A stretch of DNA of 64,000 nt. It comes from Nakamurella aerolata (GTDB lineage: Bacteria > Actinomycetota > Actinomycetes > Mycobacteriales > Nakamurellaceae). This document shows, one piece after another, positions 1 to 64,000 of the stretch (the stretch's first letter is position 1; the number at the start of each line of letters is the position of its first letter). The stretch spans positions 1 to 64,000 of the forward strand of contig NZ_JABEND010000013.1 of the NCBI RefSeq assembly GCF_013002705.1, read 5' to 3'. The notes under the pieces are model-generated. The model did no database searches, was not told the DNA's origin, and was given only the letters and a program-made list of their open reading frames with translations. The position numbers and the translations under genes were made by a program.

Positions 1-116
1 ACAGCCGGCTGCACTACCAGCCACCCGCCGAGTACGAACAAGCCCACTACGATCGACTACTGACCGTGCTCCAACCAGAGCCGGCCCACACAACACGACC
101 GGTACCAAACCCGTGA
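1..116 (+). CDS. IS3-family transposase OrfB, C-terminal end (partial)
   Basis: The frame from base 3 is open from the window edge to TGA at 114-116. It encodes 37 residues ending a typical IS3-family OrfB: the run SRLHYQPPAEYE, an HY pair and a short basic tail. In the full protein this follows the rve integrase core, which lies outside the window, so catalytic residues cannot be checked. It shows that insertion-sequence DNA borders the accessory region on the left. The family call rests on a short but characteristic tail. Confidence 0.6.
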   Translation, partial: SRLHYQPPAEYEQAHYDRLLTVLQPEPAHTTRPVPNP

Positions 117-483
117 CGCTTCACCCACGTTCCGCAAGCCTTCGGGGCGCTCCGCTCGCAAGACCTCCTTAGGCCTCTTTACGGAACAGCCGATCCGTAA
201 CACGACGTAAAGCCCTCAGGGTCCGGCTGGCCGAGCGCGTTACCGGAGGACGAGCTCGAGAAGCGACCCGGTGCGCGATGGGCCGCGGAGCGATGAGCTC
301 GCGCAGCGACCCGGTGCCCGATCGTCACCCGGAGGGTGACCAGAACGGGATCGTCACCCGGAGGGTGACCAGAACGGGATTGCTTACCGGGACAGAGTAC
401 CGCCAGCCAAGGCCAACACAGCAGCATGACCCACAGTGGCGGCTTCCACTTCGTGGGTGCCGTAGGGTATCTATGGTCGTTTA
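117..483. other. Non-coding stretch after the IS3 end
   Basis: I see no convincing gene here. The first part probably carries the right end of the IS3 element. A short sequence containing CAGCGACCCGGTG or a close variant occurs near 253-274 and 293-314, followed by the two 29-bp repeats described separately. The small open frames have no family features and no good ribosome binding site. Confidence 0.5.
321..378. repeat. Two tandem 29-bp repeats, each with a palindrome
   Basis: Bases 321-349 and 350-378 are identical 29-bp units. Each contains GTCACCC-GGA-GGGTGAC, a perfect 7-bp inverted repeat with a 3-bp centre. Tandem palindromes of this size can be operators for a dimeric DNA-binding protein or part of a transposon end. 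No gene starts close by on the plus strand, so the role is unknown. Confidence 0.6.
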
Positions 484-816
484 TCAGTGCCCCGTGAGGA
501 CCACCCGGTTGCCGTCGGGGTCTTTGAGTTGAAGGATGCGGGCTCTGCCTCCGGGTTGCGGGCCTTCATGGTCGATGCCGACCTGGGTCGCGTGCTCGGT
601 GGCAGCATCGAGGTCGGTCTCTTCGAGCACGACAGATGAGTGCCCGGCGCGGTCGGGTTCGGACCACACCTGCACCCCGAAGGCGTCGCCGAGGTGCCAC
701 TCGATCAGGCCGGGCATCGGGCGAGCGTCAGGCTCACGATCGAAAAGACTGGTGTACCACTGTTCGGCGCGGTCGAGGTCGGTGACTGTGCAGTTGGCGA
801 GCATTCGGTGGATCAT
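484..816 (-). CDS. VOC-family (glyoxalase/bleomycin-resistance fold) protein
   Basis: Encodes 110 residues, the usual size of a single-module VOC protein made of two beta-alpha-beta-beta-beta units. It begins MIHRMLANCTVTDLDRAEQWYTSLF, the standard N-terminal strand and helix. It ends LKDPDGNRVVLTGH, where the DPDGN turn is the family hallmark near the C-terminus. The start at 816 is preceded by AAGGAG at good spacing; the longer open frame upstream has no family similarity. Family members bind metal and act as lyases, dioxygenases or drug-binding proteins; the substrate is not evident. It is followed by nothing on its strand and preceded by another VOC gene and a reductase, probably one operon divergent from the TetR gene. 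Confidence 0.75.
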   Translation of the reverse strand: MIHRMLANCTVTDLDRAEQWYTSLFDREPDARPMPGLIEWHLGDAFGVQVWSEPDRAGHSSVVLEETDLDAATEHATQVGIDHEGPQPGGRARILQLKDPDGNRVVLTGH

Positions 817-889
817 TGCCGGCTCCTTCGATGTGGTCCTTCGGGTAAGTGGTGATTCCTGAACTTCGGTGTCCCATGAGTGTTGTCGC

Positions 890-1300
890 TCATCCTCCGT
901 CGCTCTCCGCTGGGGTGGGGCGCGGAGCGAAGACCCGGAACCGGTTGCCGTCGGGGTCGCGCATCTCGATCCACCGGACGCTCTCCTGCTCGTGCTCGGC
1001 GATTCTCTGAGCGCCGAGCCCTTCGGCACGGTCGGCGACCTCGCGCCAGCTGGTCTCGTCCTGGCTGCCGACGTCGAGCGCAACGGGCGCGATGCCCGCG
1101 GCGACGTCATCGGATCGCTCAATGATCCAGGTGATCGGGCCGGCCTCGTGGTCGAAGTCGAGCATCACCAGGTCATCGGATGCGCCGTCGGCGATCGGGA
1201 GCTCCATGAGCTCGGACCAGAACGCGGCGAGGCGGCGCGGACCCGGAGACATCATCGAGATCATGCCGATAACGGGGCGGGCGGTGGTGGTGCCAGTCAT
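890..1300 (-). CDS. VOC-family protein (second copy type)
   Basis: Encodes 136 residues of the VOC fold. The opening strand is PVIGMISMMSPGPRRLAAFW, and the closing signature is MRDPDGNRFRVFAP. The start at 1300 (MTGTTT) was chosen because AGGAAGGGC lies just upstream; an in-frame start at 1324 lacks this. It differs clearly from the neighbouring VOC protein, so it is not a recent tandem duplicate. Position between the reductase gene (1321-1884, same strand, 20 bp upstream) and the other VOC gene suggests co-transcription. The substrate is unknown. Confidence 0.75.
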   Translation of the reverse strand: MTGTTTARPVIGMISMMSPGPRRLAAFWSELMELPIADGASDDLVMLDFDHEAGPITWIIERSDDVAAGIAPVALDVGSQDETSWREVADRAEGLGAQRIAEHEQESVRWIEMRDPDGNRFRVFAPRPTPAESDGG

Positions 1301-1320
1301 GTGCTGCCCTTCCTGATCGA

Positions 1321-1884
1321 TCACAACGGCCGGTAGCGGGTGAGGACCACGCCGGCGCGGAACGACTTGGTCTCCAGCAGATCCAGCCGGGGGATGACAT
1401 ACCCGTCGGGGAAGAGCCGCCGACCACGCCCCTGTACGGCGGGGTAAACGAAGAGGCGGTACTCATCGACCAGACCGGACGGGATGAGGGCGTGGATGAG
1501 GCTGATGCTGCCGGTGCAGACGATGTCCTGCCCGTCGGTCTCCTTCAGGGAGCGCACTTCCTCGACCGGGTCGCCTGTCAACACCACCGAGCGCTCCCAG
1601 CCCGGGTCGTCCAGGGTCGAGCTCACCACGTACTTCGTCACCCTGTTCAGCGTCTCGGTGACGCCGGTGCGGTCGTCGGTCTGCTGCGGCCAGTAGCCGC
1701 GCATGTCCTCGAAGGTTTGCCGCCCGAAAAGGACGGCGTCGTTGGTGGCGTCCTGCCGGGCCATCTCCTCGAGCAGGTCGTCCTGGTCGTTCTCGGCCTC
1801 GGGCGAGAACCAGGGCCCGAGCATCTCGATCGACCCGTCGAGCGTGACGTTCTGGGTCACGATCAGTTTGCGTCCGGTCGTCAT
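1321..1884 (-). CDS. RibD C-terminal/dihydrofolate-reductase-like protein
   Basis: A 187-residue protein of the RibD_C (DHFR-fold) family, as seen in many actinobacterial YyaP/YwjB-type reductases. It starts RKLIVTQNVTLDGSIE, the usual first strand with the DG turn. It then has LFGRQTFEDMRGYWP, the nucleotide-binding helix motif, and GSISLIHALIPSGLVDEYRLFVYPAVQGRGRRLF, the C-terminal signature. Such proteins probably reduce small substrates with NAD(P)H, but most are uncharacterised and trimethoprim resistance should not be assumed. It is first in a minus-strand group with two VOC genes, divergent from the TetR regulator. Confidence 0.8.
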   Translation of the reverse strand: MTTGRKLIVTQNVTLDGSIEMLGPWFSPEAENDQDDLLEEMARQDATNDAVLFGRQTFEDMRGYWPQQTDDRTGVTETLNRVTKYVVSSTLDDPGWERSVVLTGDPVEEVRSLKETDGQDIVCTGSISLIHALIPSGLVDEYRLFVYPAVQGRGRRLFPDGYVIPRLDLLETKSFRAGVVLTRYRPL

Positions 1885-1944
1885 GTCGTCTCCGTTCGTC
1901 TCGGTGGCGTCGCCTCGCAGTCACGATGTTCACGCCGTCCACAT

Positions 1945-1964
1945 CTAAGTTAGACTGGGTTTAG
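1945..1964. promoter_or_regulatory. Candidate operator between reductase and TetR gene
   Basis: The 112-bp divergent gap contains CTAAGTTAGACTGGGTTTAG, an imperfect AT-rich palindrome (CTAA...TTAG ends) in otherwise GC-rich DNA. TetR-family regulators usually bind such a site between themselves and the genes they control. This is inferred from position and symmetry only. Confidence 0.3.
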
Positions 1965-1996
1965 GCCGAGGTCAAGGGCACGAGCAAGGAGAATGT

Positions 1997-2611
1997 ATGC
2001 CGGAGCCGCGGGACAGGTATCACCATGGAGATCTGCGGGCCGCGTTGATCGCGACCGGCCTGGACCTCACCCGCACCGGAGGCCCTGATGCGCTGCGCTT
2101 ACGTGAGGTCACGCGGCTGATCGGGGTCTCACCGAACGCCGCGTATCGGCACTTCGCCAACCATCAGGCGCTGCTCGCCGCCGTCGCCGCTGAGGTCCAG
2201 GACCGGATGGCGCAGAGCATGCGCGAGCACACGGTCACCACGGACGCGCAGGAGCTTGGCGCTCGGGCCGTGGCGCGGCTGCGCGGGGTGGGGCTGGGCT
2301 ACGTGGGCTTCGCGGTCGACGAACCCGGATGGTTCCGGCTCGCGTTCTTCGCCCCCGAAGGCGTCGACCGCCCCGATGGGCTGATGCCGCCGCCGCTGAG
2401 CCTGCTGCACGAAGCTCTCGATGCCCTGGTGGAGGCGAGTGTGCTCGCGCGGGAACGGCGGAAAGGGGCCGAGTGGTCGTGCTGGTCGACCGTGCACGGG
2501 TTCGCCGAACTGGCCATCCACGGGCCGCTGCGCGACCAACCGCGCCAGAGAGTGCACGGGCTCGCCGAACGCGCCATCGACGAAATCATCGCCGGCATCC
2601 TCGGCTCGTGA
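1997..2611 (+). CDS. TetR/AcrR-family transcriptional regulator
   Basis: A 204-residue protein with an N-terminal TetR helix-turn-helix (about residues 10-55): YHHGDLRAALIATGLDL, then LRLREVTRLIGVSPNAAYRHFANHQALL, which is the recognition-helix signature. The rest is an alpha-helical ligand domain of the WHG type (WFRLAFFAPE ... GFAELAIHGPL). AAGGAG at 1986-1991 precedes the ATG. It is divergent from the reductase/VOC genes and is the likely local repressor. The inducer is unknown. Confidence 0.85.
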   Translation: MPEPRDRYHHGDLRAALIATGLDLTRTGGPDALRLREVTRLIGVSPNAAYRHFANHQALLAAVAAEVQDRMAQSMREHTVTTDAQELGARAVARLRGVGLGYVGFAVDEPGWFRLAFFAPEGVDRPDGLMPPPLSLLHEALDALVEASVLARERRKGAEWSCWSTVHGFAELAIHGPLRDQPRQRVHGLAERAIDEIIAGILGS

Positions 2612-2647
2612 GGGCCATCCGGCGACCCGGCATCCCGCGCACGCGAC

Positions 2648-2659
2648 CGTCCCGTAAGA
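2648..2659 (+). promoter_or_regulatory. Resolvase half-site-like motif (left of the mer transposon)
   Basis: CGTCCCGTAAGA matches exactly the motif at 7774-7785 beside the second resolvase gene. It fits the TGTC-n3-TA pattern of Tn3/gamma-delta resolvase half-sites. If the mer transposon at 2700-7745 is removed, this motif and those at 7774-7826 come together as one res-like region. Confidence 0.4.
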
Positions 2660-2691
2660 TGAACCTCCACCGGACACACCCACTCCCGACC

Positions 2692-2699
2692 TGGGAGCC
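2692..2699 (+). repeat. Target-site duplication, left copy
   Basis: TGGGAGCC lies immediately outside the left terminal repeat and recurs exactly at 7746-7753, immediately outside the right terminal repeat. An 8-bp duplication abutting both termini supports a single transposition event. Confidence 0.75.
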
Positions 2700-2739
2700 T
2701 GTGGGTTTGAGTGCTTTGCGGCGGTTTTCTGTGATCGCT
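2700..2739 (+). repeat. Left terminal inverted repeat of the mer transposon
   Basis: Starts TGTGGGTTTGAGTGC and contains GCGG and TTCTGTG. Aligned with the inward reading of 7745-7706 it matches at about 26 of 40 positions, best at the outer TGTGG, at GGCGG and at TTCTGT. The tniB stop codon is only 8 bp further in. Confidence 0.65.
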
Positions 2740-2747
2740 TGGGGGCG

Positions 2748-3557
2748 TTAGTTTCCGATCACGAGGATGCTGGCGGCGGATTCTATGACGTCGTCGGTGA
2801 TGGTCTCGAGTTGGTTGATCTTGAGCACTCGGGCGATCTGAGGGAAGAGGCGTTCGAGGAGGCGGAAGTTGCCCCGGGTGATGCGTTCGATCGCGGCGAT
2901 CGCTTGCGCGTCGGTGAAGTCGTCTGGGTCAAGAGTGCGGCCGAGGCGTTTCCAATGGCGATCGAGGACGAAGAGCAGTTCCTCGCGTCCTAGTGCCCGG
3001 TATCGGTGTGAAAATCCGAGGCGGCTGTAGAGCTGAGGGTAGTGGCGAAACCGCTGGTCAATGCCAGGCATGCCGATGAGGATGATCGCCAGGTCGTAGC
3101 GGTCGTGTTCATCACGGAGGAGTTCGAGTGCGGTCGGGGCCAGTCGTTCGGCTTCATCGATGATGAGCAGCTCGACCCACTTGTTGGTGTGACCTGAGCG
3201 GGCGCCGGTGACTTTGCCGATGTTGCGCTGGTGTTCGTCGATGCAGATGCCGAGCTTTGTCTGCAGGTGCGCGATCTCGTGCATGAGGATTTTGGGCCTG
3301 GGGAGCACCTCGGGGGTGTAGAACACGGTCCGGCACCGGTTCGCAGTTGCATAAAGCTTGGCGTCGTCTTCGGTGCGCGGCCCCCATTCGGTGATGAACG
3401 GTTCCACGGTGTCCCAGTGGGCGTATCGGCGTGCCGATTGGGTCTTGCCGATGCCGGCGTCGCCGTGACAGATGCCGATGGTGCGTTCCTTGCGTACCGC
3501 GGTGGCGAATTCGGTGAACCGGCGATGTTCCTTGGTGATGATGAAGTCCTTGGCCAT
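2748..3557 (-). CDS. tniB: TniB-like AAA ATPase, transposition accessory protein
   Basis: A 269-residue AAA+ ATPase that activates the partner DDE transposase and helps select target DNA, as TniB/MuB/IstB-type proteins do. Walker A is GDAGIGKTQ (about residue 32), Walker B is ELLIIDEAE, and a sensor region IILIGMPGIDQRF follows. It ends in the conserved LLERLFPQIARVLKIN stretch. The start lies two bases after the upstream tniA stop, so the two are translationally coupled. The homologue at 9836-10654 shares the same motif order, but the two differ at many positions. Confidence 0.85.
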   Translation of the reverse strand: MAKDFIITKEHRRFTEFATAVRKERTIGICHGDAGIGKTQSARRYAHWDTVEPFITEWGPRTEDDAKLYATANRCRTVFYTPEVLPRPKILMHEIAHLQTKLGICIDEHQRNIGKVTGARSGHTNKWVELLIIDEAERLAPTALELLRDEHDRYDLAIILIGMPGIDQRFRHYPQLYSRLGFSHRYRALGREELLFVLDRHWKRLGRTLDPDDFTDAQAIAAIERITRGNFRLLERLFPQIARVLKINQLETITDDVIESAASILVIGN

Positions 3558-3559
3558 CC

Positions 3560-4939
3560 TTAGTCCTCTTCGTAGGTGCGCAGCTTGGTTGGCCGCGCTC
3601 CGGGGGCGGCGGTGCGCGGTTCGGCCCGATCGGCGATACGCGGGATGCGGTCGTTGATGTCTTTGCGCAGTTGGCGCCGGCGGGCTCGGCGTGCGGTCTC
3701 GACTTCTTGCAGGCTTACCCGTTGGTTCGGGTGCGCCTCATCGATGGCCACGCAGAGGAAGGTGTCGCGGTCGTATACGCGAACCTCGGAGATGTCACGC
3801 GGGTCGTAGCGGATCGTCACCGGGCGGCCAACGAACGGTGCCAGAGTTGGCGCGAGGTAGCGCCGGCCTTGGAAGTGGATGCCGTCACGCTGCACGGTGC
3901 GGTGCTTGGGCACCGTCAGCAGCAGTCCGTCGAGTTCATCGAGGGATTCGGGCATGCGTGGCAACCACCCGTCACCGATCCACGCCTTCTTCGGGCTCGT
4001 CCCGATCTCCCGGTGGGTCCGCTCGTTGTAGGTGGCGATGAAACCGGCGATCGCCTGATCGAGCGCAGGTAGATCCAGTGATGGAGGTGTCTTGGCCCCT
4101 GGTGCCAGATGTCCGGGCAGGGTGGCCAGGAGCTCGGTGTTGACTGTGCCGAAGAACCGCTCGATCTTGCCTCGGCCTTGCGGGCGACCGACGGTGGAGA
4201 AGATGAGGCGGATTTTCAGTGAGACCGCGGTGTACTCGAGGTGGCGGCTGGTGAAGTCGCTGCCGTGATCGATATAGAGGACGTCGGGTAGTCCGCACAT
4301 CGCCCAGGCCGGTTCGGTCTTGCGCCAGATCGCCTGTCGTAGCACCAGCGCGGTGTTCATCGCCGATGGCGCCCCGGTGAAGACCATGTACCCGCAGACC
4401 GCGCGGGAGTAGTCGTCCATCACCACCGTCAGCCAGGGCCGGTCGGGGGTGCCGCTGGCGCCGGTGATGAGGATGTCGAGTTCGGTGTGATCGGCTTGCC
4501 ACGTCACATTCGGCCGTTCGGCGCGATGGCGGAACACCAGTTCATAGCGGTCCCGATATGCTGCCGGCCCCTCCAGAGCAAGCGTCACCAGGGCCGGGTC
4601 CAAAGCGTGGACGATGGCGCGGACCGTGGCATAGCTCGGGGCCGCCAAACCCAAGCGACCCGCTTCGGCCGTGGTGAGCCGGTGCAATGCAGCGGTGCTC
4701 GGGCGTGGGCGGGTCAGCGCGAGGTGCTCGAGAAACGTGACCAGTTCCGCCGGAGTGCGTCGAGATCCCGTGTCGCGTCGTGGCCGCGGCTCCAACGCCG
4801 CGATGCCGCCGGTCTTGTAAAGCTGGTGCCAGCGTTGCAGTGTCCGCAGCCCGGTGCCGGTGTCACGGGCCAGGGTCGTCAGCGAGATGCCGTCCTCGAC
4901 GTGAAGCCGGAGGATTCGCCACCGCTGCGGCCCGTCCAT
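3560..4939 (-). CDS. tniA: TniA-like DDE transposase (Mu/IS481-type rve integrase)
   Basis: A 459-residue transposase. An N-terminal helix-turn-helix (WRILRLHVEDG...LRTLQRWHQLY) is followed by an rve integrase core. The catalytic triad is visible: Asp in TWQADHTELDI, Asp in LYIDHGSDF and Glu in GRGKIERFFGTVN. A Mu-type C-terminal beta-barrel region follows. The start at 4939 (MDGPQRW) lies one base after the resolvase stop; the longer frame upstream overlaps the resolvase and was rejected. It sits between the resolvase and tniB as in Tn402-like modules and would cut and join the ends at 2700 and 7745. Confidence 0.88.
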   Translation of the reverse strand: MDGPQRWRILRLHVEDGISLTTLARDTGTGLRTLQRWHQLYKTGGIAALEPRPRRDTGSRRTPAELVTFLEHLALTRPRPSTAALHRLTTAEAGRLGLAAPSYATVRAIVHALDPALVTLALEGPAAYRDRYELVFRHRAERPNVTWQADHTELDILITGASGTPDRPWLTVVMDDYSRAVCGYMVFTGAPSAMNTALVLRQAIWRKTEPAWAMCGLPDVLYIDHGSDFTSRHLEYTAVSLKIRLIFSTVGRPQGRGKIERFFGTVNTELLATLPGHLAPGAKTPPSLDLPALDQAIAGFIATYNERTHREIGTSPKKAWIGDGWLPRMPESLDELDGLLLTVPKHRTVQRDGIHFQGRRYLAPTLAPFVGRPVTIRYDPRDISEVRVYDRDTFLCVAIDEAHPNQRVSLQEVETARRARRRQLRKDINDRIPRIADRAEPRTAAPGARPTKLRTYEED

Positions 4940-4940
4940 G

Positions 4941-5543
4941 TCACACCTGCTGGGAGACCATGTCGCGGTCGCGGGCAGCCTGTTGGTGCCGGTACAGCGT
5001 GGCGCGAGACCATCCGACCAATCGGGCGGCTTCCTCGGCGGTGCGACCCTTGGCGCGGGCGTCCCGAGCGATGTCGAGTTTCTCCGCAATCACCGCCGGG
5101 TCAACAGGCGGCCGACCGAACCGGGTACCGCTCTGCTTCGCCGCAGCGATGCCGGCATTGACTCGCTCGGTGATCAGCTCGCGCTCGTACTCGGCCAGCG
5201 TGGCCAGCATGCCCAGCATTAACCGGCCGGAAGTGGTCTCCGGGTCGATGCCGTCCGAAAGCGACTTGATCTTTACGCCCTTGTCGCGCATCAGGTTCAC
5301 GGTGTTGAGGACATCGATCAAGGATCGGCCGAGCCGGTCGATGCGCCACACCACGACCGTGTCGCCGGACTCGGCATAGTCCAACAGGCGCTTCATCCCC
5401 GGGCGTTCGATCGCGGTCCGGCTACCCGAGGTCACATCCGCGAACACATCCCGCTTCTGCACCCCGGAATCCACGAGTGCATCCAACTGCAACTGCGCGT
5501 CCTGACTCGCAGTGCTCACGCGGGTGTACCCCAAGAGCCTCAT
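4941..5543 (-). CDS. tniR: Serine resolvase/invertase of the mer transposon
   Basis: A 200-residue resolvase. The catalytic serine is in LLGYTRVSTASQDAQLQ; the dimer-helix part has WRIDRLGRSL and MLATLAEYERELITERVNAGI. A C-terminal helix-turn-helix reads GRTAEEAARLVGWSRATLYRH. It would resolve cointegrates at an upstream res site. The start at 5543 (MRLLGY) was preferred over 5561, because family members begin one or two residues before the LLGYTRVS strand. It is only modestly similar to the resolvase at 7838-8434, so the two elements carry distinct resolution systems. Confidence 0.88.
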   Translation of the reverse strand: MRLLGYTRVSTASQDAQLQLDALVDSGVQKRDVFADVTSGSRTAIERPGMKRLLDYAESGDTVVVWRIDRLGRSLIDVLNTVNLMRDKGVKIKSLSDGIDPETTSGRLMLGMLATLAEYERELITERVNAGIAAAKQSGTRFGRPPVDPAVIAEKLDIARDARAKGRTAEEAARLVGWSRATLYRHQQAARDRDMVSQQV

Positions 5544-5671
5544 GACATGATTATGACTCACAAACCCCTACCGAGCACCACCCTGCGACAGTTCACGGTG
5601 AGACGACTTCGCGAGAGGCAGAAGGTGCCCATCGGCCCATGAAGCGGTCTCGGCGTCCGGTCCCCGCCTGG

Positions 5672-5683
5672 TGTCTCATAAGA
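5672..5683 (+). promoter_or_regulatory. Resolvase half-site-like motif (candidate res of the mer transposon)
   Basis: TGTCTCATAAGA fits the TGTC-n3-TA resolvase half-site pattern and contains a small GTCT/AGAC inverted repeat. It lies in the roughly 200-bp non-coding gap between the resolvase start and the merA stop, where a res site is expected. Confidence 0.4.
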
Positions 5684-5763
5684 CTGTAGGTTTTTAAGGC
5701 ACATTCACGGCGCCAGGCGGGCCGCCGCGGGAGCCCTCGTCCACCCCGCTGGGGCCGCGGGTT

Positions 5764-7164
5764 TCAGGCGCAGCATGACGTCGGCATCTGGTTTCGGAAG
5801 AGGCCGGCCACGATGCGCAGGCTTTCGCTCATGGTCAGGTACGGCGCCCAGGTGTCGGCCAGATCGTCGACGGTCATGCCGCTTTTGATGGCGTAGGTGG
5901 CCGCCAGCATGATCTCCCCGGCCCCGTCCGCCAGAGCGTGCACGCCCAGAACCTTGCCGCTCACGGCGTCGGCGACGAGCTTCACCGCCCCGCGGGTGTC
6001 GTGCTGGACGAGCGCCCGGGGGACATCGGACAGGTCCAGGACGCGGCAGTCGCACGCGTGCCCTCGGGTGAGGGCCTCGTCCTCGGTCAACCCCGCCGAG
6101 GCCAGCTGGGGCCGGGTGAACACGACCGCAGGAAAGCCGGCGTAGTCGACCCGAGCTGCCGGCGGGTACCTGTCCTCGGTCAGGGCGTTGAGCGCGGCGG
6201 CCCGACCGCCGGCGGCGGCGGCGTAGACGTACTGGGGAGCCCCCGAGACGTCACCGGCGGCCCAGACGCGCGGGTTGGAGGTGCGCTGGGTCTGGTCGAC
6301 CACGACGAAGCCGCGCTCGTCCACGTCCACACCGGCAGCGGCCAGGTTCAGGCCGTCGGTGCGGGGCAGGCGTCCGGTGGCCACCAGGACCTGCGCGCCG
6401 CGCACCTGTTCGCCCGAGTCCGTGGTCACCACCACCTCTCCTGCGGGGCCTGGTTCGCGGGCCACAGTGGTCGCGCGCTCTTCGACCACGGTGATGCCGT
6501 CGTCGGTGAAGACTTCCCGAAGTCTCTGGGCCAGCTCCGGCTCGGCGTGCGGCGCCAGACGCCCGACCACAGAGACCCGGGTGCCGAGGTGAGCGAACAG
6601 CTGGGCCTGCTCCATCCCGACGTACCCGCCACCGATAACGACCAGGGACTCAGGCAGCTCGGTCAGCTGCATCGCGGTGGTGGACGTCAGCCGGTCCACA
6701 GAGTCGAGACCGACCACCTCCGGGATGGCGGGGGTGGCACCGGTGGCGACCAGATAGGCCCGGGCCCGCAGCGCCTGGCCGTCGACGGCCAGGGTGTCCC
6801 CGTCCAGGAAGCTGGCCTGGCCTGGGCGGACCTGGAAGCCGTAGGCAGCGGCCACATCGGCGTACTTCGCATCACGCAGGCGCTCGATGAGTGCGTCCTT
6901 CTGGGCCACCAGATCGCCGAGGTTCACCGGTGCGGCTGACGTTGGGGCACCTTTGAAGGGATTGGTGAGCGCGGCGTGCCGGGCCCCGGCGGCCGCCAGG
7001 AGCGTCTTGGACGGCACGCAGCCGATGTTCACGCACGTCCCGCCCAGAACACCGCGCTCAACCAGCACGACGCTCTTACCGGCCTGGCTGGCCGCGATGG
7101 CGGCGGACATCGCCGCGCCTCCTGAGCCGATCACGGCCAGATCGACGTCGTAGTCCACACCCAT
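5764..7164 (-). CDS. merA: Mercuric reductase MerA (short form without HMA domain)
   Basis: A 466-residue cytosolic flavoenzyme that reduces Hg(II) to Hg(0) with NADPH. The FAD-binding GSGGAAMSAAIAA is near residue 13, and the redox-active disulfide is GGTCVNIGCVPSK. An NAD(P)H-binding VVIGGGYVGMEQAQ and an FAD segment VWAAGDVSG follow. The C-terminal pair in TSCCA is the vicinal cysteine pair that delivers mercury and separates MerA from other disulfide reductases. The tyrosine in APYLTMSES matches the conserved substrate-site position. The N-terminal heavy-metal domain of Tn501 MerA is absent, as is common in actinobacteria. No merT, merP or merB accompanies it, so uptake would depend on other routes. 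Confidence 0.93.
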   Translation of the reverse strand: MGVDYDVDLAVIGSGGAAMSAAIAASQAGKSVVLVERGVLGGTCVNIGCVPSKTLLAAAGARHAALTNPFKGAPTSAAPVNLGDLVAQKDALIERLRDAKYADVAAAYGFQVRPGQASFLDGDTLAVDGQALRARAYLVATGATPAIPEVVGLDSVDRLTSTTAMQLTELPESLVVIGGGYVGMEQAQLFAHLGTRVSVVGRLAPHAEPELAQRLREVFTDDGITVVEERATTVAREPGPAGEVVVTTDSGEQVRGAQVLVATGRLPRTDGLNLAAAGVDVDERGFVVVDQTQRTSNPRVWAAGDVSGAPQYVYAAAAGGRAAALNALTEDRYPPAARVDYAGFPAVVFTRPQLASAGLTEDEALTRGHACDCRVLDLSDVPRALVQHDTRGAVKLVADAVSGKVLGVHALADGAGEIMLAATYAIKSGMTVDDLADTWAPYLTMSESLRIVAGLFRNQMPTSCCA

Positions 7165-7202
7165 TTGCCCACCTTCCTTCGCGTGACCCCTCTTCAGCGT
7201 CC

Positions 7203-7234
7203 ATAGTGGACGTTCCAGCGCAGGGGAAGGTCAA
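7203..7234 (-). promoter_or_regulatory. MerR-type promoter/operator of merA
   Basis: Read leftward, a -35 TTGACC (7229-7234) and a -10 CACTAT (7203-7208) are separated by 20 bp, longer than optimal, as at MerR-activated promoters. The spacer carries the dyad ACCTTCCC...GGAACGT, the classic MerR/CueR operator. Transcription runs into merA. MerR would untwist this promoter when mercury is bound. Confidence 0.75.
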
Positions 7235-7269
7235 GGCGAACATGGACGAGAGCCGAGAAAGGGGCCACT

Positions 7270-7659
7270 GTGCGCATCGGTGAGTTGGCCGTGGCCAGCG
7301 GCACCACAACCAAGACGCTGCGCTTCTACGAAGAAGCCGGCCTACTACCTGCGCCTGAGCGCACCGCCAACGGATACCGCGACTACACCCCTGCGGCCCT
7401 GGCGCGCCTGGACTTCGTTCGCCGCGGCCGCACCGCTGGGCTCACCCTGGCCCAGATTCGCGAGATCCTCGACATCCGCGACGCCGGAGTCGCACCCTGC
7501 CAGCACGTGCACGCCCTGCTCGAAGCCCACCTGGGCGACCTGGACCGCCAAATCGCCGACCTGCAAGCACTGCGACACACCGTCGCGCACCTTCACCACA
7601 GTGCCACCACCAGCGACCCCACCAAATGCGACACCACGACCGTCTGCCGCTATCTGTGA
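7270..7659 (+). CDS. merR: MerR-family mercury-responsive regulator
   Basis: A 129-residue regulator starting with GTG. The winged helix is MRIGELAVASGTTTKTLRFYEEAGLL...NGYRDYTPAALARLDFVRRGRTAGLTL. A long dimerisation helix follows. Cysteines at about positions 77 (APCQH), 120 (TKC) and 126 (VCRYL) resemble the three-cysteine Hg(II) site of Tn501 MerR (82, 117, 126), although the last spacing is shorter. It is divergent from merA across the operator at 7203-7234. A related copper or zinc sensor is less likely given the linked merA. Confidence 0.88.
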   Translation: MRIGELAVASGTTTKTLRFYEEAGLLPAPERTANGYRDYTPAALARLDFVRRGRTAGLTLAQIREILDIRDAGVAPCQHVHALLEAHLGDLDRQIADLQALRHTVAHLHHSATTSDPTKCDTTTVCRYL

Positions 7660-7705
7660 CCAGACCGGTGCTCGCGTGTATCGCCATGAGCAGATGCCGC
7701 CACAG

Positions 7706-7745
7706 AGCGTCGACAGAACCCCGCCATATAACGGCGAAAGCCACA
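7706..7745 (-). repeat. Right terminal inverted repeat of the mer transposon
   Basis: Read inward from 7745 it begins TGTGGCTTTCGCCG and includes ATGGCGG and TTCTGTCGACGCT. It pairs with 2700-2739. Over 53 bp it matches the right end of the second element (10705 inward) at about 42 positions, which shows that both transposases recognise one family of ends. Confidence 0.7.
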
Positions 7746-7753
7746 TGGGAGCC
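7746..7753 (+). repeat. Target-site duplication, right copy
   Basis: TGGGAGCC is identical to 2692-2699 and directly abuts the right terminal repeat. Confidence 0.75.
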
Positions 7754-7773
7754 CGATAGCGCGCCTGGCGGGG

Positions 7774-7826
7774 CGTCCCGTAAGACCCGTCCGGTGAACT
7801 GTCCGGTGATGGGGCCTTATGTGACA
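7774..7826. promoter_or_regulatory. Candidate res region of the second element
   Basis: CGTCCCGTAAGA at 7774-7785 and, inverted, TGTCACATAAGG at 7815-7826 both fit the resolvase half-site pattern TGTC-n3-TA. They lie just upstream of the resolvase start at 7838. A third copy, identical to the first, is at 2648-2659 on the far side of the inserted mer transposon. Confidence 0.45.
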
Positions 7827-7837
7827 CACTTGGCAGC

Positions 7838-8434
7838 ATGTCCGCTTTGAAGGTCGGGTACGCCCGAGTCTCCACCGATGAACAGGACCTCACCGCCCAG
7901 CGCGATGGCCTCAGCGCTCTCGGTGTCGATGCGAAGCGGATCTATGTCGATCACGGACTGACCGGCCGCAACGCGGATCGCGCCGGGCTGCGGCAGGCGC
8001 TGGCGGCGTGCCGGGCCGGTGACACGTTCGTAGTCACCAAGCTCGACCGACTGGCGCGTTCGGTGCGCGATGCCCACGAGATCGCCGATGACCTCGCGGC
8101 GCGGGAAGTGAAGCTCAGCATCGCCGGATCGGTGTATGACCCGACGGACCCGATGGGCAAGCTGCTGTTCAACGTGCTGGCGATGGTCGCCGAGTTCGAA
8201 GCCGACCTCATCCGCGCCCGCACCCGCGAAGGGATGAAGGTCGCCAAGGCCAAGGGGCGACTGCGCGGGAAGTCTCCGAAGCTCACCGCCCGGCAGGAGG
8301 CACATCTCGTCCAACTGCATGCCGCTGATGAGCACACCGTGGGTGAGCTGGTCGAGCTGTTCAGCGTCGGCCGCTCCACGGTCTACCGTGCCCTGGAGCG
8401 CGCGCAGCGTGGCCGCGAGAGCGTCGTGCAGTAG
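7838..8434 (+). CDS. Serine resolvase of the second element
   Basis: A 198-residue resolvase. The catalytic serine is in VGYARVSTDEQDLTAQ; further motifs are KLDRLARSV, MGKLLFNVLAMVAEFEADLIRARTREGM and a C-terminal helix-turn-helix (HTVGELVELFSVGRSTVYRAL). It would resolve cointegrates at the res-like motifs just upstream. The transposase gene starts 8 bp after its stop. Its cognate res region appears to have been split by the mer transposon, so its upstream DNA context has changed. Confidence 0.88.
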   Translation: MSALKVGYARVSTDEQDLTAQRDGLSALGVDAKRIYVDHGLTGRNADRAGLRQALAACRAGDTFVVTKLDRLARSVRDAHEIADDLAAREVKLSIAGSVYDPTDPMGKLLFNVLAMVAEFEADLIRARTREGMKVAKAKGRLRGKSPKLTARQEAHLVQLHAADEHTVGELVELFSVGRSTVYRALERAQRGRESVVQ

Positions 8435-8441
8435 GTTCGCG

Positions 8442-9839
8442 ATGGACGCTGCGGCGCGGTGGCGCATTCTCCGGCTCCACGTGGAGGACCAGGTTCCGCT
8501 CACGCGGCTGGCCCGTGAGTCCGGCGTCGGGCTGCGCACCCTGGAGCGCTGGCACGCCCGCTACCGGACCGACGGCTATGCGGGACTGGAGACGGCCCCG
8601 CGTGCGGACGTCGGCACCCACCGTCTGCCGGCCGATCTCGTCCGCGTGATCGAGGGCCTCGCGCTGAGCAAGCCTCGACCGGCGATCGCCACGATCCATC
8701 GCAAGGTCACCCGCATCTGCACCACCCACGGGTGGCCAGTACCCTCCTACTCGGTGGTATGGGAGATCGTGCGCTCCTTAGACCCGGGCATGGCCACCCT
8801 CGCCCTGGAAGGTGCGGCGTCCTACCGCGATAAGCACGAGCTGGTGCTACGACGTCAGGCCGAGCTGCCCAACACGATGTGGCAGTCCGATCACACCATG
8901 CTCGACATCCTGGTAGTCGGCACCGACGGCAAGCCCGCCCGGCCGTGGCTGACGACCATCCTCGATGACTGCTCCCGGGCGATCTGCGGCTATACCGTCG
9001 TCCTGGGTGCGCCCTCGGGGATGAACACCGCACTGGCCTTGCGGCAGGCGATCTGGCACAAGGCCGATCCTTCCTGGCCGATGTGCGGACTGCCGGACGT
9101 CCTCTACGTCGATCACGGCAGCGACTTCATCAGCCACCAGCTCGCCCACACCGCGGTCGACCTGCATATCCGGCTGATCCACTCCACCGTCGCCCGCCCC
9201 CAGGGCCGGGGCAAGATCGAGCGGTTTTTCGGCACCGTAAACACCGAGCTGTTGGCCGACCTGCCGGGACACATCGCCGAAGGCCAGCCCTGGCCAACGC
9301 CGAAACTCTCCCTGGCCGAACTCGATACCGCCATCGAGGGGTTCGTGGCCACCTACAACGACCGCACCCACAGCGAGATCGGCACTTCCCCGCGCAGCGC
9401 GTGGATCGCCGAGGGCTGGCTGCCCCGCATGCCCGAGAGCCTGGAAGCTCTCGACGGACTGCTGCTGACCGTCGCCAAGACCCGCGTCGTGCACCGCGAT
9501 GGCATCCGCTTCCAGGGACTGCGCTATGTATCCCCGACCCTGGCCGGCTACGTCGGACAGTCGATCGTGATCCGCTACGACCCCCGCGACATTACCGAGA
9601 TCCGCGTCTTCGACCACGACGAGTTCCTCTGCAAGGCCGTCAACCAGGACCTCCACGACCAGAAGGTCAGCCTCAAAGAGATCCAGTCCGCTCGCAACGC
9701 CCGCCGCCGGGCACTACGGGCCGGCATCAACGAACGCATCGCCGTCGTGACCGCACACACCGAGACGCCACCGACCACCGAAGCACCAGCCCCAGCGCCG
9801 AAGCCGGCGTTGAAGGTCTACAAGGAGGACCTGAGGTGA
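8442..9839 (+). CDS. tniA: TniA-like DDE transposase of the second element
   Basis: A 465-residue homologue of the transposase at 3560-4939. It shares WRILRLHVED at the N-terminus and has catalytic residues in MWQSDHTMLDI, LYVDHGSDF and GRGKIERFFGTVN. A C-terminal stretch GLRYVSPTLAGYVGQSIVIRYDPRDITEIRVF matches the Mu-type beta-barrel region. The start at 8442 (MDAAARW) aligns with the paralogue; earlier in-frame starts overlap the resolvase. The stop overlaps the tniB start (GTGA), and an AAGGAGG ribosome site lies inside its 3' end. Confidence 0.88.
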   Translation: MDAAARWRILRLHVEDQVPLTRLARESGVGLRTLERWHARYRTDGYAGLETAPRADVGTHRLPADLVRVIEGLALSKPRPAIATIHRKVTRICTTHGWPVPSYSVVWEIVRSLDPGMATLALEGAASYRDKHELVLRRQAELPNTMWQSDHTMLDILVVGTDGKPARPWLTTILDDCSRAICGYTVVLGAPSGMNTALALRQAIWHKADPSWPMCGLPDVLYVDHGSDFISHQLAHTAVDLHIRLIHSTVARPQGRGKIERFFGTVNTELLADLPGHIAEGQPWPTPKLSLAELDTAIEGFVATYNDRTHSEIGTSPRSAWIAEGWLPRMPESLEALDGLLLTVAKTRVVHRDGIRFQGLRYVSPTLAGYVGQSIVIRYDPRDITEIRVFDHDEFLCKAVNQDLHDQKVSLKEIQSARNARRRALRAGINERIAVVTAHTETPPTTEAPAPAPKPALKVYKEDLR

Positions 9840-10654
9840 GCCAGCGATTCATCGTCACCAAAGAACACCGCCGCTTCACCGAGTTCGCCGACGCCGTGCG
9901 CCGCGGCCACACCATCGGCCTGTGCTTCGGACCGGCCGGGGTGGGCAAGACGCTCTCCGCGCGCCGCTACGCACACTACGAGAAGGCCTACGACCTGCTG
10001 ACCTACTGGGGGCCGCGCTCCGACGATGACGTCAAGGTCTACGCCGCCCTGGCCAGAAGTCGCACCGTGCTCTACACCCCCAGCGTGCTGACTACCCCGC
10101 GGACACTGAAGGACGAGCTGACCCAGGCCATCACCCGCACCAACATCTGCATCGAGCAGCACCTCGCTCCGCACGGTGATGTGACACGCGAGACCTGGGG
10201 ATGGCGCCGCAGCAGGAACTACGTCGAGCTGATCATCGTTGACGAGTCCGAACGGCTCCGCCCCGCCGCGCTGGAGTTGCTGCGCGATCGCTACGACCGC
10301 GACGACATCGCACTGATCCTGATCGGCATGCCCGGGCTGGAGAAGCAGTTCAGCCACTACCCCCAGTTCTACAGCCGGGTCGGGTTTGCCCATCAATACC
10401 GACCCCTGGGCCAAGACGAACTGTTGTTCGTCCTGCAACGACACTGGCGCTCCCTCGGCAAGACCCTTGACCCCGAGGACTTCACCGACGCCCAAGCCAT
10501 CGCCGCCATCGCGCGGGTCACGCGCGGCAACTTCCGGCTGCTCGAACGCCTCTTCCCACAGATTCAGCGCGTGCTGAAGATCAACGAACTCGACACCATC
10601 ACCAACGACGTCATCGAAGCTGCCCAGAGCACCCTGGTCATCGGCGTCACCTGA
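9836..10654 (+). CDS. tniB: TniB-like AAA ATPase of the second element
   Basis: A 272-residue AAA+ ATPase. Walker A is GPAGVGKTLS, Walker B is LIIVDESERL, followed by ILIGMPGLEKQF and LLERLFPQIQRVLKIN. The GTG start at 9836 overlaps the tniA stop by 3 bp and has a strong AAGGAGG upstream; larger frames through tniA are artefacts. It works with the adjacent transposase. A region around residues 105-125 (APHGDVTRETWGWRRSRN) differs most from the paralogue at 2748-3557. Confidence 0.87.
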   Translation: MSQRFIVTKEHRRFTEFADAVRRGHTIGLCFGPAGVGKTLSARRYAHYEKAYDLLTYWGPRSDDDVKVYAALARSRTVLYTPSVLTTPRTLKDELTQAITRTNICIEQHLAPHGDVTRETWGWRRSRNYVELIIVDESERLRPAALELLRDRYDRDDIALILIGMPGLEKQFSHYPQFYSRVGFAHQYRPLGQDELLFVLQRHWRSLGKTLDPEDFTDAQAIAAIARVTRGNFRLLERLFPQIQRVLKINELDTITNDVIEAAQSTLVIGVT

Positions 10655-10705
10655 TCCCGCCACGGAGCGTCGGAAGAACACCGCCATTTAAACGCAGAAG
10701 TCACA
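10653..10705 (-). repeat. Right terminal repeat of the second element
   Basis: Read inward from 10705 it begins TGTGACTTCTGCG and contains AATGGCGGTGTTCT and CGACGCTC. About 42 of 53 positions match the right end of the mer transposon. It overlaps the tniB stop codon by two bases. The outer flank is GTACCGCT; no certain duplicate of this was found on the left. Confidence 0.65.
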
Positions 10706-10864
10706 GTACCGCTGGCGCCCGTTGCGGGTGACGTCGACGGGCAGCGGCCGACGCTGCTGATCGATCACCGCCGAGCTCTCACCGGACTCGCCCGAGAACG
10801 CACCGACGCGGATCCGGGACGGCGCTCCGGCGCCGCTCGCCGTGAACCCGCGGGCGCGGCACAC
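10706..10864 (-). pseudogene. Possible gene start truncated by the second element
   Basis: Reading away from 10864 (a GTG), an open frame encodes about 53 residues up to the transposon terminus at 10705. It then continues a few codons into transposon DNA before a stop. The stretch [18 protein letters not shown]...RRPLPVDVTRNGRQRY looks like natural coding sequence, but I cannot name a family. If real, the remainder should lie beyond the left end of the element. Confidence is low because the piece is short. Confidence 0.25.
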
Positions 10865-10871
10865 TGATTCG

Positions 10872-12926
10872 GTGACCTCCGCTCCCACCCCCGCAGACCC
10901 GGCTGGGCCGGCTGACGCTGCACCCGCCAACGCCGTGCCCGCTGCCGCCGTGCCTGCCAACGCTGCTCCCGCCGACGATGTGCCCGCTGACACTGTGGCC
11001 ACTGACGCTGTGCCCGCCAACCCTGCGCCCGCTGACAGGACGCCCACCGTGGCTGCTGCCGCGGGCGGTGCTGCTGCCGCGGGTGGCCCGGCTGCCGCGG
11101 GCGGTGCCGCTGCCGCGGGTGGCTCCGCTGCCGCCAGCGCCGACGGAGCCGCGCCCGAACCCGCCACCGAGACCACCGCCGGAGAACCCGCAGCTGTGGA
11201 CCCCGCGGTTGCCGCCGGCGCAGCGACCAGCCGGCCCACTACCCCCGACCCGGTGATCCTGCTGGTCTCCGACCAGCACCTCCCCACGCTGCGTGAGCAG
11301 TTCCGCCGCTACCAGCACGAGTACGACGTGCGGACCGCGGACAACCCGGTCGAGGCCATCACGATGCTCGGCACGCTCCGGCAACAGGGCCACCAGATCG
11401 CCCTGATCGTCGCCGATTCGGTGCAGCCGACCATGACGATTCTGGAGGCCATGCATGCCTGGCGTTCGGTGGTGCCGACCGCCAGACGGGTGATCGTGAT
11501 CCCGCTGGATCGTTTCGCGCAGGACACGGTGGCGTTGCGCGGTCCCCTGCAGGCCGGAAAGTTCGATACCTATCTGATGCTTCCGCAGGGCAAGCGGGAC
11601 GAGGAATTCCACTACGCCATCAGTGAATTGCTCAGCGACTGGGGCGCAACGGTCGGCACCCCGGTGGTCGACATCGTGCGACTGATCACCCCCGCCACCA
11701 CGCCGCTGGCGCTCGGCATCCGCGAGTTTCTCGACCGGATGGGTATGCCTTACGGGACCTATCCACCGGACAGTCCGCAGGGCAGGCAGGCCCTTGCCCT
11801 GGTGGACGGCGAGGTGCGGTATCCGTTGCTGCACATGCATGCTCGCCCGGGTGAGCCGGACAACGTGATGATGCCGACCTCGGTGAGCGAGGTGGCGCGC
11901 AAGATCTATGGCCGCCCGTCGGACATCGGCATGGACGAGGTGGCGGACCTGGCCATCGTCGGCGCCGGCCCGGCCGGGCTGGCCGCCGCGGTGTACGCCG
12001 CCTCCGAGGGGCTGCGCACGGTGGCTGTCGAGTCCGAGGCCATCGGTGGGCAGGCCGGCACCAGCTCGATGATCCGCAACTACCTCGGCTTCCCGCGCGG
12101 CATCTCCGGGATGCGGTTGGGGCAACGGGCGCGACTGCAGGCGATTCGTTTCGGCGCAAGGTTTTTCACTGGCTGGCCGGTGGACGGTCTCGAGCTGGGC
12201 GCGCCGGGTGAGCCGCATCGCCTGCTCACCGGCGGCGGGGACGTTCGCGCCCGCGCCGTGCTGGTGGCCAGCGGGGCCAGCTACCGGCGGCTCGGCGTGC
12301 CAGCGCTGGAGGATCTGGTCGGGTTGGGGGTGAACTACGGCGCCGCGATGGCCGCCTCCCGTGAGATGGAGGGTCGGGACGTTTTCGTGGTGGGCGGCGG
12401 CAACTCCGCCGGGCAGGCCGCTGTGCACCTCGGCCGGTTCGCCCGGTCGGTGACGGTGGTGATCCGACGCGAGTCGTTGAGCGCCACCATGTCCCAATAC
12501 CTGATCAACGAGATCAACTGGCACCCAAGGATTTCCGTCCGCAGCACCTGCGAGGTGGTGGACGGCGGCGGCGAAGGTCAGCTCAGCTGGCTGACGCTGT
12601 GCAATTCGGTGACCGGTGCGCAAGAACGAATATCGGCCGGCGGGCTGTTCCTGCTGCTCGGCGCCGAACCGCACTGCGACTGGCTGCCCGGTCAGGTGCG
12701 GCGGGACGCCCGCGGGTTCGTGCTCACCGGACGTGACGTCCCGCCCGACTGCTGGGTCGACGGCCTGCCGCCGGACAACCTGGCCACCTGCGTACCCGGC
12801 ATCTTCGCGGCCGGGGACATCCGCGCCGGGTCGATGAAGCGGGTGGCCTCCGCCAGCGGCGAAGGCGCCTCGGTGGTGCCGCTGGTGCATGCCTACCTGC
12901 AGGCCGCAGTGGGCGCACCGGCCTGA
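10872..12926 (+). CDS. Response-regulator-like/thioredoxin-reductase-like fusion flavoprotein
   Basis: About 684 residues. An Ala/Pro-rich low-complexity N-terminus (to about residue 120) is followed by a receiver-like domain ([20 protein letters not shown] ... [12 protein letters not shown]). A thioredoxin-like linking region and a two-dinucleotide-domain flavoprotein follow: FAD motif [39 protein letters not shown](P)H motif [17 protein letters not shown] and FAD motif GIFAAGDIR. Where thioredoxin reductase has its CxxC, this protein reads [12 protein letters not shown], so it cannot exchange a disulfide the usual way. Such fusions are found in actinobacteria and are presumed redox regulators. 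The start is uncertain because of the repetitive N-terminus; the GTG at 10872 was taken, and 10842 is also in frame. Confidence 0.75.
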
Positions 12927-12990
12927 CGGCCACGCTGCTTGCGGTCTCGCGTGGCCCCGCCCCTGGCAGGGTCGGCTTCAAGCCCCACCC

Positions 12991-13056
12991 GGTCCGAACT
13001 CGATCGGGTCCGAGCCCGATCGGGTCCGAGCTCCATCAAGTCCGAGTTCGATCGGT
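12991..13056. repeat. Degenerate short tandem repeats in a convergent gap
   Basis: Three to four imperfect units of about 16 bp built on GATCGGGTCCGAGC fill part of the 187-bp gap between two convergent genes. They can form several alternative hairpins and may act as a bidirectional terminator. No gene is seen. Confidence 0.4.
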
Positions 13057-13113
13057 CCCCATCGACCAGGTCCCAGCTGGGTCAGGTACCGGCCCGGTCC
13101 GTCGTCAACGGGA

Positions 13114-14547
13114 TCAGCCTCCAGCGCGGTCGGCCGCTGGGAAGGCCGGCACCTGCTGAACGGTGTTGGTATGCCTGGCTTTCTCGGCGGCGAAGACGGC
13201 AAGGTGCGACTGCACCGACTCGCTGACGCCGGAGCGGATCAGGCTCGGATCAGCGGACGCAACCGCGGCGACAAACGCGGCGATGATGCCGTCGTCGCCG
13301 CCGCCGTGCCCGGAACCGGCGTCGTTGCCGGCGGCAGCGACCAGGTCGGCGACCTGCCGCACCGACTCCTCACCGGTGCGGAAGTCCTTGAGCCACACCT
13401 GTTCTCCGTCGCCCTCCAGGTAACCGTGGCTGCCGGTGATGCGGGTCCGGCGGTTGACGTGGGGCGTGAACGCGCTCATCGTGAAGCTGCCCTGCACCCC
13501 GCCGGACAGCCGCATCAGCACCGACTGGTGGTCGACAACGTCGTTCTGCCCGTCGTAGACGCACTCGCCGTACGGACCCGATTCGATGGCGGCGAGCACC
13601 TCGTCAGGATGGTCCGCGACCACCGACTCCGGCCAGCCGAAATCGCTGTCGGGGTAACGCTTTCCGCCGAACGTCGGGCCGGCCTGCCGCTGCGTCGGGT
13701 AGATTTTCAGCGCGCTGTACGGGCACTCCGGCTCGATCGCACACTCGGTGCAGCGGTCGCCGGCGCCGGCCGGCTTGTTCTCCGGACGGAAGTGGGTGAG
13801 CTCGCCGATGCTCGACACCTGCTCGATGCGCTCGCCGGTCACATAGGTGATCCAGTCGATGTCGTGGCAGGACTTGGCCAGCAGCATCGGCGCCGACTGC
13901 GCCTCGTCGCGCCAGTTCCCGCGGACGAACGAGTGAGCATCGTGCCACCAGCCCACCGGCTCAAGGTGTTGGATGTCCATCAGCCGGCCCAAGAATCCCG
14001 AGTCCACCACGCTTTTCACCAGGTCGGTATACGGCGTGTAACGCAGCACGTGGCACACCCCGAAGAGCACCCCGGCGGCGCGCACCGCCTCGCCGATGGC
14101 CAGGGTGTCGGCCTCACTCGGCGCGATCGGCTTCTCCAGCAGGATGTGGGTGCCCCTGGCGGCGAACGCCAGCGTTGGGTCGCGGTGATCGGCGTCCTGC
14201 GTCGCGATCACCACGGCGTCGTAGTCGAGACCGGACTCCGCCAGCTCGCGCCAGTCGTCGAACTCCTTGACGGCGGGGAAAGCGTCACTGAGCAGTCCGC
14301 GGGCGAACGGCCGCGGATCGGCGACGGCGACCACCGTGGCCAACTCCGGGTGCCGCCGGATCCAGTCCGCGTAGGCCTGGCCGCGTTGTCCCGCGCCGGC
14401 CAGCGCCACCCGCACCGACGGCCGGTCCGGCTGGGCGGCAACGGAATCGCCCGCACCGGCGTCGCTGGCGCCGGACTGAGTGGCCGCAGCGCGAGCGGTG
14501 GCTACAGCAGTCGCGGCATCGGCATGGTCGAGTCGGTGAACGCTCAC
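13114..14547 (-). CDS. Gfo/Idh/MocA-family NAD(P)-dependent oxidoreductase
   Basis: A 477-residue protein. After a 40-residue Ala-rich leader, the Rossmann fold begins VRVALAGAGQRGQAYADWI; the family EKP motif is in ILLEKPIAPSEADTLAIGEA. The C-terminal GFO_IDH_MocA domain includes LLAKSCHDIDWITYVTGE, where the HDID histidine and aspartate are typical active-site positions. It is longer than the usual 330-390 residues owing to an insert with four cysteines (CTECAIEPEC...), a possible metal site that is typical of one actinobacterial subgroup. These enzymes oxidise or reduce sugars and sugar-like polyols; the substrate is unknown. It is divergent from the lipoprotein gene. Confidence 0.85.
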   Translation of the reverse strand: MSVHRLDHADAATAVATARAAATQSGASDAGAGDSVAAQPDRPSVRVALAGAGQRGQAYADWIRRHPELATVVAVADPRPFARGLLSDAFPAVKEFDDWRELAESGLDYDAVVIATQDADHRDPTLAFAARGTHILLEKPIAPSEADTLAIGEAVRAAGVLFGVCHVLRYTPYTDLVKSVVDSGFLGRLMDIQHLEPVGWWHDAHSFVRGNWRDEAQSAPMLLAKSCHDIDWITYVTGERIEQVSSIGELTHFRPENKPAGAGDRCTECAIEPECPYSALKIYPTQRQAGPTFGGKRYPDSDFGWPESVVADHPDEVLAAIESGPYGECVYDGQNDVVDHQSVLMRLSGGVQGSFTMSAFTPHVNRRTRITGSHGYLEGDGEQVWLKDFRTGEESVRQVADLVAAAGNDAGSGHGGGDDGIIAAFVAAVASADPSLIRSGVSESVQSHLAVFAAEKARHTNTVQQVPAFPAADRAGG

Positions 14548-14595
14548 ATCTCTAGGCTAGGGGGCGCCCGACCGCCTATGCCCCAGGGGGAAGCT

Positions 14596-15249
14596 GTGTC
14601 CGCACCACGCGTCACGCGCGGCGTACGTGCCGTGCTGGTGGCCGGGGCGATGGCGCTCGCCGGTTGTGCCGGGCCGAGCGTGGTCGGCTCGGCGCAACCG
14701 GCCGAGCGGCCGGCCGGCACTGCACAGTCATCGCAGCCGGGTGGTGACTCCGCCGGAACCAGCACAAGCAACGCCGGACCAGGCAGCAGCGCAAACACCA
14801 CCGATGCCGAGTCGGCGCGGCAAGCGCAGACCATGGCGTGGACCAGCGCGATGTGCCGGACGATCGCTCCGGCGATGACTCAAGTCAAGCGGTCCCTCAC
14901 CGACGGCAGCCTCGCTCCCAGCACTGCCGGAGCGTTCTTCCTCAGACTCGGCGACGCCTACGGCACCGCCGCATCGCAGCTGGCCCCGTTGGATCCGCCG
15001 GCGTTCGAGGGCGGCCGCGAGTTCGCTGTCGCCTTCGTCGACACGCTCTCCAAGGCATCGACCGAGTTGAAGGCCGTCGGCAGCAAGCTGCGCGCCACCC
15101 CGGAGGACGACATCCCCAAGGTGCTGATGGACAGCTGGTCGTCGGTGCCGTCCGCGACCAAGAGCATGCATCAGTTCAGCGGCGTTCCGGAGCTGGTCAG
15201 CGCGGCTCGCGCCATTCCGGACTGCCAGCCGCTGCTGAACGGCGGCTGA
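14596..15249 (+). CDS. Secreted lipoprotein of unknown function
   Basis: A 217-residue protein. Signal sequence VRAVLVAGAMALAGC carries a lipobox with the lipidated Cys near residue 24, followed by a Ser/Thr/Gly-rich tether (to about residue 75). A helical domain contains CRTIAPAMTQVKRSLTDGS and ends near a second Cys (IPDCQPLLNGG). The two Cys of the mature domain could pair. GTG at 14596 with AGGGGG upstream was preferred over the in-frame ATG at 14578. It belongs with the small actinobacterial cell-envelope lipoproteins of unknown role. Large frames starting near 12889 are not real. Confidence 0.65.
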   Translation: MSAPRVTRGVRAVLVAGAMALAGCAGPSVVGSAQPAERPAGTAQSSQPGGDSAGTSTSNAGPGSSANTTDAESARQAQTMAWTSAMCRTIAPAMTQVKRSLTDGSLAPSTAGAFFLRLGDAYGTAASQLAPLDPPAFEGGREFAVAFVDTLSKASTELKAVGSKLRATPEDDIPKVLMDSWSSVPSATKSMHQFSGVPELVSAARAIPDCQPLLNGG

Positions 15250-15311
15250 CGGCCGCCGCCGGCTGAACCACACGGGGGCGGGGGCCGCCGGCAATCGTGC
15301 TGACCACGCCG

Positions 15312-15340
15312 CCGCGGGCGCCTCCTGCCTGCGCCCGCGG
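15312..15340. terminator. Hairpin, 10-bp perfect stem
   Basis: CCGCGGGCGC pairs with GCGCCCGCGG across a 9-base loop. It lies 60 bp after the lipoprotein stop and could terminate it. No U-run follows, as is common in high-GC actinobacteria. Confidence 0.5.
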
Positions 15341-15389
15341 AGAAGGGCTGAACCACACGCCAGTGGCTACCAACTGGCCGCACCACCGC

Positions 15390-15419
15390 CCGGGTGGGGA
15401 CGAACTTGTCCCCACCCGG
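15390..15419. terminator. Hairpin, 12-bp perfect stem
   Basis: CCGGGTGGGGAC and its exact complement are separated by the loop GAACTT. With the hairpin at 15312-15340 it forms a double terminator-like structure between the lipoprotein and DUF559 genes. The sequence GGCTGAACCACACG occurs twice in this gap (near 15262 and 15347). Confidence 0.5.
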
Positions 15420-15484
15420 CAATCTCATCCACATTCTTCGGCGCGGCCTGGCGCCCGCGCTGCGGCGGCCCGATCGTCGATCGG

Positions 15485-16336
15485 GTGCGGACGGCAAATC
15501 CAGAACTCGCGGAGCTCGGGCCGATGGTGTTGGTGCGCGAACATCCCGGGCTGGCTCGGGCGCTGCGGCGCCAGACTCAAGCGGGCACCTGGACGTCGGT
15601 GCTGCCCGGCGTGCTGCTGGCGCCGGCCGCCGCCGGCGATGTCGCCATGCTGGCGCACGCCGCGTGTCGGTGGAATCCCGACGCCGTCGTTGTCGGTGCC
15701 GCCGCGGCGAAGCTCAGCTTCTGGCCGGCGCTCGCCGTCGACAAGGTCGAGTTGTCGGTGCGGCTGCGCCAACACTCGCGCTTTTACCTGGGCTCACAGC
15801 GGGCCATCGACCCGGACGACGTGATCTCCCGAGACGGTCTGCGGTTCACCTGCCCGGCACTCACCGCGGTTGACCTGTGCACAGAGCTCGGTGGCGATGC
15901 CATCGACCAGTTGCTCCGCTCCCGCACCGCGACGCTGGCCGCGCTGTGGGAGGTCCTCCGGCGCTACCCGAATCGGCGGGGCAACGCGGACCGGGCGAAG
16001 GTGCTGGTCGACTCCCGCGACGAACCATGGTCGGCCGCGGAACGGCTGTTCCATCGCCTGCTCCGCGCGGCCGGTCTCGCCGGCTGGAGGGCCAACCACC
16101 AGGTGAGCTGCTTCGGCCGCCGGTACTTCCTCGACGTGGCGTTCCGCGGAGCCAAGCTGGCCATCGAGATCGACGGCCGGCTGCACGCCGGGCCGGAGAT
16201 GTTCGAGAGCGACCGGGTCCGGCAGGCCGACCTGGTTGCCGTCGGCTGGCGGGTCATCCGGTTCACCTGGGCGCAGCTGCAACACCAGCCGGAGTGGGTC
16301 ATTGCCCGGATTCGGCAAGCGCTGGCTGCCGAGTAG
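15485..16336 (+). CDS. DUF559/AbiEi-like protein with endonuclease-type C-terminal domain
   Basis: A 283-residue protein starting with GTG. The N-terminal half resembles AbiEi/transcriptional-regulator-like proteins (VLPGVLLAP ... LTAVDLCTEL). The C-terminal DUF559 domain has the Vsr/PD-(D/E)xK layout: FLDVAFRGAKLAIEIDGRLHA..., ending VGWRVIRFTWAQL. The D...EIDG residues are the likely metal ligands. Proteins of this form are numerous in actinobacteria, often several per genome, and their biological target is unknown. It stands alone here between two hairpins. Confidence 0.7.
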   Translation: MRTANPELAELGPMVLVREHPGLARALRRQTQAGTWTSVLPGVLLAPAAAGDVAMLAHAACRWNPDAVVVGAAAAKLSFWPALAVDKVELSVRLRQHSRFYLGSQRAIDPDDVISRDGLRFTCPALTAVDLCTELGGDAIDQLLRSRTATLAALWEVLRRYPNRRGNADRAKVLVDSRDEPWSAAERLFHRLLRAAGLAGWRANHQVSCFGRRYFLDVAFRGAKLAIEIDGRLHAGPEMFESDRVRQADLVAVGWRVIRFTWAQLQHQPEWVIARIRQALAAE

Positions 16337-16359
16337 CCCGCGCTTTTGTCCAGAATTGC

Positions 16360-16411
16360 CTTCTCGTCGCGAACCGCGAGCGTGGCCCCGCGGGCCGGTC
16401 GCGACGAGAAG
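16360..16411. repeat. 13-bp inverted repeat with 26-base spacer
   Basis: CTTCTCGTCGCGA pairs with TCGCGACGAGAAG. It follows the DUF559 stop by about 25 bp and probably forms its terminator or part of a repetitive extragenic palindrome. Confidence 0.45.
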
Positions 16412-16471
16412 CCACTTTCGGTCAAATAGCCGTCGAGACCCGCTCGCATCGGCCCGCGACCGGCCGAAAAT

Positions 16472-16519
16472 CAGCAACGGGACGGCCACGCAGTCGCCTG
16501 CGTGGCCGTCCCGTTGCTG
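16472..16519 (-). terminator. Strong 22-bp hairpin terminating the gyrA operon
   Basis: Bases 16472-16493 and 16498-16519 are perfectly complementary with a TCGC loop. Read on the minus strand the stem is followed by ATTTTC, a short U-run. It lies 8 bp past the DUF3566 stop and would end the gyrB-gyrA-DUF3566 transcript; it can also block read-through from the convergent DUF559 gene. Confidence 0.8.
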
Positions 16520-16526
16520 AAAAACC

Positions 16527-17018
16527 TCAGTCGCGCTCGGAGAGCGTCAGCTCGACACCGCCGGCCATCCCGGCGGCAGCGTTGTAGACGAACGCCGCCA
16601 CCGTTGCCAGCAGGGTGAACAGCACGATGTTGATGGCGCCGACCACGCCGGCGACGATGAACACCCTGGTCGGGGTGATCAGCGCGGCGCCCTCTGACGC
16701 GCCCGAGGTGGAGAGCGTCTGGTAGGTCTCATTGACCTGGGTCCAGACGTTCATGCCGTTCAACACCAGGTAGAGGATGCCGACCGCGATCATCCAGACG
16801 AAGAACATCACGATCGATACCACCAGGCTGATCTTCAGCACCGTCCACGGATCGATCCGCTTCAGCTGCAGCGACGCCAGCCGCGGCGGTCGCTTGGTGG
16901 GCCTGGCCCGCCGCCGCGGAGCACTGCCGGCGGTGGTCGGAGCCGGCGCACCCTGCGGGAGCTGTGCCCCCGCGGGGGCGGCCGGTGCTGGCGACCCGGT
17001 CTGGCGGGCGGCTGTCAC
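16527..17018 (-). CDS. DUF3566 membrane protein downstream of gyrA
   Basis: A 163-residue protein: a Pro/Ala-rich basic N-terminus, then [29 protein letters not shown] (first membrane segment), a short outside loop and [31 protein letters not shown] (second membrane segment). DUF3566 proteins follow gyrA in mycobacteria and most actinomycetes and are thought to act at the cell envelope. The start overlaps the gyrA stop by 4 bp (ATGA), so translation is coupled. Confidence 0.88.
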
Positions 17019-19786
17019 TCGCCGTCACCCTTCTGTTCGGGAGCAGGGTCCGCTGCGCCGTCGGCCCCGGGCTCGAGCCCGGCGTCAACGGCCTCGGAAG
17101 CGTCGGCGTTGCGCGCGATGGCCACCAGTGAATCCCCGTCGCCGAGGTTCATCAGCTTCACTCCCATCGTCTGGCGCTGCGCCTTGCGCACCTCCTTGGC
17201 CCTGGTCCTGATGACCCCGCCGCCGGAGGTGATCGCATAGATCTCGGTGTCGAGATCCACGATCATTGCTCCGACGAGTTTGCCACGCTTGGCGTCGTAC
17301 TTGATGGTCAGCACGCCCTTGCCGCCGCGGCCCTGCACCGGGTACTCCTCCATGGCGGTGCGCTTGGCGAAGCCGCCGGAGGTGGCGACCAGCACGAATC
17401 CGTCTTCCCGCGCGACGTCAAGGGACAGCAGCTCGTCGCCCTCCCGGAAGCGCATGCCGAGCACCCCCGAGGTGGCGCGGCCCATCGGCCGCAGCGCGTC
17501 GTCGGTGGCGTGGAAGCGGATCGACTGGCCCTCAGCGCTGATCAGCAGCAGGTCGTCGTCGGCGGAGCAGAGCACCGCGCCGACCAGCTCGTCGCCCTCA
17601 CGCAGGTTCACCGCGACGATGCCGCCGGCCCGGTTGGAGTCGAAAGCGGTCAGCTCGCTCTTCTTCACCAGGCCGGACTTGGTGGCCAGCACCAGGTACG
17701 GCGCCACCTCGTAGTTGCGGATCTGGATTACCTGGGCGATCTTCTCGTCCGGTTGGAACGCCAGCAGGTTGGCCACGTGCTGGCCGCGGGCGTTGCGGTT
17801 GGCCTCCGGCAGCTCGTACGCCTTCGCCCGGTACACCCTGCCCTTGTTGGTGAAGAACAGGATCCAGTCGTGGGTGGAGCTGACGAAGAAGTGCGCGACG
17901 ATGTCGTCCTGCTTCAGCCCCGCGCCCTGCACGCCCTTGCCGCCGCGCTTCTGCGCCCGGTACAGGTCGGTCTTGGTGCGCTTGGCGTAGCCGGTGCGGG
18001 TGATGGTGACGACCACGTCCTCGACGGCGATCAGGTCTTCCATCGACACGTCGCCGTCGTAGGGCACCAGCTTGGTGCGCCGGTCGTCGCCGTACTTGTC
18101 GACCACCTCGGTGAGCTCGTCGGCGACGATCTGCCGCTTCCGTTCGTCCTTGGCGAGGATGTCTTTCAGGTCGGCGATGGTCAGTTCGATCTCGGCCAGC
18201 TCGTCGACGATCTGCTGCCGCTGCAGGGCGGTGAGCCGGCGCAGCTGCATCTCAAGGATGGCGTTGGCCTGGTCGTCGTCGATCTCCAGCAGCTGCTTCA
18301 GGCCCTCGCGCGCGTCCTCGGTGTTGGCCGAGGCGCGGATCAGCGCGATCACCTCGTCCAGCGCGTCGAGGGCCTTGACCAGGCCACGCAGGATGTGGGC
18401 GCGTTTCTCGGCCTCGTCGAGGCGGTACTGGGTGCGCCGGGTGATGACGTCGATCTGGTGCGCGACGTAGTAGCCGACCATCTGGTCCAGCCGCAGGGTG
18501 CGCGGCACGCCGTCGACGATGGCCAGCATGTTGGCGCCGAAGTTGGTCTGCAGCTGGGTGTGCTTGAACAGGTTGTTCAGCACCACCTTGGCGACGGCGT
18601 CGCGCTTGAGGGTGATGACGATGCGCATGCCGATGCGCTCGCTGGACTCGTCGGCGATGTCGGCGATGCCGGCCATCTTGCCGTCGCGGTGCAGCTGCGC
18701 AATGTTCTCGATGAGGTTGTCCGGGTTCACCTGGTAGGGCAGCTGGGTGACCACCAGGATGGTGCGGCCCTTGGCGTCCTCCTCGATCTCGACGACGGCG
18801 CGCATCCTGATGCTGCCGCGGCCGGTGCGGTAGGCGTCGGAGATGCCGTCGCCCCCGACGATCAGCGCGCCGGTCGGGAAGTCGGGTCCCTTGACCCGCT
18901 CGACGCACGCCTCCAGCAGCTCCTCGGGAGTGGCGTCCGGGTTCTGCAGCGCCCAGATGACGGCGGCCGACACCTCGCGCAGGTTGTGCGGCGGGATGCG
19001 GGTGGCCATGCCCACCGCGATCCCCTCGCTGCCGTTGACCAGCAGGTTCGGGATGCGGGACGGCAACACCACCGGCTCGGTGGTGCGGTTGTCGTAGTTG
19101 GGCTGCATGTCGACGGTGTTCTCGTCGATGCCGGCCAGCATCTGCATGGCCAGCGGCATCATGCGGCACTCGGTGTAGCGCATCGCCGCGGCCGGGTCGT
19201 TGCCTGGCGAACCGAAGTTGCCCTGCCCGTCGACCAGCGGGTAGCGCAGGCTCCACGGCTGCGCCAGCCGCACCAGGGTGTCGTAGGCGGCGGTGTCGGA
19301 GTGCGGGTGGTAGTTGCCGAGCACGTCGCCGACGACGCGGGAGCTCTTCACCCGCCCGCGGTCAGGGCGGAAGCCGGACTCGTACATGGAGTAGAGCACC
19401 CGGCGGTGCACCGGCTTGAGGCCGTCGCGCACGTCCGGCAGGGCGCGCGCCACGATCACGCTCATCGCGTAGTCGATGAACGAGCGCTGCATCTCCTGCT
19501 GGATCTCGATCGGCTCGGTACGGTCGCCGGCCGTCGCCACCTGCGAGAGCTGCGACAGCTGCGCGTCGTCGCCGCCGTCGACGATCTGATCGTGGCTGAT
19601 GCTGCCGTCAGCGCCGTCGGCGTCCGGGGAGTCGGCGGGGTTTCCAGCGTTGTCGGCGTTATCTGTGCCGCCAGCGCCGCCAGTGCCGCCAGTGCCGCCA
19701 GTGCCGTCTGCGCCATGGGAGCCGGTGTCCTGCGGATCGTCAGGATCCTGCGGTCCGTTGCCGCTGCCGTCGTTCGGTCCAGTCAC
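17015..19786 (-). CDS. gyrA: DNA gyrase subunit A
   Basis: A 923-residue breakage-reunion subunit of gyrase. After a 90-residue Gly/Asp/Asn-rich leader, unusual for GyrA, the core begins [40 protein letters not shown]. The catalytic tyrosine is Tyr204 in MRYTE. The quinolone region reads [10 protein letters not shown] instead of the usual HPHGD-S/A: the position of E. coli Gly81 is Ser163, and that of E. coli Ser83 is Thr165. The coiled-coil gate follows, then the C-terminal beta-pinwheel with GyrA box QKRGGKG. The GTG start at 19786 has an AAAGG upstream. It lies 290 bp downstream of gyrB on the same strand. Confidence 0.97.
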
Positions 19787-20004
19787 GGCCTATCGCCTTT
19801 CGTTCTGCCCGCTCCGGACGCCGCACCCGGTTGCTGCTTTCGGGTGACGCGCCGCTCGGCGGGCTCGGTGGTGCTCGTTTGAAATGGATTCAGGAATGAA
19901 GGGACTGCTCAATCGCCCGCCGGTTCGACCGGCTGATCGGGTGACGCCGTCGCGCCGCGACACCTGTCCGAACATGTCAGCGGACCAGCGGTGACCGGTG
20001 GAAA

Positions 20005-20036
20005 CGATCCACATGTGGGGACAAGTGTGTGGACGG
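20005..20036. promoter_or_regulatory. Cluster of DnaA-box-like motifs between gyrB and gyrA
   Basis: In 32 bp the complementary strand has TTGTCCCCA (one mismatch to TTGTCCACA; 20016-20024) and CCGTCCACA (20028-20036). The plus strand has CGATCCACA (20005-20013). They lie in the 290-bp gyrB-gyrA gap, which holds no gene. This may reflect DnaA control, but such motifs also occur by chance. Confidence 0.25.
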
Positions 20037-20076
20037 AACGATCTTGCGGACGCCGCACCGGTCTGTTGACTGCCGC

Positions 20077-22746
<2,670 letters not shown>

Positions 22747-23852
22747 GTGAGTACGTCACAGATCCACACCAAGCAGGCACGCCCCGGCGGTGCCGGGCAC
22801 GCTGACCAGCGCCGGCGCCCCACCAAGGTGCTCGATACCAGCCAGGTCGATCTGGCCAGGGAGATTCTGGGCAGCCAGTACGTCAGCTACGACATGCAGA
22901 TGCGCGACGACGGCCGCAATTTCCATGTGGTGCAGTACTCGCTGTCCTGCGGCTCCGTGCAGATCGACCGGATCATGCACCACAGTCCGATCTATCAGGT
23001 ACCCAACGGTCCGCTGGGCGCCCACTTCGCGGTGATGGCCTCGTACGAGGGCGGTATCCGCGTCACCAGCGCCGGCGACGGCATCGACCTGCGCGGCAGC
23101 GGATCGGTGGTGCTGGACAACCGACGGCTGTTCCAGATGGACTGGACCTGGGACGCCAAGGCGATCCTGGTGCGCATCGAAACCACCGCGGTACGAAGGC
23201 ATCTGGTCGATCTGCTGGGCGATGTGGTGCCGGCTGCCAGTTTCGAGTTGAGCGGTCCGCCGACCCCTCGGCACACCGCGCGGTGGAACGCCGCGGCCCG
23301 GTTCATCGAGCAGGCGCTGCAGTTTCAGCCGGAGCCGGAGGACATGTCGCTGTGGCGCGACGAGTTGGAGCGCTTCACCGTGCTGCACATGCTGACCACC
23401 CACCCGAACTCTCTGCTGAACGACCACGCGCACGCCACCCCGGCGCCGGCCAGCGACGCCGCCGCCAGGGCGGCTGCCGAATGGCTGCACGTGCGGTGCG
23501 ACGAGCCGGTTCGGATGGGCGATCTCGCCAACGAACTCGGGGTGTCGCTGCGCGGCCTGCAGCAGGCCTTCCGCAGGCTGTACGGGCTGACGCTGCACGA
23601 GTACCTGCGCGAGGCCAGACTGCAGTCGGCGCATCTGGACCTGACCTCCGACGACGAGGTCTCCATCGCGAAGTTGCTTACCGGTGGGGTTTTTCGTCAC
23701 CGTCGCGGTTTGCCAGGTACTACCGCGAATACTTCGGGACGCTGCCGTCCGAGGCCAACCGGCGCGGCTACGCGGTGGCCCCGCAGCAACAGCTGCCGGA
23801 CGAGCTGCGGCCCGACGCGGCCGGTCAACGCGGCGCCGATACCGGCCGCTGA
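22747..23852 (+). pseudogene. AraC-family transcriptional regulator, frameshifted
   Basis: An N-terminal AraC-binding-like domain is followed by the first helix-turn-helix (MGDLANELGVSLRGLQQAFRRLYGLTLHEYL). The reading frame then breaks near 23668. In one frame the sequence goes DDEVSIAKLLTGGVF and becomes nonsense. One base over, it continues EVAYRWGFSSPSRFARYYREYFG, the expected second HTH of AraC regulators, and ends at 23852. A missing base in ATCGC-GAAG explains this. If real, the protein lacks its second DNA-binding helix and is inactive; a sequencing deletion is equally possible. GTG at 22747 has a good GGAGGTGAT. Confidence 0.8.
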
Positions 23853-23927
23853 CTGCCGGACCGAGCTGATCCGCCGGGTCGAGCTGATCCGGCGGGTCGG
23901 GCTGATCCGCCGGAACGGGGCTGACGG

Positions 23928-24410
23928 TCAGGCCCTGCCATGGTCCGCGTCGCTCAACACCTGAGCGACGGTCGCCCGGGTGACGGCCACCTGCTCCGCT
24001 CCGACGACGTCGGCCAGCCACGTGTCGAACTCGTCGATCACCCTGGTGGCGGCGGCCAGCGCGCGCCAGCCGGCGGCGGTCAGCTGCACCAGCCTGGCCC
24101 TGCCGTCGTCGGGATCGGGCACCACCCGCAGGTAGCCGCGGTCGGTGAGATACCGGATCTGTTCTCCCATCGCCTGTTTGGTGGTGTGCGCCCGCTGCGC
24201 CAGGGTCGACGCCCTGGTGCCGTCCGGGTCGATCGCCATGAAGACCGGGGCGTGCGCGGTGCGCAGCTCGGCGAACCCGGCAGCGGCAAGGCCGTCGTCC
24301 ATCCGGGTCGCAAGTCGTTGCGCGGCAGCGGAAAACAGGCTGCCGAGCGGCAGCGGGCGGTCCCTGAGCGGGTTCGTTCGCCTGGACGTTTTAGTCAACT
24401 GCTTGACCAT
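23928..24410 (-). CDS. MarR-family transcriptional regulator
   Basis: A 160-residue winged-helix protein. The recognition part is STLAQRAHTTKQAMGEQIRYLTDRGYLRVVPDPDDGRARLVQLTAAGW, where DPDDGRARLV is the wing hallmark of MarR. Helices at both ends form the dimer interface. It is divergent from the membrane-protein gene at 24471. The 60-bp gap contains TTAGTCAATCACCTTACC and, near the start, TTTTAGTCAACTGCTTGACC: two related TAGTCAA motifs that are likely operators. It probably represses itself and the neighbour. Confidence 0.85.
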   Translation of the reverse strand: MVKQLTKTSRRTNPLRDRPLPLGSLFSAAAQRLATRMDDGLAAAGFAELRTAHAPVFMAIDPDGTRASTLAQRAHTTKQAMGEQIRYLTDRGYLRVVPDPDDGRARLVQLTAAGWRALAAATRVIDEFDTWLADVVGAEQVAVTRATVAQVLSDADHGRA

Positions 24411-24470
24411 CCTTCTTCCGTCGCCTACCGTCGATCCTGTTAGTCAATCACCTTACCAATAGGAGCTGGC

Positions 24471-25175
24471 GTGGAGTGGATGGATCGACCACGGCTGATC
24501 GGCGGCCTTGGCTGGGTCGCGATCGGGCTTGCGCTGCAGGCGGTCTACTGGCTCACCGGCGGCCCAGCCGGCGCGGTCACCGCCGCGCTGGTGACCGTGA
24601 CCGCCATCGCCGCGCTCCTGATGGCACAGCGCCGCCGGCCGCAGATCCGTTGGTGGGCAGGGCGAATCGTCGCCGGGCTGCTGGGCGCGGACTTCCTCGC
24701 CGCGGTCGCCGACCGATTCGGGTTGCTCGGCGCTCCCGGTGCGCCCGGAGTGTCGTGGGGCGACTGGGATCACTTCCTGCGCTACACCGACGGCATGCTG
24801 CCGGCCTGGGCACCGGCAGCGGTGGCGGCCATCGCGGCCACCGCCGCCGAACTTGCGTTGGGCGCGCTGCTGCTGGCCGGCGCCTGGTGGCGCTGGACCG
24901 GCAAACTCGCTGCCGGGCTGCTGACCACGTACGGCGTGGCGATGATCTACGGCTACGGCTGGACGTCGCCGCTGCAGTACGCAGTCCCCGTGCTGATCGG
25001 CGCCGCGCTGCTGGCCTCCGCGCGCGGTGGCCGGTCGGCCAATCGTCTCCCGAGCCGCGCCGGCGAGCCGGCGTCGTCCGGCCGGCGCACCCGCGCTGCG
25101 GCGCGTCCCACCGCACAGCAGAATGGGAATGGGCGAGTCGCGGCAGCACCCGCCCGGCCGTCACCCCGCAACTGA
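24471..25175 (+). CDS. Polytopic membrane protein (DoxX-like)
   Basis: A 234-residue protein with about five hydrophobic segments: LIGGLGWVAIGLALQAVYWL, AVTAALVTVTAIAALLMA, IVAGLLGADFLAAVA, AAVAAIAATAAELALGALLLAG and AAGLLTTYGVAMIYG/VLIGAALLAS. A basic, disordered tail follows. The layout resembles DoxX/DUF6041-type proteins, but no decisive motif is seen. GTG at 24471 has AGGAG upstream. The divergent MarR gene probably controls it. Confidence 0.55.
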   Translation: MEWMDRPRLIGGLGWVAIGLALQAVYWLTGGPAGAVTAALVTVTAIAALLMAQRRRPQIRWWAGRIVAGLLGADFLAAVADRFGLLGAPGAPGVSWGDWDHFLRYTDGMLPAWAPAAVAAIAATAAELALGALLLAGAWWRWTGKLAAGLLTTYGVAMIYGYGWTSPLQYAVPVLIGAALLASARGGRSANRLPSRAGEPASSGRRTRAAARPTAQQNGNGRVAAAPARPSPRN

Positions 25176-25205
25176 TCGTCACCCACCAACAGCCAGGAGC
25201 TTTTG

Positions 25206-25646
25206 ATGCCCACTCGCACCGCACGTACCGCTTGGAACGGAACCCTGCAGGACGGCTCCGGCCAGGTGGAGCTGTCCAGCTCCCAGCTGGGCACCTACCA
25301 GGTGTCGTTCCCGACCCGCTCCGCCGACGCGGCCAATGGCAACACCAGCCCTGAGGAACTGCTGGCCGCCGCGCACTCGGCCTGCTACGCCATGCAGCTG
25401 TCGGCGCTGATCGGCGAGGCAGGCGGCAACCCTGAGTCGCTCGAGGTGACCGCCGACGTCTCGCTCGGGCCGGACCCGGCCGGCGGCTTCAAGCTGACCG
25501 GCATCGCCCTGAAGGTGGTCGGCGAGGTGCCTGGCCTCGACCAGGCCGGTTTCGAGAAGGCCGCCGACGAGGCCAAGGCCGGCTGCCCGGTGAGCAAGGC
25601 GCTCACCGGTGTCGACATCACCCTGGAGACCGAGTACCAGTCCTGA
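25206..25646 (+). CDS. osmC: OsmC-family peroxiredoxin
   Basis: A 146-residue thiol peroxidase that reduces organic and inorganic hydroperoxides. It has the two family cysteines: AHSACYAMQLS (peroxidatic) and AKAGCPVSKALTGV (resolving). GNTSPEELLAAAHSAC is the OsmC signature and separates it from Ohr. It starts MPTRTARTAW with an AGGAGC upstream; the ATG three bases earlier is less well placed. It lies 30 bp after the membrane-protein gene and may share its promoter. Confidence 0.9.
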   Translation: MPTRTARTAWNGTLQDGSGQVELSSSQLGTYQVSFPTRSADAANGNTSPEELLAAAHSACYAMQLSALIGEAGGNPESLEVTADVSLGPDPAGGFKLTGIALKVVGEVPGLDQAGFEKAADEAKAGCPVSKALTGVDITLETEYQS

Positions 25647-25674
25647 GTCCGGCCGCGCCGCCGTGGCGCGCCAG

Positions 25675-25756
25675 GATTCATACCGGTGGCCGCGAGAGCG
25701 TCGAAATACCCCTGATCCGGGCAGTTTCGGCCGACTCGCGGCCACTGGTATGAATC
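25675..25756. repeat. 22-bp inverted repeat with 38-base spacer
   Basis: Arms at 25675-25696 (GATTCATACC...) and 25735-25756 match at 21 of 22 positions; the odd pair is a G-T wobble in RNA. It begins 29 bp after the osmC stop and may be its terminator or a small MITE-like repeat. The rest of the 336-bp gap to 25983 holds no gene. Confidence 0.55.
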
Positions 25757-25982
25757 GGCCCTGTCCCCGTGCCGACTCCACCCGGGCAATGAACCCGCCG
25801 TCAGATTCGCGCGCTTAAAGGTTTGAAGCCAGACCATTGACATCTCCGGCCTGCGGCTCCACACTGCTTAGGTCGTCGTGCCAGCTTCACCGCACTTGCC
25901 AGCACTCCAGCGCTGCCGGCCCGCGTCGACGGCGTCGCCTTTCTCGCACGACACCCTGCCCGCCCGTCCGTCGGAGGCCGTC

Positions 25983-27575
25983 ATGCCGGAACCAGCCGAT
26001 CGCTCCATCTCAGCCGATGCCGGCGAGGTCAGCCTGACCGCCGCGGCCGGCGCCGCTGCAACCGAGGTCGATCACGACGTCGACCCGGACGCCGCCCGGC
26101 TGGCCGAGATGGGCTACACCCAAGAACTGCACAGAGGGATGAGCGGCTTCTCCAACTTCGCCGTCTCGTTCTCGATCATCTCGATCCTGGCTGGCTGCAT
26201 CACCTCGTACGGCATCGCGTTGAAATCCGGTGGGCCGTCGACGCTGGTGCTCGGGTGGCTGATCGTCGGGGTGTTCGTGTTGTGCGTTGCGATGGCGATG
26301 GCCGAGGTGTGCTCGCGCTACCCCACCGCCGGTGGGCTGTACTTCTGGGCCGGTGAGCTGGCGAAGAAGAACAAGCGGGCCTGGGCGTGGTTCGTCGGCT
26401 GGTTCAACTTCATGGGGGAGATCGCCGTCACCGCGGCCATCGATTTCGGCTGCGCCACCACCTGGATGGCGTTCATGAACCTGGTGTGGGGCACCGAGGT
26501 GACGGCCGGGCGCACCTTCGGTCTTTTCGTGATCATCGTGCTGGTGCACGCCCTGCTGAACACCTTCGGGGTGAGCCTGGTGTCGTTGCTGTCCAACGTG
26601 TCTGCCTGGTGGCACGTGTTCGGCGCGCTCATCATCATCGCGGTGCTGTGGATCCTGCCGGACAGTCACCAGTCGGTGGGTTGGACGTTGACCGGCTGGC
26701 ACAACGAGACCGGCTGGACCTTCGGACCGTATGTCTTTTTGATGGGTCTGCTGATGGCCCAGTACACCTACACCGGCTACGACGCCTCCGCGCACGTCGC
26801 CGAAGAGACCAAGGGCGCCGCGCGCAGCGCCCCGCGCGGCATCGTGATGAGCGTGCTGGTCTCGGTGATCGGCGGGTTCCTGCTGCTGTTCTCGATCACC
26901 GCTGCCATCACCGACAACTCTCAGCAGGGGCTGACCAGGCTGGCCGCCACCGACACCGGCCTGCCGCCGGCGCAGATCTTCCTTGACGCGCTGAACAACC
27001 CGTTCATGGCGAAGTTCTTGCTGTTCATCGTGTGCATCGCGCAGTTCTTCTGCGGCATGGCGTCGGTCACCGCCAACTCCAGGATGACGTTCGCCTTCTC
27101 CCGGGACGGCGCGCTGCCCGGCTCGCGGATCTGGGCAAAGGTCAACCCGCGCACCGGGACTCCCACCAACTCGATCTGGCTGTGCGTCACGCTGTCGGTG
27201 ATCCTGGCGCTGCCGGCGCTGTTCAACACCACCGCCTACCTTGCGGTCACCTCCATCGCCGTGATCGGCCTGTACATCGCGTACGTCGTTCCGGTGTTCC
27301 TGCGGCGCAGGCGATCCGACTTTGTCCCAGGGCCGTGGCACCTTGGCCGGTTCAGCGGGCTGATCGGTTGGGTGGCAGTGGTGTGGGTGGTCATCATCTG
27401 CGTGTTGTTCGTGCTGCCGCCCAGCAGCCCGATCACCGTCGACAGCTTCAACTACGCGCCGGTCGCGGTGCTGGTGGTCGCCGTGTTCGCGGCGGTCAGC
27501 TGGGTGCTCGGCGGGCGCAAGCACTTCATGGCACGACGGACCAGCGGCGGCCGCGCCGATCTTGAGAAGCTGTAG
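25983..27575 (+). CDS. APC-superfamily amino acid/amine permease
   Basis: A 530-residue transporter with about 12 membrane segments. The first is SNFAVSFSIISILAGCITSYGIAL, followed by SRYPTAGGLYFWAGELA (the consensus loop of amino-acid/choline APC members) and GYDASAHVAEETKGAARSAPRGI, typical of GABA/ethanolamine-type permeases. ATG at 25983 follows GGAGG. It heads a cluster with a GntR regulator and gamma-glutamylation enzymes, so an amine such as ethanolamine, GABA or putrescine is the likely substrate. Confidence 0.85.
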   Translation: MPEPADRSISADAGEVSLTAAAGAAATEVDHDVDPDAARLAEMGYTQELHRGMSGFSNFAVSFSIISILAGCITSYGIALKSGGPSTLVLGWLIVGVFVLCVAMAMAEVCSRYPTAGGLYFWAGELAKKNKRAWAWFVGWFNFMGEIAVTAAIDFGCATTWMAFMNLVWGTEVTAGRTFGLFVIIVLVHALLNTFGVSLVSLLSNVSAWWHVFGALIIIAVLWILPDSHQSVGWTLTGWHNETGWTFGPYVFLMGLLMAQYTYTGYDASAHVAEETKGAARSAPRGIVMSVLVSVIGGFLLLFSITAAITDNSQQGLTRLAATDTGLPPAQIFLDALNNPFMAKFLLFIVCIAQFFCGMASVTANSRMTFAFSRDGALPGSRIWAKVNPRTGTPTNSIWLCVTLSVILALPALFNTTAYLAVTSIAVIGLYIAYVVPVFLRRRRSDFVPGPWHLGRFSGLIGWVAVVWVVIICVLFVLPPSSPITVDSFNYAPVAVLVVAVFAAVSWVLGGRKHFMARRTSGGRADLEKL

Positions 27576-27577
27576 GC

Positions 27578-28393
27578 ATGTCAGCGCTGTCCAAACCGTT
27601 GTCCACGCCGCTGTCCAAACCGTTGTCCAAACCCGAGCCCGAACTCGGGGCCGATCCGGGGGCCCAGCCGCTGGGTGCCGCGGTGCTCCGGCCGGTGCGC
27701 GCCCTGCACGCGTTCGAGTCGTGCGTCGAGCAATTGGGCACCGCGATTCGGCTCGGCGCGTACCCGCACGGGGCGGCGCTGCCACCCGAGCGCGAGCTGG
27801 CCGCGCTGATGGGAGTGTCCCGCGCGACGGTGCGGGAGGCCATCGCGGCGCTGCGGCAGGCCGGGCTGCTGGAGACCAGACGCGGTCGCGGCGGCGGCAC
27901 CGTGGTGCGGCACCGCCCGGAGACGCCGGGCAGCGGCAGCGCCGCGAAAGCCCGTGCGCTGCCACGGGAACAGATGCTGGACGCGCTCACCTTCCGCCGC
28001 GTCGTCGAACCGGGCGCGGCCGCGCAGGCGGCGGCGCGGGTGGCCGCCGGGGAACTCGAACCGGACGTCGTCGAGACCTTGGAGCGCAGGCAGGCCGAGG
28101 TCTCGTCCGCCGGTGAACCGGCGCTGCACCGGCAGGCCGACTCCCGCTTCCATCTGGCCCTTGCGCAGGCGTCCGGCTCGCCGCTGTTGATGGACGCGGT
28201 GGCACGGACCCAGCGCGATCTGCACGAGATGCTGATCGCGATCCCGGTGCTGGCACCGAACATCGATCACTCCAACGAGCAGCACCGGCAGGTGACCGAG
28301 GCGGTGCTGGCCGGCAAGGCGACCCGCGCCCGCCGGGTGATGGAAGAACACTGCGACGACACCGCCGCGCTGCTGCGCGGCCTGATCGGCTGA
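27578..28393 (+). CDS. GntR/FadR-family transcriptional regulator
   Basis: A 271-residue regulator. The winged helix is FESCVEQLGTAIRLGAYPHGAALPPERELAALMGVSRATVREAIAALRQAGLL, followed by a FadR C-terminal (FCD) helical domain with metal ligands probably in DSRFHLALAQ and the later HRQVTEAVLAG. The N-terminus contains short SKPLS-type repeats from a 12-bp DNA repeat. It starts two bases after the permease stop and is followed after 7 bp by the ligase gene, so it is part of the operon it likely regulates. Confidence 0.87.
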   Translation: MSALSKPLSTPLSKPLSKPEPELGADPGAQPLGAAVLRPVRALHAFESCVEQLGTAIRLGAYPHGAALPPERELAALMGVSRATVREAIAALRQAGLLETRRGRGGGTVVRHRPETPGSGSAAKARALPREQMLDALTFRRVVEPGAAAQAAARVAAGELEPDVVETLERRQAEVSSAGEPALHRQADSRFHLALAQASGSPLLMDAVARTQRDLHEMLIAIPVLAPNIDHSNEQHRQVTEAVLAGKATRARRVMEEHCDDTAALLRGLIG

Positions 28394-28400
28394 GGACACC

Positions 28401-29795
28401 ATGACTTCCGAGCCACACCAGCAGACCACGACCCGGTCGCGCCCGAACGAGCGCTTCCTGACGCTGGACGAGCTGGTCGCCGAGATCGACGCCGGCCAGA
28501 TCGACACCGTCGTGCTGGCCTTCACCGACATGCAGGGCCGGCTGCAGGGCAAACGGCTGCACGCCGCCTACTTCCGCGACGTGGCGCGGGAGCACGGCAC
28601 CGAGGGCTGCAACTACCTGCTCGCGGTTGACGTCGACATGAATACCGTTGACGGGTACGCGATCTCGTCGTGGGCGCGCGGCTACGGCGACATGGAGTTT
28701 GTTCCCGACTACTCCACCATCCGGCGGCTTGCATACCTGCCGGGAACCGTCTTGATCCAGTGTGACCTGGTCTGGCTCGACCACACCCCGGTGCGGCCAT
28801 CGCCGCGCACCGTGCTGCGCGCCCAGCTCGACCGGCTGGCCGATCGGGACCTGGTGGCGCAGGCCGGAACCGAACTCGAGTTCATCACCTTCAACAACAG
28901 CTACGAGCAGGCCCAAGAACTCGACTGGCGGCACCTGACGCCGGCCAACCAGTACAACGTCGACTACTCGCTGCTGGGCACCAGCCGGATCGAACCGTTC
29001 CTGCGGGACGTCCGCAATCACATGTACGCGGCCGGCCTGGACACCGAATCCGCCAAGGGCGAGTGCAACTTCGGTCAGCACGAGGTGGGCTTCCTGTTCG
29101 CCGATGCGCTCACCACCGCCGACAACCACGCCGTGTACAAGACCGCTATCAAGGAGATCGCCGCCCAGCACGGCAAATCGGTGACGTTCATGGCCAAGTA
29201 CGACGAGCGGGAGGGCAACTCGTGCCATATCCACCTGTCGCTGCGCGGGGCGTCCGGCGAGCTCAGTTTCTGGGGCGGCGGTGCGAGATCGACGCTGTAC
29301 AACCAATTCGTTGCCGGGCTGCTCGCGACGATGGCCGACTTCACCCTGCTGTACGCCCCGAACATCAACTCCTACAAGCGGTTCGCCGACGGTTCGTTCG
29401 CCCCCACCACCATCGCCTGGGGTGAGGACAACCGCACTTGCGCGGTGCGATTGGTCGGCCGCGGCGCCTCCGCCAGGCTGGAGAACCGGGTACCGGGGGC
29501 GGACGTCAACCCCTACCTGGCACTGGCGGCGATGATCGCCGGTGGTCTGCACGGCATCCAGGCGCAGCTGGAACTGCCTGAACCGGTGGCGGGCAACGCT
29601 TATGCCAGCGATCTGCCTCGGGTACCGCGCACGCTGAGCGCTGCGCGGGAACGGTTCGTCGCCTCCGAACCGGCAAGGACGGCCTTCGGCGACGATGTGG
29701 TCGAGCACTACGCCAGAATGGCCGAGGTGGAGCTGGAGGCCTTCGACGCGGCCGTCACCGACTGGGAGTTGCGCCGCGGCTTTGAACGATTGTGA
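28401..29795 (+). CDS. Glutamine-synthetase-like gamma-glutamyl amine ligase
   Basis: A 464-residue ligase of the GlnA-like type (PuuA/GlnA4 group) that joins glutamate to an amine using ATP. The N-terminal beta-grasp has VVLAFTDMQGRLQGKR. Metal and substrate residues lie in TELEFITFNN, GECNFGQHEVGF and GNSCHIHLSL; the ATP/phosphate residues lie in PNINSYKRFADGSFAPTTIAWGEDNR and ARLENRVPGADVNPYLA. It lacks the tyrosine adenylylation loop of true GlnA I-beta. With ALDH, SDR and a class-I amidotransferase next to it, it is the entry step of an amine-degradation pathway. Confidence 0.88.
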   Translation: MTSEPHQQTTTRSRPNERFLTLDELVAEIDAGQIDTVVLAFTDMQGRLQGKRLHAAYFRDVAREHGTEGCNYLLAVDVDMNTVDGYAISSWARGYGDMEFVPDYSTIRRLAYLPGTVLIQCDLVWLDHTPVRPSPRTVLRAQLDRLADRDLVAQAGTELEFITFNNSYEQAQELDWRHLTPANQYNVDYSLLGTSRIEPFLRDVRNHMYAAGLDTESAKGECNFGQHEVGFLFADALTTADNHAVYKTAIKEIAAQHGKSVTFMAKYDEREGNSCHIHLSLRGASGELSFWGGGARSTLYNQFVAGLLATMADFTLLYAPNINSYKRFADGSFAPTTIAWGEDNRTCAVRLVGRGASARLENRVPGADVNPYLALAAMIAGGLHGIQAQLELPEPVAGNAYASDLPRVPRTLSAARERFVASEPARTAFGDDVVEHYARMAEVELEAFDAAVTDWELRRGFERL

Positions 29796-29937
29796 ACTGC
29801 TGACCGGCGCTAAACCGTGCTGAACAGTGCTGAACAGCGCTGAGACGGTGCTGACCCACCGGCAGCCACCAGCGTGACGGCACCTCCCCCGAACTCCATG
29901 GCCCACCATCCACCCCCACGATTTCGAGAGGCACCGC

Positions 29938-31290
29938 GTGACCACGCTGATCAACCCGGCGACCGAACAACCACTGCCGCAACAGGTTCCGGCCAGCAAC
30001 CTGGCCGAGACCGACGCCGCGATCGCCAGGGCCGCCGAGGCCTGGCCGGCCTGGGCGGCTCTGGCGCCGGGTGAGCGGGCCCGGTTGCTGCGCGGCTTCG
30101 CCGCCGTCGTCGACGCGCACATCGACGAGCTGGCACAGCTGGAGGTGGCCAACGCCGGGCACACCATCGGCAACGCCAGGTGGGAGGCCGGCAACGTTCG
30201 CGATTGCCTGAACTACTACGCCGGCGCCCCGGAACGCCTGGTGGGCAAGCAGATCCCGGTTCCCGGTGGCACCGATGTCACCTTCCACGAACCGCTCGGC
30301 GTTGTCGGGGTGATTGTTCCGTGGAACTTCCCGATGCCGATCGCCGCCTGGGGTTTCGCGCCTGCCCTTGCCGCCGGGAACACGGTGGTGCTCAAGCCGG
30401 CCGAGCTGACCCCGCTCACCGCACTGCGGCTCGCCGAGCTCGCCACCATGGCCGGAATCCCTGACGGGGTGTTCACGGTGATCCCCGGCCGCGGCGCCGT
30501 TGTCGGCGAGCGGTTCGTCACCCATCCCGACATTGCCAAGGTGGTGTTCACCGGTTCGACCAGCGTCGGCAAGCAGATCATGGCGGGCTGCGCGGCCCAG
30601 CTGAAACCGGTGACTCTCGAACTCGGCGGGAAGAGCGCGAACGTCATCTTCGACGACGCCGACCTGGCCGCCGCAGCCGCCAGCGCACCGTCCGCGGTGT
30701 TCGACAATGCCGGGCAGGATTGCTGCGCACGATCGCGGATCCTGGTGCAGCGCACCGTGTATTCGCAGTTCCTCGACCGGTTCCAGCAGGCCGTCGCCGA
30801 TGTCAAGGTGCTCGATCCCGCTGACGAACGCAGCGAGATGGGCCCGTTGGTTTCGGCCCAGCAGCGCGAGTCGGTGCAGCGCTACCTCGGCGCAGCATCG
30901 GTGGCGTTCACCGGCCGCGCTCCCGACGGGCCGGGGTGGTGGCTGCCGCCGACCGTCGTCGAGTCCCGGTCCACCACAGAGCCGATCTGGCGGGAGGAAG
31001 TCTTCGGCCCGGTCGTCGCGGTGCTGCCGTTCGACGACGAGCAGGAAGCCGTTGCGCTGGCCAATGATTCGGAGTACGGCCTGTCCGGGTCGATCTTCAC
31101 CAGCGATGTCGGCCGGGCGCTGCGGGTGAGCCGCGGCATCCGCAGCGGCAACCTGTCGGTGAACAGCCACTCGTCGGTGCGTTACTGGACGCCGTTCGGC
31201 GGTTACAAGCACAGCGGTATCGGCCGGGAGCTCGGTCCGGACGCACCGTATGCCTTCACCGAAGAGAAGAACGTCTTCATCGCGCACTGA
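29938..31290 (+). CDS. Aldehyde dehydrogenase
   Basis: A 450-residue NAD(P)-dependent ALDH. The coenzyme site is PWNFPMPIAAWGFAPALAAGNTVVLKPAE and FTGSTSVGKQI. The general-base Glu is in LELGGKSANVIF, and the catalytic Cys is in GQDCCARSRI (two adjacent cysteines). The C-terminal FGGYKHSGIGRELG is conserved. GTG at 29938 has GAGAGG upstream. In this cluster it would oxidise a gamma-glutamyl-amino-aldehyde to the acid. The 142-bp gap before it carries short GTGCTGAACA repeats. Confidence 0.9.
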   Translation: MTTLINPATEQPLPQQVPASNLAETDAAIARAAEAWPAWAALAPGERARLLRGFAAVVDAHIDELAQLEVANAGHTIGNARWEAGNVRDCLNYYAGAPERLVGKQIPVPGGTDVTFHEPLGVVGVIVPWNFPMPIAAWGFAPALAAGNTVVLKPAELTPLTALRLAELATMAGIPDGVFTVIPGRGAVVGERFVTHPDIAKVVFTGSTSVGKQIMAGCAAQLKPVTLELGGKSANVIFDDADLAAAAASAPSAVFDNAGQDCCARSRILVQRTVYSQFLDRFQQAVADVKVLDPADERSEMGPLVSAQQRESVQRYLGAASVAFTGRAPDGPGWWLPPTVVESRSTTEPIWREEVFGPVVAVLPFDDEQEAVALANDSEYGLSGSIFTSDVGRALRVSRGIRSGNLSVNSHSSVRYWTPFGGYKHSGIGRELGPDAPYAFTEEKNVFIAH

Positions 31291-31340
31291 CCTGCTCGGC
31301 ACATCCGTTGAACGTCAAGCAGTCTCGAAAGGATCTTGCA

Positions 31341-32144
31341 ATGTCAGCACCTTCCACCGCTCGACCCGGCCGACTCGACGGGAAGGTCGCCGTCGTCACC
31401 GGTGGTGCCTCGGGGATTGGCCTCGCCAGCGTCAGGCGGTTCGTCGATGAGGGCGCCAGGGTGGTGATCGGCGACCTCGCCGACGATGCCGGCGGCCAGC
31501 TGGCCGAGCAGCTCGGCGGCCCGGAGGTGGCCCGGTACGTGCATGTTGACGTCACCGAGCCGGAGCAGGTGGCCGAGCTGTTCCGGGTGGCTAGTGACGA
31601 GTTCGGTTCGGTCGACATCGCTTTCAACAACGCGGGTATCAGTCCGCCGGAGGACGATTCGATCCTGGACACCGACCTGGCGGCCTGGCGCAAGGTGCAG
31701 GACGTCAACCTGACCTCGGTGTACCTGTGCTGCAAGGCGGTGCTGCCGTACATGCTGGAGCAGGGCCGCGGCTCGATCATCAACACGGCTTCGTTCGTCG
31801 CGGTGATGGGCGCCGCCACCTCGCAGATCTCCTACTCCGCCTCGAAGGGTGGGGTGCTGTCGATGTCAAGGGAACTCGGTGTGCAGTTCGCCCGGCAGGG
31901 CGTTCGGGTTAACGCGTTGTGCCCAGGACCGGTGAATACGCCGCTGCTGCAGGAACTTTTCGCCGCCGATCCGGAGCGGGCCGAGCGGAGGTTGGTGCAC
32001 GTGCCGATGGGCCGGTTCGCCGAACCGGCCGAGATTGCCAACGCTGTGCTGTTTCTCGCCTCCGACGAGTCGTCGTTCATCACCGCCAATGCGTTCCTGG
32101 TGGACGGGGGCATCACCGGCGCATACGTCACCCCGATCTCGTGA
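31341..32144 (+). CDS. Short-chain dehydrogenase/reductase
   Basis: A 267-residue classical SDR. The nucleotide motif is VVTGGASGIGLAS, followed by NNAG. The catalytic Ser/Tyr/Lys lies in NTASF...SYSASKGG, and PGPVNTPL closes the cofactor site. Asp at IGDLADD indicates NAD rather than NADP. AAAGGA precedes the ATG. The stop overlaps the next gene (GTGA). In a gamma-glutamylation pathway its alcohol-oxidising chemistry would fit a hydroxylated amine such as ethanolamine. Confidence 0.88.
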   Translation: MSAPSTARPGRLDGKVAVVTGGASGIGLASVRRFVDEGARVVIGDLADDAGGQLAEQLGGPEVARYVHVDVTEPEQVAELFRVASDEFGSVDIAFNNAGISPPEDDSILDTDLAAWRKVQDVNLTSVYLCCKAVLPYMLEQGRGSIINTASFVAVMGAATSQISYSASKGGVLSMSRELGVQFARQGVRVNALCPGPVNTPLLQELFAADPERAERRLVHVPMGRFAEPAEIANAVLFLASDESSFITANAFLVDGGITGAYVTPIS

Positions 32145-32872
32145 CGGCCGCCGCTGCCGGCGGCCAGCCGTTGGTGGGCCTGTCGTGTTATCGGGAACCG
32201 GCGCGCTGGGGAGTGTGGGACACCGCAGCGGATCTGCTGCCGACCGACTATGCGGACATGGTGGTGCGGGGTGGCGGTCTGCCGGTGCTGCTGCCGGCCG
32301 CTGACCGCCTGGCCGGCGCCCTGGCGACCGCGGCGGCCGCTGCGGTGAACCGGCTGGACGCGTTGGTGATCACCGGCGGCGCGGACGTCGACCCGACCAG
32401 GTACGGAGCTGCCGCCGGCCCGCTGACCGATCCGCCGCGCACCGACCGGGACGCCTGGGAGCTGGCGCTGATCGCCGCCGCCGACGCCGCCGGGCTACCG
32501 CTGCTCGGCGTCTGCCGCGGTATGCAGTTGATGGCCGTTGCCGGCGGCGGGACGCTGCACCAGCACGTCCCGGAGTTGTTGCGGGGCAGCACTGTTCACT
32601 CGCCGGGTGGCGACCGGTACGGCAGCGTCGAGATCGCTGTGCAGGCCGGCTCAGCGGTGGCAGCCGCGGTCGGCGACGGCGTGCGGGCCGCTTGCCATCA
32701 CCACCAGGCGGTTGCCACCCACCCGGGATTCACCGCGGTCGCCCGCAGCGCGGACGGGGTGCTTGAGGCCATCGAGCGGCCGGGCGGCCGCTTCTGCATT
32801 GCGGTGCAGTGGCATCCGGAAACTGGGCGCGACGCCCGGCTCTTCCAGGCGCTGGTCGACGCCGGCCGCTGA
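32141..32872 (+). CDS. Gamma-glutamyl-GABA hydrolase-like glutamine amidotransferase (PuuD type)
   Basis: A 243-residue class-I glutamine-amidotransferase-fold hydrolase (peptidase C26). The nucleophile Cys is in LLGVCRGMQLMAVAGGG, and the catalytic His and Glu are in AVQWHPET. ALVITGGADVDPTRY is the hydrolase-type signature. It starts at GTG overlapping the SDR stop. It would release glutamate from the gamma-glutamyl acid made upstream and so close the pathway. It is the last gene of the plus-strand run. Confidence 0.88.
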   Translation: MTAAAAGGQPLVGLSCYREPARWGVWDTAADLLPTDYADMVVRGGGLPVLLPAADRLAGALATAAAAAVNRLDALVITGGADVDPTRYGAAAGPLTDPPRTDRDAWELALIAAADAAGLPLLGVCRGMQLMAVAGGGTLHQHVPELLRGSTVHSPGGDRYGSVEIAVQAGSAVAAAVGDGVRAACHHHQAVATHPGFTAVARSADGVLEAIERPGGRFCIAVQWHPETGRDARLFQALVDAGR

Positions 32873-32895
32873 CCGGGCAGCCCAGCCTTCCAGGG

Positions 32896-34116
32896 TCAGA
32901 CGTTGAACCTGTCGCGCAGGCCCTGAAACCTGAACTGCTGCACGTGATACGGCCAGAGAGTCCCGGTGTTCCACTGAGAGACGGCCAGGTGGAAGTCGTT
33001 GAGGGACGAGCCGGGAATCACGAACCCGCCGTAGAGCTGCGCGACCCCGGTGACCGATTCGTTGTCCCACGGAGCAATCTGCAACAGCGTGGTGCGCACC
33101 GCCTTGGTCAGATCGGAGGTCGGCTGGTCGAACACCATGGCGTCGATCCGGTAGTCGCCGACGTCGTCGCGGGAGGCGTGGAAGGTGAACAGCCACTTGC
33201 CGTCGACGGGTCGCAGCGTCATCTCGCCGAACCGGCCGCCCAGCACCGGCGTCGGCGGGTTACCCCATTGCCAGCCGGTGCCGGAGGTGAAGCCCCACGG
33301 CTGATATCGCCTCGGGTCGAGAATGTGCTGTTGCGGCACCCGGGACAGGATGATCCCGCTGTCCCTGGCGAAGGTGCTGCTCAGGATATAGACCATGCCG
33401 TCGGCCGGATTGACCGCCCAGGTCAACTGCTGGAACATCCTGCCCCACTTGCCGAATCCATCGGCGTCGGCACCTTGGGACGGGATGCGGCAACCAAGGT
33501 GCCAGCTCCGGCCGTTGTCGTCCGAGTACCAGTTCTCGGTCCGCCGCACGTTCGGGAAGTCGCCGTCGACCACCATCACGTGAACAACGAGGCGACTGCC
33601 GACGGCGATGATGTCCGACGGCAGGATGGTGGTGAAGCGCGGCGCGATCTGGTCGTACTCGATCAGCGATCGGGCCGCCCCGTTCGGATCCCGATCGGCT
33701 CCGACGGCACCGTCGAACACCACCTTCGAGTTCAGGTCGGTGGTGCTGGAATACAGGCCGACCGGCGCTCGATGGAAGGTGCCGTCCGAGGTGTCCTCGG
33801 CGAAGGTGTCGCCGAAGATGAAGAGCATTCGGCCATCGGGCGTCCGGATCGGCATCCCGAGATCGGTGCCGCCGACCCGGAATCGGCCGGTGTTGGCCGT
33901 GCCGGTGAGGTCGCCGATGAAGGTCGCCGTCAAACCATCCGTGGTCGGCGCGCTCTGCCCCGGCACCCGCCCTGCCGCCGCGGCCGCCGGGCCGGCGCCC
34001 AGCACCAGCCCGCCGACCGAGGCTCCCATGGTCAGCGCTGCCCCGCGCAGAAAGGCGGACCGGGTGAGGCCAGATGTCGGCCCGGCCGCGGCCCCGCGTT
34101 CATCCCTCATGATCAT
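32896..34116 (-). CDS. Secreted DUF4185 protein
   Basis: About 406 residues. A signal peptide with a Tat-like SGLTRSAFLRGAALTMGASVGGLVLGAGPAAAA (only one Arg, so Sec export is possible) precedes a DUF4185 domain. That domain is a five-bladed propeller-like fold related to glycoside hydrolases, with FIFGDTFAED, YSDDNGRSWHLG, ARDSGIILSRVP and TFHASRDDVGDYRID. Activity is unproven. The ATG at 34116 overlaps the LGFP gene stop (ATGA); ATG at 34110, better spaced from AAGGG, is an alternative. Confidence 0.78.
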   Translation of the reverse strand: MIMRDERGAAAGPTSGLTRSAFLRGAALTMGASVGGLVLGAGPAAAAAGRVPGQSAPTTDGLTATFIGDLTGTANTGRFRVGGTDLGMPIRTPDGRMLFIFGDTFAEDTSDGTFHRAPVGLYSSTTDLNSKVVFDGAVGADRDPNGAARSLIEYDQIAPRFTTILPSDIIAVGSRLVVHVMVVDGDFPNVRRTENWYSDDNGRSWHLGCRIPSQGADADGFGKWGRMFQQLTWAVNPADGMVYILSSTFARDSGIILSRVPQQHILDPRRYQPWGFTSGTGWQWGNPPTPVLGGRFGEMTLRPVDGKWLFTFHASRDDVGDYRIDAMVFDQPTSDLTKAVRTTLLQIAPWDNESVTGVAQLYGGFVIPGSSLNDFHLAVSQWNTGTLWPYHVQQFRFQGLRDRFNV

Positions 34117-34874
34117 CCCTTGTAGGCCGGGTCGACGAACTCTGCAGAGCCGATCCGCGGCCAATAGATGTTGGCGCCCTCGAAGTCCTGCTCGAAGGCG
34201 TCCGCCGGCTGCCCCGGTTTCGCGTAGGACGCGGCGGTCAGGTACTCATCGCCCAGCGGAAAGCCGGTCAGCCACGGCGATCCGGGCCCGAACGGCACCC
34301 CACGCTCCCAGCCGGACGCGGCGTAGAAGGCGCGGATCACGCCCCTGACGATCCACGCCCTGCCCTGGTTCGGGTTGTAGTAGATGGAGGCGGGCAGGTC
34401 GGTCCCGGCGAAATGCTGGAACGCGCCACGGCCGTCCGGGGTCATGGCGTGGTCGGTGACCGGGAATCCGAGATCGCCCTGCTCCCAGCCGACGCTGCCG
34501 TACTTGTCCAGAATCAACCCGGTTGACCAGAACGCTTCGGGTTGGCCGTCCCGGTAGAAGAAAGTGCCACGCTCGAATCGCTGACCAGCGCCCAACTCTC
34601 GGGCCACCCGATACTCGTCGGACACCGGCCAGCCGAGCGGACCCTGCTCCCAGCCCCGCCCTTGCGCGTTGCGGACCGTCCCCCACTTGTCGAAGATCAA
34701 GCCGCGCGTGAAGAACGCCTCGGCCGAGGAGTCCTTGAGGTAGAACACGGCACGCTCGCACGTCTGGTACACCCCGCCGACCACCGACCTCCGGTCGGAG
34801 GTGACGGCACCGAAAACAGCTTCGCCGCCCGCGGACACGTACTTGTCGCGGATCGGACCTTCCAGCTGCGGCAT
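34113..34874 (-). CDS. LGFP-repeat protein
   Basis: A 253-residue protein with four to five LGFP-type repeats of about 50 residues: [52 protein letters not shown] and [17 protein letters not shown] repeats occur in corynebacterial and other actinobacterial envelope proteins and are thought to bind the arabinogalactan wall. No signal peptide is visible from the ATG at 34874, which has GGAGG upstream. That is odd for a wall-binding protein, so export may be non-classical. It is coupled to the secreted DUF4185 gene. Confidence 0.8.
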
Positions 34875-35065
34875 ACATCCTCCCGGATCTGGACGTCCGC
34901 CGGAGGTTAACACCGCCGGAGCAAGCGCGCAGCCGCGCCGACCTGACGCCGAACACCGTTGCACCGAACGGCAGCTGGCACACCAGCGGCATGGCGTGCC
35001 GTCGAACGGAGCCCGACACCCCCGCGCGCTGGCGCGCACCGCCGGCGATGCCGCACAGTAGAGCC

Positions 35066-36463
35066 ATGCCGCTGGTCGCCGGGATCGACTCGTCCACCCA
35101 ATCGTGCAAGGTCAGCATCCGCGACGCCGAGTCCGGGGCGCAGCTGCGCAGCGGTGCCGCTCCGCATCCCGCTGGCACCGAGGTCCACCCGCAGGCGTGG
35201 TGGGATGCGCTGCGGCAGGCCGTTTCCGACGCCGGCGGCCTCGACGACGTCGCCGCGGTGTCGGTGGGCGGGCAGCAGCACGGCATGGTGGCGCTCGACG
35301 GCGACGGGCAGGTGATCCGCCCGGCGCTGCTGTGGAACGACACCCGGAGCGCGCAGGCCGCCGAGCAACTGATCGCCGAGGTCGGTGCCGCGCAGTACGC
35401 GCAGCGCATCGGGGTGGTTCCGGTGGCGTCGTTCACCTGCAGCAAGCTGCGCTGGTTGCGCGACGCCGAACCGGAGAACGCGGCGCAGGTGGCGGCGGTG
35501 GCGCTTCCGCACGACTGGCTGAGTTGGCGGCTCCGCGGTTTCGGCCCGGAGCAGCCGCTGGGCCCGGCGCTTTCGCAGCTGGCCACCGATCGGTCGGATG
35601 CGTCCGGCACCGGCTACTTCGACCCGGCTCGCAACAGGTACGACGCTGAGCTGTTCGCCCTTGCGCTCGGCCATGACGCCGTGCTGCCAAGGGTTCTCGG
35701 GCCGGCCGAGCCGGCCGGGGAGCTGCCCGGCGGTGCCGCGATGGCACCTGGTGCCGGCGACAATGCGGCCGCCGCATTGGGTTTGCAGCTGGCGACCACC
35801 GACACGGCGGTATCGATCGGCACCAGCGGAACCGTGTTCGCTCCCACCGAGGTGCCGGTGCACGACCCGACCGGGACGGTGGCCGGTTTCGCCGACGCCC
35901 GCGGCGGGTTCCTGCCGCTGACCGCCGCGCTGAACGCCGCGCGGGTCATCGACACCGTCGCCGCCGTGCTCGGCGTCGACCGAGACACGTTGGCGCACTT
36001 GGCCTCCGAGGCGCCGCCAGGCGCGCAGGGGGTGGTGCTGATCCCGCACTTCGAGGGCGAGCGGACCCCGAACCTGCCGGCCGCCAGGGCCAGCTGGCAC
36101 GGCCTGAGCATGGCCAACAGCACCCCCGCCAACCTGGCAAGGGCCGCCTTCGAGGGGATGCTGGCCAACATCAACATCGGCGTGCAGGCGGTACGAGCGG
36201 TCGGCGCCGCCACCGACCGCATCATCCTGATCGGCGGCGGCGCCCGCAGCGCGCTGACCGGGCGGGTGGCGGCGCAGGTGTTCGGCGTCGACATCGTGGT
36301 GCCGGAGCCGGGCGAGTACGTCGCCAGAGGCGCCGCCTTCCAGGCCGCATGGACGCTGCTCGGAGCCCCGCCACCGTGGCCGGCACCAGCGAGTGAGCTG
36401 ATTCCCGCCGACCCTGAACCGTTGATATCAGAGCAGTTCCGCCGATACCTGCCGCATCGGTAG
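35066..36463 (+). CDS. xylB: Xylulokinase
   Basis: A 465-residue FGGY-family kinase that phosphorylates D-xylulose. It begins [16 protein letters not shown] (first phosphate loop) and has VGGQQHGMV and [10 protein letters not shown], the xylulokinase substrate residues. The second ATP motif is GTSGTVFAP, and [28 protein letters not shown] is the C-terminal signature. It starts at ATG 35066; earlier in-frame starts lack support. No xylose isomerase or transporter is adjacent. It stands alone between a divergent and a convergent gene. Confidence 0.9.
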
Positions 36464-36530
36464 CCCGTGCCGGACCGGCCGCCGGGCGCCGGGGCTCCAA
36501 GTTGCGGCGCCGAAGCTGTGCACAACTCTG

Positions 36531-37355
36531 TTACAGCACAACGCCGATCGGCTCGCGCTTCTCGGCCTGGAAGCGATCTTCGGTGCGGCCGTAGGCCCAG
36601 TAGCCCGACAGCGAAAGGTCGCTGCGCGGAACCTGGCGCGCCTTCATCACGTCACGGATGGCCTTCATGCACTCCCGCTCACCATGAGCGAACACCTGCA
36701 CCCGACCGGACGGCCACGGATGCGCAGCCACCGCGTCGGACAACACCGTCGAGGTGCCGGCGACCGTCGAACCCCGGTGCAGCCAACGGATGTCGAACCC
36801 GCGTGGCGCCCGCAGCGGCAGCTCGTCGTCCGGCCCGTACACCTCGAGGTAGGCGGTACCGACGGCGTCCGGCAGCTGGTCCGCCAGCTCCTCAAGGGCG
36901 GCCGCCACCGCGGGCAGCGCCGACTCGTCGCCGGCAAGGAGATGAGCGTCGGCGGCGGGGTCAGGACGGTAGGCGCCACCGGGGCCGGAGAACGCCACCA
37001 GGTCGCCCGGCTTGGCCGCGGCCGCCCACGGACCGGCGATGCCGTCGTCCCCGTGCACCACAAAATCGATAGCAAGACTATCCGCACCGACCGAGCGGAT
37101 GGTGTACGTCCTGGTGACCGGCAGGTCCTCCGGCGGCAGCTGCTCGCGCAGCACGTCCAGGTCGTACGGCGGGATCAGCCCCAGCTCCGGCTTGGCGAAA
37201 TGAATCTTCACGTAGTGATCGGTCTGCCCGTTGTCGGCAAACTCGGCCAGCGCCGGGCCGCCGATGTGCACCCGGACCAGGTGCTCGGTGAGCCGCTCGG
37301 TGGCGATCACCTCCATCACCATCGTGCGGCGCTTGCGGCGGGTCGGTGCGGTCAT
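36531..37355 (-). CDS. Siderophore-interacting protein (ferric-siderophore reductase)
   Basis: A 274-residue FAD/NAD(P)H enzyme of the ViuB/SIP family that reduces imported Fe(III)-siderophore to release iron. FAD binding: RTYTIRS. SIP domain: DFVVHGDDGIAGPWAAAAKPGDLVAFSGPGGAY, then LLAGDESALPAVAAALEEL and the C-terminal SLSGYWAYGRTEDRFQAEK. The start at 37355 is typical. A DtxR/IdeR-like box lies about 65 bp upstream, and a FecBCD-type importer follows 1.4 kb to the right. Confidence 0.9.
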   Translation of the reverse strand: MTAPTRRKRRTMVMEVIATERLTEHLVRVHIGGPALAEFADNGQTDHYVKIHFAKPELGLIPPYDLDVLREQLPPEDLPVTRTYTIRSVGADSLAIDFVVHGDDGIAGPWAAAAKPGDLVAFSGPGGAYRPDPAADAHLLAGDESALPAVAAALEELADQLPDAVGTAYLEVYGPDDELPLRAPRGFDIRWLHRGSTVAGTSTVLSDAVAAHPWPSGRVQVFAHGERECMKAIRDVMKARQVPRSDLSLSGYWAYGRTEDRFQAEKREPIGVVL

Positions 37356-37418
37356 GCGGATCTCCTGTGCAACGTGATCGGTGAGCTCCGGGCGCCAGCA
37401 ACGGTACCCGCTCCCAAC

Positions 37419-37432
37419 TTAGGATAACCTTA
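37419..37432. promoter_or_regulatory. Possible DtxR/IdeR iron box
   Basis: TTAGGATAACCTTA, an AT-rich imperfect palindrome, lies about 65 bp upstream of the siderophore-reductase start. It shares half-site character with the IdeR consensus (TTAGG...CCTAA) but is shorter. Iron repression of the downstream gene is inferred. Confidence 0.4.
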
Positions 37433-37544
37433 CTTGTGATGGAGAACGTCATGAGCGCGGATGGGAGCGTCGCTCGGGCACGACGATGCCCGCGCCGGCA
37501 GGCTGCCTGGCACGGGCATCGTCGAACAGACTGCCGACAACTGC

Positions 37545-38285
37545 TCAGGCGCCGCAGGTTCCCGCTCCCGCACCGGCCCCGCAGAAGGTGTTGCCGGCGA
37601 CGGTCAGCACACCGTTCTTGAGGGTCACCGGGTAGGTGTGGGCGATCGCCAGGCGGTTGGTGTGCGTCAGGTAGACGGTGACGCTCTGGCTGCCGTCGCG
37701 GTTGCTGCGCAGGAAGCCCTCGGCGGTCTGCTGCTCCGCCGGGTCACCCACCGGCACGCTGTAGTTGCGGAAGCTGAACTTCACCTGGCCGTTGCCGGCG
37801 ATGCTGAGGTGCCGGCCGTGACCGTCCCAGTTGCCCACCAGGCCGGCGAAGTGGGTGGCCAGCGGACCGGGCCGGAAGCCCGGGTGGTTGGTGTCGATGT
37901 TCTTGTACGACCCCACCGGCAGCGAGCCGACCTGGGAATAGGTGACCTTGGCCCGCAGCACGGTGCCGTTGATCGCCTTGGCCTGGAAGACGACCTGCTG
38001 TCCGGTGCCCGAGGTGCGGGTGATCACCCCAAGGATCGAGATGGTCCATGACGTGCTGCCGTCTTGGATTCGCCCCTCGAACGGCTTCATCGTCCTGTCG
38101 TTGACGGGGGTGCTCTGCGCGGCGGCCACCGCCGCGACACGGGTCGGTGCCGGGTTGCCGGCCAGCGCCGGACTGGTGGCCAACCCGGCAACGCCGAGGC
38201 CGACGGTGCCGGTCAAGGCGGCCAGCGCGACGGTCCTGCTGATCTTGCTGCGGAGCGTGGTGGTGATGCGGACTGCGGTGCTCAT
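37545..38285 (-). CDS. Secreted protein of unknown function
   Basis: A 246-residue protein with a clear signal peptide (VALAALTGTVGLGVAGLATSPALA, cleavage after about residue 42). The mature part is rich in beta-strand-like segments (TSWTISILGVITR, VLRAKVTYSQVG, GQVKFSFRNYSVPVG, SQSVTVYLTHTNRLAIAHTYPVTL). It ends in a Gly/Ala tail with two cysteines (CGAGAGAGTCGA). I recognise no family. The gene lies alone on the minus strand between the siderophore-reductase and the iron-importer genes. Confidence 0.6.
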   Translation of the reverse strand: MSTAVRITTTLRSKISRTVALAALTGTVGLGVAGLATSPALAGNPAPTRVAAVAAAQSTPVNDRTMKPFEGRIQDGSTSWTISILGVITRTSGTGQQVVFQAKAINGTVLRAKVTYSQVGSLPVGSYKNIDTNHPGFRPGPLATHFAGLVGNWDGHGRHLSIAGNGQVKFSFRNYSVPVGDPAEQQTAEGFLRSNRDGSQSVTVYLTHTNRLAIAHTYPVTLKNGVLTVAGNTFCGAGAGAGTCGA

Positions 38286-38801
38286 ATCGATTCCTTTGCT
38301 AGGTATATGGTGTTCCCTGTTGGTGGCTGGAGATATGCGGTCCCGGACTGCTAAGTGAGCCTTGGCGGACCTGATCCCTTGCGGGATTTGGTGTTTGGGA
38401 TAACGCGTGCTGCGAACTGCGGTGCCGACCTTGCGCGCTTGGTGACCTCGGTATGACGCCGTACCCGCTCCGGGGTTGTTCCCGTTGCGACACTTAGGTC
38501 AGAAAATTTTTCCCTGCTGGCCGCGCAGGCCCGGGCCACGCTCCCGGGGCCTGGCCGGGGTCGCGCGCCGGGGCCGGGCCGGCGCCGACAGCGACGCCGG
38601 CGGTCTCGTCCTGCGAGGTCGATGCGGTCAGCGGCTAGGCTGGAGCTGCCCCGCGCGCCGGTTGTGGCGCGACGAGACCGCTCCTGACGTGGGACGGCTG
38701 GGCGGCCTGGATCAGGCCATCACCGGCGCCGTGTGCGCCGCTGTCCGCTCGCCGCTGCCCCGACCCGGGCAGCAGTGCGTCCCACGTCCGGAAAGCCGCT
38801 C
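38286..38801. other. 516-bp divergent intergenic region
   Basis: No gene is supported. It should contain promoters for the secreted protein (leftward) and the ABC importer (rightward). Near 38511 there is an AT-rich patch (AAAATTTTT). A long-range stem at 38600-38681 is listed separately. Confidence 0.5.
38600..38681 (+). promoter_or_regulatory. Structured leader candidate upstream of the ABC importer
   Basis: GCGGTCTCGTC (38600-38610) and GACGAGACCGC (38671-38681) form a perfect 11-bp closing stem around 60 bases that can fold further. It ends about 120 bp before the binding-protein gene. The layout resembles a regulatory RNA leader, but the conserved cobalamin-riboswitch sequences are absent. 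Confidence 0.35.
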
Positions 38802-40031
38802 ATGTTCGCTCGATCCCACCTTTCCCCGTCCGTCCGATTCCGTCGAGGCCCAGTCGCGCTGGTCGCGCTGGTCGCGTTGGCGGTCGTGCTCGCCGGCTGC
38901 GGATCGGCGCCAACGCCCGCTGCCGGCAGCAGCGGTTCCAGCGGCATCAGTACCAGCGGCAGCAGTACCAGCGGCAGCGGTGCCAGCGGCAGCGGTCCCG
39001 ACGGCGCGGGTCCGGCCACCGAACCAGCCGGCGGTGCGGCGGGCAGTGGTGCGGCTAGCAGCGGTGCGGCTAGCAGCGGCGCCCCCAGCAGTGCCGGTGC
39101 CAGCGGCGCCCCCAGCGGTGCCGGTGCCAGCGGCGCCGCCGGCAACTACCGGCCGGTGACGGTGAACAACTGCGGCTTCTCCGAAACGTTCACCGCGCCA
39201 CCACAACGCGTCGTGGTGATCAAGTCGACCAGCCTGGAGATGCTGCTCGCGCTGGGACTGGGCGACCGGATCGTCGGGACGGCGTTCTTGGACGGGCCGG
39301 TACCGCCGGAGCAACGGGCCGCCGCCGAGCGCATTCCGCAGCTGGCACAACAGGTTCCGGGCCGGGAAGCGCTGCTGGGCGCCACGCCCGACCTGGTGTA
39401 CGCCGGATGGGAATCGAACCTCACCGACCAAGGTGCGGGCAACCGGGAAGGACTGCTGGCCGACGGGGTGCGCAGCTACGTCTCGCCGGCCGCCTGCAAG
39501 AACAAGAAGTACCAGCCGGACCCGCTCACCTTCGACACCGTGAACAACGAGATCAGGGAGCTGGCCGCCATTTTCGGGGTGCCAGAGCGCGCCGAGGCGC
39601 TGATCGCGAAGAACACCGCGACGCTGGCCGCCGTCAAGAAGAAGGTGGCGGCGCGTTCCGGCCCGGCACCCAGAGTGCTGTGGTACTCCTCCGGCAGTGA
39701 CCAGCCTTACGTCGGCGCCGGGATCGGCGCCCCGGCGATGATCATGCGAGAACTGGGCTGGCAGAACATCTTCGCCGATGTGTCCGACACCTGGGCCAGC
39801 GTCTCCTGGGAGCAGGTGGTGGCGGCCGATCCGCAGCTGATCGTGCTGGTCGACGCCACCTGGAACACCGCAGCGAAGAAGAAGGCGCAGTTGGCGGCCG
39901 GACCGGCCAAGGATGTCGACGCCGTCCGCAACCAGCGTTACCTCACCGTCCGCTTCCCGGCGACCGAGGCGGGCGTCGCCAACGTCGAAGCCGTCAGCAC
40001 GCTGGCGGAGCAGTGGCAGCAGCTGCCGTGA
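38802..40031 (+). CDS. ABC importer substrate-binding lipoprotein (BtuF/FecB family)
   Basis: A 409-residue protein. Signal and lipobox are VALVALVALAVVLAGC; a Gly/Ser/Ala-repeat tether of about 85 residues (SSGSSGISTSGSSTSGSGASG...) leads to a periplasmic-binding-protein type-III fold: RVVVIKSTSLEMLLALGLGDRIVGTAF, TPDLVYAGWES and ADPQLIVLVDATW. It captures Fe-siderophore, haem or cobalamin; the nearby siderophore reductase favours iron. The start ATG at 38802 follows GGAAAG. The stop overlaps the permease start (GTGA). Confidence 0.88.
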   Translation: MFARSHLSPSVRFRRGPVALVALVALAVVLAGCGSAPTPAAGSSGSSGISTSGSSTSGSGASGSGPDGAGPATEPAGGAAGSGAASSGAASSGAPSSAGASGAPSGAGASGAAGNYRPVTVNNCGFSETFTAPPQRVVVIKSTSLEMLLALGLGDRIVGTAFLDGPVPPEQRAAAERIPQLAQQVPGREALLGATPDLVYAGWESNLTDQGAGNREGLLADGVRSYVSPAACKNKKYQPDPLTFDTVNNEIRELAAIFGVPERAEALIAKNTATLAAVKKKVAARSGPAPRVLWYSSGSDQPYVGAGIGAPAMIMRELGWQNIFADVSDTWASVSWEQVVAADPQLIVLVDATWNTAAKKKAQLAAGPAKDVDAVRNQRYLTVRFPATEAGVANVEAVSTLAEQWQQLP

Positions 40032-41107
40032 CCAGCGCAAGCACCGACGTCCGCGGGCCGAGGGCACCGGCCCACAAACCGGGCGGCACAACGCTTTCCG
40101 GACGGCGGCGCCGGGGCTGGCTGGTCGGAGCGCTGGCGCTGCTGGCCCTGCTGGCATCCGTCGCGCTGGCCACCGGCATCGGTTCGGTGAGCATCGGCCC
40201 CGGCCAGGTGTGGACGGTGATCGCGCACCAGCTCGGCCTCGGCGACGCGGCCCCGACACCGCAACAACACAGCATCGTCTGGAACATCAGGCTGCCGAGG
40301 GTGTTGACCGCGGCACTGGTCGGGGCGGCGTTGGCGGTGTGCGGTGCGGTGATGCAGACGCTCACCCGCAACGACCTGGCCGACCCCTACCTGCTTGGCC
40401 TGTCTTCGGGAGCCGCCCTCGGCGCGGTGTCGGTGCTGCTGCTCGGGTTGAGCGTCGCGCTGCCGATGGCGGCGTTCGCCGGGGCGGTGCTGGCGCTGGC
40501 AGCCACCCTCGCGCTGTCCAGGGGCTCGGCGGCCGGTGGTGTCGGCAAGGTGGTGCTGGCCGGAGTTGCTGTGGCACAGATCTTTTCGGCCGTCACCAGC
40601 GTTGTCATCTTTGTGACTGCCAGCAATGATGCCTACCGCGAGGTGCTGTCGTGGCTGATGGGCTCGCTGGGCGGCTCGCGCTGGTCGCTGCTGCTGCCGG
40701 CGGTGCCCATCGTGCTCGCCGGGGTCGCCGTGCTGGTGGCGCACAGCCGCGACCTGGACGCCTTCGCCTTCGGTGACACCGCCGCCGAATCGCTGGGGGT
40801 GGCGGCCGGGCGGACCCGGCTGGTGCTGATGCTCACGGTGGCCGTGCTGACCGGTACCGCGGTGGCCGTCAGCGGCGCGATCGGCTTTGTGGGTCTGGTG
40901 CTGCCACACCTGGTGCGGATGATCGTCGGGGTGACGCACGCTCGGCTGCTGGTGCTGCTGGTACCGATCGGTGCGGTGTTCATGATCTGGGCAGATACCG
41001 CTGCTCGCACCGCTTTCGGGGCGCAGGAGATTCCCGTGGGCGTGGTGACCGGCCTGGTGGGCGCGCCGGTGTTCGCGTTGATTCTGCTGCGCAGGTGGCA
41101 GCGATGA
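40028..41107 (+). CDS. ABC importer permease (FecCD family)
   Basis: A 359-residue membrane protein with about ten segments. RLPRVLTAALVGAALAVCGAVMQTLTRNDLADPYLLGLSSGAALGAV is the family hallmark. Near the C-terminus the coupling region reads GAIGFVGLVLPHLVRMIVG, and ALILLRRW closes it. It pairs as a dimer with the ATPase at 41104. GTG at 40028 overlaps the binding-protein stop, and its own stop overlaps the ATPase start: a tight three-gene operon. Confidence 0.92.
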   Translation: MTSASTDVRGPRAPAHKPGGTTLSGRRRRGWLVGALALLALLASVALATGIGSVSIGPGQVWTVIAHQLGLGDAAPTPQQHSIVWNIRLPRVLTAALVGAALAVCGAVMQTLTRNDLADPYLLGLSSGAALGAVSVLLLGLSVALPMAAFAGAVLALAATLALSRGSAAGGVGKVVLAGVAVAQIFSAVTSVVIFVTASNDAYREVLSWLMGSLGGSRWSLLLPAVPIVLAGVAVLVAHSRDLDAFAFGDTAAESLGVAAGRTRLVLMLTVAVLTGTAVAVSGAIGFVGLVLPHLVRMIVGVTHARLLVLLVPIGAVFMIWADTAARTAFGAQEIPVGVVTGLVGAPVFALILLRRWQR

Positions 41108-41925
41108 CGCTCTCTGTGGACGAGGTGACTTCCCGCGCCGGGACCGCCGCTGAGCTGCGGGCAGCCGAGCTGGTGGTGTACCCGGCCCGCTCCGGCGACC
41201 GCGGGCCGGCCCTGCTGCGCGGGGTCAGCATGACGGCGCGGCCGGCCGGCGTCACCGGGTTGATCGGCCCGAACGGGGCCGGCAAGACCACCCTGCTGCG
41301 CAGTCTGGCCGGGCTGCAACCGATCAGCAGCGGCGAGGTGCTGCTGGGCGCGCGGCCCTTGCACCGGGTGCCCCGCCGGCAGCGGGCCCGGCTGCTGGCA
41401 CTGTTGCAGCAACAGGCCGAGACGGAGCTGCCACTGGCGGTGCTCGACGTGGTGCTGCTCGGCCGGATTCCGCACCGGGGCCGGTGGCAACCGGTCGGCG
41501 ACCGCGACACCACGGTCGCGGCGCAGGCGCTGCGCGCCGTCGGGATGGAGAGCTTCGCCGAGCGCCGCTGGGCGTCGCTGTCCGGCGGCGAACGGCAGCG
41601 CGTACAACTGGCCAGAGCGCTGGCGCAGCAACCCGAGGTGCTGCTGCTGGACGAACCGACCAACCACCTCGACCTCCGCGCCCAATGGGAAATCCTTGCG
41701 CTGGCAAGGGATTCCGGCCGCACCGTGATAGCCGCGCTGCACGATCTGAACCTGGCAGCGGCGTTCTGCGACCACCTCGTCGTGCTGGAGCACGGCACCG
41801 TCGCGGCGGCCGGACCACCGGCCGAGATACTGTCTGCCGGCCTGGTCGAGCAGGTGTACGGCGTGCGGCCCGAGGTGCTGCACACCGCTGCGGGCCGGCC
41901 GGTCTTCGCGCCGCCGGCCCCCTGA
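41104..41925 (+). CDS. ABC importer ATPase (FecE family)
   Basis: A 273-residue ATPase. Walker A: GPNGAGKTTLLRSL; Q-loop: LLALLQQQAE; signature: LSGGERQRVQLARAL; Walker B: VLLLDEPTNHLD; H-loop: VIAALHDLNLAAAF. It powers the iron-siderophore-type importer. The ATG at 41104 overlaps the permease stop by 4 bp. Confidence 0.93.
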   Translation: MTLSVDEVTSRAGTAAELRAAELVVYPARSGDRGPALLRGVSMTARPAGVTGLIGPNGAGKTTLLRSLAGLQPISSGEVLLGARPLHRVPRRQRARLLALLQQQAETELPLAVLDVVLLGRIPHRGRWQPVGDRDTTVAAQALRAVGMESFAERRWASLSGGERQRVQLARALAQQPEVLLLDEPTNHLDLRAQWEILALARDSGRTVIAALHDLNLAAAFCDHLVVLEHGTVAAAGPPAEILSAGLVEQVYGVRPEVLHTAAGRPVFAPPAP

Positions 41926-41994
41926 ACTCGCGGCGCATCAATCGGTTTCGCGCCGCTCGGAGATGCCGACCGGCCGTGTCGTCCCGCGGTGGGT

Positions 41995-42495
41995 TCAGCC
42001 GAGCGGATCAGCCGTGTCGATCAGCCCGAACGCCCGCAGCTCGGTGCGCACCTCGTCGACCTCCTCCGGCAGCGCGTCGGGATCGCCGCTGAACCGCGGC
42101 CACCACGCGGCGACCCAGCCGGCCAGCGCGGCGCGCTCGTCGTCGGTGAAACCGGCGGGTTCGGCGCGACCGATCGAGCGGACGGTCAGCTCGGGGTCGG
42201 TCCAGAGGATGTCGGCGGCCGTACCCTCCAATACCCGCGGCAGCACATGCCGCAGTTCCGCGACGCCGCCCCAGGTGCCGGCGTTCATCAGCAACCGCCC
42301 GACCAGATCCATCGGCAGCTCCCGGACCGGTGTGGAGCGCAGCGCCGCGTCGTCCTCCGGGTCGATGCAGTGCGCGCAATAGTCCTCACCGGCCCGGCCG
42401 ACCGCGGCGATCCGCCGCGCGGCAAACGCGGCATAGGCGTTGTCGACAGCTGCCCGCAGGTCCGCGGGCAGCTCAGCGTCCCGCTCGTCCGGCAT
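41995..42495 (-). CDS. Conserved hypothetical protein
   Basis: A 166-residue, acidic, soluble protein. It begins MPDERDAELPADLRAAVDNAYAAFAARRI, has a CAHC pair (YCAHCIDPEDD) that could bind metal, then LLMNAGTWGGVAELRHVLPRVLEG. I recognise no named family. The start at 42495 was chosen because the upstream extension is arginine-rich and unlike a protein. Its upstream neighbour on the strand is the DinB gene. Confidence 0.55.
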   Translation of the reverse strand: MPDERDAELPADLRAAVDNAYAAFAARRIAAVGRAGEDYCAHCIDPEDDAALRSTPVRELPMDLVGRLLMNAGTWGGVAELRHVLPRVLEGTAADILWTDPELTVRSIGRAEPAGFTDDERAALAGWVAAWWPRFSGDPDALPEEVDEVRTELRAFGLIDTADPLG

Positions 42496-42596
42496 ACTCC
42501 GCACTGTAGTGACGCGATCAGCCCGATCCAGCCAGCTGACGCTGTCGTTTCCTGACCGGACTGCGTTGCCGCGGAGCATTCCGCACCGACCCGGAG

Positions 42597-43094
42597 TCAC
42601 AACCCGGTCGCGCCGTCGATCGACTCGCGGATGATGTCGGCATGGCCGGCGTGCCTTGCGGTCTCTTCGATCATGTGGAACATCACGTAGCGCACGTTGC
42701 ACTCGATGATGTCGGCGCGGGCGCAGCGGCTGCCGAGTTCGCGCTCGGCGACGATGGCATCGGATTCGGTGATCGCCTCGCGGTATCTACCGACCCAGAA
42801 CTGGACGGTGTCAGTCTGGTCGACGATGAGGTCAACATCGGGTGGTTCCGGGCGGACCTCGGGCCAGCCGTCCGCGGCCGGCAACCCGGCCATCACCACC
42901 GCGAACCAGCGGTGTTCCCACGTGGCGGCATGTTTGAGCAGACCGAGCAGCGACAATGTGCTCGCCGTTGGCGCCGTCGCGGCCTCGGCGTCGGTGAGAC
43001 CGACCACTGTGCGAATCAACCCTTCCCGCTGCCAGCCCAAAAAGCCGGTGAGTGCGGCACGTTCGGACTCGTGCAGGAACTGGGTGTCGGCCAC
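42597..43094 (-). CDS. DinB-family protein (DUF664)
   Basis: A 165-residue four-helix protein of the DinB/YfiT superfamily, found with mycothiol-dependent enzymes. Features: ERAALTGFLGWQREGLIRTVVGLTDAEA (first helix), LLGLLKHAATWEHRWF with its metal-ligand His residues, and MFHMIEETARHAGHADIIRE with the remaining His. These three His sites bind a divalent metal. GTG at 43094 was taken; an ATG at 43205 would add a basic stretch not typical of the family. The substrate is unknown. Confidence 0.8.
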   Translation of the reverse strand: MADTQFLHESERAALTGFLGWQREGLIRTVVGLTDAEAATAPTASTLSLLGLLKHAATWEHRWFAVVMAGLPAADGWPEVRPEPPDVDLIVDQTDTVQFWVGRYREAITESDAIVAERELGSRCARADIIECNVRYVMFHMIEETARHAGHADIIRESIDGATGL

Positions 43095-43295
43095 GCCGGT
43101 CACAGTACGCAGCCACCAGCGGCCGGGTGCGAGTCGCAGCGGGCGCCTCATCATGCGCACGTGCCGCCTCGGCACCGCTGACAACTGGGCATAGTCGAGA
43201 GCCATACGCCCACTTAGAGCACAAGTGGGCTTAGCGTCATGCACGCCGCACCGGTTGGCGACAGCGTCCCGCGCAAGGCGCGCGAAGCCGGACTC

Positions 43296-44321
43296 TCAGA
43301 ACTCGGCCAGCGCGGCCAACTGCCGGCCGAAGCTGATGAGTGAGCCGCGCAGCTCTGCCGGCGCCCAGTCGAGGGTCACCGTTCCCGCTTGAGACTGCAA
43401 CTGGGCCAACAACAATGCCAGCCACGGCCAGCTGTCCACCTGCAGCACCACCCTGGTGCGGTCGCGGCCCAGCGGGACCAACTCGGCGTCGTGGTAGCGC
43501 ACCACGTCGGCGACGGTGTCCGCCGCAGCGGCCACGTCGACCGACACCGGGCGTTTGCGGCGGTTGATGCCGGACCGCAGGTACTCCAGCGCCGACTCGG
43601 CCGGCAGCTCCCGGGCCGCGGCCGGTGCACCGGTACGCAGCAGGTCCGTCATCCGGTCCAATCGGAACAGCCGCCAGTCGCCGCGGCCGACGTCCCAGCC
43701 GACCAGGTACCAGCGCAGCAGGTGGTGTACCTGCCGGTGCGGTTCCACCCGGCGGTGGCTGCTCGCCGCGCCGGGCCCGGCCCGCCCCGAGCGGTATTCG
43801 AAGGTGACGATCTCGCCGGCCGCGATCGCCTGGGCCAGCGTGCTGAGGGTGGCCGCCGACACCGCAGGGGCGGCGGCCCGGCTGGTCTCCAGACTGGCCC
43901 TGATCGCCGCCACCTGCTGCCGCAGCCGGGTCGGCAGCAGCTGATCGAGCTTGCCGTACGCCCTGGTAGCCGCGGCGTCCACCCGGCCGGGGGCCGGCTC
44001 GGAACCGTTGCCGCGCAACCCCTCAGCGCCGTCGGCCAGCGGCGCAGTGCTCGCCAGTGACGCCAGTCCCAGCAGCGTTGCCACCGCCTCGTCGTCGTCC
44101 AGCACCAGCGGCGGCATGCTGCGGCCCGCCACCAACCGGTAGTGCCCGCCCGGACCCGGCTGGGTGTCGACCAGATACCCGTAGCCGCGCAACCGCTGCA
44201 CGTCCCGGCGCAGGGTCCGCCCGCTCACCCCGAGCCGGTCGGCGAGCTCGTCGCCGGCGAATGCGCGACCGGTCTGCAGCGCGGACAGCAGGGCCAGCAT
44301 GCGCTCGGTGACATCGGCCAT
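43296..44321 (-). CDS. WYL-domain transcriptional regulator (DeoR-type HTH)
   Basis: A 341-residue regulator. The HTH is MLALLSALQTGRAFAGDELADRLGVSGRTLRRDVQRLRGYGYLVDT. The WYL domain follows: IVTFEYRSG..., HHLLRWYLVGWDVGRGDWRLFRLDRM, where RWYLVGWD is the eponymous core; a C-terminal WCX extension closes it. WYL proteins sense nucleic-acid or nucleotide ligands in DNA-damage and phage-defence settings. It is divergent from the UvrA-like gene with only 61 bp between them, so it probably controls it. Confidence 0.9.
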   Translation of the reverse strand: MADVTERMLALLSALQTGRAFAGDELADRLGVSGRTLRRDVQRLRGYGYLVDTQPGPGGHYRLVAGRSMPPLVLDDDEAVATLLGLASLASTAPLADGAEGLRGNGSEPAPGRVDAAATRAYGKLDQLLPTRLRQQVAAIRASLETSRAAAPAVSAATLSTLAQAIAAGEIVTFEYRSGRAGPGAASSHRRVEPHRQVHHLLRWYLVGWDVGRGDWRLFRLDRMTDLLRTGAPAAARELPAESALEYLRSGINRRKRPVSVDVAAAADTVADVVRYHDAELVPLGRDRTRVVLQVDSWPWLALLLAQLQSQAGTVTLDWAPAELRGSLISFGRQLAALAEF

Positions 44322-44382
44322 GGCCCGATGGTGCCGCACATTGCGGCCAGAATCCGGCCGCAACTGCTCATACGGTGCCGGC

Positions 44383-46662
44383 ATGCCAACTCCGAGCCGT
44401 CCGCACCGTTCGATCGTGATCCGTGGCGCCAGCACCAACAACCTGGCCGGCCTGGACGTCGACCTGCCCCGCAACGCTTTGGTGGTGGTGGTCGGTGTCT
44501 CCGGGTCGGGCAAGTCGTCGCTGGTCTTCGACACCATCGCCGCCGAGGCGGGCTTCCAGCTGAACGAGACGTTCCCGCCGTTCGCTCGGAACCGGCTCCC
44601 GAAATGGACACGGCCGCAGGTGGACCGGATCGGTGGGCTGTCGCCGGTGATCGTCGTCGACCAGCGCCGGCTCGGCGGCAATGCCCGCTCGACGGTCGGC
44701 ACCATCACCGACACCTGGAGCTACCTGCGGCTGATCTTCTCCCGCCTCAGCAGCCCGCACGTCGGCGAGTCGAACCACTTCTCGTTCAACGATCCGGCCG
44801 GGATGTGCCCCGCCTGCTCCGGATTGGGCGAGGTGCTGGTGAGCGCTGTCGACAGGATGCTGGACTGCGACAAGTCGCTGGCCGACCGCGCGGTGCTGCT
44901 GCCCGGCTTCGGCAACGGCCAGTACTGGATGCGCTACTACGCCGACACCGGGGCGTTCCCGCTCGAGGTGCCGCTGCGGGAATGGCCGGCCCAGCTGGTG
45001 CAGGCGCTGCTGTACGGCCACAGCGCACCGCAAGGGTCACCGGCCACGCCGAAGGTCAAGCTGCCCAAGAATTTCGAAGGCGTCGTTGAGCGCTTCGACC
45101 GCATCTACCTGCACACCTCCGATCAGCTCTCCGAGCGCAAACAGCGCACCATCAACGAGTTCACCCGCACCGGTGTCTGCGGTGACTGCCACGGCGACCG
45201 GCTGGCCGAGCCGGCACGCACCGCCACCGTCGACGGGCGCACCATCGGTGAGCTGGCCAGGCTGGAGTTGGCCGAGCTGATTCGGTTCGTCGAAAAGCTG
45301 GAGAACACCAAGACCCAGCGGGTCGCCGGGGTGCGACCGGCGATCGAGGCGCTGCTGGAGTTGCTGCGGGCGCTGGTGACGATCGGCCTCGGCTACGTGA
45401 CGCTGTCCCGCCCCACCACCAGCCTCTCCGGAGGTGAGTCGCAGCGCATCAAAACGGTGCGGCACCTGGGATCCAGCCTCACCGAGATGCTGTACGTGAT
45501 CGACGAGCCGACGGTTGGGCTGCACCCGGCCGACGTCGACCGGATGGTGACGCTGCTGAAACAGTTGCGGGACAACGGCAACAGCGTCTTGGTGGTGGAG
45601 CACGACCCGGCCGTGATGGCACAGGCCGATCAGATCGTCGAGATCGGTCCAGGTGCCGGCGCCGACGGCGGGCGGCTGGTGTTCCAGGGCAGTTTCCGGC
45701 AGCTGCAGCGCTCGTCCGGCCCGACCGGAACGGCGCTGCGTGCGCAGCCGGCCGTCACCAGCACCCCGCGGACATCGACCGGAACGCTCACCATCGCCGG
45801 GGCGAAGCGGAACAACCTGCGGGACGTCACCGTCGACATACCCACCGGCGTGCTCACGGTGTTCACCGGGGTCGCCGGATCGGGGAAGTCGTCGCTGGCT
45901 GCCGAGTTGGCGGCGCAGCACGCGGCCACGGTGATCTCCCAGCGCCCGGTCAGCGCCAACCGCCGCTCGACGCCGATCAGCTACACCGGGATCGGCCCGG
46001 CGATCCGGCGATTGTTCGCCGCCCGCAACGGGGTTGGCGCCGGGTTGTTCAGCGCCAACTCCGCCGGCGCCTGCCCGGACTGCAAGGGCCTCGGCGTGAT
46101 CTACACCGACCTGGCCTTCATGGACGGCCAGGAGGTGGTCTGCGAGACCTGCAATGGCCGGCGCTTCACCCCCGAGGTGCTGGGCTACACGGTGGACGGG
46201 CTCTCGATCGCCGACGTCGACGAGCTGACCGTCACCCAGGCGCTGAAAGCGTTGCCGGACAAGCAGATTCAGCACGGATTGCGGCAACTGCACGACGTTG
46301 GGCTCGGCTACCTGCGGTTGGGACAGTCACTGTCGACACTGTCCGGTGGCGAGGCGCAGCGGGTGAAGATCGCCAAGGAGCTGCGAGAAGCCCGGCCCGG
46401 CAACCTGTATCTGCTGGACGAGCCGACCACCGGGCTGCATCTGAGCGACATCGACACGCTGGTCGGGCTGCTGTCGGCGCTGGTGGACGGCGGTCACACC
46501 GTTGTGGTGATCGAGCACAACCTCGACGTGATCCGACAGGCCGATCACCTCATCGACCTCGGGCCCGGTCCGGGCCGGCACGGTGGAACCGTGCTGTACT
46601 CCGGCCCGGTCGCCGGCTATCGCGGCGCCGACACCCCCACCGGCCGCGCCCTGGCCACCTGA
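44383..46662 (+). CDS. UvrA-like ABC ATPase (excinuclease subunit A paralogue)
   Basis: A 759-residue tandem-ABC protein, shorter than housekeeping UvrA (about 950). Two Walker A motifs: GVSGSGKSSLVFD and GVAGSGKSSLAAE. Signature motifs: TTSLSGGESQRIKT and LSTLSGGEAQRVKIAKEL. Zinc-type cysteine pairs: CPACSGLGE, CGDCHGDR, CPDCKGLG and CETCNGRRF. Short paralogues of this kind occur in antibiotic producers and can remove drug-DNA adducts, but lack a defined UvrB partner. The divergent WYL regulator suggests damage- or drug-responsive expression. Confidence 0.87.
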   Translation: MPTPSRPHRSIVIRGASTNNLAGLDVDLPRNALVVVVGVSGSGKSSLVFDTIAAEAGFQLNETFPPFARNRLPKWTRPQVDRIGGLSPVIVVDQRRLGGNARSTVGTITDTWSYLRLIFSRLSSPHVGESNHFSFNDPAGMCPACSGLGEVLVSAVDRMLDCDKSLADRAVLLPGFGNGQYWMRYYADTGAFPLEVPLREWPAQLVQALLYGHSAPQGSPATPKVKLPKNFEGVVERFDRIYLHTSDQLSERKQRTINEFTRTGVCGDCHGDRLAEPARTATVDGRTIGELARLELAELIRFVEKLENTKTQRVAGVRPAIEALLELLRALVTIGLGYVTLSRPTTSLSGGESQRIKTVRHLGSSLTEMLYVIDEPTVGLHPADVDRMVTLLKQLRDNGNSVLVVEHDPAVMAQADQIVEIGPGAGADGGRLVFQGSFRQLQRSSGPTGTALRAQPAVTSTPRTSTGTLTIAGAKRNNLRDVTVDIPTGVLTVFTGVAGSGKSSLAAELAAQHAATVISQRPVSANRRSTPISYTGIGPAIRRLFAARNGVGAGLFSANSAGACPDCKGLGVIYTDLAFMDGQEVVCETCNGRRFTPEVLGYTVDGLSIADVDELTVTQALKALPDKQIQHGLRQLHDVGLGYLRLGQSLSTLSGGEAQRVKIAKELREARPGNLYLLDEPTTGLHLSDIDTLVGLLSALVDGGHTVVVIEHNLDVIRQADHLIDLGPGPGRHGGTVLYSGPVAGYRGADTPTGRALAT

Positions 46663-46785
46663 CCTGGCCGGCTGACCCGGCCCGGCGGGACCGGCCCGGC
46701 GTCCTGGGCCCTGCGTCCTGGGTACGGGAGAGCACAGCGGGTGGGCGCGGCGCGGTCCTGGACAACGCTTGGCAGGATGGGCAGT

Positions 46786-48072
46786 ATGCGCAGCCCGGTG
46801 CCCGATTACCTGCAGCAGATCCTCGACGAGTGCGGCGGCGACACCTCGGGTGCCACCGCCGACTACATTCCCGAGCTGGCCGCGGCCGATCCCGACCTGC
46901 TCGGGGTGTGCCTGTCCACCATCGACGGCACCAGGTACGAGGCCGGCGATGCCGAGGTCGCGGTGTCGATCCAGTCGATCTCGAAGCCGTTCGCCTATGC
47001 GCTGGCGATCGCCGAGCACGGACTGGATCACGTATTGCAGCGGGTCGGTGTTGAACCCAGCGGCGAGGCGTTCAACGAACTGTCGCTGGAACGGGACTCC
47101 GGCCGGCCGCTGAATCCGATGATCAACGCCGGCGCGCTCACCACCCACGCGTTGATCGGGCCACCGGACGCCGACGCCGAACAGCGCTTTGAGCTGGTGC
47201 GGCAAGGGCTTTCGGCCTTCGCCGGCCGAGAGCTGGAGGTGGACGAGGCCGTCTACTCCTCGGAGCTGGACACCGCCTACCGGAACATCGCCATCGCCAA
47301 CATGCTGCGCAGCTACGGCGTCATCGACCATGAGCCGATGGATGTGGTGGCGGGCTACACCCGGCAGTGCTCGGTGCTGGTCACCAGCCGTGACCTTGCC
47401 GCGATGGCCGCGACGCTGGCCAACGGAGGGGTGCAGCCGAGCACCGGCGAGCAGGTGGTCGAACGGTCGGTGGTGCGGCAGGTGTTGAGCGTGATGATGA
47501 CCTGCGGCATGTACGACGCCGCCGGCGACTGGATGTCCACCATCGGTTTCCCGGCGAAAAGTGGTGTCTCCGGCGGGATTCTCGGCGTTCTTCCCGGCCA
47601 GGTGGGCATCGCGACGCTGTCGCCGCGGCTGGATGACCACGGCAACAGCGTGCGCGGGGTGCAGCTGTGTTCGCGGATGTCCAGCGACATGGGCATGCAC
47701 ATCATGGAGCCGCCGGAGCCGGCCAGGGCGGTGGTGCGGCGCGACCGGGTGTTGCGCGGCCCGACCGGTCGCCGGGTGCGGGTACTCAGCCTGCAGGGCG
47801 CGATCCAGTTCAGCGGCGCCGAGCTGGCCCTGCACACCCTGCAGGACGGGCTGGACGGTGTCGACCGGCTGGTGCTCGACCTGCGCAGGGTGGCTTCGCT
47901 CAACGACGTCGCCCAGCGCATGCTGGCCGAAGCCGTCCGCCGGGTGCAGGCCGACAACATCGCTGTGACCGTGCTGGACCCGGAGCGCAGGCTGCCGGAA
48001 CCCGCTGCGGGACAACCGGTTCCGGAGTACGCGGACGACCTCACCGGGTACGCCGACCACGCCAGGGAGTAG
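46786..48072 (+). CDS. glsA: Glutaminase fused to a STAS domain
   Basis: A 428-residue protein. Residues 1-300 are a serine-dependent beta-lactamase-fold glutaminase: SIQSISKPFAYALA holds the catalytic Ser-x-x-Lys, with NPMINAGAL, YRNIAIANML and GFPAKSGVSGGI. Residues about 315-425 form a STAS domain (VRVLSLQGAIQFSGAELAL ... RLVLDLRRVASLNDVAQRML), as in SulP/anti-sigma antagonists. The enzyme makes glutamate and ammonia from glutamine. The STAS part may give regulation or oligomerisation. ATG at 46786 follows AGGA; ATG at 46777 is possible. Confidence 0.9.
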   Translation: MRSPVPDYLQQILDECGGDTSGATADYIPELAAADPDLLGVCLSTIDGTRYEAGDAEVAVSIQSISKPFAYALAIAEHGLDHVLQRVGVEPSGEAFNELSLERDSGRPLNPMINAGALTTHALIGPPDADAEQRFELVRQGLSAFAGRELEVDEAVYSSELDTAYRNIAIANMLRSYGVIDHEPMDVVAGYTRQCSVLVTSRDLAAMAATLANGGVQPSTGEQVVERSVVRQVLSVMMTCGMYDAAGDWMSTIGFPAKSGVSGGILGVLPGQVGIATLSPRLDDHGNSVRGVQLCSRMSSDMGMHIMEPPEPARAVVRRDRVLRGPTGRRVRVLSLQGAIQFSGAELALHTLQDGLDGVDRLVLDLRRVASLNDVAQRMLAEAVRRVQADNIAVTVLDPERRLPEPAAGQPVPEYADDLTGYADHARE

Positions 48073-48079
48073 GTCGGCC

Positions 48080-48187
48080 GCCTCACCCTGCTGCGCCGCC
48101 TCACCCTGCTGCGCCGCCTCACCCTGCTGCCCTGCCTCACTCTGCTGCGCTGCCCCACCATGCTGTGCTGTCTCACCCTCCTGGGGC
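48080..48187. repeat. 18-bp tandem repeat, about six units
   Basis: Units of GCCTCACCCTGCTGCGCC, increasingly degenerate toward the right, run from just after the glutaminase stop to the convergent dioxygenase stop. The unit is a multiple of three. It holds no gene; such minisatellites vary between strains. Confidence 0.7.
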
Positions 48188-49202
48188 GCCCTGCCCGGGT
48201 GCGCCGGCCGGCGCACCGCCGCCGGTCGGTGTGGTGCCGGTGTCCACCCCGGCGACCAGGCTGGCCCGGAAGCCGGCGGTGAGATTTCCGGTGACGGTGG
48301 CGAGCTGGTGCGCGCCGCCGTCGTCACCGAAGACGTTGTCGCTGCCGAGGCTGAGCCCGGCGAGGTTACCGACCGACTGCTGGTAGCCGTCGGTGGCGTA
48401 CACCTGCTCGCAGATGTGCTGCGGCAGCGCCATTTGCGACGTCGCGATCGCGTTACCGGCATCGCTGATCGAGGCGCGGTTTGGATAGACCTCGAAATGC
48501 ACGTGCGGCCACCGCCCTGAGTAGCAGGCCGGGAAGATGCTGGTGAAGCTCACCGTTCCGGTCTGGTCGGTGAGCTGCACCCCGCGCAGGTAGTTCTCGT
48601 TCTCGATCCCGGTGCCGTACAGCGAGTATGCCCCGTCCCGGTTGCAGTGCCAGGCATACACCGCCGCGTCGGCGAACGGTGCACCGCCGTTGGCCAGGTC
48701 AAGAATGGTGAACGCAAAGACGAACGGGACGCCCGGTGCCGTCGCCGACCCGGTGCCGAAGCTGGAGCGGATGTCGCTGCGGACGATGCCGGACTCGGTC
48801 AGCACGTCCGGCCCGTTCGAGCCGTCTCCCGGGTACGGGCCGGCCGTCTCGTCCGGGATCTCGGTGAGACCGGCCGAACCGCTTGCCGCGCTGCTGGATC
48901 CGCTGCCGGCCGATGCGCTGCTGCCCGTGCCGGTACTGCTCGACGTACCAGTGCTGCCCGACGTAACAGTGCTGCCCGACCTACCGGTGCTGCCGGCCTG
49001 GACGGCGCCACAGGCCGCCAGGGCGGCAGCCCCGGCGCCGAGGCCGAGCGCGCAGCACGCGCCGCCGGTTCAGCACCGTGCCGATGTCGAATTGCAGTCC
49101 CTGGTCCACCACCTCCTCGTCCGGGCGGGGCAGTGGCCGGCCCTGATACGAAGGCCCTGCTGGGAACTGGTCTTGGCCTGGTCCTGGCGTCGGTTCGGTC
49201 AT
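48173..49202 (-). pseudogene. Intradiol ring-cleavage dioxygenase, Tat lipoprotein, frameshifted
   Basis: The N-terminus starts at 49202 (MTEPTPGPGQDQF, AAGGA upstream) and reads to NRRRVLR, a twin-arginine motif. The frame then breaks near 49050. In another frame the sequence continues LGLGAGAAALAACG (lipobox), a Ser/Gly/Thr tether, then TEIPDETAGPYPGDGSNGPDV and the dioxygenase domain. That domain has ILDLANGGAPFADAAVYAWHCNRDGAYSLYG and PHVHFEVY, carrying the Fe(III) Tyr/His ligands. Two missing bases or one extra in a CGCGC run explains the break. It would act on catechol-like compounds outside the membrane if repaired. Confidence 0.75.
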
Positions 49203-49441
49203 CGTCGAATCCTTGGGTCGGAGAAGCATCCGTGGGGAAAAACGTTGTCCCCGATGGTGTTCGCCGTTGCTGTCGGACGGCTGTGCGTTGCCGGAGCTGA
49301 GCCTGTGGTTCCCTCGGCGGCCGCTCGGCCCGGGCGAGCCAGATGTTGCGCACCTCGACGATGCTGTGCCCGGCCGTCCCCAGACCCTTCGGCGCTGCGG
49401 GGCCGATGGTGGCAAGCGGCCGGGTCACCTAGGCTGGCGAG

Positions 49442-49756
49442 GTGCAGCGCAGCTTCTCCGGCGAGATCTGGTACTGGCGCGGGCCATCGCCGTTCCACTT
49501 CGTCACCGTGCCGGACGACGTTGCCGCACAACTGGAATCGCTGTCGCCACTGGTCAGTTACGGCTGGGGGATGATCCCCGCCGAGGTGCGGATCGGCGGC
49601 ACCGACTACTCCACCGCGCTGTGGCCGAAGAACGGCGGTTACATCGTCCCGATCAAGGATGCGGTGCGCCGGGCCGAGTCGATCGACCAGGGCGACACCG
49701 TCAGCATGCGGCTCACCGTCCGCGAAGAGCCGCCGCGACCACGCCGCCGCGGCTGA
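49442..49756 (+). CDS. DUF1905 protein
   Basis: A 104-residue small barrel protein: VQRSFSGEIWYWRGPSPFHFVTVPDDVAAQLE ... GWGMIPAEVRIGGTDYSTALWPKNGGYIVPIKDAVRRAE ... GDTVSMRLTV. This is the complete DUF1905 pattern; family function is unknown. GTG at 49442 is the start. A second DUF1905 gene lies 36 bp to the right in opposite orientation, which suggests duplication and divergence. Confidence 0.82.
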   Translation: MQRSFSGEIWYWRGPSPFHFVTVPDDVAAQLESLSPLVSYGWGMIPAEVRIGGTDYSTALWPKNGGYIVPIKDAVRRAESIDQGDTVSMRLTVREEPPRPRRRG

Positions 49757-49792
49757 CCCGGCGTCGGCAAGACGCGCTGACCGGTGCAGAGT

Positions 49793-50227
49793 TCAGCGCA
49801 GGGCGGCGAGCACCCTGTCCACCCGGCGTCGCCGGGTCTCCGCCGCCTTCGCGCCGGTCACCAGCTCGACATGCCCGCGCTGCTTGCTGAAGGACAGCGC
49901 GTCGAAGGCGGCTTGCAACCCCGCGGTGTTCAGCGCATCGGCCAGATCGTCCGGAACGTTGACGGTGCGTTCGGCGGTGTCCAGCGCCAACCCGACGGTG
50001 ATGGTGTCGCCGGCGGAAACACCTGCGGCGGTGCGGTTCTCGGCGCTCAGCGGCAGCATGAACACCCCGCCGTACACGGCAACCGTACTGCGGTAGCGGT
50101 GCCGGCCGATGTGCACCGTCACCTTCGGCTTCTTTCCCGAGCCCAGCTCGGCGACCACCTCGGGCGGAACCTGAAACCCGGTGGCCGTCTTGCCGTGCAG
50201 TTCCAGCGTCGTGGTAAAGCGGATCAT
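49793..50227 (-). CDS. DUF1905-YdeI/OmpD-associated family protein
   Basis: A 144-residue protein. The N-terminal DUF1905 barrel (IRFTTTLELHGKTATGFQVPPEVVAELG ... YGGVFMLPLSAENRTAAGVSAGDTITVGLALD) is joined to a C-terminal helical OmpD/YdeI region (VPDDLADALNTAGLQAAFDALSFSKQRGHVELVTGAKAAETRRRRVDRVL). Related proteins are annotated as bacteriocin-protection or stress proteins, without firm biochemistry. It is convergent with the other DUF1905 gene and divergent from the ECF41-controlled gene. Confidence 0.82.
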   Translation of the reverse strand: MIRFTTTLELHGKTATGFQVPPEVVAELGSGKKPKVTVHIGRHRYRSTVAVYGGVFMLPLSAENRTAAGVSAGDTITVGLALDTAERTVNVPDDLADALNTAGLQAAFDALSFSKQRGHVELVTGAKAAETRRRRVDRVLAALR

Positions 50228-50265
50228 CCGATCAGTATGAGCCGGCTCACGCTGCGACCTGTCGA

Positions 50266-50292
50266 TGTCACACCAGGGCGCCGGCCGGTGTC
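50266..50292 (+). promoter_or_regulatory. ECF41-type promoter of the carboxymuconolactone decarboxylase gene
   Basis: TGTCACA (50266-50272), a 16-bp spacer and TGTC (50289-50292) match the known ECF41 target consensus TGTCACA-n16-CGTC, exact at -35 and three of four at -10. It lies 52 bp before the start of the gene that ECF41 factors typically control. The cognate sigma factor is the next gene. Confidence 0.75.
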
Positions 50293-50344
50293 CTGATGCC
50301 GTATCCCGATCAGACCGATCACCCCGAGCCGTCCAGGAGCAACC

Positions 50345-50935
50345 ATGAGCAATCCTCGCATTCCCGCCGCGAAAGTCACCGGACTGTACGGAAGGGTGGT
50401 CAGCATCGTTTCCCGGCGGCTGCTCGGCCGCGTTCCCGAGCCGTTGGGCATCTACTTCCACAACCGCAAGGTGCTCGGCAGCTACCTGTCTATCAGCCAG
50501 AAGTCCCAGCGCTGGAACGCCTGCGACGCCGGCTTGAAGTCGTACGCGCACATGGCGGTGGCCGCCCAACTGGGTTGCAGCTGGTGTCTGGACTTCGGCT
50601 ACTTCGAGGCCTTCAATAAGAATCTGAACCTGGACAAGGCGCGGGAAGTGCCGCGTTGGCGCGAATCCACGGTGTTCACCGAACTGGAGCGGGACGTGCT
50701 CAGCTATGCCGAAGCGATGACGCTGTCGCCGCCGCAGGTGGACGAGGCGTTGTCGGCCCGGCTCCTCGGTGCGCTCGGTGCGCCCGCCCTGGTGGAACTC
50801 ACCGCGTTGATCGCGCTGGCCAACTTCTATGCACGATCCAACGTCGCGTTCGGCATCGAATCGGAGGGTTACGCCGACGCCTGCCAACTGCGTCCGCTCG
50901 CCGCCGCGCCGCAGGCTGCCGGCGTGCCGTCGTGA
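50345..50935 (+). CDS. Carboxymuconolactone decarboxylase-family protein (ECF41 partner)
   Basis: A 196-residue AhpD-fold protein. The redox CxxC lies in AAQLGCSWCLDFGYFEAF, the AhpD/CMD active site, and helices follow to LTALIALANFYARSNVAFGIES. CMD-family proteins reduce peroxides or act as decarboxylases; those beside ECF41 sigma factors are of unknown substrate. AGGAGC is upstream of the ATG. It has an ECF41-like promoter and is coupled (GTGATCATG) to the sigma-factor gene. Confidence 0.88.
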   Translation: MSNPRIPAAKVTGLYGRVVSIVSRRLLGRVPEPLGIYFHNRKVLGSYLSISQKSQRWNACDAGLKSYAHMAVAAQLGCSWCLDFGYFEAFNKNLNLDKAREVPRWRESTVFTELERDVLSYAEAMTLSPPQVDEALSARLLGALGAPALVELTALIALANFYARSNVAFGIESEGYADACQLRPLAAAPQAAGVPS

Positions 50936-50937
50936 TC

Positions 50938-51873
50938 ATGAATCGCCGCAACAGTTTCGGGAGTTCTCCGGACGAGCGTGCCGGCGACCCACCGGGTGCC
51001 GGCACCGGCACCGACGTGTTCGTCACCCACCGCAGCCTGCTGTTCACCGTTGCGTATGAGCTGCTGGGTTCCGCCGCCGACGCCGAGGACGTGGTGCAGG
51101 AGACCTGGTTACGCTGGTCCGCCGCCGCGCGGGACGAGGTCCGCGAGCCGCGTGCCTACCTGGTGCGGATCGTCACCAGGCAGGCGCTCAACCGGCTCCG
51201 CACCCTGGCCCGCCGCCGCGAGGACTACGTGGGCGACTGGCTGCCGGAACCGCTGCTCACCAGCCCCGACCTCGCCGACGACGTCGAACTCGCCGAAAGC
51301 GTTTCGCTGGCAATGTTGACGGTGCTGGAGACGCTCACCCCCACGGAGCGGGCGGTGTTCGTCCTGCACGAGGTGTTCGGCGAGTCCTACGACGACATCG
51401 CCGCTGCCATCGACAAGCAGCCGGCCGCCGTCCGGCAACTCGCGCACCGGGCCCGCGAGCACGTGGCGGCGCGGCGACCGCGGCAGCGGGTCAGCGCGGC
51501 GCAACAACGAGCCGTCATGCAGAGCTTCGTGCAGGCGGTCAACAGCGGCGACCTGGCCGGCCTGGTCGACGCGCTGGCCCCCGACGTGGTGCTGACCACC
51601 GACGGTGGCGGGCTGAAGAAGTCCGCGCTCCGCCCGATTGTCGGCGTCGACAAGGTGCTGCGGTTCCTGCTCGCCGTGACGCCGACCGGGCCGGCGATCA
51701 GGGCAAGCACGCTGACGGTGAACGGTGAGCCGGCACTGCGGATCGATATCGACGGCGCGGTGGACTCCATCGTCACCGCCGAGATCGTCGACGGCGCCGT
51801 GACCGGGCTGTATGCCGTGCGCAACCCGGAGAAGCTCACCGCACTCGCCGACGAGGTGCCGCTCAGCAGGTGA
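50938..51873 (+). CDS. sigJ: ECF41-group RNA polymerase sigma factor (SigJ-like)
   Basis: A 311-residue sigma factor. Region 2: FVTHRSLLFTVAYELLGSAADAEDVVQETWLRWS. Region 4: LTPTERAVFVLHEVFGESYDDIAAAIDKQPAAVRQLAHRAREHVAARRPR. A C-terminal SnoaL-like domain (QSFVQAVNSGDLAGLVDALAPDVVLTTDGGG ... AVRNPEKL) replaces a separate anti-sigma factor, as is known for ECF41. The ATG at 50938 is favoured; GTG at 50932 overlaps the preceding stop. It likely directs RNA polymerase to 50266-50292. Confidence 0.92.
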   Translation: MNRRNSFGSSPDERAGDPPGAGTGTDVFVTHRSLLFTVAYELLGSAADAEDVVQETWLRWSAAARDEVREPRAYLVRIVTRQALNRLRTLARRREDYVGDWLPEPLLTSPDLADDVELAESVSLAMLTVLETLTPTERAVFVLHEVFGESYDDIAAAIDKQPAAVRQLAHRAREHVAARRPRQRVSAAQQRAVMQSFVQAVNSGDLAGLVDALAPDVVLTTDGGGLKKSALRPIVGVDKVLRFLLAVTPTGPAIRASTLTVNGEPALRIDIDGAVDSIVTAEIVDGAVTGLYAVRNPEKLTALADEVPLSR

Positions 51874-51903
51874 GCTCGGTGTGCTTGGTGTGCTTGCTGG
51901 CCG

Positions 51904-53007
51904 TCAATGAGCAGGGTCGGCCAGCGCAGGAAGCAGCCGACCCGAGAAAAACTGTTGGTAGCCAAGCTGATCCGGGCCGAGGAACCGCAGCTCCAGCTCG
52001 TCGGCGCCGGCGTCCAACAGCTGCCGGATGCGGGCCACATGCGGTTCCGGCGTGTCCCCGACCACCACCTTGGGCGCCAACTCGGCCGGATCGGTGGCGC
52101 GCAGCAGCTGCTCGAAATCGCGGGTGGTGCGCACCTCGGCGCTGGGATACCGCACCGCAAGATTCGGTGCGTCGGCCAGCGCCGCGGCAGCGCCCGCTTC
52201 GTCCGTCGGGCGCACCAGCGCGTGGTGCGAGCGGACCACCAGTTGCAGCGACGCCGGATCCCGGCCGGCCGCCTCCGCACCGGCGCGCATCCGCTCGCCC
52301 AGCAACCGCACCTGCGCGGGATCGGACGACTCGGTGAGAATGCCGTCGGCGACCGCCCCCGCGCGCCGGGCGGTGACCGGCCCCGACGTCGCCACCAGCA
52401 CCGCGGGCCGCTGCCCCGACAGCGTCCATAGCCGACTCTGCTCCAGCGTGAAATGCTCGCCGCTGTGCCGGATCTCCTTGCCGGAGAACAGTTTCCGGAT
52501 GATCTCCAACGCCTCGAACATCCTGGCGATGCGCTGCGGCGGCTCCGGCCAGTAGCTGCCGGCCAGATGCTCGTTGATCAACTCACCGGCGCCGAGCACC
52601 AGCCGGTGCCCGCCCGGGTACAGGTCGGCCAGCGTCGCCGACGCCTGCGCCACCACCGCGGGATGCATCCGGTGGGACACCCCAATGACGCCGGGGTGCA
52701 CCGCCAACGGTTCCGCCGGCGCCGCTGTCGCTTGCGCGGCTTGCCCGGCCGCTGGGAGTTGGGTGGCTTGGCCGGCTGGCGCTGTGGCTTGCGCGGCTGC
52801 TGGCGCTGTGGCTTGGGCGGCTGCCGCCGCGACGGCCCAGACGAAGGGGGCCTGGCCCTGCGCAGCCGTCCACGGCGCAAACCGGTCAGACAGCACCACA
52901 CCATCGAAGCCGTTGCGTGCAGCGGCCGTCGCCAACTCGACCGCCGCCCGTGGTGCGGTGCGCTCCAGCGCGATCACGATGCAAAAGCGAGTCACACCGG
53001 CCATCAT
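51904..53007 (-). CDS. LLM-class F420-dependent oxidoreductase
   Basis: A 367-residue luciferase-like TIM-barrel protein. It begins TRFCIVIALERTAPRAAVELATAAARNGFDGVVLSDRFAPW and has VHPGVIGVSHRMHPAVVAQASATLADLYPGGHRLVLGAGELINEHLAG, the cofactor-binding layout of F420-dependent G6PD-like enzymes. ARMFEALEIIRKLFSG follows. Around residues 60-100 an Ala/Gln/Pro repeat (AQATAP units) interrupts the barrel; it comes from a DNA minisatellite and is not usual in the family. The substrate is unknown. Confidence 0.85.
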   Translation of the reverse strand: MMAGVTRFCIVIALERTAPRAAVELATAAARNGFDGVVLSDRFAPWTAAQGQAPFVWAVAAAAAQATAPAAAQATAPAGQATQLPAAGQAAQATAAPAEPLAVHPGVIGVSHRMHPAVVAQASATLADLYPGGHRLVLGAGELINEHLAGSYWPEPPQRIARMFEALEIIRKLFSGKEIRHSGEHFTLEQSRLWTLSGQRPAVLVATSGPVTARRAGAVADGILTESSDPAQVRLLGERMRAGAEAAGRDPASLQLVVRSHHALVRPTDEAGAAAALADAPNLAVRYPSAEVRTTRDFEQLLRATDPAELAPKVVVGDTPEPHVARIRQLLDAGADELELRFLGPDQLGYQQFFSGRLLPALADPAH

Positions 53008-53633
53008 GCGGCATCCCAGCAGCGGGCCAACGAGGTTCCCGACCCGATCCGGGGCCTCCCGCCGGCGCCGAGTGAGTTGCTGAACTCATGAAGAGCTGGC
53101 GGAACCCGAGGTGGCTCCGGCAATGCTCCGTGTGGCGGAGCATTGCCTGAGCCTCGCGCTGCGGTCACCGGGAGGAGGGAGGAAAGAGGGCAGGGGAAAA
53201 ATCGGCGGCTGGAAATGCGTTTGCGCTGGTGGGATTCCGGGGCGAGACATCGAGGCGCCGATTTTTCCACTGACGGCGGGCACCGATCGGCACCCTCACG
53301 CACCGCAAGACCGACGCACCGAGGACCGGCACCGAACCAACAACGGAAAAATGTGCAGCTCGACGCGATGTTGCGAAAACTGACCTGCGGCAACATCATT
53401 CGAGGCGCCGATTTTTCCGCTGAGCTCCACCTCGCTGGCGCTTCACCTCCCTGGCACAGCACCCCACCGGCACTGCGGGTCACTGGCACGGCGGGTCACT
53501 GGCACGGCGCGTCACTGGTACTGCCCGGCCCCTGGCACCAACGCCGACGTACCCGGCTCGGTGCGCACACCGCTGGTGGTGGCCGGCCACCGACTTGTTG
53601 CCGGGCCTTCGGGTCGGCAGTAGCGTCCAGGTC
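53008..53633. other. Repeat-rich region without a gene
   Basis: No gene is supported in these 626 bp. It contains CGAGGCGCCGATTTTTCC twice, exactly 150 bp apart (53251-53268 and 53401-53418). A related inverted copy GGAAAAATCGGCGG begins at 53195. An 8-bp inverted repeat GATGTTGC/GCAACATC spans 53367-53397, and short TCACTGGCACGGC repeats occupy about 53478-53520. Confidence 0.5.
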
Positions 53634-54011
53634 ATGGCCGATCAGCGGGATACCTCAACGAGTTCAGACGCCGACACTCAGGCGATCAACCCGAGCGTGC
53701 CGCCCAGCGGCCCCGGCTGTGTCGAGTGCGACGAGTCCGGCAGCTGGTGGGTGCACCTGCGTCGGTGCGCGGCGTGCGGACACGTCGGCTGCTGCGACAG
53801 TTCACCGAACAAGCACGCCACCGCCCACTACCGCGAAACCGGGCACCCGGTGATCGCCAGCTACGAGCCCGGCGAAGACTGGTTCTACGACTACCGCACC
53901 GAGGAACTCACCGAGGGCGTGCCACTCGCCCCGCCGGAGAGCCACCCGGAGGACCAGTCGGTTCCCGGCCCCGCCGACCGAGTGCCGCCCAACTGGCGCG
54001 ACTACCTGTGA
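53634..54011 (+). CDS. UBP-type zinc-finger protein
   Basis: A 125-residue protein with a ZnF-UBP domain: CVECDESGSWWVHLRRCAACGHVGCCDSSPNKHATAHYRETGHPVIASYEPGEDWFYDYR. The paired CxxC motifs and His residues match the zinc ligands, and the aromatic pocket is present. In eukaryotes this fold binds ubiquitin C-termini; the bacterial role is unknown. ATG at 53634. It ends exactly where three 96-bp repeats begin and precedes the GMC oxidoreductase. Confidence 0.88.
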   Translation: MADQRDTSTSSDADTQAINPSVPPSGPGCVECDESGSWWVHLRRCAACGHVGCCDSSPNKHATAHYRETGHPVIASYEPGEDWFYDYRTEELTEGVPLAPPESHPEDQSVPGPADRVPPNWRDYL

Positions 54012-54297
54012 GCCGACAGCGAGCGGAGGCAACGAGGTCCGGAGCGAGGAACGAGCGCAGGATCGAGGCCCGCAGCGAGCGCGGAGGCGAACAATCCAGC
54101 CCTGTGAGCCGACAGCGAGCGGAGGCAACGAGGTCCGGAGCGAGGAACGAGCGCAGGATCGAGGCCCGCAGCGAGCGCGGAGGCGAACAATCCAGCCCTG
54201 TGAGCCGACAGCGAGCGGAGGCAAAACGAGGTCCGGAGCGAGGAACGAGCGCAGGATCGAGGCCCGCAGCGAGCGCGGAGGCGAACAATCCAGCACT
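54008..54297 (+). repeat. Three 96-bp tandem repeats between two genes
   Basis: Units 54008-54103, 54104-54199 and 54200-54297 each start GTGAGCCGACAGCG. The first two are nearly identical; the third has two extra bases (GCAAAACG for GCAACG) and a changed end. The first unit includes the zinc-finger stop codon, and the GMC gene starts with the same GTGAGCC. The unit is rich in GAGCGAGGAACGAGCG and a multiple of three, open on both strands. It appears to be intergenic DNA multiplied by slippage or unequal crossing over. Confidence 0.85.
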
Positions 54298-56210
54298 GTG
54301 AGCCAGAACGATCCGGCTCGCTACGACTTTGTGGTGGTCGGGTCGGGCGCCGGTGGTGGCCCGCTGGCCGCGAACCTGGCGCTGGCGGGGTTCAGCGTGC
54401 TGGTGCTCGAGGCCGGCGGCGACCACAGCTGCCCGTACTACGAGATCCCGATCATGCAGGCGTATGCCAGCGAGGACGCCGACATGCGGTGGGACTTCTT
54501 CGTCCGGCACAGCGACGACGAGCCCACCCAGCGGGCCGACAGCAAGTTCCAGCCCGATCACGACGGGGTTTGGTACCCGCGCGGCAGCACTCTCGGTGGC
54601 AGCACCGCGATCAGCGCGATGGTCATCATCTACCCGCATGCCAGGGATTGGGACGATCTGGCCGAGCTGACCGGCGACCCGTCGTGGAACGCCGAGCACA
54701 TGCGCACGCTGTTCCACCGGCTCGAGGCCTGGCGCGGGGTGGACGCCGAACCGCTGCCCGGTGACGATGCCGCGACTCGTGACCGCAAGGCCGCCCACGG
54801 GCGCGACGGCTGGCTCGGCACCACCCGCGCCAACCCGAAAGTCGGTGGGCGGGAACCGATGTTTCTGGACATCATCGGTGCGATGGAGCGGACCAGCAGG
54901 GACCGCTTCGGCATCCCGGAACAGGTGTCGCTGCCGCGCGACCCGAACGCGGCCGACACTCCGCAGGACTACCAGGGCATGGCGTTCATCCCGGTGGCGG
55001 TGCGCGACGGGCACCGCAACGGCAGCCGGGAACGGCTGCAGCAGGTGGCGGCGCAGCACCCGGATCGGCTGCAGGTTCAGCTGGACGCCCTGGTCACCAG
55101 GGTGTTGTTCGACGGCGCCAGAGCGATCGGTGTCGAGTACCTCACCGGCGCCGGGCTGTACCGCGCCACCGCGGCGGACGCGCCCCATTCCGGCGACGCC
55201 GCAACGTCTTCCGGGCATCCCGCTGCACGGCAGGCCTATGCCGACAAGGAGGTGATTCTGGCAGGCGGCGCCTACAACACGCCGCAGCTGCTGATGTTGT
55301 CCGGCATCGGCCCGCGCGACGAACTTGACCGCCTCGGCATCGACACCCTGGTCGACGCTCCCGGGGTCGGCACCAACCTGCACGACCGCTACGAAATGGC
55401 CGTCGTGGCCGAAACCGACCGGGACTACCCGATTTTCGCCGGCTCGGCGCTTGATGTGCCGTCCGACCCGAACAGCTCGGATCCGCTGTTCGCCGAATGG
55501 CAGGACGACGCCGGCGGCCCGTACAGCACAACGGCTCGCTCGCCGCGATCATCGCCCGGTCGTCGGTGGCCGGAGCCGACAAAGCAGGTGCGGCGGACAA
55601 CTCTGGGCCCACCGCCTCCGACCTGATCATCTTCTCGCTGCCGATCGACTTTCACGGCTACTACCCCGGCTACTCCCACGACGCGGTGCGCGAACACAAC
55701 CGGCTGTCGGTGCTGGTCCTCAAGGGACACACCAACAATCGCGCAGGGACGGTGACGCTGGCGTCCGCCGACCCGCGCGACGTCCCGGTGATCCGATTCC
55801 GCTACTTCTCGGAGGGCTCAGACGGCTGGCAGGACGACCTTGAGGGCGTGGTCGACGGAATCGAGATCGCCCGCGACGTGATCGGGCATCTCACCGAGAT
55901 GAGCACGACGGAACTCATCCCGGGCGCGCAGGTCGACACCAGGGACAAGCTGAAAACCTTTGTACGGCAACAGGCGTGGGGGCACCACGCCTGCGGCACC
56001 GCGAAGATCGGCCGGGACGACGACCCGATGGCCGTGCTGGACGGTGACTTCCGCGTCCGTGGGGTGCAGAACCTGCGGGTGGTTGACGCCTCGGTGTTCC
56101 CCGACATTCCCGGTTTCTTCATCGCCTCGGCGGTGTACCTGATCAGCGAGAAGGCTTCGGACGCCATCGCTGCCGAGTACCGGGCCGCGCGCGCACCCGC
56201 TGGGAGGTAA
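54298..56210 (+). pseudogene. GMC-family FAD oxidoreductase, frameshifted
   Basis: A GMC oxidoreductase (choline/cholesterol oxidase superfamily). FAD motif: FVVVGSGAGGGPLAANLALAGFSVLVLEAG. Then GSTLGGSTAISAMVIIYPHARDWDDLAELTGD and GGAYNTPQLLMLSGIG (second GMC signature). The frame breaks near 55530 after GGPYST. One base over it continues NGSLAAIIARSSVAG... to HHACGTAKIG and NLRVVDASVFPDIPGFFIASAVYLISEKASD, the C-terminal signature with active-site His, ending at 56210. Losing one C from AGCACC-AACGG explains it. GTG at 54298 is the start. The substrate is unknown. Confidence 0.85.
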
Positions 56211-56267
56211 CGCTTCTCGGCGGCAGCGGCGACAAAGTAGCCGCGGCGGCAAGACGGCAGCCGCGGC

Positions 56268-56849
56268 TCAGCCGTAGGTGTCGCGTGGGCCTCGCCCGGG
56301 AATGTGCCGCGGCCCGAAACGCCACGACGGGGCGGCCGGGCCGGTGGCCTTGATGCGCTTGACGGCGCCGCGGCCGACAGCGTCGTTGATGGTGCCCAGC
56401 AGCTGTGGCGACAGCATGCGCAGCTGGGCGGCCCATGCCGTGGATTCGCAGCTGACGGTGAGTTCACCGTCGACCAGGTTGACCGGGGTGGCGTGCTCGG
56501 CAATGCCCGGCCCGACAATGTCGGCCCAGCGGCCCAGCAGGTTGGCTTTGGTGAGATCCGTTGCGGCGCCTGAGTTCTTGACGAATCCGCGCAGCGCAAG
56601 CCCGAGCGGTTGCGGATCGCGGCGATCGGGGCCGGCCGCAGCCCAGCGTTTGCGCCGCAGCCGGGCCTGCAGCCCGGCCGAGGTGCCGTCGCCGCGTGGC
56701 GACCTGGCCCGCGGCCCGCGCGCGGCCGCCCGTTCCATTGCCGCCTGCAACGCCCGCCGCGCCGGGTCCGACGGCCGCGGCGCCGATGCTGCGGTCTCCG
56801 GCCTCTTCTCGGATTCCCCGTCCGGCGTCGAGTTCTCCCGGTCACCCAT
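56268..56849 (-). CDS. dciA: DciA-type helicase-loader protein (DUF721)
   Basis: A 193-residue protein with a disordered basic N-terminus and a C-terminal DUF721 domain: LLGRWADIVGPGIAEHATPVNLVDGELTVSCESTAWAAQLRMLSPQLLGTINDAVG. DciA interacts with the DnaB helicase at replication start in bacteria lacking DnaC. In actinobacteria the gene lies between recF and gyrB; here recF is upstream with one small gene between, but gyrB is about 34 kb away. ATG at 56849 was chosen; two further copies of ATGGGTGATCGGC precede it. Confidence 0.88.
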   Translation of the reverse strand: MGDRENSTPDGESEKRPETAASAPRPSDPARRALQAAMERAAARGPRARSPRGDGTSAGLQARLRRKRWAAAGPDRRDPQPLGLALRGFVKNSGAATDLTKANLLGRWADIVGPGIAEHATPVNLVDGELTVSCESTAWAAQLRMLSPQLLGTINDAVGRGAVKRIKATGPAAPSWRFGPRHIPGRGPRDTYG

Positions 56850-56872
56850 GCCGATCACCCATGCCGATCACC
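56847..56872. repeat. 13-bp tandem duplication at the dciA start
   Basis: CATGCCGATCACC occurs twice in tandem (56847-56859, 56860-56872) and is followed by a third CATG. This gives three successive ATG codons on the minus strand at the dciA start. The stop of the upstream gene (repaired frame, 56868-56870) lies inside it. Confidence 0.7.
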
Positions 56873-57325
56873 CATGACGCGGCGACCAGGGACCGACGCC
56901 GCCGATCCGCTCGATCCGGTAGTGCACCAGTAGTCCGTCTGGGAAGTTCGGGTCGGGTGCTGGGTTGGGCGCCGGGAACTCGAAATCTGGCCCGACGTAA
57001 CGTTTCCAAGCTTGGTGAGCAGCTCGGGGGCGCCGCCTTCGGTGACGGTGGCGGTGGCCTTGAGCACCGCGTTGCGTTCCAGATAGCCGTGATCGGAGCC
57101 CGGCGCCGGGAACGACAGTGTGCAGCGCGGATCGCGGCGCAGGTTGCGCAGCTTGAGGTAGTCGCCCATGTGGGCGCTGACCAATTCGTCGCCGTCCCGA
57201 TCGATCCAGATGCTGCTGACCTGCGGGGAGCCGTCTTTGTTGATGGTGGCGAGCATGGTGACCGGCCCGGCGTCGATCACCTCGCGCAGCGAGGCCGGCA
57301 GCGACGGGGGCAGGTGCGGCGTCAT
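56868..57325 (-). pseudogene. Pyridoxamine-5'-phosphate-oxidase-fold (F420/FMN) protein, frameshifted
   Basis: A PPOX-class protein: LREVIDAGPVTMLATINKDGSPQVSSIWIDRDGDELVSAHMGDYLKLRNLRRDPRCTLSFPAPG, the flavin-binding split barrel. The frame breaks near 57005 after ELLTKLG. One base over it continues KRYVGPDFEFPAPNPAPDPNFPDGLLVHYRIERIGGVGPW, the standard ending of actinobacterial TIGR03618-like F420 enzymes, and stops at 56868-56870. One lost base in CTTGG-AAACG explains it. ATG at 57325 was taken; GTG at 57358 overlaps the recF stop. It lies between recF and dciA, an unusual position. Confidence 0.78.
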
Positions 57326-57354
57326 GCCGGAAATGCTACTGCCCGTCGGGACTT

Positions 57355-58650
57355 TCACCGCTGGTCGTCGGCAGTGGCGGAGGTCTCAGCGGACGGCCGC
57401 AGCACCGGGCCGACCGGCTGTTCCGAACCAGCACGCTCCGGATCAGCACGTGTCGGATCAGCGCGTCCGGCGTCACCGCCCTCATCGGCGGCAGGCGTCG
57501 ACTCACCCGGCTCCGGGTCGGCAACGGTGACGGTGCGGCCACCCAGCTCGGCGGGCACGTCGGAGGCGACGGCGGCGGTGATGAGCACCTGCTCGGCGTC
57601 GGCGACCAGCTGGGCCAGCCGGGCCCGGCGGCCGGTGTCCAGCTCGGCGAACACGTCGTCGAGAATCAGCACAGGGTCGACGCCGTCGCTGCGCAACAGC
57701 TCGAACGCGCCCAGCCGCAGCGCCAGCGCCAGCGACCACGACTCACCATGACTGGCGTAGCCCTTGGCCGGGCCGTCGCCGAGCAGCAGCTCCAGCTCGT
57801 CCCGGTGCGGCCCCACCACGGTGATACCGCGTTCCAGTTCCACCGGCCGGCGGCGGGAAATGCGTTGCAGCATCGCCGCTGTCAGCTCGTCGGCGCCGGG
57901 AGCGGCAGCCGCGTCCGGCGGCGCGGTCAGCTCCTCGAGCACCGACGACTGGTAGCGCAGATCGACCGGCTCGGACGCCGGCGCCAGATCGGCATAGGCG
58001 GCGACCACGTACGGACGCAACTGCTGCACCAGCCGCATCCGCTCGGCCATCAGCTGGCCGCCGACGGTGGCGAGTTGGGAGTCCCACACCTCAAGGGTGG
58101 CAAGGTCCGGCTGCCCGCCGGAGCGTCGCGCCGCCACCACCGACTTCAGCAAACTGTTGCGCTGCTTGAGGATTCGGTCGTAGTCGGACTTCACCCCGGC
58201 CAGCCGCGGCGCCCGCATGATCAACGTGTCGTCCAACAGCCGGCGGCGCTCGGACGGGTCGCCGCGCACCAGCGCCAGATCTTCCGGCGCGAACAACACG
58301 GTCCGCAGCACCCCGAGAACGTCCCGCACCCTGGTGACCGGCGCCCGGTTGATCCGGCCGCGGTTGGCCCGGCCGGCATTGATCTCCACCTCGACCAGCA
58401 GCTCCCGGCCGTCGGACACCACCGCCGCCCTGACGATGGCCTGCGCCGCGCCGCGCCGCACCAGCGCCTGGTCGGTGGACACCCGGTGCGAGCCCAGCGT
58501 CGCCAGATAGCCGACGGCCTCCACCAGGTTGGTCTTGCCGATGCCGTTGCGGCCGACGAGCACCGTCACCCCGGCGCCCAGCGGCAGCTCGGCCGTCGGC
58601 CACGACCGGTAGTCGGCGACGGACAGATGACGGACGAACACAGCGTCCAT
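57355..58650 (-). CDS. recF: DNA replication and repair protein RecF
   Basis: A 431-residue SMC-like ATPase that loads RecA at gaps. Walker [28 protein letters not shown]. Family motifs: [37 protein letters not shown] and the signature region [20 protein letters not shown]. Walker [25 protein letters not shown]. The C-terminal 60 residues are acidic and disordered. ATG at 58650 (MDAVFVRHL) is the usual start; the longer frame is not. dnaN, the normal upstream neighbour, is replaced by a SARP regulator. Confidence 0.95.
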
Positions 58651-58906
58651 CTTGGCGGATCGAATCGCTCGGCGACGGCCCCGGGGGCGACGCTCTCCGG
58701 CATCCCGGGTGACCCGACCCCGTACCAACACCGACGACTTGTCCGATTAAGTGACGGCGATGGCGGTGTCGCTGCGTGTACCCCGGCCTGGTACATATTC
58801 ACCCGAATTACCCTTGGATACCCCGACGCGGTGGTGCCGACGCTGGCACACTGAGTGCTGACCTAGGCCGGTTGGACGGACGCGCGGCGATCGGGGGCGA
58901 GCATTC

Positions 58907-61900
58907 GTGGCTCAGCGCAGGCTCTTGTTCACTGTGCTGGGGCCATTGCGGGTTTTCGACGGCTCGACCGAACTGGCTCTGCACGGCCAGAAGGAGCAAC
59001 GGGTGCTGGCCGCGCTGCTGGTGCAGGCCGGCCGATCGGTGCCGATGCATCGGCTGATCCGCTCGGTCTGGGACGAGGACCCACCCGTCACCGCCGATCA
59101 TCAGGTTCGCAAGGCCATCGCGCAGCTGCGGCAGCAGTTGGCCGGCGACCCGGACGTTGCCATCCGCACCGATTCCGCCGGTTATCGCCTCGAGTTGCCC
59201 GCCGAACGGTTGGACCTGCTGGTCTTCACCGCGGCGACGAAGGCCGCCCAGGATCCAGCGGATCCGGCCGGCGCCGCCGACCGGCTGCGGCAGGGTGTTG
59301 ATCAGTGGCACGGGCCCGCGCTGGCCGGGCTGGCGTCGACGGAATTGCAAGCGGCAGCCCAACATCTCGAGGAGCTGAGGCTGGCCGCGGTCGAACAGCT
59401 CGCCGATCTCGAGGTGACCCTGCAGCGCCCGGCGGCGGCGGTGCAACTGCTGTCCGGCTTGGTGGCCGAGCACCGCACCAGGGAATCCTTGGTGGCCAGG
59501 CTGATGCTGGCGCTCGACCGGTCCGGGCGCCCCTCGGATGCGCTGCGGCTGTACGACGGGTGCCGCCGGCTGCTCGACGACGAACTCGGCGTGTCCCCCG
59601 GCGCCGAGCTGGCCGGGATGTACCAGCGCATCCTCACCGCGGATCCCGGCTCGCCGGCTGCCGCGGAGCGCGATGCCGCGCAGCCGGCGGCCACCGGCCC
59701 CGATCCCGCCCCGGCCGTCACCGATTCCCGTCAAGGCGGCGGCGACGCATCCGCCCGCCCCGCGGCAACCGACAACCAGCAGGTAGTTGCCGGTCGGCGC
59801 CCCGACGAACGCCGCTCCCGGCTGGTGGTGCCGGTCGGTGGCGCGGTCGCCGCTACCCCGGGAGCCACCCCCATCCCGGCAGCGACACCGCCGGGCATGC
59901 CGCAGCCCGGCACGCCGCAGCCGCGGGCACTGCCACATCCCCGCGCCGGCGCGACACCCGACATCGCCACGGCGGGTGCGCAAGCGCCAGGACGTCACCC
60001 TGCCGCCGGGACCGGACCGCAGATGCTGTCGACGCTGCCGTACGACCTTCCGGACTTCACCGGCCGGGCACCGGAGCTGACCGCGCTGGAGATGCTGCTG
60101 CCGGAGCCCGACGTCCGGCGCACCACCATCGTGGTGTTGCAAGGCATGCCGGGCGTCGGCAAGACCGCCATGGCGGTGCATGCGGCACATCGATGGCGCT
60201 CGCGCTACCCCGACTGCCAGTTCTTTCTCGACCTGCACGGCCTGACCGAGGGGCGGGATCGGCTGGAGCCGGAGGAGGCACTTGACCGGCTGCTGCGCTG
60301 GATCGGCGTGCCCGGCAACCAGATTCCCAACCATCCCGACGAGCGCGCCGCGCTGTGGCGAGACGGCACGGCCGGCCTGAAGATGCTGCTGGTGCTCGAC
60401 AATGCGGTGGATTCGTCGCAGGTGCGGGCGCTGATTCCCGGGTCGGACGACGCCCTGGTGATCGCTACCAGCCGGGCCGGGCTGCCCGGTCTGGACGGCT
60501 CGGTTCCGCTGCTGCTCACCCCGCCGTCCGCCGAGGACGGCCAGGCCTTCTTGGCGGCAACCCTCGGTCGGGAGCGCCTCGACGCCGAACCCGGCATGGC
60601 GGACCGACTGCTGGAATGCTGCGGTCGACTGCCGCTCGCGGTGCGGATGGCGTCGGCCCGACTGCAGGCCCGCCCGCACTGGCAGCTGGCCAAGTTGGTG
60701 GACCGGCTGCGATCCGCGGAACGGCCGCACAAAGAACTGACGGTGGAGGGCCGCGGCGTCGACGCGGCGATCCGCTTGTCGTACAACGGGTTGAGCCCGC
60801 AGCAGCAGCGGTTCTTCCGCTTGCTGTGCCACGTCACCGACGAGACGTTCTCCCCCTACCTCGCCGCGGCCGCCGCCGGGCTGCCGACCGAGCAGGGTGA
60901 GGCGCTTCTGGAGCAACTGCTCGACGCCAGGATGATCGAGTCGCCGCGCCCGCAGCGCTACCAGTTGCACGATCTGATGCGCAGCTTCGGCGCCGACCTG
61001 ATCGACGCCGACGAGGCCGACACCGCCCAGCGGTGCTACCACGACGCGCTGCTCGCCGGCGTCCGCGCTGCCGCGGCCGCCCTGCAGCCGGATCGGGCGG
61101 CCATCGACCTTGACCTGAACGCGCCGGACGACGCGCCGACGTTCGACGGTGACGCCGCCGCCTACGCCTGGCTGGACGAGGAGTACCCGACCATCAGGGC
61201 GTCGGCGCTGCGCGCACCGGCGTTGGGTCTGCATCGCCACGCCATCGCCTATGCCAGGGAGTTGACCTACTACCTGCAGGTTCGCGGCGCCACCTCGACC
61301 CAACTGGCGCTGCTGTCGGCGGCGGTGGCCTCGGCCCAAGCGCTCGGCGACCGCGACGAAGAGCTGCGCGGCCGGATCAACCTGTTCCCGCCGCTGTGGG
61401 GATCCGGCGACATTCAGACGGCCAGGCGGCATGCGGAGCAGGCGCTGCAACTGTCGCGGGAGCTCGGCTCCCGACGCTGGGAAGGTGTCTGCCTTGCCAA
61501 TGTCGGGGTGGTGCTGCGCGGCGCCGGCCAGTTCCGCGACGCGATGCGCTACTTCCACCAGGCGCTGGCGATCCACCGAGAGGTGGGCAACAGCCGGCAG
61601 GAGAATTCGGTGCTGATCGCCATCAGCTTGGTCCTGACCGACCTTGGCGAGCACGCCCAGGCCCTGCGGACCGCGGCCGAAGTCGAGCAGCGGGTGCGGA
61701 ACCAGCCGAGCGTCAGCCGCCGGGTGATCCCGACCATCAACCTTGCGCAGTTGCAGGCGCGTCACGGTGACGCCGAGATCGCGACCGAGTTGTACGCATC
61801 GGCGCGCCGCAGCGCAGAGTCGATCGGCATGCCGCTGGCCACTGCGCTGATCGACATCGGCATGGCTGACCTGTTGGCCCGCAAGGGATTTGCCGACGAG

Positions 61901-62335
61901 CAGCACGCCGGCTGGCCCACCGCGGACGCCGGGCCGGTCGCTCCGGACGGATCGACAACCGATCTTGCCGCCGCCCTGCGGATGGCTCGGGCCGGTGCCC
62001 GATCGGCCGGGCAGCTGGGTGAACCGGGAGTAGAGGCGTCAGCGGCCAACACCCTCGGGCTGGTGCACTGGCGGCGCGGCGAATGGGAGCAGGCCGAGAC
62101 GGCCTACCGCTTGGCCGCCGAACTGGCGCCCCGCGCTCACGAGGTCGCCGAGCACCTCACCGCGCTCGTCGGGTTGGCGTTGGTGGCGCAGGTCCAGGGC
62201 GCCGACAGCACGGATCGGTGGGCGCAGGCGACGGCGCTGGCCGGGTCGTTGGACGGCGCCTACGCCGCCAGGATCGGGCGCTGCCGGCGCGCAGCCACCG
62301 GGCGGGTGGGCACGGCGGCTGACGTCACCACCTGA
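58907..62335 (+). CDS. SARP/AfsR-family regulator (BTAD, NB-ARC, TPR)
   Basis: A 1,142-residue regulator. An OmpR-type DNA-binding domain (LLFTVLGPLRVFDGSTELALHGQKEQRVLAALLVQAGRSVPMHRL; about residues 6-95) is followed by the BTAD helices (to about 245: LEELRLAAVEQLADLEVTL ... LDDELGVSPGAEL). An Ala/Pro/Gly linker to about 365 leads to an NB-ARC ATPase with Walker A GMPGVGKTAMAVHAAHRW (about 412). A TPR array (about 790-1080) includes GVCLANVGVVLRGAGQFRDAMRYFHQALAIHREVG. Such proteins activate secondary-metabolite or stress genes. GTG at 58907 starts it. The large antisense frame is a shadow. Confidence 0.92.
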   Translation: MAQRRLLFTVLGPLRVFDGSTELALHGQKEQRVLAALLVQAGRSVPMHRLIRSVWDEDPPVTADHQVRKAIAQLRQQLAGDPDVAIRTDSAGYRLELPAERLDLLVFTAATKAAQDPADPAGAADRLRQGVDQWHGPALAGLASTELQAAAQHLEELRLAAVEQLADLEVTLQRPAAAVQLLSGLVAEHRTRESLVARLMLALDRSGRPSDALRLYDGCRRLLDDELGVSPGAELAGMYQRILTADPGSPAAAERDAAQPAATGPDPAPAVTDSRQGGGDASARPAATDNQQVVAGRRPDERRSRLVVPVGGAVAATPGATPIPAATPPGMPQPGTPQPRALPHPRAGATPDIATAGAQAPGRHPAAGTGPQMLSTLPYDLPDFTGRAPELTALEMLLPEPDVRRTTIVVLQGMPGVGKTAMAVHAAHRWRSRYPDCQFFLDLHGLTEGRDRLEPEEALDRLLRWIGVPGNQIPNHPDERAALWRDGTAGLKMLLVLDNAVDSSQVRALIPGSDDALVIATSRAGLPGLDGSVPLLLTPPSAEDGQAFLAATLGRERLDAEPGMADRLLECCGRLPLAVRMASARLQARPHWQLAKLVDRLRSAERPHKELTVEGRGVDAAIRLSYNGLSPQQQRFFRLLCHVTDETFSPYLAAAAAGLPTEQGEALLEQLLDARMIESPRPQRYQLHDLMRSFGADLIDADEADTAQRCYHDALLAGVRAAAAALQPDRAAIDLDLNAPDDAPTFDGDAAAYAWLDEEYPTIRASALRAPALGLHRHAIAYARELTYYLQVRGATSTQLALLSAAVASAQALGDRDEELRGRINLFPPLWGSGDIQTARRHAEQALQLSRELGSRRWEGVCLANVGVVLRGAGQFRDAMRYFHQALAIHREVGNSRQENSVLIAISLVLTDLGEHAQALRTAAEVEQRVRNQPSVSRRVIPTINLAQLQARHGDAEIATELYASARRSAESIGMPLATALIDIGMADLLARKGFADEQHAGWPTADAGPVAPDGSTTDLAAALRMARAGARSAGQLGEPGVEASAANTLGLVHWRRGEWEQAETAYRLAAELAPRAHEVAEHLTALVGLALVAQVQGADSTDRWAQATALAGSLDGAYAARIGRCRRAATGRVGTAADVTT

Positions 62336-62339
62336 GCGG

Positions 62340-62564
62340 CTACTCCTCGACCGGGTCCAGGTGGCCGCCGCTGTCGGGTGTCGCAATGTGCGCCGCCGGG
62401 CCGCCGGACGCCACGCTGGTGACCACCGGTGCGGCCACGCCACCGCCGACCACCAGCGCCGCCACCGCGGCAACGACGGCTCGGCGGACGGTGCGCCGGG
62501 TTCGGCGCCCGCTCTGGATGGCGGGGGTTGCGGGTGCCGTGGCGACGGTGTCCTTCTCGTTCAT
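62340..62564 (-). CDS. Small membrane-anchored or exported peptide
   Basis: A 74-residue peptide. A polar N-terminus (MNEKDTVATAPATPAIQSG) and a basic stretch (RRTRRTVRR) precede one hydrophobic segment (AVVAAVAALVVGGGVAAPVVTSVA) and an acidic tail (GGPAAHIATPDSGGHLDPVEE). GACGGAAAC lies before the ATG at 62564. It could be a single-pass membrane protein or an exported peptide; no cysteine is present. It converges on the SARP gene with 4 bp between stops and diverges from the HprK-like gene, so it may be regulated with them. No family is recognised. Confidence 0.45.
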   Translation of the reverse strand: MNEKDTVATAPATPAIQSGRRTRRTVRRAVVAAVAALVVGGGVAAPVVTSVASGGPAAHIATPDSGGHLDPVEE

Positions 62565-62819
62565 GGTTGTTTCCGTCCCGTTGGAGTGACTGCGCAAGGA
62601 GCCGGCGGCGCGGCCCGAACAGCCGGCGCTGCTACCACCAGCGCCGAACCGCTCGTGGTGAACCGGACAGGTCGACCGGCCGCCGAAGACACCCACCATC
62701 CAGTCACGGCCGGATACCGGAACGTTCCCGCCGGCCCACCCGCGCCGGCCATGGATCGGTCGCCGGGAGCGGGATCGAACGGGGACCCAACCGGAACGAC
62801 CCGTCGGCACCCTGCTGGC

Positions 62820-63824
62820 ATGGATTCTGCTGACCTGAATTCAGCGGGCCGGGCGGCCACCGCGACAGCGTCCCCGCACGGACCAGCCGGCCACCGGCCT
62901 GCCGTCACCCGGATCGCCGCGTCGCCCGCCAGTCACCAACGCCGCACGCTGGAGTTCTTCACCCACACCTTCACCGTGGTCGGCGACGAGCTGCCCGACC
63001 TCGGCTTCCACTTCGGCCCGCATCTGGCCCGCACCCGCAGGGCTGATTTCCAGGTCGAGATCACCGGACCCGCCCTGCCCGGCCAGCGCGGCAGCTCCCG
63101 GGCACTGGAGCGGGAGGTCAGGGTGCGCCGGGCCGACGGCGTCAGCATGCTGCGCCGGCCGCTGGTCTCGTTACACCAGTTCCCGCCGGCGCTGCCGCCC
63201 TTTGCCGCGCTCGGCGACCGGTACGCGATCCGTCCGGCGACGGTGGTGCACCGCGGCCCGACGACGCTGGCCCTCACCGGCACCGACCCGTCCGAGTGTG
63301 CCGAGCTGGCGCTGGCGCTGTGCCGGCTGGGCTGGCGGCTGGTGTCCAGTCAACTGCTGGTGATCGACCGGCGGATCCGGCGGACGCTGGCGCTGCACAC
63401 CCCGTTGCGGTTGCGCGGTGCCGCCGCTGCGGACATCGCCGCCAGCACGCCGGACGACGCCGTGCAGACCTGCCAATCCGCGCTCACCGGGCCGACCCTG
63501 CTGGTTCGCCCTGAGGCGGTGGGCGCCATCGTCCCACTGCACGCCGAACTGCCGCTGCCGCTCGAGGTCAGGATCTGCCGCGGCCGAGCTGACCTTCCGC
63601 GGCTGCGCGGCCGCTGTGAACAACCGAGCGCGTTCTGGCCTCCGGAGGCCGCCGAGGTGGGCCGCGCGCTGAACCGGGTTTACCTGGAAATCCCCCGACC
63701 AGCGGCCGCCGACGAGGTGGCGCTCGAGATGCACCGGCAACTCAGCCGGCCGAACGCTGCGGAGCGGCTATGCCACGACGAACGAGCTACCGTGCCGGCA
63801 CCCCGTGCTGGATCGATTGCCTGA
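62820..63824 (+). CDS. Hypothetical protein with HPr-kinase-like fold but degenerate P-loop
   Basis: About 334 residues; the start is uncertain (ATG 62820 or 62751; neither has a good ribosome site). The middle reads AIRPATVVHRGPTTLALTGTDPSECAELALALCRLGWRLVSSQLLVIDRRIRRTLALHTPLRLRG. This follows the order of HprK-related kinases (P-loop, helix, GW-L-S-D strand, PLxLRG), but the GxSGxGKS P-loop is replaced by TGTDPSECAE, so ATP use is doubtful. The family call is tentative. Its 3' end overlaps the next gene by 55 bp, which is longer than usual. Confidence 0.45.
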   Translation: MDSADLNSAGRAATATASPHGPAGHRPAVTRIAASPASHQRRTLEFFTHTFTVVGDELPDLGFHFGPHLARTRRADFQVEITGPALPGQRGSSRALEREVRVRRADGVSMLRRPLVSLHQFPPALPPFAALGDRYAIRPATVVHRGPTTLALTGTDPSECAELALALCRLGWRLVSSQLLVIDRRIRRTLALHTPLRLRGAAAADIAASTPDDAVQTCQSALTGPTLLVRPEAVGAIVPLHAELPLPLEVRICRGRADLPRLRGRCEQPSAFWPPEAAEVGRALNRVYLEIPRPAAADEVALEMHRQLSRPNAAERLCHDERATVPAPRAGSIA

Positions 63825-64000
63825 CAACGGATCCGACCGGCTTCGCCGGCTTCTTCGCGGAGCTGTTCGGCTGGACCCTTGAGGGTGAAGACGGCTACCG
63901 CTTGATCCAAGGCCGCTCCGGACTGATCGGTGGGTGCGGCCGGGCCCCGATGGGTAGCGGAGCGTCCGCCTGGACCGTCTACTACGCCAGCGCCCACCTG
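63770..64000 (+). CDS. VOC-family protein (partial, runs off the window)
   Basis: The first 77 residues are MPRRTSYRAGTPCWIDCLTTDPTGFAGFFAELFGWTLEGEDGYRLIQGRSGLIGGCGRAPMGS...AWTVYYAS. This is the first half of a two-module VOC protein of the hydroxylase/CFP32 type common in actinobacteria. GGAG precedes the ATG at 63770. The gene begins inside the 3' end of the HprK-like gene. Function cannot be judged from the partial sequence. Confidence 0.75.
   Translation, partial: MPRRTSYRAGTPCWIDCLTTDPTGFAGFFAELFGWTLEGEDGYRLIQGRSGLIGGCGRAPMGSGASAWTVYYASAHL

Follow-up and report, generated by a model that had tools for sequence, protein, structure and literature searches.

Azol(in)e RiPP clusters of the NHLP/TOMM type, as described in PMC4603692, comprise a YcaO protein with a leader-binding domain, a SagB-like dehydrogenase, NHLM exporters, and long NHLP leaders. 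The same set, with putative NHLP leaders, was observed in a stretch of ~31 kb in Nakamurella aerolata, which, compared with the NHLP/Nif11 group of PMC4603692, adds poly-Cys tails, a P450, a methyltransferase, a B12 radical-SAM protein, and a Rieske enzyme; the term P450 did not occur in the main text of that paper. Titles and abstract openings of the NHLP/YcaO/P450/radical-SAM literature contained no poly-Cys cluster of this make-up.

The left end of this stretch lies in the window, i.e., the 64,000 nucleotides of DNA analyzed here, and carries a trio of genes encoding a large SARP regulator, a 74-aa peptide, and an HprK-like protein. Large regulators of the AfsR/SARP family show the same domain order as the window SARP (winged helix, BTAD, a putative NB-ARC, TPR); however, the top NCBIfam model for the latter, AfsR, scored 413 bits (residues 360-933), far below its equivalog cut-off of 1430, and the window SARP is lineage-specific and lies beside a RiPP cluster. 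RRNPP TPR receptors with their propeptides offer a second likeness, a TPR regulator adjoining a small exported-looking ORF, but here the DNA-binding domain is of the SARP type, the layout is convergent, and the pairing lacks statistical support; titles and abstract openings of the SARP/TPR/RRNPP literature gave Firmicutes systems. HprK-related kinases (TIGR04352) and HPr kinase/phosphorylase resemble the third protein in how the sequence is ordered about the Walker A strand-loop-helix, whereas the GK[ST], the catalytic His, and the acidic pair of these kinases are missing from it.

Gene Content and Setting of the Putative Island

Gene calls over C5:1-92000 placed recF at the left edge of the stretch and gnd at the right, and the trio and the RiPP pathway genes form a single contiguous stretch between them (table 1). 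Of 16 congeners, 13 have gnd next to recF, and three (L006, L009, and L010) have dnaN there, recF and dnaN being named from our own reading of the translations; thus, the ~31 kb with the trio is missing at this site in all 16. We considered it somewhat probable that the trio is the left regulatory or accessory flank of a 31-kb island, acquired and specific to this lineage, that occupies the site between recF and gnd and carries as its payload a RiPP pathway for azol(in)es with NHLP leaders. The island could be of composite origin, with more than one assembly event.

Table 1. Features of the Putative Island and Its Borders, in Window Positions or with the Prefix C5.
Feature	Position	Strand	Evidence
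recF	57355-58650	-	Gene calls; own reading
Left island junction (recF-to-SARP gap)	58651..58906	.	recF neighbors in 16 congeners
SARP/AfsR-type regulator (winged helix, BTAD, STAND/NB-ARC ATPase, TPR)	58907..62335	+	Pfam and NCBIfam matches
74-aa ORF, putative small membrane or secreted peptide	62340..62564	-	ORF and positional GC
HprK-like protein, probably catalytically dead	62820..63824	+	Profile/shuffle test, alignment A1, A1-guided AF2 and Foldseek
VOC/glyoxalase-like gene, start in window	63770..64000, to C5:64525	+	Glyoxalase_6 E 1.7e-7; gene call
LuxR-type LAL regulator	C5:64547-67267	-	
61-aa membrane ORF	Right of window, listed between LAL regulator and YcaO fusion		
YcaO fused to TOMM leader-binding domain	C5:67741-70074		PF02624 4e-96; TIGR03882 114.7 bits (cut-off 36.9)
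SagB-like dehydrogenase	C5:70164-71729		TIGR03605 147.6 bits (78.4)
NHLM HlyD-like protein	C5:71726-72538		
NHLM ABC1 with C39 peptidase	C5:72692-74842		977 bits (cut-off 853)
NHLM ABC2	C5:74861-77782		790 bits (cut-off 709)
Methyltransferase	C5:78225-79052	-	
P450	C5:79097-80386	-	
NHLP-type precursor 1 (likely)	C5:81078-81449		TIGR03793 E 5e-11, 42.3 bits vs curated cut-off 50.9
NHLP-type precursor 2 (likely)	C5:81621-82028		TIGR03793 E 3.5e-9, 36.4 bits vs curated cut-off 50.9
ABC exporter genes	C5:82131-84007		
Rieske protein	C5:84068-85033		
Hydrolase	C5:85030-85869		
B12 radical-SAM, KedN5-like	C5:86001-88058	-	1e-96
VOC	C5:88417-89181	-	
gnd	C5:89520-90425	-	Gene calls

The initial annotation had suggested a look beyond the right end of the window for modification enzymes. 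A YcaO/SagB/NHLM RiPP cluster is indeed present there; it is part of the same insert and begins 3.9 kb beyond the HprK-like gene. Its further proposal that the trio might be a small peptide system held insofar as a RiPP cluster shares the insert; the trio is not that system, and the precursors lie ~18 kb from it. The likely precursors are, rather than the 74-aa ORF, two NHLP-leader genes whose products end in DINCCCCPCCCCT and GIWDPYCCSCCPSCCSASGSG, i.e., poly-Cys tails (e.g., CCCCPCCCCT).

A second stretch of ~34 kb (window 22159-56267) separates gyrB (20077-22158, minus strand) from dciA (56268-56858, minus strand), and the dciA-gyrB distance was at most ~4 kb in the seven congener loci where both were seen; a PNPOx-like gene (56855-57325) lies between recF and dciA. 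Such a second stretch nearby suggests that the site acquires DNA repeatedly, and the region from dnaA to gyrB appears to be a hot spot for insertions.

Related Clusters and Membership of the Trio

A scan of genome contigs with the YcaO protein as query yielded 132 confirmed loci, 80 of which were kept, and pathway relatives were called by phmmer at E<=1e-4. All 80 loci encoded YcaO, and matches were obtained to the SagB-like protein in 30, the C39 ABC protein in 19, P450 in 12, precursor 1 in 8, radical-SAM in 5, and the methyltransferase in 4. The precursor, YcaO, SagB, P450, methyltransferase, and radical-SAM were all present in L040 (Anaerolineae), L041 (Ilumatobacter), and L056 (Alphaproteobacteria), the last of which additionally carries a Rieske protein and a hydrolase; L047 (Desulfobacterales) combines a precursor with radical-SAM, YcaO, and SagB. 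The precursor tails in L040, L041, L056, and L047 read CCCCTPCTCCT, CCSCCPCCSST, CTPCCTCT, and CCCTCTPCCCC. Cys-rich NHLP precursors with a common tailoring set were thereby seen across phyla, in Chloroflexota, Acidimicrobiia, and Alphaproteobacteria.

Within the stretches examined, neither the SARP, the 74-aa ORF, nor the HprK-like protein was found in the closest related clusters; thus, the trio may not be part of the pathway. A possible but rather doubtful alternative is that the SARP, 74-aa, HprK-like, and VOC genes are unrelated passengers that entered at the same hot spot as the RiPP cluster. It is consistent with the absence of all four genes from related clusters, with the absence of the HprK-like gene from congeners, where SARP homologues are at most 45% identical to the window SARP, and with the repeated uptake of DNA suggested by the stretch between dciA and gyrB; however, the genes lie in a single contiguous stretch, SARP and LAL regulators are typical of secondary-metabolite clusters, and SARPs recur beside YcaO. 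In 18 of the 80 YcaO loci, mostly from Lentzea, a SARP-type gene is directly divergent from YcaO, and in two others (L088 and L099) it lies farther away. This recurrence speaks for control of such actinomycete clusters by SARPs, although the YcaO-adjacent SARPs are short proteins with the DNA-binding part only, unlike the 1,142-aa window SARP, which is separated from the YcaO gene by 5.4 kb and by a second regulator gene. While we preferred the trio as the left flank of the island, its unity is one of shared position and not of a conserved unit: the co-occurrence in other genomes by which the initial annotation would have judged the three genes was not found in the collections searched, and the HprK-like protein had no credible relative there.

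The SARP Regulator and the 74-Residue ORF

The arrangement first described, in which a 1,142-aa SARP gene converges on a 74-aa ORF that is divergent from a 334-aa ORF, was confirmed by the ORFs, with a gap of 4 bp between the convergent pair. The SARP ORF begins with GTG; the gene caller favored the GTG at 58934, which gives 1,133 aa. An OmpR-type winged helix followed by BTAD occupies the N-terminus (Pfam Trans_reg_C 35.0 bits, cut-off 26.2; BTAD 117.9, cut-off 22.1) and TPRs the C-terminus (TPR_12 55.5 bits, cut-off 30.1), whereas NB-ARC, at 20.9 bits, fell slightly under its Pfam cut-off of 23.5. The closest congener SARP showed 45% identity across the NB-ARC part. The intergenic regions of the island showed no conspicuous heptameric repeats of the SARP type, and a search for a promoter-like site found none. 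We proposed that the SARP is likely a cluster-situated activator of the RiPP pathway.

The 74-aa ORF has an ATG start and a GC3 of 0.88, and in our reading its Arg-rich N-terminus and single hydrophobic segment resemble a signal peptide or a single TM helix. It matched no Pfam or NCBIfam family at cut-off and nothing in plasmids, and it is probably not a RiPP precursor or product. Its position 4 bp behind the SARP gene would also suit RRNPP-like signaling, in which the peptide would leave the cell, undergo processing, and after re-import be recognized by the SARP through its TPR domain, and two congeners, G012 and G004 (loci L184 and L185), carry a convergent small signal-bearing ORF behind a related SARP. 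Both of these small ORFs have a GD[IM]WD tail; however, this tail is missing from the window ORF, and the convergent secreted-ORF arrangement was not enriched, with 3/89 SARP genes against 5/286 control genes, nor was it enriched under four other settings (2-3/89 vs. 3-12/277). The sample consisted of 80 of at least ~150 SARP matches, mostly the top-ranked, together with 10 nearer ones, and a countable SARP was present in 89 of 91 loci. The pairs of the window and L184 fell outside these counts, presumably dropped by the overlap filter; adding them would give at most 5/89 (5.6%) against 1-4% of controls, which we did not take as enrichment because the hypothesis arose from those two loci. A general pairing of SARPs with secreted peptides was rejected, such ORFs being no commoner behind SARP genes than behind control genes. 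Without enrichment over controls, a pheromone role of the 74-aa ORF is not supported, and we regarded it as very unlikely. In L184 and L185, a lanthipeptide-like precursor ORF ending in ITTGC was also observed near the SARP/STAND/TPR gene and the convergent small ORF; neither of the two precursor-like ORFs nor the small ORF of L185 had a Pfam match.

The HprK-Like Protein

The coding signal of the 334-aa ORF (high GC3, low GC2) starts only at ~62,930; thus, the first ~37 codons are doubtful and look non-coding or of low complexity. At its 3' end the ORF is overlapped by the VOC gene by 55 bp, which indicates that the two probably form one operon. The initial annotation had read an HPr-kinase-like order with a degenerate P-loop in this protein. 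The degenerate P-loop stood, with GTDPSECA replacing the Walker A GxxxxGK[ST] in alignment A1, and the likeness to HprK proved weak. There was no Pfam match, and NCBIfam HprK_rel_A gave 12.1 bits (E 0.076) against a cut-off of 200. With our own profile of 33 HprK-related proteins from other genomes, the protein scored 8.4 bits; only one of 1000 shuffles did better, but so did two ABC ATPases encoded on its own contig. Comparison with the HprK profile by hhalign gave a probability of 47% (P 2e-4), and the alignment falls exactly on the Walker A/SDD stretch, with ALTGTDPSECAELALALCRLGWRLVSSQLLVID set against the Walker A strand-loop-helix and the following acidic strand. Moreover, in alignment A1, the His column before the P-loop strand does not hold His, and the acidic pair after the helix reads SQ. 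An AF2 model from the single sequence reached a pLDDT of 35.6, and one guided by A1 reached 58.3 (pTM 0.58), with block means of 72-89 over residues 91-160; Foldseek best matched the guided model to the HprK/P structures 2qmh and 1kkm (E ~1e-3), a match that is partly circular because the rows of A1 are HprK-related proteins. A non-HprK fold, which the initial annotation had named along with missing co-occurrence as grounds for refutation, did not emerge from these models. These results suggested that the 334-aa ORF probably contains a dead HprK-like domain, and the loss of the P-loop lysine, the catalytic His, and the acidic pair indicates that the protein is not an ordinary kinase.

No credible relative was found in 60 relatives, 396 phylum genomes, and 397 order genomes, nor in 23 genomes with related clusters, the genome contig scan, and plasmids, and phmmer gave no match in the 80 YcaO loci. 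Weak matches in 17/396 genomes at E<=1 and in 14/397 at E<=0.01, both counts including the genome itself, were short and scattered (best 20 bits) and were judged to be chance; the HprK profile gave no support to the twelve weak-match loci re-examined. HprK_rel_A matches in genomes with related clusters did not overlap the YcaO loci among those kept, and the best of the 18 matches of the HprK model to the 80 YcaO loci at E<=1 were P-loops that we read as those of ABC transporters. None of the papers searched joined HPr kinase, YcaO, and a biosynthetic gene cluster.

HprK-type kinases phosphorylate some lasso peptides, and the 74-aa ORF and the HprK-like gene are adjacent. A lasso-like scheme, with the 74-aa ORF as the RiPP precursor and the HprK-like protein assisting in its modification, is nevertheless extremely improbable: the GK[ST], His, and acidic pair are missing from the HprK-like protein, the ORF has no precursor-family match, and the family matches of the island included no lasso-type gene.

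Proposed Pathway

We proposed that the SARP probably controls the RiPP cluster and that, together with the LAL regulator, it would turn the pathway on. The YcaO fusion protein would bind the two NHLP precursors, the clustered Cys residues of which would become thiazolines and be partially oxidized by the SagB-like enzyme; C-methylation and oxidation by the B12 radical-SAM protein, P450, methyltransferase, and Rieske enzyme may follow, with cleavage and export via the C39-type NHLM transporter. If it takes part in the pathway, the HprK-like protein would serve as a scaffold or for binding, and its translation would be coupled to that of the VOC protein. A broader proposal, which we regarded as quite improbable as a whole, is that poly-Cys NHLP RiPPs across phyla are C-methylated polythiazol(in)e chains made by YcaO, SagB, B12 radical-SAM, P450, and methyltransferase, run here by a SARP-LAL relay, with a kinase-dead HprK-like leader-binding or scaffold subunit and a modulating role for the 74-aa membrane peptide.

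The trio alone is an ordinary context; it led to a putatively acquired island that encodes a predicted NHLP azole pathway with unusually rich tailoring and with cores of almost pure cysteine. If made as predicted, the product would show that long thiazole/thiazoline chains can arise ribosomally; to our knowledge, such chains are otherwise known mainly from non-ribosomal compounds. Titles and abstract openings of the thiangazole/tantazole literature gave no RiPP pathway.

Other Features of the Window

A defense role was considered and rejected, as PADLOC returned generic TPR and HTH-type matches only. At 54298-56210, a GMC-type oxidoreductase (our own reading) is apparently split between the frames 54298-55626 and 55497-56210, which overlap; a frameshift or an assembly error may be the cause, and at 53900-54300 a short tandem-like repeat appears as recurring peptide units in several frames. 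Farther left, two oppositely oriented cassettes (2748-5543 and 7838-10654) of resolvase-like, transposase-like, and ATPase-like genes, named from our sequence reading, enclose a reductase and a MerR-like gene.
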